Assembly (NCBI GenBank): GCA_027064125.1
Contig: JAMOQF010000165.1
Span: forward strand, 1 to 34,658
Direction: 5' to 3'
Length of the DNA stretch: 34,658 nt
From: Acidobacteriota bacterium
GTDB taxonomy: Bacteria; Acidobacteriota; JAAYUB01; JAMOQF01
Shown here: positions 1 through 34,658 of the stretch, piece after piece
Numbering within the stretch: the first letter of the stretch is position 1
How the letters are laid out: each line of letters opens with the position of its first letter
The notes under the pieces: model-generated
What the model saw: only the letters and a program-made list of their open reading frames with translations
What the model was told of the DNA's origin: nothing
Database searches by the model: none
Program-made: the position numbers and the translations under genes

Positions 1-1
1 T

Positions 2-3000
2 AAGGAAAAAGTTACTCTTTACGACAAGATCAGTTTAAAATCTCTTGGAGCAAAAATTATTGAGTACATCCCCAATAATGCCCTTTTGATTGAAGTGGAT
101 TCTACATTTTTAAAGAAGATAAAAAATTTAGAAAAGGTAAGATGGGTTGGGGATTTTCAACCAGGATTTAAACTTTCTCCAGATCTTGCAAAGTATGTCA
201 AGACCAGAGAAGATCCCTTTGAGACAGAGGTGCCTGAAATAGTTGTTGCCCTTTTTAATGGAGGAAATGTTTCAGAGGTTTTAAATGATATAGTTGAAAA
301 TTTTTCAAATGATCCTTCACTCGGTTATAGGATTTCAGAAGATGGAAGTACTTTTATTATAAAGATTTCCTATAAAAATGTGAAAAACCTCATAGATTTT
401 ACTGCTAATCTTGAAGATGTGAGTTATCTTGAAGTATATCACAGGGATTATCTCATGAATGACAACTCCATCTGGGCATGTCAAAGTGGAGATATTACTA
501 CAGAGTCTACCCCTGTTTTTGACCATGGAATCATGGGGCAGGGGGAAATAGTTGCTGTTGCAGACAGTGGTCTTGATGAAGATGAGTGTGCCTTTATAGA
601 TACCCCAAATGGGGATAGGATTGATACACAGGCTGTAGAGCCTCCTGATGCTCTGGTTGTGGATACAGATCAGAGAAAGGTTGTGGCTTACAATGTACTG
701 CCAGGGGCAGAGCCCTGGGATCATTCAACCCACGAATTTCATGGAACCCATGTCTGTGGTTCTGTGGGAGGTGATAATTATTCCCATCTTGCTTCAACAA
801 CAGATCCCGGGCATGACACGGGTGATGGGATGGCTCCTCTTGCAAAAATAATCATGGAGGATGCCGGCGCTTCAGATACCCCCTATTTGTATCTTCCATA
901 TCCTTATGCTGATTTGTGGCAGCAGGAATATGATGCCGGTGCAAGAATTGCCTCCAACAGTTGGGGATCTCCTAATGGTGGATATTATGATCTGGGATGT
1001 TCATCCATAGATCTCTTTACATATCAGAATGAAGACTTTTTAATCTGTTTTGCATCAGGTAATGATGGTCCTTCCGGGAATTCTCTTGACTATGAGGGAA
1101 ATGCCAAAAATGCCCTTATTGTTGGAGCCACCAAAAATGGTTCCACCGGAGCCATGGATCTTGCTTCCTTTTCAAGTAAGGGACCCGCTGTTGATGGTAG
1201 AATAAAACCAGATGTTTGTGCCCCCGGTGAATATATTGTTTCAGCAAGGGGCTCAAATTCCATGTACAATTGTGGAACCTGGACAATGAGTGGAACAAGT
1301 ATGGCTTGTCCAACTGCTGCTGGACTTGCAGCCCTTGTGAGAAATTACTTTGATGAAGGCTTTTATCCATCAGGTGCAGCGAATGATCAGGATAAATTTA
1401 ATCCTTCAGCAGCACTTGTTAAGGCTGTGATGATTAACTCATGTAGAAATATGACGGGAATAAATACTGGTGGCGGAATTAATACAAAAGAGGATGCTCC
1501 AAGTAATGGACAGGGTTGGGGAAAGATTACCCTGGATGATGCACTCTATTTTGATGGAGATGCGAGGAAACTTCTCTGCTGGGATTATAGAAATAGTGAT
1601 GGTCTCTCAACTGGAATGATAAGAGAATATTCCTTTGCTATTAGCGGAAAGGATGCTGAACCGCTAAAAATAACCCTTGTGTGGTCAGATCCTCCAGCAT
1701 CCCCCCATGCTGCAAAGGCACTTATAAATGATCTGGATCTTGAACTTGTGGCTCCCGATGGAACGATATACAGGGGAAATCAGTGGAATGACCAGACAAG
1801 CGGTGATTTAAAGGAGTCTGCTCCCAATCCAGCAGGAACGGATACTTTAAATAATGTTGAGGGAATTTTAATTAGAAATCCCCAGATTGGGACTTATACC
1901 TTGAGAGTAAAGGGAACAAATATCCCTGGGTATAAAAATGACTACAAACAGGGATATGCACTTGTGGTTACTGGAAATGTATCAGTTGGCGATGTCCTTC
2001 AGTTAAATATTGATAGCATAGAAGTAAATGACACAAATGGGAATGGCGATGGAAATATTGATCCGGGTGAGACAATAAATTTAAAGATTTCCATCACAAA
2101 CAATTCAACAGTTGATGCCACAGGGGTTTCTGCCACATTGACATCGGATAGTGATAAGGTAAGTTTTCAGTCAAACAATGTTTACTATGGGGATGTTGGA
2201 GCTGGGGAAAAGGTTACCCCTCCATCAGTATTTAAGTTTGATCTTGATCCTTCAGCAGAGCAGGGATCAGATTTACACTTTACAATGACAATAACAGCAG
2301 GTTCTCAGACTTTTACCAGGGAATTTACCCTGAGAGTTCAGATGCCAAGTATTGCCCCCATATTGTCCAACTTGCAGATAGCCGAAGGTGACATATATAG
2401 TGTTCAGGGAACACAGTATCCCACATATGTTTCTACTTTGATTGGTTATCACTATAACGATCCTAACCTTGACATTAAGAATCTCTATGTATATTTTAGA
2501 GTCAATGGAGAGGATATTGGGACCATTCCCTTTGTAATTCCCATTTCAGATATTTCACCTCAAACCACTGCGGAAGGTGATGATGCATGGCAGATCTATG
2601 CCTTTTCATATTTTGCATCAAATGTTGGAGAGACGGTTCAGGCGTATGCTTATCTTGAAGACAGCCTTGGAAATGTAAGTGATATTGTGGAATCAAATAC
2701 CTTTACCTTTACAAAAGGTGTTACCCCATCGAACCTTGCAGGTCTTGACGACGATGACTCCATCCATATTGATTTTCCAGAAGGTTTTACCTTTCCATTT
2801 TATGGCACCAATTATACGGGTATGTGGGTAAATAGTGATGGAAATATAACCTTCAGAGCGGGATATGAATATCAGTTAAGGTCTCCAGGTGCTTTGCTTA
2901 ACTTTGAACCCAGAATTGCTCCTTTATACACTGACCTTGCAAAGCAAAAAGGAAATGCAAATCAGATTACAATGGAAACAGGAAATGACTATGTAAAGGT

Positions 3001-4654
3001 CTCCTGGAATGGTCTGCCTCAGTGGGCAAGAATGGGACCAACTGGAACACATACCTTTGCCGTTACCTTAAAAAACGATGGTACCATCATTTTTGATTAT
3101 GGTGAATGTACCATGACAGAATATCAACAGGATGAAAATGGGGATAATTGGAAAGGTGTTGTGGGACTTTCACCAGGAGGTTTAACTTCTGGCACTGAAG
3201 TTGATCTTTCATCTTATAATGGGACAATTGACATCCCAATTTCAGGTCCAATCTTTGAGGCTTTTAGTGATACTGATGATTTTGATCTTTCAAATTCACA
3301 ACTTGTATTTAAACCAGTAACATCGTTTATTCCTGCTGAGACAATCTACTTTCCATTTATGCACTACACTTCGGGTGAAAAGAATGTAGGATATGGATTT
3401 GTTAATCCAGGCGATAGTGATGCTTTAGTTAGGTTTACTGCTTATAAGCAGGATGGAACAGAACTTGCAACATCTTCAATAATTTCTTTACCAAAACATA
3501 GTCAAATGGCTTATGAGATACCTGCCATCTTTTCAAATATAGAAAGTGGTAGTATTGGATGGATAAAGGCTGAAAGTAGTGTAAGTGGTCTCATGAGCTT
3601 TTTCTTGAGTGAGGATTTTTCAAGTGGAGCCCTCACTGGATTGGATGGTTCTCTTGGATTTGGTGGTGGCTTTACCGATTTGATAATTCCAGAAGTTAAA
3701 GGAACAGGAGATTTCTCAACAACCATTTATGTTACAAATCTTTCAGGTTCAGACGTGGATGTTACTTTCAAGGGATATTCGGAAAATGGAAGTGAGGGAG
3801 AGACAACGGTTACAGTGGTGGCGAATGGTTCTTACAGTGGAGAATTGTCAGATCTTTTTAGTTCTGATTTTGATGGATATGTAGAAATAACTTCTACTGG
3901 CAATGTTATAGCCAATGCCTTAATTAAGGATGGAAATAAATCAATCAGTTCTGTTGATGGAATGCCCAGAACATTTTCAGGTACTAAATTATATGCACCA
4001 CAAGCCGTTTACTGGGAGAATACCTACTATACCCAGGTATTTTTGGTGAATACAGCTGATTCAGAGGCAACAGTGAATGTGATATTCCATCAGGAGGATG
4101 GAACTGCTGCAGATCCAATAACGTATACTATACCTGCAAATGGAATTAAAATATTGAAAGATGCTGATTTGGGACTTGATACAACCGGAGAAAAATCCCT
4201 TGGATGGGTTGAAGTTGATTCCGATCAGGCTCTACTTGGGGCGCTTGAATTTGGCAATCCTGTGGATGATCACTACAGGGCTACACTACCCCTTCTTGGC
4301 ACTCCAATAAGTGATATTTACTTCCTACAGGTGGCAAATGGTACAATAGGTGGTGTTGACTATTGGACTGGACTTGCAATAGTAAATCCCAATGACTCCA
4401 CAGCAAATGTCAATATAATGGTGTATTCTTCAGATGGTACTAAATTGGGTGAAACCGGAAATATTGCCGTTGATTCAAATGTGAAGTTAATCAATATGTT
4501 GAGAGGACTTCCAAATCTTTTAGACTTACCAGATCAGTCAAGTGGATATATCCATATAGTAAGCGATAAACCCGTTTTTGCCTTTGAACTGTTTGGTGAT
4601 AACGCACTTAACTTCATAAGTGCTGTTCCTACCTATATTTCTCTGGGAAAGTAG
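2..4654 (+). CDS. Secreted subtilisin-like serine protease (S8), 5' end outside the window
   Basis: The frame is open to the left edge, and the residues before the TTG at 86 (e.g. SLGAKIIEYIPNNALLIEVD) continue a typical S8 pro-region. The true start is therefore upstream and the TTG is not the start. Counting residues from that TTG, the catalytic triad is Asp160 (VADSG), His219 (HGTHV) and Ser405 (GTSMA), with oxyanion Asn326 (SGND). A beta-sandwich as in KP-43-like subtilases follows at about 500-640. Next comes a CARDB-like module at about 645-750 containing the acidic Ca-binding-like DTNGNGDGNIDPGE. A further beta domain follows, then a segment at about 880-1060 containing FPFYGTNYTG and WVNSDGNITF, then about 430 residues of diverged beta repeats. 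No sorting motif is visible at the C-terminus. It is probably an extracellular or surface protease. It stands apart from the ribosomal genes and is followed by a hairpin at 4671-4700. Confidence 0.93.
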   Translation, partial: KEKVTLYDKISLKSLGAKIIEYIPNNALLIEVDSTFLKKIKNLEKVRWVGDFQPGFKLSPDLAKYVKTREDPFETEVPEIVVALFNGGNVSEVLNDIVENFSNDPSLGYRISEDGSTFIIKISYKNVKNLIDFTANLEDVSYLEVYHRDYLMNDNSIWACQSGDITTESTPVFDHGIMGQGEIVAVADSGLDEDECAFIDTPNGDRIDTQAVEPPDALVVDTDQRKVVAYNVLPGAEPWDHSTHEFHGTHVCGSVGGDNYSHLASTTDPGHDTGDGMAPLAKIIMEDAGASDTPYLYLPYPYADLWQQEYDAGARIASNSWGSPNGGYYDLGCSSIDLFTYQNEDFLICFASGNDGPSGNSLDYEGNAKNALIVGATKNGSTGAMDLASFSSKGPAVDGRIKPDVCAPGEYIVSARGSNSMYNCGTWTMSGTSMACPTAAGLAALVRNYFDEGFYPSGAANDQDKFNPSAALVKAVMINSCRNMTGINTGGGINTKEDAPSNGQGWGKITLDDALYFDGDARKLLCWDYRNSDGLSTGMIREYSFAISGKDAEPLKITLVWSDPPASPHAAKALINDLDLELVAPDGTIYRGNQWNDQTSGDLKESAPNPAGTDTLNNVEGILIRNPQIGTYTLRVKGTNIPGYKNDYKQGYALVVTGNVSVGDVLQLNIDSIEVNDTNGNGDGNIDPGETINLKISITNNSTVDATGVSATLTSDSDKVSFQSNNVYYGDVGAGEKVTPPSVFKFDLDPSAEQGSDLHFTMTITAGSQTFTREFTLRVQMPSIAPILSNLQIAEGDIYSVQGTQYPTYVSTLIGYHYNDPNLDIKNLYVYFRVNGEDIGTIPFVIPISDISPQTTAEGDDAWQIYAFSYFASNVGETVQAYAYLEDSLGNVSDIVESNTFTFTKGVTPSNLAGLDDDDSIHIDFPEGFTFPFYGTNYTGMWVNSDGNITFRAGYEYQLRSPGALLNFEPRIAPLYTDLAKQKGNANQITMETGNDYVKVSWNGLPQWARMGPTGTHTFAVTLKNDGTIIFDYGECTMTEYQQDENGDNWKGVVGLSPGGLTSGTEVDLSSYNGTIDIPISGPIFEAFSDTDDFDLSNSQLVFKPVTSFIPAETIYFPFMHYTSGEKNVGYGFVNPGDSDALVRFTAYKQDGTELATSSIISLPKHSQMAYEIPAIFSNIESGSIGWIKAESSVSGLMSFFLSEDFSSGALTGLDGSLGFGGGFTDLIIPEVKGTGDFSTTIYVTNLSGSDVDVTFKGYSENGSEGETTVTVVANGSYSGELSDLFSSDFDGYVEITSTGNVIANALIKDGNKSISSVDGMPRTFSGTKLYAPQAVYWENTYYTQVFLVNTADSEATVNVIFHQEDGTAADPITYTIPANGIKILKDADLGLDTTGEKSLGWVEVDSDQALLGALEFGNPVDDHYRATLPLLGTPISDIYFLQVANGTIGGVDYWTGLAIVNPNDSTANVNIMVYSSDGTKLGETGNIAVDSNVKLINMLRGLPNLLDLPDQSSGYIHIVSDKPVFAFELFGDNALNFISAVPTYISLGK

Positions 4655-4670
4655 TTATTTATTAATTTTC

Positions 4671-4700
4671 CTTTGGTGGGGGATTTTTCCCCCACCAGAG
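4671..4700 (+). terminator. Strong hairpin after the protease gene, possible terminator
   Basis: TGGTGGGGG pairs perfectly with CCCCCACCA around a six-base loop (ATTTTT). Three further pairs at the base, one of them G-U, extend the stem to 12 bp. It begins 16 nt after the protease stop codon. No T-tract follows on either strand, so it is not a textbook intrinsic terminator. It could instead stabilise the 3' end of the mRNA. Confidence 0.55.
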
Positions 4701-4708
4701 AAAATCAT

Positions 4709-5320
4709 ATGGTTGTAAAAAAAATTTTTTTGATTTTTTTATTGTTTTCCCTATTTATTATTTTTGATAGATCCTTTGTTATTTCCTTCTTGAAGGTGAA
4801 GAGTAATGTTCCAAAAAGTGTTGATTTAATTGCCATTATGGGTGGTGGGACAGTTGGGAAAGGTAAATTTAGGCTTGGCAGAGCTTCAATTGAGAGATTA
4901 AATAGGGGAATTTATTTACTAAAAAACGGCTATGGGAAAAAAATTTTTCTCGCAGGTTATAGAGGAGAGCAAAAAATAGCAAATGAGTATATGCTCGAAA
5001 GGGGTGTGAAAAGGGAGGATATAATAAACTACCATAAAAGACATAAATCCATTACAGGAACTCAAGGGGATATTTTGATGATTCTGGATTTAATAGAGAA
5101 AAATGGATATGAAAAGGTTTTAATAGTAACTTCACCCTACCATGAGATAAGATGTAAAGAAATCTTTAACAGATTGTTAAAAAAAAGAAAAATGAATGTT
5201 AAAATATATTTTTCACACATTGAAAAAAATGGTGAGATTGAGAAGTGCAATTTCTTCAGATATTTAAAATTAATATTTCATGAATTTTTTGCGCTTGTTT
5301 ATGAAAGGATAGCAGGATAA
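4709..5320 (+). CDS. DUF218 / YdcF-SanA-like membrane-anchored protein
   Basis: The 203-residue product has one N-terminal hydrophobic helix (residues about 5-24). A DUF218 domain follows, with the IAIMGGG strand-loop, LNRGIYLLKNG, KIFLAGYRGE, the NEYMLERGV helix and VLIVTSPYHEIR. This is the pattern of the YdcF/SanA/ElyC family. Members are membrane-anchored Rossmann-like proteins linked to envelope or cell-wall functions, but no specific reaction can be assigned. I chose ATG 4709; an in-frame TTG at 4673 would place codons through the 4671-4700 hairpin. The stop overlaps the next start (TAATG), so the two genes are translationally coupled. Confidence 0.8.
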   Translation: MVVKKIFLIFLLFSLFIIFDRSFVISFLKVKSNVPKSVDLIAIMGGGTVGKGKFRLGRASIERLNRGIYLLKNGYGKKIFLAGYRGEQKIANEYMLERGVKREDIINYHKRHKSITGTQGDILMILDLIEKNGYEKVLIVTSPYHEIRCKEIFNRLLKKRKMNVKIYFSHIEKNGEIEKCNFFRYLKLIFHEFFALVYERIAG

Positions 5321-5721
5321 TGAAGTTAGTAATGGGAAAGTTTTATGTCATATTTTTTTCTGGTCTTTTATCTGGTTTAGTTTTTTCCATTTTTATCTCT
5401 TTTTTCTTTCTGATCTCCATAAGAAAAGTAAAGCCCGAGCCCAGAAAGGTTGCAAAGGTTGTTGTTGTTTTTTTGATTTTTCTTGTTTCATCTTTTGTTC
5501 TGGGACCTATTTTTTCCACAATTTATGGTTTTTTCTTTTATGAACGTCTTGGATTTTACATATATTTTGCAGTGGTGTTTACTGGAATTGGGATATTATC
5601 CAATCTGATTGCAATAGTTAAAAAGATAAAGGATTTGAAGATAATTATTTTTTTGAATTTGATCAGTGGGTTGATTTTTGCTACACTGCCCCCTCTTTTC
5701 TTCAATTTATTTTCAATTTAA
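5320..5721 (+). CDS. Small integral membrane protein of unknown function
   Basis: The 133-residue product has four strongly hydrophobic stretches (about 8-32, 45-66, 77-98 and 108-130). They are separated by short basic loops such as [12 protein letters not shown] and KKIKDLK, which suggests a four-helix inner-membrane protein. I do not recognise the family. It overlaps the DUF218 gene by 1 nt and ends 8 nt before the -35 box of the rpsL promoter, so it belongs with the DUF218 gene rather than with the ribosomal operon. Confidence 0.65.
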
Positions 5722-5729
5722 TTATATCC

Positions 5730-5758
5730 TTGACATTTTTTTTCTCTTTTGGTATAAG
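5730..5758 (+). promoter_or_regulatory. Sigma70-type promoter of rpsL-rpsG-fusA
   Basis: A perfect -35 box TTGACA (5730-5735) and a -10 box TATAAG (5753-5758, 5 of 6 consensus) are separated by 17 bp. The predicted start of transcription is near 5765, which leaves a leader of about 35 nt before the rpsL GTG. This is the best promoter in the window and fits a highly expressed operon. Confidence 0.85.
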
Positions 5759-5798
5759 TTCACCTTTATTTTGTAATTTTTTTAGGAGAGGTGAAGTA

Positions 5799-6170
5799 GT
5801 GCCTACAATAAATCAGTTAGTTAGATTGGGAAGGAAAAAAGTTCTTAAGAAGACCAAGAGTCCAGCGCTTAAGGGTTGTCCACAGAAAAGAGGAGTTTGC
5901 ACAAGGGTTTATACCGCAACTCCCAAAAAGCCCAATTCGGCTCTTAGAAAAGTTGCCCGTGTTAGATTGACAAATGGAATTGAGGTTACCACATATATTC
6001 CTGGAGAAGGACATAATTTGCAGGAGCACTCTGTTGTGTTGATAAGGGGTGGCCGTGTTAAGGATTTGCCAGGGGTCAGATATCATGTAATTCGTGGGGC
6101 TCTTGATGCTCAAGGTGTTGAGAATAGAAGAAATTCGAGATCCAAATATGGAACTGAGAGAAATAAATAA
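5799..6170 (+). CDS. rpsL: 30S ribosomal protein S12
   Basis: S12 lies at the decoding centre of the 30S subunit. The 123-residue protein contains [23 protein letters not shown] (the lysine where streptomycin-resistance substitutions occur is intact) and [12 protein letters not shown]. The start is the GTG giving [10 protein letters not shown], preceded by AGGAGAGGTG with about 10 nt spacing. A longer in-frame reading from TTG 5730 would begin inside the promoter and is rejected. It is the first gene of a str-type operon, 22 nt before rpsG. Neither rpoC nor rplL is found upstream. Confidence 0.98.
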
Positions 6171-6192
6171 ATAAAATTTGAGGGGTGTATAA

Positions 6193-6663
6193 ATGCCAAG
6201 AAGAAGACAGGCTAAAAAAAGAACCGTACTGCCAGATCCAATATACAGCAGTGAACTTGTTACAAAGTTTATAAATTGTATGATGTGGGATGGCAAAAAA
6301 ACAGTATCTGAAAAAATATTTTATTCAGCCATGGAAATAATTAAAGAAAAGACAAAGATGGATCCCTTGAAGGTCTTTAGAACTGCTGTTGAAAATGTAA
6401 AGCCTCAGCAGGAAGTGAAATCAAGGAGGATTGGTGGTGCGAACTATCAGGTCCCTGTAGAGGTTGCACCTCGTAGGGCTCAGGCTCTTGCCATAAGGTG
6501 GATAATAAATTTTGCCAGAGAGCGTGGCGAAAAGACAATGAAGGAGAGATTGGCAGCCGAGTTAATAGATGCCTTTAACGGAAGGGGGGCATCCATTAAG
6601 AAGAAAGAAGACACCCACAGAATGGCAGAAGCAAACAAGGCTTTTGCCCATTTTAGGTGGTAA
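6193..6663 (+). CDS. rpsG: 30S ribosomal protein S7
   Basis: S7 nucleates assembly of the 3' major domain of 16S rRNA and contacts E-site tRNA. The 156-residue product begins [10 protein letters not shown] and carries [26 protein letters not shown] (residues about 75-100) and the C-terminal [18 protein letters not shown]. Its length and ends match the bacterial family. The ATG follows GAGGGGTG. A terminator-like hairpin lies between this gene and fusA, so S7 and EF-G output could be uncoupled. Confidence 0.98.
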
Positions 6664-6698
6664 TTTTCTCCAGTAAAAGCAAATACTTAGAAAATTTT

Positions 6699-6731
6699 AA
6701 GGTCGCAGTTTTTTGCTGTGGCCTTTTTTTT
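6699..6731 (+). terminator. Intrinsic-terminator-like hairpin between rpsG and fusA
   Basis: AAGGTCGCAG (6699-6708) pairs over all 10 positions with CTGTGGCCTT (6716-6725), using two G-U pairs, around a 7-nt loop. The 3' side runs straight into a T-tract that ends at 6731. This is the standard shape of a Rho-independent terminator. Here it sits inside the str operon, immediately before the fusA Shine-Dalgarno (AAGGAG, 6737-6742). Confidence 0.75.
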
Positions 6732-6748
6732 GTTAAAAGGAGTTTAAA

Positions 6749-8818
6749 GTGGGAAGAAAGATACCTTTAGAAAAGACAAGAAATATTGGAATTATGGCAC
6801 ATATTGACGCCGGGAAGACAACAACTACAGAGAGAATACTCTATTATACCGGTATAACCCATAGAATAGGTGAAGTTCATGAAGGAACTGCCACTATGGA
6901 TTGGATGGAGCAGGAGCAGGAAAGAGGTATTACAATAACTTCTGCAGCCACCACGTGCTTTTGGAAAAAGCACAGAATAAATATAATAGATACTCCTGGA
7001 CATGTGGATTTCACTGCAGAAGTTGAAAGGTCCCTCAGGGTTTTGGATGGTGCTGTGGCTGTTTTTTGTGCCGTTGGTGGGGTTGAGCCCCAATCTGAAA
7101 CTGTCTGGAGGCAGGCAGATAAATATAGAGTTCCAAGAATAGCCTTTGTAAATAAAATGGATAGATCGGGTGCTGACTTTATAAATTGTCTTGCAATGAT
7201 GAAAAGCAGACTTGCTACTGTACCGGTTGCTATTCAATTGCCTCTTGGGAAGGAAGATGAGTTCAAAGGAGTCATTGATCTCATAAAGATGAAGGCATAC
7301 GTTTATAAAGACGATACCCTTGGGGCTGAGTATGAGGAAATAGAAATCCCTGAGAAATATCTTGATGAGGCCATTAGTTTTAGGGAAAGAATGCTTGACT
7401 CAATAGTTGAGATGGATGACAATGTCCTTGAAAAGTATCTTGAAGGAGAAGAGATAGGTGAAAAAGAGATAAAATCCTGTATTAGAAAGGGAACAATAAA
7501 TCTGAAATTTACACCTGTTTTGTGTGGATCCGCCTTTAAAAATAAAGGGGTTCAACAACTTCTGGATGCTGTAGTTGATTTCCTTCCATCTCCGGTTGAT
7601 ATTCCTCCTGTAAAGGGTAAAGATCTGGGTGGTAATTTAATTGAGAGAAAGTCGAGTGATGATGAGCCCTTTTCCGCTCTGGTTTTTAAGATTATGACAG
7701 ATCCCTATGTAGGGACTCTCAGTTTTTTGAGGGTATATTCAGGCCATCTTGAAAGTGGTTCCACTGTATTTAATTCCACAAAGGGAAAAAATGAGAGAAT
7801 TGGAAGGCTTTTAAAGATGCACGCCAATAAGAGAGAGGAAATAAAGGAGGTTTGGGCTGGCGATATTGCAGCGGCTGTTGGATTGAAATCCGTTTCTACA
7901 GGTGATACCATTTGTGATAAAAATGCTCCTATAGTACTTGAGAGTCTTGAATTTCCTGCACCTGTTATTTCAGTTGCTGTGGAGCCTAAAACTCAATCTG
8001 ATCTTGAAAAGTTGGGGAATGCCCTTTCGAAACTTTCAGCGGAAGATCCCACCTTTAAAGTTAGAACAGATGAAGAGACGGGTCAGACAATTATCTCTGG
8101 GATGGGGGAATTGCATCTTGAGATAATAGTTGACAGATTAAAAAGGGAATTTAATGTGGAAGTTAATGTTGGAAAACCGCAGGTAGCCTATAAAGAAACC
8201 ATAACAACTTCTGCGGAAGCGGAAGGAAAATTCGTAAAGCAAACTGGTGGTCATGGACAGTATGGACATGTAAAGATAAAAATTGAGCCGGCTGAAAGTG
8301 GGGAAGGACTTTTATTTGTAAATAGTATTGTTGGAGGAGCCATTCCAAAGGAATATATCCCTGCTGTTGAGGCTGGAATTAAAGAAGCCATGGAGATGGG
8401 GGTTATTGCTGGTTTCGAGGTTGTGGATGTGAAGGTGGAGTTATATGATGGATCCTACCATGAAGTTGATTCATCAGAAATGTCTTTTAAAATAGCTGCT
8501 TCTATGGCTTTTAAAGAGGCAGTAAGAAAGGCCAAACCAGTACTTCTTGAGCCAATAATGAAGGTTGAAGTGGTAACACCAGAGGAGTATCTGGGGGATG
8601 TACTTGGCAGTATTAATTCAAGAAGGGGAAGAATTGAAAATATAGAACATAGAATACACACCCAGGTTATTTCAGCCAGTGTTCCACTTGGTGAGATGTT
8701 TGGTTATGCCACAGATTTGAGATCCCTTACTCAAGGAAGGGCCTCCTATACAATGCATTTTTCAAAGTATGAGGAGGTTCCAGAAAGTGTGAAGGAAGAA
8801 ATTTTAGGCAAAAAGTAG
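6749..8818 (+). CDS. fusA: Translation elongation factor G
   Basis: EF-G is the GTPase that drives ribosomal translocation and, with RRF, recycling. The 689-residue product shows every G-motif: G1 AHIDAGKT (17-24), G2 RGITI (59-63), G3 DTPGH (81-85), G4 NKMD (135-138) and G5 GSAFKNKG. It also has the domain III/IV signatures [10 protein letters not shown] and GGHGQYGHV. Sequence and length match canonical housekeeping EF-G. GTG 6749 follows AAGGAG. No tuf gene follows; the next gene is rpsJ behind its own promoter. Confidence 0.98.
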
Positions 8819-8837
8819 AGATTTTTAAAAAAAATAC

Positions 8838-8865
8838 TTGATTTATTAAATTTTATCTGTATAAT
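8838..8865 (+). promoter_or_regulatory. Promoter of the rpsJ (S10) operon
   Basis: A perfect -10 TATAAT (8860-8865) is preceded by TTGATT (8838-8843, 4 of 6) at 16 bp spacing. It lies 20 nt after the fusA stop. Predicted transcription starts near 8872, giving a leader of about 94 nt that contains the hairpin at 8884-8925. The S10-spc-alpha genes are thus probably a separate transcription unit from str. Confidence 0.75.
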
Positions 8866-8883
8866 CTCCCTTCTACCTTTATT

Positions 8884-8925
8884 CAGGTGGTAAGAACCTG
8901 CCAGCACAGGTTCCAATGCCATCTG
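8884..8925 (+). promoter_or_regulatory. Structured leader RNA upstream of rpsJ
   Basis: An outer 7-bp helix pairs CAGGTGG (8884-8890) with CCATCTG (8919-8925), with one G-U. It encloses an internal loop (TAA / CAATG) and an inner perfect 7-bp helix, GAACCTG (8894-8900) with CAGGTTC (8907-8913), closed by the loop CCAGCA. An alternative short pairing, CAGGT 8884-8888 with ACCTG 8896-8900, would exclude both helices. The position, in the 5' UTR of an r-protein operon, suggests an autogenous control element. The protein that would bind it cannot be told. Confidence 0.55.
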
Positions 8926-8965
8926 AGATTAGGTAAAAAATAAAAAAATATGAAGGTGTGAGGCT

Positions 8966-9289
8966 ATGAGTGATGAAATTATCAGGATAAGGCTTAAAGC
9001 CTTTGATGCAAGGTTGCTTGATTTGTCTGTGAGGGCGATAGTGGAAACGGTGCGAAAGAGTGAAGGTTATATCTCCGGTCCTGTGCCCCTTCCCACAGAG
9101 ACAAGACGTTATACTGTTATAAGGTCCCCTCACGTCAATAAAGATTCAAGGGAGCAGTTTGAGATTAAGATTCATAAAAGGTTAATCGATATTCTTGAAC
9201 CTACGAAGGAAGCCGTTGAAAGTCTGATGAAGATGAACTTGCCTTCATCGATAGATGTTGAAATTAAGTCAATTGGAGGAGAGAATTAA
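8966..9289 (+). CDS. rpsJ: 30S ribosomal protein S10
   Basis: S10 is a 30S head protein that, as NusE, also takes part in transcription antitermination. The 107-residue product contains [28 protein letters not shown] and [17 protein letters not shown] 8966 follows GTGAGG; an earlier ATG at 8950 is out of frame. It is the first gene of the S10 operon and is preceded by a promoter and a structured leader. Confidence 0.98.
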
Positions 9290-9313
9290 TAATTTTTATT
9301 TGTGGAGTGACAA

Positions 9314-9949
9314 ATGATTGAAGGATTAATTGGAAAAAAAATAGGAATGACTCAAATATTTGATAAGGATGGAAAGGTTATACCTGTAACTGCAATAAAA
9401 TTGGGGCCATGTGTAGTGGTGCAAAAGAGGACTGTTGAGAAGGATGGCTATGAAGCCGTGCAGGTTGGTTTTTTGGAAGAAAATAAAAAAGTTAAAAAAG
9501 TGACCAAACCAATGATGGGGCATTTTAAGAAGGCAGGGGTTGCTCCTGTTAAAATTTTGAAGGAATTTAAACCTCTTGTTAGTTTAAATGATATAAAGCT
9601 GGGAGAAAAAATAACCTTTGATAAAATTTTTCAGATCAACGAGAAGGTAGATGTTACCGGAAGAAGCAAGGGAAAAGGTTTTCAAGGGGTTATGAAGAGA
9701 CATGGTTTTCACGGTGGTAGGGCCACTCATGGTTCCATGTTTCATAGGGCTCCTGGCTCTATAGGTGCCTCTGCTTACCCTTCAAGGGTTATAAAGGGAA
9801 AGAGAATGCCAGGGCACATGGGAGATGAGAAAGTAACTGTTAAAAATCTTGAAGTTGTCGGAATGTATCCTGATAGAAATGTTGTCCTTTTGAAGGGAGC
9901 AGTTCCCGGTTATAGTGGAAGTTATGTTTTTGTGAGAAAAAAGAAGTAA
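9314..9949 (+). CDS. rplC: 50S ribosomal protein L3
   Basis: L3 starts assembly of the 50S subunit and extends a loop towards the peptidyl-transferase centre. The 211-residue product begins [16 protein letters not shown]. It carries the loop [18 protein letters not shown] followed by [18 protein letters not shown] and GKRMPGHMG. Length and both ends fit bacterial L3. The ATG follows TGGAGTGA. It sits between rpsJ (24 nt) and rplD (20 nt) as expected. Confidence 0.98.
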
Positions 9950-9969
9950 AAAAATAGTGGAGAAAAGAT

Positions 9970-10596
9970 ATGCTTACTATAGATGTGAAAAATTTAAAGA
10001 ATGAAACAGTTGGAAAGACAGAATTAAAGCCTGAAGTTTTTGGGGTTGAATTAAATGAGACATTGATATGGGAAGCAATAAAGCATTTTTTAGCGTGTAA
10101 AAGGGCAGGTACCCACAGCACCAAAACAAGAGGTGATGTAAAAGGTAGCACTCGTAAACCCTGGAGACAAAAGGGAACAGGAAGAGCAAGGGCTGGTGAT
10201 AGAAGATCTCCACTCTGGAGACATGGTGGAACAGTTTTTGGTCCAAAGCCAAGGAGTTATGCTTACACCTTTCCTAAAAAGAAGAAAAGGGCTGCCATGA
10301 GGTGTGCTCTTTCTGAAAGATTGAGAAATAATGAACTTTTTGTGGTTGATTCATTGACTTTTGAATCTCATAAGACGAAGGAATTTGTTAATGTGATGAA
10401 GAATTTTGGAATAGATAGAAAATTGCTTGTAATTGATGATGGATTGAATAACAACCTGTATCTTTCAACGAGAAACATACCAGGTGTCAAATTTGTAGAA
10501 GTTGATGGATTGAATATTTATGATGTGGTACATCACAATAATATTATGTTTTCGTTGAAGGCAATTGAGAAGGTTCAGGAGGTACTTAGCAAATGA
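9970..10596 (+). CDS. rplD: 50S ribosomal protein L4
   Basis: L4 lines the nascent-peptide exit tunnel. The 208-residue product has the tunnel loop with GDVKGSTRKPWRQKGTGRAR, then RSPLWRHGGTVFGPKPRSY. In enterobacteria L4 represses its own S10 operon through the rpsJ leader, which makes it the first candidate ligand for the leader at 8884-8925, although that is inference. The stop overlaps the rplW start by 4 nt (ATGA), so the two are translationally coupled. Confidence 0.98.
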   Translation: MLTIDVKNLKNETVGKTELKPEVFGVELNETLIWEAIKHFLACKRAGTHSTKTRGDVKGSTRKPWRQKGTGRARAGDRRSPLWRHGGTVFGPKPRSYAYTFPKKKKRAAMRCALSERLRNNELFVVDSLTFESHKTKEFVNVMKNFGIDRKLLVIDDGLNNNLYLSTRNIPGVKFVEVDGLNIYDVVHHNNIMFSLKAIEKVQEVLSK

Positions 10597-10886
10597 AGAA
10601 TTTCTATAAAATTTTAATCAGGCCTCTACTTACTGAGAAGGCAGTAGATTTGAAAGATGAGAGCAATTACTATACTTTTGTTGTGGATAAAAGAGCAAAT
10701 AAGAAAGAAATAGCGGAAGCAGTTGAAAGGGCTTTTGATGTCAAGGTTGATAAAGTCAGGGTTGTGAATGTGCATCCTAAACCAAGAAGATATGGAAGAT
10801 TTGAAGGAAAGAAGGCAGGATATAAAAAGGCATATGTTAAGTTAAGAGAAGGTGAAAAGAAAATAGAATATTTTGAAAATATTTAA
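10593..10886 (+). CDS. rplW: 50S ribosomal protein L23
   Basis: L23 sits at the tunnel exit and docks trigger factor and SRP. The 97-residue product begins MKNFYKILIRPLLTEKA and contains VVDKRANKKEIAEAVE and a basic loop VHPKPRRYGRFEGKKAGYKK. Its ATG overlaps the rplD stop by 4 nt, with AGGAGG inside the end of rplD. Its length is normal for bacteria. Confidence 0.98.
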   Translation: MKNFYKILIRPLLTEKAVDLKDESNYYTFVVDKRANKKEIAEAVERAFDVKVDKVRVVNVHPKPRRYGRFEGKKAGYKKAYVKLREGEKKIEYFENI

Positions 10887-10902
10887 TTAAGGTAGGGAAG
10901 AA

Positions 10903-11724
10903 ATGGGAGTTAAATTACATAAACCAGTAACACCAGGAAGAAGGTTTTTATCTACATTAACTTTTGATGAGTTAACGGATATTGAGCCCTTGAAGAAACT
11001 TCTTAAGGGAAAGAAGAAGTCGGGTGGTAGAAATAATGTTGGTAGAATAACCATAAGGTTCAGGGGTGGTGGAAATAAGAGAAAGTATAGAATAATTGAT
11101 TTTAAAAGAAGAATGGATGATGTTCCCGCTAAGGTTGTTGCAATAGAATATGACCCCAATAGGACGGCAAATATAGCGAGGCTCCACTATTTAAATGGTG
11201 CTAAATCCTATATTCTGGCTCCAGAGGGATTGAAGGTTGGAGATATGGTAGAAAGCGGTGAGAATGTTGATATTCAGGTCGGAAATTGTATGCCCTTGAA
11301 GAATATGCCGGTTGGTACCATTATACATAACATAGAGTTGAGACCCGGAAAAGGGGGACAACTTGTTAGAAGTGCTGGAACATCAGCCCAGTTACTTGCT
11401 AAAGAGGGGAAGTATGGTGTTGTTAGGATGCCAAGCGGTGAGTTGAGAAAAATACTTCTTGAGTGTAGAGCCACTATAGGACAGGTTGGAAATAGTGACC
11501 ATGGAAATATCAATCTGGGGAAGGCGGGTAGAAAGAGATGGCTTGGTAGAAGACCCCATGTGAGGGGTGTTGCCATGAACCCAATTGATCACCCACATGG
11601 TGGAGGTGAAGGTAAGACAAGTGGTGGTAGGCATCCTGTTACTCCATGGGGTGTGCCAACTAAGGGATATAAGACGAGAAAGAATAAGGTTACATCTAAG
11701 TTTATTATAAGAAGGCGTAAGTAA
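10903..11724 (+). CDS. rplB: 50S ribosomal protein L2
   Basis: L2 is required for subunit association and for a functional peptidyl-transferase centre. The 273-residue product shows [18 protein letters not shown] in the OB-like domain and the invariant C-terminal segment [20 protein letters not shown] with its histidines intact. It ends in a basic tail ([10 protein letters not shown]). Family length is normal. It lies 16 nt after rplW and 17 nt before rpsS. Confidence 0.98.
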
Positions 11725-11741
11725 ATTGGAGGAATTTTAAG

Positions 11742-12026
11742 ATGGCGAGATCGCTTAAAAAGGGACCATTTGTTGATGAACATTTGCTGAAGAAGGTTAT
11801 GGCAAATAAGGATCTTGAAAAGAAACAGGTCATAAAGACCTGGTCCAGAAGATCAACTATTATACCTGATATGGTTGGAATGACCATAGCGGTACACAAC
11901 GGAAGGAAGTTTATTCCTGTTTATATTGCCGAGAATATGGTTGGTCATAAGCTGGGAGAGTTTGCTCCTACAAGATATTTTAAGGGGCATACTTCAAAGA
12001 CAGCAAAAAAGGCTGGTAAAAAATAA
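11742..12026 (+). CDS. rpsS: 30S ribosomal protein S19
   Basis: S19 pairs with S13 in the 30S head near the A site. The 94-residue product begins [18 protein letters not shown]. It includes [27 protein letters not shown] and the C-terminal [15 protein letters not shown]. The ATG follows a strong TTGGAGGA. It is canonical in length and position between rplB and rplV. Confidence 0.98.
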
Positions 12027-12043
12027 TTTAGAGGCGGGTGAAA

Positions 12044-12391
12044 ATGGAAAAAAGAGCTGTTGGTAAATATTTAAAGGGTTCTCCCAAAAAGGTTAGATTG
12101 GTAGTGGATTTAATAAGAAATAAAAATGTTTTTGATGCTCTTTATATTCTGAAGAACTGTAAGAAAAGAGCTGCAAGAGATGTGGAAAAGGTTTTAAAAA
12201 GTGCCATGGCCAATGTGGAACATGAAGCAACTGACAAAGTAGATTTTAATGATTACTATGTTTCAAAGGCTTATGTGGATATGGGTCCTACCAAGTGGAG
12301 AAGAAGATTGAGACCGGCACCTATGGGTAGGGCATATTTTGAAAGAAGGCATTATTGCCATATAACAATTTATGTTTCTGAATATGAATAG
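12044..12391 (+). CDS. rplV: 50S ribosomal protein L22
   Basis: L22 lines the exit tunnel opposite L4. The 115-residue product contains [20 protein letters not shown] and the tunnel beta-hairpin [21 protein letters not shown] 12044 is preferred over the in-frame GTG at 12038 because GAGG (12031-12034) is 9 nt from the ATG and only 3 nt from the GTG. The stop codon overlaps the rpsC Shine-Dalgarno. Confidence 0.96.
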
Positions 12392-12402
12392 GAGGTTTAG
12401 TT

Positions 12403-13068
12403 TTGGGACAGAAAGTTCATCCAATAGGTTTTAGATTAGGTTATAACAAAGATTGGAAATCAAAATGGTTTGCTGAAAATGATTTCAGCCATAAATTGAA
12501 TGAAGATTTGAACATTAGAAGGGTTTTGAAAAAGAGGTTCAAACAGGCTGGTATTTCGAGGATAGAGATAGAGAGACCGGGCGATAGGATAAAAATTGTT
12601 GTTCATACAGCAAGACCCGGTATCTTGATAGGTAAGAAGGGAAAGGAAATAGAAAAGTTAAAGGGTGAATTGGCTAAATCTCTTGGTAAACCGGTTGATA
12701 TAAAAGTTGTTGAGATAAAGTTTCCACAGATTGAGGCTCAACTTGTAGCAGAAGCAATAGCACTTCAGCTTGAAAAAAGAACTGCTTTCAGGAGGGCAAT
12801 GAAGAGGGCAATAGATGCAGCCATGAAGACAGAGAGGGTTGGTGGTATAAAAGTTATGTGTTCAGGGAGGCTTAATGGTGTTGAAATCGCGAGATCTGAA
12901 AGATATCTTGTGGGGAGACTTCCCCTTCATACTTTAAAGGCTGATATTGAATATGGGTTTGCAGAGGCCTTTACCACTTATGGTGTGATTGGTGTTAAAG
13001 TTTGGATTTATAAGGGTGATAAAACTAAAAAAGAATTTTTGAATGAAAAAAATGAGAGTTTTTTTTAA
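12403..13068 (+). CDS. rpsC: 30S ribosomal protein S3
   Basis: S3 forms part of the mRNA entry channel. The 221-residue product begins (M)[12 protein letters not shown] from a TTG codon. That start is supported by AGGAGG (12390-12395) with 7 nt spacing and by the conserved family N-terminus. The KH domain has the motif [15 protein letters not shown], and the C-terminal domain has [19 protein letters not shown]. Length is normal. Confidence 0.97.
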
Positions 13069-13080
13069 GGAGAAATAAAG

Positions 13081-13494
13081 ATGCTTCAGCCTAAAAAAGT
13101 AAAACATAGAAAACAGCAAAAAGGAAGAATTAGAGGTAAAGCGCAAAGGGGGAATAAGGTTGCCTTTGGAGATTATGGACTTAAGGCACTTGAGGGTGGT
13201 TTGATTACTGACAGACAGATAGAGGCTGCTCGTATTGCAATCACAAGGCATGTGAAAAGAGGTGGAAAACTCTGGATAAGGATTTTCCCCGATAAGCCAA
13301 TTACCAAAAAACCTGCTGAAACGAGAATGGGTAAGGGTAAAGGCAATCTTGAAGGATGGGCTGCTGTTGTCAGAGCAGGTAAGATTCTCTATGAAATTGA
13401 GGGAGTTAGCGAAGAGGATGCCATGGAAGCACTTAGACTTGCTTCTCATAAACTACCTTTGAAGACAAAATTTGTTAAGAGATATGGAGAGTAG
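13081..13494 (+). CDS. rplP: 50S ribosomal protein L16
   Basis: L16 supports the A site of the 50S subunit. The 137-residue product starts [16 protein letters not shown] and contains [40 protein letters not shown] and [10 protein letters not shown]. These are all family hallmarks. It ends 2 nt before rpmC, and its last codons supply the rpmC ribosome-binding site (GGAGAG). Confidence 0.98.
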
Positions 13495-13496
13495 AA

Positions 13497-13697
13497 ATGT
13501 TAAAGGCTTCTGATTTGAGAGACAAAACAATTGATGAGTTAAAGGAACTTGAAAATTCTCTTTATAGAGAACTTTTTGAACTCAGGATGCAACATGTTAC
13601 CGGGCAGTTGACCAACTACAAATTGCTTGGCCAAAAGAGGAAAGATCTTGCCCGAGTTAAGACTGTTTTAAGAGAGAAAGAGTTAAAAATTAGGTAA
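13497..13697 (+). CDS. rpmC: 50S ribosomal protein L29
   Basis: L29 is a small two-helix protein next to L23 at the tunnel exit. The 66-residue product contains [32 protein letters not shown] and [14 protein letters not shown]. This is the expected coiled hairpin pattern. It has 2-nt gaps on both sides, so translation is tightly coupled with rplP and rpsQ. Confidence 0.97.
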
Positions 13698-13699
13698 TT

Positions 13700-13966
13700 A
13701 TGGTGAGGGCTATGGATAAAAAACATAAAAACACAAAAGTTGGAATAGTTGTAAGCGATAAAATGGATAAAACTGTTGTGGTGCGTGTTGACAGATATCT
13801 TTTGCACCCAATGTATAAGAAGTTTGTGAGAAAGACGAAAAAGTTTATGGCTCACGATGAAAATAATGCATGTAATATTGGAGATAGGGTAAGAATAGTT
13901 GAAAGTAGACCCCTTAGTCGTAGAAAAAGGTGGATTGTTACTGAAATAATAGAAAAGGCCAAATAA
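13700..13966 (+). CDS. rpsQ: 30S ribosomal protein S17
   Basis: S17 is a primary 16S-binding OB-fold protein of the 30S body. The 88-residue product contains [38 protein letters not shown] and [21 protein letters not shown] 13700 is 2 nt after the rpmC stop with only a weak AGG upstream. A second in-frame ATG at 13712 is possible, but GAGGG lies only 2 nt before it. The product would then be 4 residues shorter. Confidence 0.96.
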
Positions 13967-13988
13967 AAAGTATTGGGGAGAATTAAAA

Positions 13989-14357
13989 ATGATTCAAATG
14001 CAAACAAGATTAAAGGTGGCAGATAACTCTGGTGCAAAGATAATTATGTGTATAACTCCACAACATGGGGCTTCAAGGACCAGAGCTACTGTTGGAGATG
14101 TTATTTCTGCGACGGTTAAATCGGCATCTCCCGACGGCACAGTTAAGAAAGGACAGGTGGTTAAGGCTGTTATTGTTAGAACGAAAAAAGAAGTTAGAAG
14201 AAGAGATGGAACATACATTCGTTTTGATGAGAATGCAGCGGTTATAATCAACAATCAGGGTGAGCCCGTTGGGACGCGTGTTTTTGGCCCCGTTGCAAGG
14301 GAGTTAAGGGATAGAAAATTTTCTAAAATAATTTCTCTTGCTCCTGAAGTTTTGTAG
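13989..14357 (+). CDS. rplN: 50S ribosomal protein L14
   Basis: L14 lies at the subunit interface and is the target of the silencing factor RsfS. The 122-residue product shows [56 protein letters not shown] and [10 protein letters not shown]. It has the exact length expected. The ATG follows GGGGAGAA, and the gene ends 13 nt before rplX. Confidence 0.98.
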
Positions 14358-14370
14358 TGAGGATGTGAAA

Positions 14371-14700
14371 ATGAGGAAAAAAGTTCATATTAAAAGGAAT
14401 GATATTGTAAAGGTGATATCAGGTAAGGATAGGGGAAAAACTGGAAAAGTTTTGAGGGTTTTCCCCATGAAAGAGAGGGCAATAGTTGAGGGATTAAATA
14501 AGGTTTCAAAACATGTGAGAGCGAATCCTCAACAGGGTATTGCAGGTGGAATTCTTGAAAGAGAAGCTCCAATACACGTTTCAAATTTGATGGTTGTCTG
14601 TCCATCCTGTAATGAACCAACAAGAATTGGACATGCCTTTCTTTCAGATGGAAGGAAGGTAAGAGTTTGTAAAAAATGTAATGCCAATATTGATAAGTAG
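14371..14700 (+). CDS. rplX: 50S ribosomal protein L24
   Basis: L24 is an assembly-initiator KOW protein. The 109-residue product begins [20 protein letters not shown] (KOW motif) and ends with a CPSC...CKKC four-cysteine segment, which could bind zinc. ATG 14371, with TGAGG about 8 nt upstream, replaces a longer in-frame reading from 14338 that would overlap rplN and lacks family similarity at its N-terminus. Confidence 0.96.
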
Positions 14701-14708
14701 GTGTGAAA

Positions 14709-15251
14709 ATGAGCAGATTAAAAGAAAAATATAAAAAGGAAGTAGTTCCAGAATTAATTAAAAAGTTTAATTATAAGAACATTATGGCAGTTCCCAAGTT
14801 GGTAAAAATTTCCATAAATATGGGACTTGGGGAAGGCAGTAGAAATCCAGATCTAATAGATGCCGGTTTTGAGGAAATGTATCTTATAACAGGGCAAAAA
14901 CCAGTTGTTGCAAAGGCGAAAAGGCCTATTTCTCAATTTAAATTGAGAAAGGGGATGCCAATAGCTGTAAGGGTTACCTTAAGAAGGGAAAAAATGTATG
15001 AGTTTTTGGATAGACTTATAAACATTGCCCTTCCACGTGTGAGGGACTTTAAAGGTGTAAATCCCCGTTCTTTTGACGGCAGGGGAAACTATACCCTCGG
15101 GTTGAAGGATCAGATTGTTTTCCCAGAAATTGATTACGGCAAAGTGGATAGGGCAAGAGGTATGAATATTACAATAGTTACAACTGCAAAAACTGATGAA
15201 GAGGGCAGAGAACTTTTAAGGTTATTGGGGATGCCCTTTAGCAGATATTAA
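14709..15251 (+). CDS. rplE: 50S ribosomal protein L5
   Basis: L5 binds 5S rRNA and P-site tRNA in the central protuberance. The 180-residue product contains the paired segments [57 protein letters not shown] and [23 protein letters not shown] 14709 is preferred to the in-frame GTG 14703, since AGGTG (14699-14703) gives 5 nt spacing and the resulting length matches the family. Confidence 0.97.
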
Positions 15252-15274
15252 TTTTTTAGGAGGAGAGGTAAATA

Positions 15275-15460
15275 GTGGCAAGAAAAGCTTTAATAGTTAA
15301 GGCTCAAAGAAAGCCAAAATTTAAGGTAAGGAAGTATAATAGATGTAAGAGGTGTGGCAGGCCCAGAGGATATTATAGAGATTTTGGCCTATGTAGAATA
15401 TGTTTGAGAGAACTGGCTTCATCCGGGGATATTCCTGGAATAACTAAAGCCAGCTGGTAA
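15275..15460 (+). CDS. rpsN: 30S ribosomal protein S14, zinc-binding (type Z)
   Basis: The short 61-residue form carries four zinc cysteines: C24 and C27 (CKRC), C40 and C43 (CRIC). This is the zinc type rather than the longer zinc-free S14 of enterobacteria. The start is GTG, preceded by an extended AGGAGGAGAGG. Its place between rplE and rpsH is canonical. The last residues (GITKASW) match the family. Confidence 0.97.
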
Positions 15461-15484
15461 AAATATTTATTTGGGAGTGAATAA

Positions 15485-15883
15485 ATGAGCATGACAGATC
15501 CAATAGCAGATGCTTTAACAAGAATCAGAAATGCATTGAGAGCAAATTTTTCTCTGGTTGTGATACCTGGCTCAAAGATGATTGTCTCAATTGTGGAGAT
15601 TTTAAAGGAAGAGGGGTATATTGAGGATTTTCTTGTTAAGAGTGATGGAGCCAAAAAGAGTGTACATATAGCGCTTAAGTATCTGGAAGATGGCACTCCA
15701 GTAATTGCGGGAATTGAAAGAGTGAGCAAACCAGGTAGAAGGGTGTATTGTGGAAAGGATGAGATTCCCGATGTGTTAAATGGTCTTGGAATAGCAATAA
15801 TTTCAACTTCCAGAGGAGTTATGACAGGGAAAAAAGCCCGCGAATTGGGAGTGGGTGGAGAAGTAATTTGTAAGGTTTATTAA
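15485..15883 (+). CDS. rpsH: 30S ribosomal protein S8
   Basis: S8 binds the central domain of 16S rRNA and in E. coli represses the spc operon. The 132-residue product begins [17 protein letters not shown] and ends with [20 protein letters not shown]. It lies in normal order between rpsN and rplF, with GGGAGTGA before the ATG. I saw no clear S8-like repressor site near rplE. Confidence 0.97.
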
Positions 15884-15906
15884 AATTTAATGAAGTGGTG
15901 TGAAAT

Positions 15907-16470
15907 ATGTCAAGAATAGGAAAAAAACCAATAATTATAAAAAAAGGTGTTAATGTTCAGGTAAAAGGTAATGAGGTTCTGGTAAAAGGACCTAAGGGCT
16001 CTTTGAGTTTTACCGTTCCTTACGGTATTTCAGTGGAAGTTAATGAAAGTGAAATTGTAGTGAAGAGGTCCAATGATACTAAAACTCAGAAGGCTTTGCA
16101 TGGTCTTACCAGAAGTTTGATTCAGAATATGGTGACAGGTGTCACGGATGGTTATAAGAAGCAACTGGATCTCATCGGTGTAGGATATAAGGCTGAGATA
16201 AAGGGTAAAAATCTTGAATTGGCTCTAGGATATTCTCATCCAGTTATTTTTGAGCCACCAGATGGCATTACCCTTAAGGTGGAAAAAATGGCTGGAAAAG
16301 GCAGGGATTATATTGCTACGATATCTGTTGAAGGAATTGATAAACAACTTGTTGGTCAGGTTGCAGCAAACATCAGGGCACTCAGGAAGCCAGATGCTTA
16401 TAAAGGTAAGGGACTTAGATATTCCGATGAGATTGTAAGATTAAAACAGGGTAAAAAGAGTGCAAAATAA
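15907..16470 (+). CDS. rplF: 50S ribosomal protein L6
   Basis: L6 lies near the factor-binding centre. The 187-residue, two-domain product starts [18 protein letters not shown]. It has the family motif [23 protein letters not shown] and the C-terminal [20 protein letters not shown]. Length is slightly above E. coli L6 because of a short basic tail ([10 protein letters not shown]). Confidence 0.98.
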
Positions 16471-16493
16471 AATTTAGATGGTGGGTAGAAAGA

Positions 16494-16859
16494 ATGGCAA
16501 AATTAACGAGAAGAGAAAGAATAAGAAAAAAACATTTGAGTGTAAGAAAAAAAATATTTGGGACTCCTGAAAGACCAAGGCTGTGTGTATACAGAAGTCT
16601 GAAGCACATCTATGCGCAGTTAATTGATGATAAAAATGGCGTTACCATATGTTCTGCTTCAACTGTGGACAAGGATCTTAAGGGAAGCATAAAGTATGGT
16701 GGTAATGTAGATGCAGCGAAGATAGTGGGTGCAACTATAGCTAAAAAGGCTATTGAAAAGGGAATAAAAGAAGTAGTCTTTGACAGGAATGGGTTTATTT
16801 ATCATGGAAGAATTAAGGCTCTGGCAGAGGCTGCCAGGGAGGCAGGATTAAAATTTTAA
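16494..16859 (+). CDS. rplR: 50S ribosomal protein L18
   Basis: L18 binds 5S rRNA with L5. The 121-residue product has a basic N-terminal tail ([19 protein letters not shown]), then [20 protein letters not shown], and ends [26 protein letters not shown]. These are typical of bacterial L18. It is spaced 23 nt after rplF and 17 nt before rpsE. Confidence 0.98.
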
Positions 16860-16876
16860 TGAGGTAGGGAGTAAAG

Positions 16877-17383
16877 GTGAACAATAGAAGAAAAGAACAG
16901 GAATTTGAAACTCAAGAATTAATGGAAAGGGTAGTTTTAATTAAAAGGGTAACGAAGGTTGTGAAGGGTGGAAAGAATTTGAGTTTTAGTGCCCTTGTAG
17001 TTGTGGGAGATCAAAATGGCAGGGTTGGATATGGTAAGGGAAAAGCAAAAGAAGTTCCAATAGCCATAAGAAAGGCTAAAGAAAAAGCCATCAGGAATAT
17101 GGTAAAAGTACCACTTTATAAAACTACCATTCCGCACCAGATAATAGGCAGATTTGACTCTGCTCGTGTTTTGCTAAAGCCAGCATCACCCGGTACCGGA
17201 GTTATTGCTGGTGGTGCAGTGAGAGCTATACTTGAGGCTGCTGGTGTTCAAGATATATTGACCAAGTCTCTTGGTTCAAATAACCCCCATAATGTGGTGA
17301 AGGCTACAATGGATGGGCTGTTGAGACTCCAGTCTCATGAATATGTTGCTATGAAAAGAGGAAAGAGCGTGGAGGAGTTATAA
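16877..17383 (+). CDS. rpsE: 30S ribosomal protein S5
   Basis: S5 shapes the mRNA entrance and translational accuracy. The 168-residue product starts at GTG and contains [20 protein letters not shown], the spectinomycin loop region, [20 protein letters not shown] and [19 protein letters not shown]. It ends 1 nt before rpmD and provides the rpmD Shine-Dalgarno (GGAGGAG). Confidence 0.98.
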
Positions 17384-17384
17384 G

Positions 17385-17570
17385 ATGGCTGATAAAAAAA
17401 TGATTAAAATAAAGTATTACCGTTCCATAATTGGTGCTCCTAAGAAACATAAAATTATGGTAAAGACACTTGGTTTTAGGAAGTTGAATCAGGTAATAGA
17501 GAGGGAAGACACTCCAGCGGTGAGAGGAGTTGTCAACAAAATTCCCCATTTAATAAAAATTATTGAATAG
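17385..17570 (+). CDS. rpmD: 50S ribosomal protein L30
   Basis: The 61-residue product contains [20 protein letters not shown] and [25 protein letters not shown], the complete bacterial L30 fold. Its start is 1 nt after the rpsE stop. L30 is dispensable in some lineages but is retained here in the standard position before rplO. Confidence 0.96.
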
Positions 17571-17580
17571 GATGGGTGAT

Positions 17581-18036
17581 ATGAGTTTAGGACTGCATAA
17601 TTTAAATAGAAATAAGAAAGCCGTTCACAGCAAAAAAAGAGTTGGAAGAGGACCTGGGTCCGGACATGGGAAGACGGCAACCAGAGGGCATAAGGGACAA
17701 AAATCCCGTTCTGGTTATTCCCGTAAGATAGGGTTTGAAGGTGGACAGATGCCCCTTTACAGGAGACTTCCCAAGAGGGGATTTCACAACAAGTTTAGGA
17801 AAATATATGCAATAGTGAATGTTTCTGACCTTGAAGGTAGATTTGAGTCTGGAGCAAGTATCACTCCTGAAGAAATGGTAAATAGTGGTCTCGTAAAGAG
17901 AATTTACGATGGGATTAAAATTTTAGGGGATGGAGATTTAACTAAAAGTTTTAAGGTTTCTGCCCATAAGTTTAGTAAATCTGCAAGGGAAAAAATTATT
18001 AATGCAGGTGGTAGTGTAGAGGTAATTAATGAGTGA
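17581..18036 (+). CDS. rplO: 50S ribosomal protein L15
   Basis: L15 is a late-assembly protein with a long basic extension into 23S rRNA. The 151-residue product starts [20 protein letters not shown]. It continues with [20 protein letters not shown], then [19 protein letters not shown] chose ATG 17581, with AGGA 8 nt upstream. An ATG at 17572 and a TTG at 17563 are also in frame. The end overlaps secY by 8 nt. Confidence 0.96.
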
Positions 18037-19426
18037 AAATGGAAATGTAATCTTAACATCTGTAAGGAATATATTTGCGGTTTCTGAACTTAGAAACCGT
18101 GTTTTATTTATGCTTGCTATGCTTGCGGTGTTCAGAGTGGGGTCATGGATTCCCACTCCGGGGATAGATGCCACGGCTCTTCAGGAATTTTTTTCTAAAC
18201 AGGCTGGTGGCTCTCTGATGGGATTTTTAAACCTCTTCACTGGAGGTAATTTAAGTAGATTCAGTATTTTTGCCCTGGGAATTACTCCCTATATTACTGC
18301 AGCCATTATTTTAGAACTTTTGACGGTTGTCTGGCCATATCTTGAAAAATTGTCAAAAGAGGGAGAACTGGGTAGGAAAAAGATAACGCAATATACAAGA
18401 TATTTGACAATAGCACTTAGTTTGTTTCAATCACTTGCAACTGCTTTCTTTCTTGAACAGCAGAATGCCGCTTTTCCGGATCATCCAATAGTTTTAAATC
18501 CTGGATGGGGATTTAAAATATTAACTGTGATAACCTTAACTACAGGGACTGCGTTTGTTATGTGGATTGGTGAGCAGATAACTGAAAGAGGTATAGGAAA
18601 TGGAATTTCCCTCATAATCTTTGCTGGTATAGTTGTGGGACTGCCAAAGGGTGTAATGTGGATGTATAGGAAGGTGCAGAGCGGATCTCTTTTTATGGTA
18701 CTTGCACTCCTTGCCATAATGGTAATTGTTGTGGGATTTGTTGTTTTCGTGGAGCGAGGAATAAGAAAGATACCCGTTCAGTATGGGAAAAGAGTTGTTG
18801 GTAGAAAAATGTATGGTGGTCAGAGCACTTATCTCCCTATAAAGGTGAATGCTGGTGGAGTTATCCCAATTATTTTTGCTGCTTCACTTCTTGCTATACC
18901 ACAAACATTGAAATTTCTAATTAGAACATCCTGGATGGATAAGGTGAGTCAGCAACTTTCTCATGGTTATCCACTTTATCTACTTGTCTATTCACTTTCC
19001 ATAATTTTCTTTACATTTTTCTATGTTGGGATTATCTTTAATCCAAATGAAGTGGCTGATAATATAAGAAAATATGGTGGATATATCCCCGGTATAAGGC
19101 CAGGCCAGAGAACTGCTGAATTAATAGATAAGATATTGACAAGACTTACATTTGCAGCAAGTATTTATCTTGTTCTTGTTTCAATTCTTCCCGACTTTAT
19201 GATAAGTGGAATAAAGGTTGGGGCTTTGCCCTTTGTGGGACCCTGGCTACATGATAATTTACCTGAGTTCATTACCCAGGGATTGGGTGTTAATTTCTAT
19301 TTTGGTGGTACGAGTCTTTTGATTGTTGTTGGTGTTGCAATGGATACAGTAAATCAGATTGAATCTCAACTTATTATGAGACACTATGATGGCTTTATGA
19401 AGAGAAGGGCAAGGAGCAGAGGATAA
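18029..19426 (+). CDS. secY: Preprotein translocase channel subunit SecY
   Basis: SecY is the protein-conducting channel of the inner membrane, working with SecE/G and SecA. The 465-residue product has about ten hydrophobic helices and the signatures [37 protein letters not shown] and [20 protein letters not shown]. It overlaps rplO by 8 nt and adk by 1 nt (TAATG), so it is embedded in coupled translation. Length is somewhat above the roughly 430-440 usual for SecY. Confidence 0.97.
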
Positions 19427-20076
19427 TGGCTGGTAAACTTATAATTTTACTGGGACCTCCGGGGGCTGGAAAGGGAACTCAGGCAAAAAAAATAAGTGAA
19501 AAGTTTAAAATACCTCATGTTTCCACCGGAGATATGTTGAGGGAAGCAGTTAGGAATGGTACAGAACTTGGACTTAAGGCTAAAGCTGCAATGGATTCCG
19601 GAAAACTTGTTTCTGATGAAATTGTTCTCGGAATAGTAAAGGAGCGGATTTTCAGAAGTGATTGTGAGAAAGGTTGTATGCTTGATGGTTTTCCAAGAAA
19701 TATCTCTCAGGCAGAGAGTTTGAAGAATATGGTTGGAAATGACAGGGAAATGGTTGCCCTTTTAATAGATGTGGATAAGGATATTTTAATAAAAAGGTTG
19801 ACAGGAAGAAGAAATTGCTTAAAATGTGGAGCGATATACAATGTTTACTTTTCACCTCCCAGGGTGGAAGGTAAATGCGATAGATGTGGTGGGGATCTAG
19901 TTCAGAGGGATGACGATAGGGAAGATGTGGTAAAAAAGAGATTGGAAGTATATGAAAAAAATACATTGCCTCTCATTGAGTATTATGAAAGTGAGGGGAT
20001 TTTGAAAAAAGTTGATGGTTCAATGGATCCAGATGTGGTCTTTGAAAAAATAGTTCAGAAGTTGGACTTAAAATGA
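19426..20076 (+). CDS. adk: Adenylate kinase, zinc-type LID
   Basis: Adk interconverts ATP + AMP and 2 ADP in the cytoplasm. The 216-residue product has the P-loop GPPGAGKGT (10-18), the AMP-binding STGDMLR and LDGFPRN, and a long LID domain. That LID carries C131-x2-C134 and C151-x2-C154, a structural zinc site present in many but not all bacteria. It overlaps secY by 1 nt and map by 4 nt. Confidence 0.97.
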   Translation: MAGKLIILLGPPGAGKGTQAKKISEKFKIPHVSTGDMLREAVRNGTELGLKAKAAMDSGKLVSDEIVLGIVKERIFRSDCEKGCMLDGFPRNISQAESLKNMVGNDREMVALLIDVDKDILIKRLTGRRNCLKCGAIYNVYFSPPRVEGKCDRCGGDLVQRDDDREDVVKKRLEVYEKNTLPLIEYYESEGILKKVDGSMDPDVVFEKIVQKLDLK

Positions 20077-20819
20077 TAACACTGAAAAGCGATGATGAAA
20101 TTGAATTAATGAGATATGCAAATAGGGTGGTGGCTGAAGTGTGGGAACTGATGAAGGAACTTGCTAAACCAGGGGTTACTACAAAATATCTTGACAGGAA
20201 GGCTGAAGATTTTATTAAAAAAAGAGGATGTAAACCCGCTTTTAAAGGTTATTATGGGTATCCAGCAACTATTTGTGCTTCAGTGAATGACCAGGTTGTT
20301 CATGGAATTCCTGGGAATTATTCCCTTAAGGAAGGGGATATATTGAGTGTAGATGTTGGAACTATCTATAAGGGATATTATGGTGATGGTGCCATAACAA
20401 TTCCCATTGGAAAGGTTAAGAAAATACATCAAAAACTTATTGATGTAACAAGAAATGCCTTGAACCGTGGAATTGAGGTGGCAAGGGCTGGTAATAGAAT
20501 AGGGGATATATCCCATGCCATTCAGAATTATGTGGAAAAAAATGGATTTTCAGTTGTGAGAGATTTTGTAGGGCATGGGATTGGTAGGGAACTTCACGAA
20601 GATCCCCAGGTTCCAAATTTTGGGGAACCTGGAAGAGGTGAAAAGTTGATGAAGGGGATGACCATAGCCATTGAACCCATGGTGAATGAAAAGGGCTATG
20701 GTGTTAAAATTGAGAGAGATGGTTGGACAGTAGTCACAAAGGATGGTGGGTATTCCGCCCACTTTGAACATACCATCCTCATAAAAGAGGATGGAGCAGA
20801 AATTTTAACCAGGGTGTAG
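20073..20819 (+). CDS. map: Methionine aminopeptidase, type I
   Basis: This enzyme removes the initiator methionine from nascent proteins. The 248-residue product contains all five metal ligands: Asp94, Asp105, His168, Glu201 and Glu232. They sit in SVDVGT, YGDGA, GHGIG, IEPM and FEHT, and His77 (VHGIP) lies at the active site. It is the simple bacterial form without an N-terminal SH3 or zinc extension. The ATG overlaps the end of adk (ATGA), and infA follows after 3 nt. Confidence 0.97.
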   Translation: MITLKSDDEIELMRYANRVVAEVWELMKELAKPGVTTKYLDRKAEDFIKKRGCKPAFKGYYGYPATICASVNDQVVHGIPGNYSLKEGDILSVDVGTIYKGYYGDGAITIPIGKVKKIHQKLIDVTRNALNRGIEVARAGNRIGDISHAIQNYVEKNGFSVVRDFVGHGIGRELHEDPQVPNFGEPGRGEKLMKGMTIAIEPMVNEKGYGVKIERDGWTVVTKDGGYSAHFEHTILIKEDGAEILTRV

Positions 20820-20822
20820 TTT

Positions 20823-21041
20823 ATGGCTAAAGAGGGTGCAATTGAGGTTGAAGGAATAGTAATTGAAACATTGCCAAATGCTATGTTTAGAGTTGAACTT
20901 GAAAATAAACATGTTGTGTTGGCACATGTATCTGGAAAAATGAGAAAGAATTTTATTAGGATTCTTCCTGGTGATAGGGTGAAACTTGAAATATCTCCTT
21001 ACGATCTTTCAAGGGGAAGAATTGTTTATAGGTACAAATAA
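20823..21041 (+). CDS. infA: Translation initiation factor IF-1
   Basis: IF-1 is a small OB-fold protein that occupies the 30S A site during initiation. The 72-residue product reads [20 protein letters not shown] and continues to [20 protein letters not shown] and [11 protein letters not shown]. It has the standard length and ends. It lies between map and rpmJ, the arrangement seen in many non-enterobacterial alpha/spc regions. Confidence 0.98.
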
Positions 21042-21058
21042 TTATGAGGAGTTGAGTG

Positions 21059-21172
21059 ATGAAAGTTAGAGCATCAGTTAAGAAGATTTGCCCTAAATGC
21101 AAAATTATCAAAAGAAAGGGCGTTATCAGAGTAATTTGTGAAAATAAAAGACATAAACAAAGACAAGGATAA
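21059..21172 (+). CDS. rpmJ: 50S ribosomal protein L36, zinc-type
   Basis: This small gene encodes 37 residues: [20 protein letters not shown], then [17 protein letters not shown]. The zinc ligands C11, C14, C27 and H32 are all present, so this is the zinc-binding form. ATG 21059 follows GAGGAGTTGAG. The gene sits between infA and rpsM, as usual. Confidence 0.97.
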
Positions 21173-21189
21173 TTTAATGGAGGTTTATC

Positions 21190-21540
21190 TTGGCTAGAAT
21201 AGAAGGTGTTAATTTACCTGACAATAAGAAGGTTTTTATTGGGTTGACTTATATTTTTGGTATAGGAAAATCAAGATCTAAAAAAATTTTGGATCTTGCA
21301 CAGGTGGACCCTGATAAGAAGGTAAGGGATCTCACAGGTGAGGAAATCTCGAGAATAAGAAAGGCAATTGCCGAAACGGGTAAAATTGAGGGTGATTTGA
21401 GGAAGGAAATTTCCTTAAACATTAAGAGGCTAATGGAGATAAACTGTTATCGCGGTCTGAGACATAAAAAGAGACTTCCTGTGAGAGGGCAAAGGACCAA
21501 GACCAATGCCCGTACAAGGAAGGGTCCAAGGAGAAGATAA
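21190..21540 (+). CDS. rpsM: 30S ribosomal protein S13
   Basis: S13 contacts P-site tRNA and the inter-subunit bridges. The 116-residue product starts at TTG, supported by GGAGG (21179-21183) with 6 nt spacing and by the family N-terminus [14 protein letters not shown]. It contains [37 protein letters not shown] and NARTRKG. It begins the alpha-type block rpsM-rpsK-rpsD-rpoA-rplQ. Confidence 0.97.
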
Positions 21541-21558
21541 ATTTTTTAGGAGAGAGTA

Positions 21559-21960
21559 ATGGCTAAAAGAGGTTCTGGAAAAAAGTCACAGAAGAGAAAA
21601 GAAAAAAAGGTAATTCCTGTAGGAATAGCACATTTAAAATTAACTTTTAACAATACTATTGTCACCATAACTGATCTTGAGGGGAATGCCCTCACGTTTG
21701 CTTCTGGTGGTACAGTTGGATTTAAGGGTTCCAGGAAATCTACGCCTTTTGCGGCTCAGCAGGCTGCCCAGGCTGCTGCAGGGAAGGCAATGAAAGATTA
21801 TGGTATGAAGGAAGTGCATGTGCAGGTGAAGGGCCCCGGTCTTGGTAGAGAATCTGCCATAAGGGCGCTCCATGCTGCTGGGTTAAAAATTCTCAGTATA
21901 AGAGATGTTACGCCTATTCCACATAATGGGTGTAGGCCTAAGAAAAAAAGAAGAGTTTAA
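21559..21960 (+). CDS. rpsK: 30S ribosomal protein S11
   Basis: S11 forms the 30S platform near the E site. The 133-residue product contains [57 protein letters not shown] and the basic end [10 protein letters not shown]. It is normal in length and position. The ATG follows AGGAGAGAG. Confidence 0.98.
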
Positions 21961-21974
21961 TTAAGGAGGAGATA

Positions 21975-22604
21975 GTGGCACGTTATATTGGTCCTGTATG
22001 TAAATTATGCAGAAGGGAAGGTGTTAAACTATATTTAAAAGGTGAAAAATGTTTTAAGGATAGTTGTCCGATTCAGAGAAGACCATATCCTCCGGGGGAA
22101 CATGGAAGGGAGAGAAGAAAAAAGTTAATAGGATATGGACAGCAGTTAAGGGAGAAACAGAAAGTAAAAAGATTGTATGGATTGCTGGAAAAGCAGTTTA
22201 AAAATTACTTCAAACAGGCTGAAAGGCAAAAAGGGATCACCGGTGAAAATTTGTTAAGATTGCTTGAGAGACGACTTGACAATGTTGTCTATAGATTGGG
22301 ATTTGCTTCTTCAAGATCCCAGGCAAGGCAAATTGTCTTACATGGGCATATTAGGGTTAATGGAAGGAAGGTAAATATTCCCTCTTTTTTGGTTAAGGTG
22401 GGAGATGAGATTGAATTGGTTGAAAAGATGAGGAAAAATGTCTTTGTTCAGAATAGTCTGACTCTTTCAACTGGAAGAGGTGTCCCCGAATGGATAAGTT
22501 TTGATAAAGAGAATTTTAAGGGGAAGATACTCAGGATGCCTGTAAGAGATGATATTGATGCAAACATAAATGAACACTTGATAGTTGAGTTATATTCTAA
22601 ATAA
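21975..22604 (+). CDS. rpsD: 30S ribosomal protein S4, zinc-type
   Basis: S4 is a primary 16S-binding protein and, in E. coli, the repressor of the alpha operon. The 209-residue product has an N-terminal zinc knuckle with C9, C12, C26 and C31, RPYPPGEHG, and the S4 RNA-binding domain [20 protein letters not shown]. Next comes [14 protein letters not shown]. It begins with GTG behind AAGGAGGAG. I could not identify an S4 pseudoknot target upstream of rpsM. Confidence 0.97.
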
Positions 22605-22619
22605 AGTGGAGGAAAATAA

Positions 22620-23606
22620 ATGTCTGTTAAAATGCAAAAACCTAAGAGGCTGCACTATGACCCTCAAGTTCTTTCTCCAACCTATGGGCTTTTTTATGCG
22701 CAGCCTTTTGAAAGGGGATTTGGTACAACAATAGGGAATTCTTTGAGGAGAATTTTAATGTCTTCCATACCCGGGGCTGCGATAACAGGAGTCATGATTG
22801 AAGGAGTCCTCCACGAGTTTTCGACTATACCGGGTGTTAGGGAGGATGTCACAGATATAATACTTGCTCTTAAAAGGATACCCATAAAACTTAATGTGGA
22901 GTACGATAAATACATCTACCTTGAGGCGAAGGGTCCATGTGAGGTGAAATCCTCTGATATAAAATTGGATCCGGATGTGGAGATATTGGATAAAGACATC
23001 CATATAGCAACCCTTGAGGAGGGGGCAGAACTCAAAATGGAGATGAAGGTGAAGATTGGGAAGGGATATGTTTCGGCTGAAAACAACATTGAGGAAGATG
23101 CACCACTTGGTTTTATACCACTTGACTCAGTTCATTCTCCAGTTAAAAGGGTGAATTTTAGAGTTGAACAGGCAAGGGTTGGTCAATCAACAGATTATGA
23201 TAAATTGATTCTTGAAGTTTGGACAAATGGAACGATTTTACCACAGGATGCCATATCAAGGGCTGCCAAAATTTTAAGGGATCATATGGCAATTTTTGTT
23301 GATTTTGAAGAAGAAGAAGAGGAAGAAGAAGAAATTATTGATGAGGAAGAAAATAAATTGAATGAATATTTGAAGATGCCTGTTAGTGAATTGGAGTTAA
23401 GTGTTCGTGCTTCCAATTGTCTGAAAAATGCAAATATACAAACAATTGCTGATCTTGTTACCAAAACTGAAGCTGAAATGTTAAAAACCAAGAATTTTGG
23501 TAAAAAATCACTTAATGAGATAAAGGATATTCTTTCATCCCTTGGGTTACATTTTGGGATGGAATTGGATCAAAATGGTAAAATAAAAAAGAAAAGTAAT
23601 TTTTAA
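22620..23606 (+). CDS. rpoA: RNA polymerase alpha subunit with acidic linker
   Basis: Alpha dimerises to start assembly of RNA polymerase, and its C-terminal domain binds UP elements and activators. The 328-residue product has the N-terminal domain with [20 protein letters not shown] (residues about 30-49) and the C-terminal domain with [14 protein letters not shown] and [15 protein letters not shown], so the DNA-binding residues are conserved. The linker begins with nine consecutive glutamates (230-238), followed by IIDEEE. These are encoded by a nearly pure GAA run (23307-23333), unusual for this normally moderate linker. Confidence 0.97.
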
Positions 23607-23617
23607 GGAGAGTTAAA

Positions 23618-24181
23618 ATGCGTCACAGAGTAAGTGGGAAAAAACTTGGTAGAACCACTGAGCACAGAAAGGCTCTTATGAGAAATCTTGCTACCGAGCT
23701 TTTTAGATATGGAAGGATTAAAACTACCCTCCCCAAAGCCAAGGCATTAAGGCCAATTGCTGAAAAATTAATAACCCTCGGAAAGAGAGGTACATTAAGT
23801 GATAGAAGAAGGTTAATTGGATATTTAAAAGATAAAAAGATAGCCCATAAGGTAGTAGATGAAATAGGTCCTAAATATATGCAAAGGCCGGGAGGTTACA
23901 CAAGGATTTATAAACTTGGATGGAGAAAGGGTGATGCCGCAGAAATGGCTATAATTGAGTTGGTGGAGTCTGAAGTTAGATGGAAAACTAAAGAAACTGA
24001 AACTGTTGAATCCTCTGTTGAGGAAGAAAAGGTTATTGATGAGGATGTTGAGGTAAAAGAAAGTGTTGAAGAGGGGTCTAAAGAAGAAGTTGTGGAAGAG
24101 AAAAAGGAAGTAAAAGAGGAAGTTGTGGAAGAAAGTGAAGAGGGTGAGGAAAAAGAAAAAGAAAAAGAGGGTAAAGAGTAA
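23618..24181 (+). CDS. rplQ: 50S ribosomal protein L17 with long acidic C-terminal tail
   Basis: Residues 1 to about 120 are standard L17: MRHRVSGKKLGRTTEHRKAL, then RNLATELFRYGRIKTTLPKA, LGKRGTL and PGGYTRIYKLGWRKGDAAEM. The protein is 187 residues, against about 127 in E. coli. The additional 65 or so residues are Glu/Val/Lys-rich with hardly any other residue type and are probably disordered. The tail contains an 11-residue repeat, EEVVEEKKEVK then EEVVEESEEGE. Its DNA has the 14-nt direct repeat GAAGTTGTGGAAGA at 24086 and 24119. It is the last gene of the supercluster. Confidence 0.96.
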   Translation: MRHRVSGKKLGRTTEHRKALMRNLATELFRYGRIKTTLPKAKALRPIAEKLITLGKRGTLSDRRRLIGYLKDKKIAHKVVDEIGPKYMQRPGGYTRIYKLGWRKGDAAEMAIIELVESEVRWKTKETETVESSVEEEKVIDEDVEVKESVEEGSKEEVVEEKKEVKEEVVEESEEGEEKEKEKEGKE

Positions 24182-24240
24182 AGGAATAAAATTTTTCATA
24201 AAAAATTTTGAGATATATTCAGAATTTTTGTCTCTATTAT

Positions 24241-24280
24241 AAGAGGGAAATATTTATTCACCAGTTTCCTCTTTAAATTT
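24241..24280 (+). terminator. Possible terminator of the ribosomal supercluster
   Basis: AAGAGG-G-AAA (24241-24250) pairs with TTTCCTCTT (24265-24273), with a single bulged G and a 14-nt loop. The downstream sequence TAAATTT is only weakly T-rich. It lies 60 nt after the rplQ stop. It is plausible but much weaker than the terminator at 25179-25211, so read-through into the repeat region is likely. Confidence 0.4.
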
Positions 24281-24300
24281 CATAGCAAAAATTGAAAAAA

Positions 24301-24404
24301 GTGCCAGAAAGATCAAAATTAAAGGTGTCAGGTTGAAATAACTTTCGCACAATCCCCACCATGGGTTTATTTTATAGAGAAAAAGAAAGGATCTTTTCTG
24401 ACAC
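24301..24404. repeat. Imperfect inverted repeat enclosing about 75 bp
   Basis: GTGCCAGAAAGATC (24301-24314) is matched in inverted orientation by GATCTTTTCTGACAC (24390-24404), with one substitution and one extra base. The enclosed sequence has no ORF and contains another GTGTCAGG near 24326. No flanking target-site duplication is visible. It could be a relic of a small non-autonomous element or a protein-binding site. Confidence 0.4.
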
Positions 24405-24430
24405 TATTTGTTCTATTTGTTTTTGGTAAA

Positions 24431-25111
24431 TCATAAGAAGGCATTTGGGGAGGACAAACAGAAGAACAGATAAAATTCTGGCAAAGATGAAATCTTTTAG
24501 CAAAAGGCAACGATTAAACGATTAAAGGAAATTCTCTTTTTATCCTATAAACCTTTAAGGGGGTATTTAGGGGAGGCAAATGGGAAAACATATTAAATTC
24601 TGGCAGAGTTAATATTTTTTTGGCAAAAATCAACTGATTAAAGGGAAAATTTTTTTTCCTTCTATAAATCTTTAGGGGGAATCTGAGGAGGAAATAGAAG
24701 ATGGAATTTGGTCATACCTAAACTTACGAAAAAGTATCAGGTAAAAAATTTAAGCAAAAAATTTAAGAAAAATTTAAATGGCTTTTAGGGTAGGCAAATA
24801 AAAGAAAATAAAATTCTGGCAGAGTTTACGATTTTCTGGCAGAAATTAATGATTAAAATAAATCCCTTTTCTTCTCTATAAGCCTTTAGGGGGTATTTGG
24901 GGTTGGCAAGTAAAAAAACAGATTAAATTCTGGCACGGCTTAAAATCTTTTAGCAGAGACTAATAAGTATTATTCCTTCTACCTTTCTATAAACCCTATA
25001 AACCTTCTGGATGCTGTTCAGGAGAGGATAGATTTGGAAAAAGGTGTCAGGCGAGAAATAGGCAAGAAAGAAAAAGCAGATAAGCAAGAAAAAGAGGATT
25101 GGTGTCTGGCA
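24431..25111 (+). repeat. Degenerate tandem array, about six units of roughly 111 bp
   Basis: Units start at about 24431, 24545, 24662, 24773, 24876 and 24987, giving spacings of 114, 117, 111, 103 and 111 bp. The consensus order is CTATAAACCTTTAGGGGG, TATTTGGGGAGGCAAA, an A-rich stretch with AGATTAAATTCTGGCAGAG, then a second TGGCA or TAGCA 19-20 bp after the first, then GATTAAA and a pyrimidine-rich run. Copies at 24545 and 24876 are best kept; the third copy (24662) is most eroded. TCTGGCA occurs exactly at 24477, 24599, 24815, 24835, 24929 and 25105, with its reverse complement at 24302. All frames carry frequent stops, so the array is non-coding. It fills most of the gene-free stretch 24182-25224. 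Confidence 0.75.
24743..24778. repeat. Short A-tract tandem repeat inside the array
   Basis: AAAAAATTTAAG is repeated at 24743 and 24756, followed by AAAAATTTAAA at 24768. The period is 12-13 bp. The element lies in the eroded third unit of the larger array. Such near-phased A-tracts would bend or easily melt DNA, but no function can be assigned. Confidence 0.55.
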
Positions 25112-25178
25112 AAATTAGTTTATTTTAATAAATCTTATTTACTGTATACAAAATTTTTCTAATTTCCAATATTTTTAG

Positions 25179-25211
25179 AAAGCCAGGATAAAAATCCTGG
25201 CTTTTTTTTTT
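25179..25211 (+). terminator. Strong intrinsic terminator before hsp20
   Basis: AAAGCCAGGA pairs perfectly with TCCTGGCTTT (GCCAGGA 25182-25188 with TCCTGGC 25195-25201, plus AAA/TTT) around the loop TAAAAA. A run of ten T residues follows (25202-25211). It is the best terminator in the window and reads on the + strand, yet the nearest upstream gene on that strand, rplQ, ends about 1 kb earlier. Confidence 0.92.
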
Positions 25212-25224
25212 GCCCTTATTGTTT

Positions 25225-25230
25225 TATAAT
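25225..25230 (+). promoter_or_regulatory. -10 box for the hsp20 gene
   Basis: A perfect TATAAT lies 20 bp before the hsp20 ATG. At 17 bp spacing the -35 position is TTTTTT, within the terminator T-run, which is a poor match. Transcription from here would give a leader of about 14 nt with no Shine-Dalgarno, or would need another sigma factor's -35. Confidence 0.5.
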
Positions 25231-25250
25231 ATCCTCTATTTTTACATTTT

Positions 25251-25586
25251 ATGGTTGATTATATGGTTGGAGACAGGGATTCCCTTTTTAAACCTGAGTG
25301 TGATGTTCTTGAGACTGAAAACTACTACTATGTTTTTATAGACTTGCCGGGAGTAAATGCCTCAGCAATAGATGTCTCTTACAGGGACAGTAAACTTGAA
25401 ATTAAAGGTGAAAAGGTGAGGGACATTTCTGGAAGTGATTTCATTTATCAAAGGGCTGAAAGGACTTTTGGTAGTTTCAGAATAGTTTTTGACTGGCTTC
25501 TTTCCGATGTGGATGAAAATAATATAGACGCAACTTATAAGGATGGGGTGCTTTTTTTAAAAATAAGGAGAAAAAAGGAGAAATAG
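25251..25586 (+). CDS. Small heat-shock protein (Hsp20 / alpha-crystallin domain)
   Basis: Hsp20 proteins are ATP-independent holdases for unfolding proteins. The 111-residue product is almost only the alpha-crystallin domain: ETENYYYVFIDLPGVNASAI (21-40), the region SFRIVF, and the signature ATYKDGVLFLKI (94-105). The N-terminal arm is about 15 residues, and the chain stops at RRKKEK. The C-terminal I-x-I/V motif that drives oligomer assembly in most Hsp20s is therefore missing. No Shine-Dalgarno precedes ATG 25251; ATG 25263 is an alternative start. Confidence 0.88.
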   Translation: MVDYMVGDRDSLFKPECDVLETENYYYVFIDLPGVNASAIDVSYRDSKLEIKGEKVRDISGSDFIYQRAERTFGSFRIVFDWLLSDVDENNIDATYKDGVLFLKIRRKKEK

Positions 25587-26318
25587 ATGTCTAAATACAG
25601 GATTTCGGTAATATTTTTATTTTTGTCTTTCCTTCCTGTTTTTATTTTCAGTAAGGGAAATATTTTAAATAGGGGTAAATTGTTAATTTATTTTGACGGA
25701 AAATATGTGGGATCGGAAGTTTACACCCTGAAAGAAATCCCCGGTGGTTATGAGGGAAGTTCTATAATGAGTGTCATACTTCCCAGGGGTGGTGGGAATG
25801 TTGCTTTTACATATAAGACAAAGGAGATAATGGATAGAAAGTTTAATCCAATTCATTACGAGGACTTCTATACGGTAAATGGGAGAAAAAACTACATTAA
25901 GGTGGATTTTAAGGGGGGAAAGGCAGTTGATAACTGTTATATGGCAGGATTAACTTTAAACAGAACTGCAAATGTACATAAAAGTTTTAGACTGCTTGAA
26001 GAGGCGGTTTTTTATCAATATTGGCTGATATACAAAAAATATGAGGTTGATGGAGGAGGAGATAAAAGGACGATAAATATTTATATCCCTAAAATAGCAA
26101 AGGAGATTCCAGTAAAAATTGATTATATTGGGAATGCTGCAGTAAACACGGGAAAAGGACTTCTTGAAATAAAGAAATTCATGCTGGAAATGGGTAGTAT
26201 GGGAATTACATTTGCCGTTGATAAAAAAGGAAAACTCATAAAAGTCTTTTCTCCTGAACAAAAATTGGAGATCGTAAATGAATTTAATTACAATTTTACT
26301 AAAACGGATAAAAAATAA
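25587..26318 (+). CDS. Exported protein of unknown function
   Basis: The 243-residue product begins with a signal peptide (residues about 1-22, MSKYRISVIFLFLSFLPVFI, then FS) and continues as a beta-rich domain without recognised motifs. Examples are RGKLLIYFDGKYVGSEVYTL and GNVAFTYKTKEIMDRKFNPI. The pattern of paired strands and 'FNPIHYEDFYTVNGRKNYIKV' loosely recalls DUF3108/DUF6134-type periplasmic proteins, but I would not assign it. AAGGAG at 25575-25580 gives 6 nt spacing to ATG 25587, which follows the hsp20 stop directly, so the two genes are co-transcribed. It is not preceded by a lipobox. Confidence 0.7.
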   Translation: MSKYRISVIFLFLSFLPVFIFSKGNILNRGKLLIYFDGKYVGSEVYTLKEIPGGYEGSSIMSVILPRGGGNVAFTYKTKEIMDRKFNPIHYEDFYTVNGRKNYIKVDFKGGKAVDNCYMAGLTLNRTANVHKSFRLLEEAVFYQYWLIYKKYEVDGGGDKRTINIYIPKIAKEIPVKIDYIGNAAVNTGKGLLEIKKFMLEMGSMGITFAVDKKGKLIKVFSPEQKLEIVNEFNYNFTKTDKK

Positions 26319-26319
26319 C

Positions 26320-26348
26320 TTGACCAAAAGGGAATTGATAATTAGTAT
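26320..26348 (+). promoter_or_regulatory. Promoter of nuoJKLMN
   Basis: TTGACC (26320-26325, 5 of 6) is followed after 17 bp by TAGTAT (26343-26348, 4 of 6). The predicted transcription start is near 26355, about 20 nt before the nuoJ ATG. This would make nuoJ the first gene of its own transcription unit. Confidence 0.6.
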
Positions 26349-26375
26349 ATAGTTTATTTTCTTTGGGTGTTACAT

Positions 26376-26891
26376 ATGGAAATTTTAATTTATATTTTTG
26401 CAATTCTATCAGTTTTATTTGCCATTAATATGTTGATACAGAAGAAAATGATTAATGTTGCTCTTTCACTTCTTGGGTGTATGGTCTCCATTGCTGTTTT
26501 GTTTATCTATTTGTATGCGACCTTTGTAGGAATGCTTCAGTTAATAGTGTATGCCGGTAGTGTTATGGTTCTCTTCTTAATCATAATAACTCTTCTCGAT
26601 CCCTTTGGAAAAATTAAATATACCTTTACTTCCAGGTTGTGGACCTTTTTTGTTTCTATTATAGGTCTTATATTTGGATTGCTTTTGTATGTAATTTATG
26701 GCAGTGAAAAAAAGGTGGAAGCAATAAACAGTTCCCATTTTTCCATTAAAGCCCTTTCTGACAGGTTATTCACCATATATCTTTTGCCTTTTGAGGTAAT
26801 TTCCATTTTGATTCTTGTGGGGATAATTGGTTCCATCTATTTTGGTAAAAAAAATTTAACTGATGGTGATGAAGATGAAAATAACGCCTGA
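26376..26891 (+). CDS. nuoJ: NADH-quinone oxidoreductase subunit J
   Basis: NuoJ is a membrane-arm subunit of complex I whose third helix takes part in coupling. The 171-residue product shows five hydrophobic helices and the family segment LQLIVYAGSVMVLFLIIITL. I chose ATG 26376 with GGGTG 6 nt upstream; an in-frame GTG at 26367 is less likely. It is the first nuo gene here: no nuoA-I precedes it. It overlaps nuoK by 17 nt. Confidence 0.95.
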   Translation: MEILIYIFAILSVLFAINMLIQKKMINVALSLLGCMVSIAVLFIYLYATFVGMLQLIVYAGSVMVLFLIIITLLDPFGKIKYTFTSRLWTFFVSIIGLIFGLLLYVIYGSEKKVEAINSSHFSIKALSDRLFTIYLLPFEVISILILVGIIGSIYFGKKNLTDGDEDENNA

Positions 26892-27180
26892 TTTTTTTAT
26901 TTATCTCAGTATGGTTCTCTTTTCCATTGGGCTCATAGGGGTTCTTGTGAGGAGAAATTTGATAGTTATCTTTATGTTTATTGAGTTGATGCTAAATGCC
27001 GTAAATTTGTCATTTATAGCATATTCCTATAAATTAGGGCAGGTGGATGGTCAGATCTATGTCTTTTTTGTGATGGTTCTTGCTGCTGTTGAAGTTGCTG
27101 TTGGACTTGGTCTTATTATGTTAATTTATAGGAATAAGAAAAGCCTGGATGTGGATGAAATTAATATTATGAAGAATTAG
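26875..27180 (+). CDS. nuoK: NADH-quinone oxidoreductase subunit K
   Basis: NuoK is the small antiporter-like (MrpC-type) subunit of complex I. The 101-residue product has three helices and both conserved membrane glutamates, Glu37 (FIELMLNAVNLSF) and Glu73 (AAVEVAVGLGLIML), of the proton path. Several ATG codons precede; ATG 26875 gives the family N-terminus and length. It overlaps the end of nuoJ by 17 nt, so translation is coupled. Confidence 0.96.
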   Translation: MKITPDFFIYLSMVLFSIGLIGVLVRRNLIVIFMFIELMLNAVNLSFIAYSYKLGQVDGQIYVFFVMVLAAVEVAVGLGLIMLIYRNKKSLDVDEINIMKN

Positions 27181-27189
27181 AGGTAGAAA

Positions 27190-29136
27190 ATGAAGACCCT
27201 CTTAATTTTTATACCAATTTTGCCTCTTATAGGTTTTCTCTTAAATGGAATTTTTGGGAGAAGTTTCCCTAAGAAATTAGTACATAGAATAGCCATCACC
27301 ACAACTGGAATTTCCTTTTTGCTTGCAGTTATAACATTTTTTAAATTCCTTTCCCTGGATGTTGAAAGTTTGGTCTTTAACTATTTTACCTGGATTAAAG
27401 CAGGTGATTTTGTCGCAAATTTTGGATTTTTGCTGGATCCCCTTTCTATGGTTATGGTCCTTGTTGTGACTGGCGTTGGTTTTTTAATTCACGTATACAG
27501 TATAGGGTACATGTGGAATGATATAGGGTATAACAGATTTTTTGCCTATTTGAATCTCTTCATGTTTTCCATGTTAATTCTTGTTCTTGCCAATAACTAT
27601 CTTCTCCTTTTTGTTGGATGGGAAGGTGTAGGACTTTGTTCCTATCTTTTAATAGGATTTTATTTTCATAAAAAAAGTGCCTCCGATGCTGGTAAAAAGG
27701 CTTTTATTGTCAATAGAATAGGCGATTTTGGCTTTGTGGTTGGCCTAATGCTTATTTTCTTTACCTTTAGAACCATAGATTTTGAAAAGGTATTTTCTGA
27801 AATAGTTAATAGAGGTTATGGTGTTGAGGCTGGTTGGGGTGTGCTGACTGTAATAGGAGTACTACTTTTCATAGGTGCAACTGGTAAGAGTGCACAGATC
27901 CCCCTATATGTGTGGTTGCCAGATGCCATGGAGGGCCCAACACCAGTTTCTGCGTTAATCCATGCTGCCACCATGGTTACCGCTGGTGTATATATGATAA
28001 CCCGTTCAAATGCCATTTATTCAAGGGCTCCCCACGCTCTTTTTATCGTGGGGTTAATTGGTTCAATAACGGCGCTTTTTGCAGCAACCATTGGCATTTT
28101 TCAAAGAGATATTAAAAGAGTACTTGCCTATTCAACGGTGAGCCAACTTGGATACATGTTTACTGCTTTAGGGGTGCTTGCTTTTTCAGCGGGTATCTTC
28201 CATCTTATGACCCACGCCTTCTTTAAGGCTCTTTTATTTCTTGGCTCTGGTAGCGTAATTCTTGCTTTACACCATGAACAGGATATGCAGAACATGGGAG
28301 GCTTAAAGAAATATCTTCCCATAACCTGCTGGACAATGTGGGCTGCAACCCTTGCAATATCAGGTATCCCAATTTTTGCTGGTTTCTTTTCCAAAGATGA
28401 AATTTTATGGAGATCCTATTCAACACCTGTGAAAGGACATATGATTTTTTACATTCTTGGGACAGTAGCAGCGCTCATCACTGCTTTATATATGTTCAGA
28501 TTGATGTTTTTGACCTTCCATGGTAAGACAAGATTGCCTGAGGATAAATTAAGCCATGTGCATGAATCCCCTAAGAGTATGACAGGGGTATTAGTGGTTC
28601 TTGCAATTCTTTCCACAATAGGTGGATTTGTGGGAATGCCCGGTTGGACAAAAATACCAAATATTTTTGAAAACTTTCTTGAGCCTGTTTTTAAATTTAT
28701 GCCCCATAAGGGAATCGTTCATGCAGTTGAGGGACACTCTGCAGGGAATGAATTGTTGGTAACTCTTGTTTCTATTCTTGTTGCTGGAATAGGGGCTTTA
28801 ATAGCGTATATTATCTATTTGAAAAAAGAGGTTACTCCTGAGAAGGAAGAAAATCTTGGCCTGATATATAAGTTAATTTTCAATAAGTATTATGTGGATG
28901 AGATTTATAATTTCCTTGTGGTTCAACCCATTAAGTGGTTTAGTACAAATGTTTTATGGAAGATTGTGGATGTTTCAATAATTGATGGAATAGTTAATGG
29001 ATATGCATATCTAACCGAGGGATTGAGTGTTGGAGTTTCTAAAATTCAAAATGGTTTTATCAGATCTTATGTTGGATGGATTGCCCTTGGTGGTATTGGA
29101 ATATTATATTACATCTTAATAAACTTTATAAAGTAG
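27190..29136 (+). CDS. nuoL: NADH-quinone oxidoreductase subunit L
   Basis: NuoL is the distal antiporter-like proton-pumping subunit of complex I. The 648-residue product shows FVGWEGVGLCSYLLIGFYF with the key Glu145 and SAQIPLYVWLPDAMEGPTPV followed by SALIHAATMVTAGVY. It also has a C-terminal extension (about 520-648) containing a long amphipathic stretch (YYVDEIYNFLVVQPIKWFST) and a last helix, as expected of the NuoL lateral helix. This distinguishes it from NuoM/NuoN. Confidence 0.97.
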   Translation: MKTLLIFIPILPLIGFLLNGIFGRSFPKKLVHRIAITTTGISFLLAVITFFKFLSLDVESLVFNYFTWIKAGDFVANFGFLLDPLSMVMVLVVTGVGFLIHVYSIGYMWNDIGYNRFFAYLNLFMFSMLILVLANNYLLLFVGWEGVGLCSYLLIGFYFHKKSASDAGKKAFIVNRIGDFGFVVGLMLIFFTFRTIDFEKVFSEIVNRGYGVEAGWGVLTVIGVLLFIGATGKSAQIPLYVWLPDAMEGPTPVSALIHAATMVTAGVYMITRSNAIYSRAPHALFIVGLIGSITALFAATIGIFQRDIKRVLAYSTVSQLGYMFTALGVLAFSAGIFHLMTHAFFKALLFLGSGSVILALHHEQDMQNMGGLKKYLPITCWTMWAATLAISGIPIFAGFFSKDEILWRSYSTPVKGHMIFYILGTVAALITALYMFRLMFLTFHGKTRLPEDKLSHVHESPKSMTGVLVVLAILSTIGGFVGMPGWTKIPNIFENFLEPVFKFMPHKGIVHAVEGHSAGNELLVTLVSILVAGIGALIAYIIYLKKEVTPEKEENLGLIYKLIFNKYYVDEIYNFLVVQPIKWFSTNVLWKIVDVSIIDGIVNGYAYLTEGLSVGVSKIQNGFIRSYVGWIALGGIGILYYILINFIK

Positions 29137-29151
29137 AGAAGGGTAGATATA

Positions 29152-30720
29152 ATGAGTAATGTTATAAGTTTAACAATATTTACTCCGGTTTTAGGTTCCA
29201 TTCTCCTGATGCTTTTCCCCAAAAAGAGGGACACTGGAATTAAAGTTGCTGCCTTTATATTTTCAATTTTTACATTTGTAATTTCCCTCATTCTTCTTTT
29301 TAGATTTAATTCTTCTCTTTCCAGTTATCAACTTGTGGAATTTCATAAGTGGATATCCTTTGAGAAATTTAATATCAATTACTATGTGGGGATTGATGGT
29401 ATATCTCTTTTTCTGGTGCTTTTGACAACATTTATAACTCCCATCGCAATTTTAGGGTCCTGGTCCATAAAAAAGAATTTAAGAGAATATATGATTTTCA
29501 TGCTTTTGCTTGAATCGGGAATCATAGGTGTATTTGTTTCTCTTGATCTTGTGCTGTTTTACCTTTTCTGGGAAATTATGCTTGTCCCCATGTACTTTTT
29601 AATTGGTGTTTGGGGTGGAGAAAACAGAATTTATGCAGCTGTGAAGTTTTTTATTTATACCATGGTGGGCTCACTGCTCATGCTTGTTGGAATAATATAT
29701 CTTTTTTACATACATGGGGTTCAGACTGGATTTTTTACCTTTTCTCTACCAGATATTTTAAGTGCCCTTTTAAGTGGTCGAATGGTTTTACCATTTGATG
29801 TGGAACTCTTTCTCTTTATAGCCTTTGCACTTGCTTTTGCCATTAAGGTTCCTATTTTCCCATTTCACACATGGCTTCCAGATGCCCATGTTGAGGCGCC
29901 AACAGCTGGTTCTGTCATACTTGCAGGAGTTTTACTTAAGATGGGTACCTATGGTTTTTTAAGATTTTGTTTACCCCTTTTCCCAAAGGCTTCCATAAAA
30001 ATGGCTCCAATTTTCATGACCCTTGCTGTTATAGGAATTATTTATGGTGCACTTGTTGCCATGGTGCAACCTGATTTAAAGAAACTTGTTGCCTATTCTT
30101 CTGTGAGCCATCTGGGGTATGTAGTACTTGGAATTTTTGCTTTTAACTTGTATGGCTTTGAAGGTGCCACAATTCAGATGGTAAATCACGGAATTTCTAC
30201 AGGGGCATTGTTCTTGTTGGTGGGAATGATTTATGACAGAAGGCATACGAGACTGATATCTGAATTTGGTGGGCTTGCACATAAAATGCCAATATATTCC
30301 ACCTTTTTTATGATAATTACTTTAAGTTCAATAGGTCTTCCGGGATTAAATGGATTTGTGGGAGAAATACTTGTCCTTCAGGGAACATTTTTTGCCAATA
30401 AGACCTTTGCGATACTTGCTGCAAGTGGAATGATACTTTCTGCTGTATATATGCTCTGGATGTATCAGAGGGTACATTTTGGAAAACTTGAGAATCCAGC
30501 CAATGAAAAATTGAATGATCTTGTTCCAAGGGAAATTTTAATGCTTGCCTTTATGGTTATTTTTGTGGTGTGGATTGGCGTTTATTCAAGTTCTTTTCTC
30601 AGACCCATGGATGCAAGTTTGAAAAAGGTTGTAAATATTGTTCAAAGGGCAAAGAACGGCAGTGATAACCTTTATCAAAAGAAAATATTAACAGAAAATA
30701 ATGTGAGGGTGAAAAATTGA
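29152..30720 (+). CDS. nuoM: NADH-quinone oxidoreductase subunit M
   Basis: NuoM is the middle antiporter-like subunit of complex I. The 522-residue product has about 14 helices. It includes FYLFWEIMLVPMYFLIGVWG with the conserved Glu141, the proton-channel lysine helix KVPIFPFHTWLPDAHVEAPT, AGSVILAGVLLKMGTYGF and LKKLVAYSSVSHLGY. It lies 15 nt after nuoL, and its stop is overlapped by the nuoN start. Confidence 0.97.
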   Translation: MSNVISLTIFTPVLGSILLMLFPKKRDTGIKVAAFIFSIFTFVISLILLFRFNSSLSSYQLVEFHKWISFEKFNINYYVGIDGISLFLVLLTTFITPIAILGSWSIKKNLREYMIFMLLLESGIIGVFVSLDLVLFYLFWEIMLVPMYFLIGVWGGENRIYAAVKFFIYTMVGSLLMLVGIIYLFYIHGVQTGFFTFSLPDILSALLSGRMVLPFDVELFLFIAFALAFAIKVPIFPFHTWLPDAHVEAPTAGSVILAGVLLKMGTYGFLRFCLPLFPKASIKMAPIFMTLAVIGIIYGALVAMVQPDLKKLVAYSSVSHLGYVVLGIFAFNLYGFEGATIQMVNHGISTGALFLLVGMIYDRRHTRLISEFGGLAHKMPIYSTFFMIITLSSIGLPGLNGFVGEILVLQGTFFANKTFAILAASGMILSAVYMLWMYQRVHFGKLENPANEKLNDLVPREILMLAFMVIFVVWIGVYSSSFLRPMDASLKKVVNIVQRAKNGSDNLYQKKILTENNVRVKN

Positions 30721-32183
30721 GTACAAAGAGTTTAATATATGTATCATTTTTACCTGAAATAATACTTGGGGCTTTTGCACTTTTGATAATGTGTGTGGAC
30801 CCCTTTTTAAAAAAGAGGGAAAAGGTATTCTCCACAATAATATCCATCTTTGCCATTGTGGTTGCCTTTATCTCCAACTTGCTCTTTTTGTCCCGTGATG
30901 CTTCTTTAATTACTTTTAATGGAATGATATATTTTGATTTTTATTCTAATTTATTAAGGGGACTTTTTCTGCTTATTGGTTTTCTTGTATCCCTTTTTGC
31001 CTTTAAATATATTGAAAGGGAAGATCTCTTTCCCGGAGAATTTTCTTCACTCTTACTCTTTGCGCTTATAGGAATGGATTTAATGGCAATATCTGCCAAT
31101 TTGATAATGACATTTATTGGACTTGAGATTTTATCCATGTCCACATATATTCTCGCAGGTTTTAAGAGAAAAAATCTAAAGTCCAATGAATCTGCCCTTA
31201 AGTACTTTATCTTAGGTGGGGTCTCATCTGCCATACTTTTGTACGGTATTTCTTTTCTCTATGGATTTACTGGTACACTATCCTACAGGGGTATTGCTAA
31301 TGTTCTTTCAAAGGGAAGTGGCTTTATTGGCAGTCCCCTTCTTTTTCTTGGAATGGGAATGATCCTTGTGGGATTTGGATTTAAAATAGCCCTTGCTCCA
31401 TTTCATGTGTGGACTCCAGATGTATATGAAGGGGCTCCAACGGTGGTGAGTGGCTTCATGTCCGTTGGGCCAAAGGCTGCTGGATATGCTGCCCTTTTGA
31501 GGATTGTATTTCAGATATTTCCCTTTACCTTACCCCTCTGGAGAGAACTCTTTGTTTATTCTGCAATTCTCACCATGTTAATAGGAAATTTGGGTGCTAT
31601 AATTCAGAAAAATGTTAAAAGATTGCTTGGATATTCTTCCATTGCTCATGCTGGATATATGCTTCTTGGGATTATTGCAGCGGATGTCATGGGGATGAGT
31701 GGAATTATCTTTTACCTTTTTGCCTACCTGTTCATGAATTTGGGTGCCTTTGGTGTGATTTCTATTTTTGAGGGTAAAGGTGAAAAATTTGTAACTATAG
31801 ATGATTACAGGGGGATAGGTTTTAAATATCCTCAACTTACATTCCCCCTTTCAATATTTTTGCTTTCCCTTGCAGGCATTCCCTTGACTGCAGGATTTGT
31901 GGGAAAATTTGTTCTATTTGGGGCGGCCCTTATGGAAAATCACATGGGACTTGTTTTAATTGCTATCCTTGCCAGTTTAATAAGTGTTTATTACTACTTG
32001 AAGGTAATAGTCTATATGTTTATGAAATCACCTATTATTGAAGGTGAAGAAATAGAGGTAAGGTATTCAGGTGTTGCACTGTTTTCAGTTTTGGTGTGTG
32101 CCTTTTTTGTGCTTTATCTGGGGCTGTTTCCATCATACCTTTTGAACTTGTCAAAAGAAGCGGTGGTTTTTCTTGGGATTTAA
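30717..32183 (+). CDS. nuoN: NADH-quinone oxidoreductase subunit N
   Basis: NuoN is the proximal antiporter-like subunit of complex I. The 488-residue product has FIGLEILSMSTYILAGF with Glu137, KIALAPFHVWTPDVYEGAPT and KRLLGYSSIAHAGYMLLGI. The TTG start overlaps the nuoM stop (TTGA) and is supported by GAGGGTG (30705-30711) with 5 nt spacing. It completes the nuoJKLMN block. Genes for the peripheral arm and nuoH are not in the window. Confidence 0.97.
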   Translation: MSTKSLIYVSFLPEIILGAFALLIMCVDPFLKKREKVFSTIISIFAIVVAFISNLLFLSRDASLITFNGMIYFDFYSNLLRGLFLLIGFLVSLFAFKYIEREDLFPGEFSSLLLFALIGMDLMAISANLIMTFIGLEILSMSTYILAGFKRKNLKSNESALKYFILGGVSSAILLYGISFLYGFTGTLSYRGIANVLSKGSGFIGSPLLFLGMGMILVGFGFKIALAPFHVWTPDVYEGAPTVVSGFMSVGPKAAGYAALLRIVFQIFPFTLPLWRELFVYSAILTMLIGNLGAIIQKNVKRLLGYSSIAHAGYMLLGIIAADVMGMSGIIFYLFAYLFMNLGAFGVISIFEGKGEKFVTIDDYRGIGFKYPQLTFPLSIFLLSLAGIPLTAGFVGKFVLFGAALMENHMGLVLIAILASLISVYYYLKVIVYMFMKSPIIEGEEIEVRYSGVALFSVLVCAFFVLYLGLFPSYLLNLSKEAVVFLGI

Positions 32184-32195
32184 TTTGGTATCGGT

Positions 32196-33971
32196 ATGAC
32201 ATCTGGGAGATATTTTTTTTTCTGTTACCTTATTTTCTTTCTTTTTCTATTTTTCCCCCTTTCTTCTGATTATAGAATAAAGGGAGAGTCTATCTCTGTT
32301 GAATCCTCAGTTTCCTTTTCTGAACTCTTTGGTGTGGGAGATGTTATTGAAATAAAACCGTATGAAGGCATGACCCTTGGGGATATTTTTAAAATAAGTG
32401 GTATAGTGGATATAAATGACAGAAATGGTTTTGGAATTTATGGAGATGTAAGGATGAGGGGGAGCACCTTCTCTCAGGTTTTGATCTGCATTGACGGAAT
32501 TCCAATTTATAATTACTACAGTGCCCATTTAAATTTAACCCTTCCTGTCAGTCCTGAATTAATTGAGAAGATTGAGGTGATACCAGGCCCTTCAGGTTCA
32601 ATTTTTGGGGCAAATGGAATTGGAGGGGTGATAAATATAATTACTAAGAGGGATGCCAAAAAAGGAAGTAGCATATCCCTTTCTGCCGGAAGTAATTCTC
32701 TCTTTAAAATAACCGCAGGTGGTGAGTATGAAAGGGGAAAAAATGGGATTTTATTTTCCCTTTCATTAAATAGAAGAGATGGATTTATATATGATAGGGA
32801 TTATACTGTAAAAAAGGGAAACTTTTTTCATATCTATGAAAATGGCGATTTTAAATTTTATTCAAAGTTTATGGTTGGGGATTATAAAATAGGCGAAAAC
32901 AATTTCTTTGCTTCATTTCCTTCGTATGAAAGGATTAAAAACTATATTTCGTTTTTTTCAATGGAAAAAGGTGGTGATAGACTTGATTTATCTCTGTCCA
33001 GATGTGATGATGAATTTATTTTGGTAAGAGATAATCCTCAAATTTTTAGTACGGAAAATCAAACTGAAAATGTGATTTTAAGATATACCCACGTAGGGAA
33101 TCTCTTTGGAAAAATTTCCTTCAGATTTCTGGCTGACCTTAGGAGTCACTATTTAGACAGTATAACTATGGAGAGCCATTCCTTCAAAAATTTTGGTGTG
33201 GGAGCGATCCTTTCATCATATTTAATTGGAAATCTCAGGGGAAATTTTGCCCTGAGGTATGACTACTTTTCAATATTTAACAATAGATTAACCGGTGGAT
33301 TTTCTTTAATTTATGACTTTGGCAAAAATAGAAAAATTTCCCTTTCGGTGGAAAGTGGCTACAGGGTACCTTCTTTTGTGGAATTATACTACAACTCTCC
33401 TTCCAATCATGGAAATCCTCAACTTAAACCTGAAACTTCTCTTGGGGAAAATTTTTCCCTGCAATTTGGCAGAAAAATTAAATATAAGTTTTCCCTTTTT
33501 TATAGGAGAGACAGAAGACTAATTGATTGGATTTATGTAAATAGAAGTTTTTGGAAGGCTTTGAATGTATCCGCTGTCAATATATATGGATTGGAATTTA
33601 ACATGGGGTATTCTTCAGATTTTTTCTCAGTGAATTTTTTCTATAGTCATATAAACGAGGAATTTTGCGGTGCTGATTTCCTTCTCTTAAAGTATGGAAG
33701 AGAATATATGAAAGATAAATTTAAAACTGAGATGTCCATAAAGGTATATAAAGAGTTGAAAATTAACTCCATTTTTTATTTCGGAAATAAAAGTTACGGG
33801 GAAAAATTTTTTCCTGTGGATTTTTCCATAAAGAAGGAATTAAAGGTGGGGAATTTTTTCATAGAAGTTAAAAATGTTTTCGATGAAAGATATGAGAGCA
33901 TGAAGGGGATAGTGGCTCCGTTTAGAAGTTTTGAGATTGGCTTTAACTTAATATCAGGAGGAGGCATTTAA
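32196..33971 (+). CDS. TonB-dependent outer-membrane receptor
   Basis: These receptors import bound substrates (metal chelates, cobalamin, glycans) using TonB-ExbBD energy. The 591-residue product has a signal peptide (about 1-24) and a plug domain with MRGSTFSQVLICIDGIPIYN and IEKIEVIPGPSGSIFGANGI plus GGVINIITK. A barrel of alternating strands follows, including SGYRVPSFVELYYNSP and NPQLKPETSLGENFSLQFG. Length resembles BtuB-class receptors, but the substrate cannot be told and no clear TonB box is visible near the mature N-terminus. It ends ISGGGI rather than with an aromatic residue. It lies 12 nt after nuoN, so it may be in the same transcript. Confidence 0.93.
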   Translation: MTSGRYFFFCYLIFFLFLFFPLSSDYRIKGESISVESSVSFSELFGVGDVIEIKPYEGMTLGDIFKISGIVDINDRNGFGIYGDVRMRGSTFSQVLICIDGIPIYNYYSAHLNLTLPVSPELIEKIEVIPGPSGSIFGANGIGGVINIITKRDAKKGSSISLSAGSNSLFKITAGGEYERGKNGILFSLSLNRRDGFIYDRDYTVKKGNFFHIYENGDFKFYSKFMVGDYKIGENNFFASFPSYERIKNYISFFSMEKGGDRLDLSLSRCDDEFILVRDNPQIFSTENQTENVILRYTHVGNLFGKISFRFLADLRSHYLDSITMESHSFKNFGVGAILSSYLIGNLRGNFALRYDYFSIFNNRLTGGFSLIYDFGKNRKISLSVESGYRVPSFVELYYNSPSNHGNPQLKPETSLGENFSLQFGRKIKYKFSLFYRRDRRLIDWIYVNRSFWKALNVSAVNIYGLEFNMGYSSDFFSVNFFYSHINEEFCGADFLLLKYGREYMKDKFKTEMSIKVYKELKINSIFYFGNKSYGEKFFPVDFSIKKELKVGNFFIEVKNVFDERYESMKGIVAPFRSFEIGFNLISGGGI

Positions 33972-33973
33972 CC

Positions 33974-34658
33974 TTGAAAATAAAAATAGTTGCCTCAGAT
34001 TCAATGGGGGTTAGATCACTTGCCACAATTTTTGAATGTGGTGGTGTGAAAATTGCCATAGACCCCGGAATAGCCCTTTCTCCGAAGAGGTTTGGACTTC
34101 CACCACATAAGAAGGAATTGGAGAAATTTAGAATTTTAAGAAATAAACTATTTGAAGAGGTTTCAGATTGTGAGTTTATTTTTATTTCCCACTACCACCA
34201 CGACCACTTTGTACCTTTTTATAAAAAGGATTATGTGGTATCAGGATTTTCCTTTGCAGAAAAAATTTACACAGGTAAGAAGGTATTTTTAAAAAGTCCC
34301 TATGAGAATATGAACTACAATCAAAAACAAAGGGGGAAAAAGTTGATAAAGGAATTTAAAAAAAGGGAAGTTTCTTTTGAGATACTTGAAGGTGAAATTG
34401 GTGAAAATTATCCCATTGATTTTTACTCTGTCCTAACCCATGGAGGGAGTAAAGAGAGGGGAGGTGTTGGAGTAGTTGGCTTTGTATGTGGTAGAGAAAA
34501 ATTTCTCTACTGTAGTGACTGTCAATTTATGGATGAAAATGTGTGTGAAATGGCACTTCAACTTAAACCCGATGTACTTCTTTCCTCAGGTCCACCAATC
34601 TATCTTGAAAACTTCAGGGAGGAGGATGAAAAAAAGTCAATTTCAATAATAAAAAGGG
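33974..34658 (+). CDS. UPF0282 (COG2248) metallo-beta-lactamase-fold protein, 3' end outside the window
   Basis: The reading frame is open to the right edge (228 complete codons). From TTG 33974, with AGGAGGAGG 9 nt upstream, it reads (M)KIKIVASDSMGVRSLATIFE, then IAIDPGIALSPKRFGLPPH. It then has the zinc motif H73-Y-H75-H-D77-H78 in ISHYHHDHFVPF, with further likely ligands in LTHGGSK and YCSDCQ. The GVRSLAT / DPG..L.PKR.GLPPH pair is diagnostic of UPF0282, predicted metal-dependent hydrolases that I know mainly from archaea. The substrate is unknown. It follows the receptor gene by 2 nt. Confidence 0.9.
   Translation, partial: MKIKIVASDSMGVRSLATIFECGGVKIAIDPGIALSPKRFGLPPHKKELEKFRILRNKLFEEVSDCEFIFISHYHHDHFVPFYKKDYVVSGFSFAEKIYTGKKVFLKSPYENMNYNQKQRGKKLIKEFKKREVSFEILEGEIGENYPIDFYSVLTHGGSKERGGVGVVGFVCGREKFLYCSDCQFMDENVCEMALQLKPDVLLSSGPPIYLENFREEDEKKSISIIKR

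Follow-up and report, generated by a model that had tools for sequence, protein, structure and literature searches.

In the window, the whole 34,658-nt stretch of Acidobacteriota DNA analysed here, the genes fusA (6749-8818) and rpsJ (8966-9289) flank a 147-nt spacer consisting in large part of a TTGATT-16-TATAAT box followed by a 94-nt leader. NCBIfam models named the products of fusA (EF-G), rpsJ (S10), rplC (L3) and rplD (L4). The promoter call, made on the sequence match by itself, is weak, as 8 promoter-type sites were seen between 7500 and 10500 on both strands against 6.2 expected. A TATAAT box also lies 5' of the hairpin described below in five further genomes of the order (G001-G005), and in the window the outer helix starts 17 nt beyond the end of this box. 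Far downstream, the stretch of about 1 kb that follows the L17 gene (PF01196), 24200-25250, contains no listed ORF of at least 80 amino acids. The features of the locus are given below, where G000-G005 are genomes of the window's order and f23 is a second family of the phylum.

8838..8865, + strand: sigma-70-like promoter, TTGATT-16-TATAAT, 10/12 matches
8872..8965, + strand: 5' leader of rpsJ, its start at about 8872 being placed from the -10 box
8874..8878, + strand: 5' closing segment, predicted on thermodynamic grounds to pair with 8931-8935
8882..8892, + strand: outer helix, 5' strand UUCAGGUGGUA, pairing with 8917-8927; compensatory change in 5/11 pairs within the order
8893, + strand: internal loop, 5' side, an A here, with C in G003-G005 and either U or A in f23
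8894..8900, + strand: inner helix, 5' strand GAACCUG; GAACC in 5/5 aligned sequences
8901..8906, + strand: apical loop, conserved in neither length nor sequence
8907..8913, + strand: inner helix, 3' strand CAGGUUC, pairing with 8894-8900
8914..8916, + strand: internal loop, 3' side, CAA; CAC in G002 and some f23 genomes
8917..8927, + strand: outer helix, 3' strand UGCCAUCUGAG, pairing with 8882-8892
8952..8958, + strand: Shine-Dalgarno region of rpsJ, GAAGGUG, from sequence and spacing to the AUG at 8966
8966..9289, + strand: rpsJ (S10), NCBIfam NF001861
9314..9949, + strand: rplC (L3), NCBIfam
9970..10596, + strand: rplD (L4), identity from NCBIfam; putatively the likeliest ligand

The leader (8872-8965) has a predicted minimum free energy of -31.3 kcal/mol, compared with -17.55 +/- 3.07 for shuffled sequences (z -4.48; 0/200 as low), and the core of the hairpin alone gives a z of -5.49 (0/300 shuffles as low). 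The predicted fold is a nested hairpin. Its outer helix has 11 bp and is separated by a 1x3 internal loop from an inner helix of 7 bp, which carries a six-base apical loop. The structured leader that the original prediction had placed before rpsJ is confirmed by this fold and by the presence of the helices it described; it had proposed two 7-bp helices around an asymmetric loop, of which the inner helix and the asymmetry hold, while the outer helix is longer than was claimed.

The hairpin was found before rpsJ in all six genomes of the order returned by the searches (G000-G005), the assemblies of which are fragmented (180-470 contigs, contamination 2-5%). An alignment of the order, A1, comprises five distinct sequences from three lineages. 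In A1 no letter of the inner helix GAACC/GGUUC changes, which leaves this helix uninformative for covariation within the order, and the letters of the internal loop are nearly invariant. The outer helix has been rewritten, with both-side compensatory changes at five of its 11 pairs, and 93.8% of the cells in the alignment are paired. Covariation in A1 was 0.450, compared with 0.211 +/- 0.048 in shuffled alignments (0/500 reached the observed value) and at most 0.131 in slid controls; less extreme measures were the five both-side-changed pairs, reached by 38/500 shuffles, and the further pair types, reached by 11/500. RNAalifold, run unaided on A1, returned the identical 16 pairs, and the cores fold with z values of -5.5, -4.4, -3.3, -3.2 and -2.3 across the order. 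Thus, when the helices were examined for conservation and covariation in relatives, the outer helix proved to be both kept and covarying.

Because the hairpin occupies the fusA-rpsJ spacer in the window, it might in principle belong to fusA, as its 3' end or a terminator. This is very improbable, since the hairpin has no U-run behind it, the search for terminator-like sites found none at that place, every genome of the order has a TATAAT box upstream of the hairpin, and the hairpin still precedes rpsJ in locus L004 (from G004), where the gene 5' of the leader encodes MgtE (Pfam PF01769). Upstream sequence in G003 and G005 is nearly as in L004, and the gene 5' of the leader in L008 (from G002) encodes EF-G. 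With MgtE upstream in L004 but EF-G in L008, the hairpin can be said to stay with rpsJ. In genus g3 (L003-L005) the S10 operon is no longer found behind fusA, and an MgtE transporter gene ends upstream (Pfam on L004). The tuf gene is not adjacent to rpsJ in the order; 5/6 genomes carry tuf at full length on a separate contig, and tuf matches in G001 are partial or weak only. Among 93 rpsJ loci of the phylum, the gene upstream of rpsJ was recognised as tuf in 62, as fusA in 23 and as neither in 8.

The range of the hairpin was assessed with covariance models. R1, built from the order, matched 6/396 genomes of the phylum with E values of 5.5e-13 to 1.4e-18, the next match being at 0.004; these six strong matches are its training sequences, so that the search demonstrates a restricted range rather than discovery, and it was run with stricter filters, which lose some weak matches. 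Two of the four matches at E 0.004-0.043 (L133 and L134) were rejected, having no rpsJ among their ORFs. The pattern GGTAAGAACCN{0,30}GGTTCCA matched in 8 of the 396 genomes, and the matches in G000-G002 lie at rpsJ. Rfam 15 gave no match above the gathering cut-off in the window and nine related loci; with lax filters over 8819-8990 the best match (E 0.78) lay on the opposite strand, to a snoRNA model, and over four f23 loci the matches all fell below the cut-off.

A hairpin with the same loop signature immediately precedes rpsJ in f23, a family presumably resembling Holophaga and Geothrix. After both groups had been seen, the core was turned into a descriptor (UA-N-G, five or more inner pairs, C-CA[A/C]-U[G/U]) and applied to the last 300 nt before rpsJ (shorter in 27/93) at 93 loci from 52 families. 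It matched 14 of these, comprising the six loci of the order (families f1 and f2) and eight of f23, and none of the other 79. The chance rate of the descriptor was 2/1860 shuffled leaders. Over the 1.2 Mb of loci scanned it matched eight times away from rpsJ; three of those matches fell in loci that had been fetched for their scores with R2, a model built from both groups. R2 found 44 places at E <= 1e-6 in the 396 genomes, 6 in the order and 38 in f23 (nine genera), with the next match at 0.0024. The hairpin is present in all 38 listed f23 genomes that have an S10 match; G283, also of f23, lacks both. In each of the 44 genomes the descriptor is followed within 420 nt by the N-terminus of S10, a consistent position upstream of a ribosomal-protein gene such as ribosomal-protein leaders have. 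Of the weaker R2 matches (E 0.0024 and up), four were discarded, L231-L233 because no rpsJ leader was seen in the sequence and L242 because it lies across a long opposite-strand ORF. A further 39 genomes, reached via named contigs, gave R2 nothing better than E 0.086.

The common form in f23 is CAC(G/A)UCUA-U-GGACGG..CCGUCC-CAA-UGGA-GUG. In L023 the hairpin ends 3 nt before the AUG, with GGAG within the outer helix, and in the two f23 leaders computed this Shine-Dalgarno GGAG is paired with a total probability of 0.89-0.99. The stems hardly vary across the 14 distinct rows of the f23 alignment (99.5% of cells pair), with one compensatory change in an outer pair from A-U to U-A in L235 and variation at the apical pair; whole f23 leaders, computed for eight loci, have modest fold z values of -1.3 to -3.3.

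Common to the hairpins of the order and of f23 is the loop signature UA-N-G / C-CA[A/C]-UG. It is quite conceivable, if short of probable, that the two are nevertheless unrelated and that the match in the loop reflects chance or separate adaptation to different ligands. The helices differ, and the register of the outer helix is shifted between the groups by a bulge. When R1, which is blind to f23, was run over 40 rpsJ loci (five of them from f23; 18 kb), it returned five matches up to E 10, finding three of the five f23 hairpins in register at E 1.3 (L165), 1.9 (L164) and 7.4 (L163), missing those in L161 and L162 and making two other matches elsewhere; on L024 it scored 7.2 bits (E 7.6). Scores in this range are compatible with unrelated hairpins. 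In a joint alignment, both-side-changed pairs and further pair types were no better than in shuffles (377/500 and 487/500), a count that leaves out the outermost helix because its register differs between the groups. Against independent origins stand the low chance rate of the descriptor and the alternation of CAA with CAC opposite a variable facing base, seen in both groups. The shared signature suggests a common protein-binding site acting on translation, a link of moderate strength that need not mean a common origin. More tentatively still, UA-N-G / C-CA(A/C)-UG could be an old S10-operon operator of the phylum in which the contact loop has been kept while the helices were rewritten and the place moved. 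In f23 it would then lie within the Shine-Dalgarno helix; in the window's genus it would stand some 24 nt ahead of the Shine-Dalgarno, with a 5'-arm switch as an option, and in the sister family it would be found around 170-200 nt upstream of the start codon. If so, one RNA-protein contact would drive different regulatory outputs, providing a natural series for studying how an operator changes mechanism.

The leader of the window is probably a ribosomal-protein leader, that is, an autogenous operator of the S10 operon, with L4 its most likely ligand. Transcription would start at about 8872, and the nested hairpin would present its 1x3 loop (U.G / A-U / N x CA(A/C) / G-C) to one of the ribosomal proteins that the downstream genes encode. 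When in excess over free rRNA, this protein would bind the hairpin and close the ribosome-binding site, so that rpsJ and the genes that follow are translated less. In f23 the predicted outer helix itself contains the Shine-Dalgarno, and with GGAG paired in the hairpin, stabilisation by a protein would block initiation. For the window, the 5' arm ACCUU may pair with the Shine-Dalgarno AAGGU rather than close the hairpin. Protein binding, the identity of the ligand, and repression and its mode are all inferred.

L4 is favoured as the ligand by precedent, since it controls the S10 operon in E. coli. Known ligands serve in PMC7247131 as the best guide to the ligand of a leader, within limits of which that source warns. 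A leader of the same kind binding S10, L3, L2, or another protein or complex of the operon is a substantial possibility, although not one we would call likely. PMC7247131 calls ligand guesses for multi-gene operons uncertain and includes an L2 leader candidate assigned by 'closest gene', and no resemblance to the rRNA site of L4 was found. The comparison of the loop with 23S and 16S sites, proposed at the outset, gave no match: neither short patterns over the 23S of E. coli and G005 nor paired-loop scans of E. coli 23S, 16S and 5S and of G005 23S placed a look-alike in the right structure, and R1 run over two 23S loci made one match, to E. coli 23S (9.6 bits, E 1.3). An S8-like site, considered on the basis of rRNA structure, was dropped because the facing base varies. 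Against a different ligand, L4 is named as the established S10-operon ligand in both PMC10931766 and PMC7247131.

A function that needs no protein, whether in stabilising the mRNA at its 5' end or in tuning translation in a general way, would fit a stable hairpin near the 5' end that is followed, up to the start codon, by A-rich and mostly unpaired sequence. It is nonetheless unlikely, as the loop nucleotides and inner helix are conserved beyond what a stabiliser should need, and the same asymmetric loop recurs in f23 with other helices.

How binding to an autogenous operator might reach the ribosome-binding site in the window's genus is suggested by alternative pairings. The Shine-Dalgarno GAAGGUG of the window starts 24 nt past the outer helix. 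Thermodynamic prediction indicates that ACCUU (8875-8879), which overlaps the closing segment, can instead pair with the Shine-Dalgarno AAGGU, the state with the foot of the hairpin formed being at -31.8 and the Shine-Dalgarno-paired state at -31.2, a gap of 0.6 kcal/mol. In the sister genome G001 the corresponding values are -27.2 and -24.0, leaving the sequestered state 3.2 kcal/mol worse. Shuffled 5' ends paired as well as the real one in 26/1000 cases for the window and 219/1000 for G001, and when 45 nt of rpsJ were added, the Shine-Dalgarno of the window paired with coding sequence instead. In view of the G001 energies, the shuffled 5' ends and the pairing with coding sequence, a switch between the 5' arm and the Shine-Dalgarno is offered as a suggestion for the window. 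The competing 5-bp pairing claimed in the original prediction, taken to be CAGGU (8884-8888) with ACCUG (8896-8900), reaches 5 bp in the window only; between the same strands G002 can form at most 4 bp, and G001, G003 and G004 at most 3 bp, and a conserved competing helix was therefore rejected. In G002-G005 the hairpin lies approximately 170-200 nt from the rpsJ start codon, so that its output there would have to be longer-range or transcriptional.

The S10 operon is among the largest ribosomal-protein operons, and in the literature covered its control is described for Gammaproteobacteria and some Firmicutes only. In E. coli, a long and highly structured 5' UTR mediates control by L4 of both transcription (through NusA and a terminator) and translation (PMC10931766). 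The leader of the window resembles it in being a structured 5' leader of the S10 operon with presumed autogenous control, but is only about 94 nt long and has a single nested hairpin; nothing terminator-like, comparable to the E. coli attenuator, was found before rpsJ in the window. R1 found no match up to E 10 over the E. coli locus (L121) with filters off. The E. coli leader contains GUAAGAACGGUUAC, superficially like GGUAAGAACC; the predicted structure differs and the likeness was taken as chance. The leader of Firmicutes and Clostridia likewise precedes rpsJ and is that lineage's own solution. Several clostridial loci have there a sequence of the type GCGAUGA..GUGAAAGGUUGCU..UUUCAC and not a UA-N-G/C-CAA-UG hairpin, as read from the loci rather than from a published alignment, and R1 had no match before rpsJ in the clostridial-type loci L032, L046, L053, L063 and L072. 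A further candidate leader before rpsJ, the motif RLC-47-1 of Peptostreptococcaceae, is reported in PMC11109978 from three genera of another lineage.

In being compact, covarying, lineage-restricted and located before ribosomal-protein genes, the hairpin resembles ribosomal leaders generally, as these are characterised in PMC7247131. Table 1 of that source gives rpsJ as a regulated gene for 0/20 motifs, and its text has 0 occurrences of 'Acidobacteri-'. The open-library literature contained S10 leaders of Gammaproteobacteria and of Firmicutes/Clostridia and the Peptostreptococcaceae rpsJ motif, none recognised as this hairpin. The leader is unlike the E. coli and Firmicutes S10 leaders tested and matches no Rfam family; self-control by ribosomal proteins is itself common. 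The view that it is distinct from the E. coli L4 leader and undescribed is partly supported, by the lack of an R1 match on the E. coli locus and of an Rfam family. Being small, covarying and lineage-restricted, it constitutes a directly testable candidate operator, and the f23 version, at about 40 nt, is a Shine-Dalgarno hairpin in minimal form.

Other elements recur around the f23 hairpin. In the fusA-rpsJ spacer of several of the loci L023-L025 and L161-L165, a terminator-like hairpin (AGCCGUUG..CAGCGGC, then UUUUGUU) overlaps a promoter-like TTGNNN-17-TATNCT that lies immediately 5' of the leader; G299 (L237) has the promoter-like boxes but not this hairpin. Between fusA and the terminator-like hairpin, L023-L025 and L161-L165 share a recurrent GCCCC..GGGGTGA.. 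sequence, for which Rfam gave no match in L023-L025. Many of the f23 leaders inspected also have two more hairpins, GUCC..GGAC and GGGCG..CGCCC, between the promoter and the Shine-Dalgarno hairpin, and strands of these might compete with the core stem.
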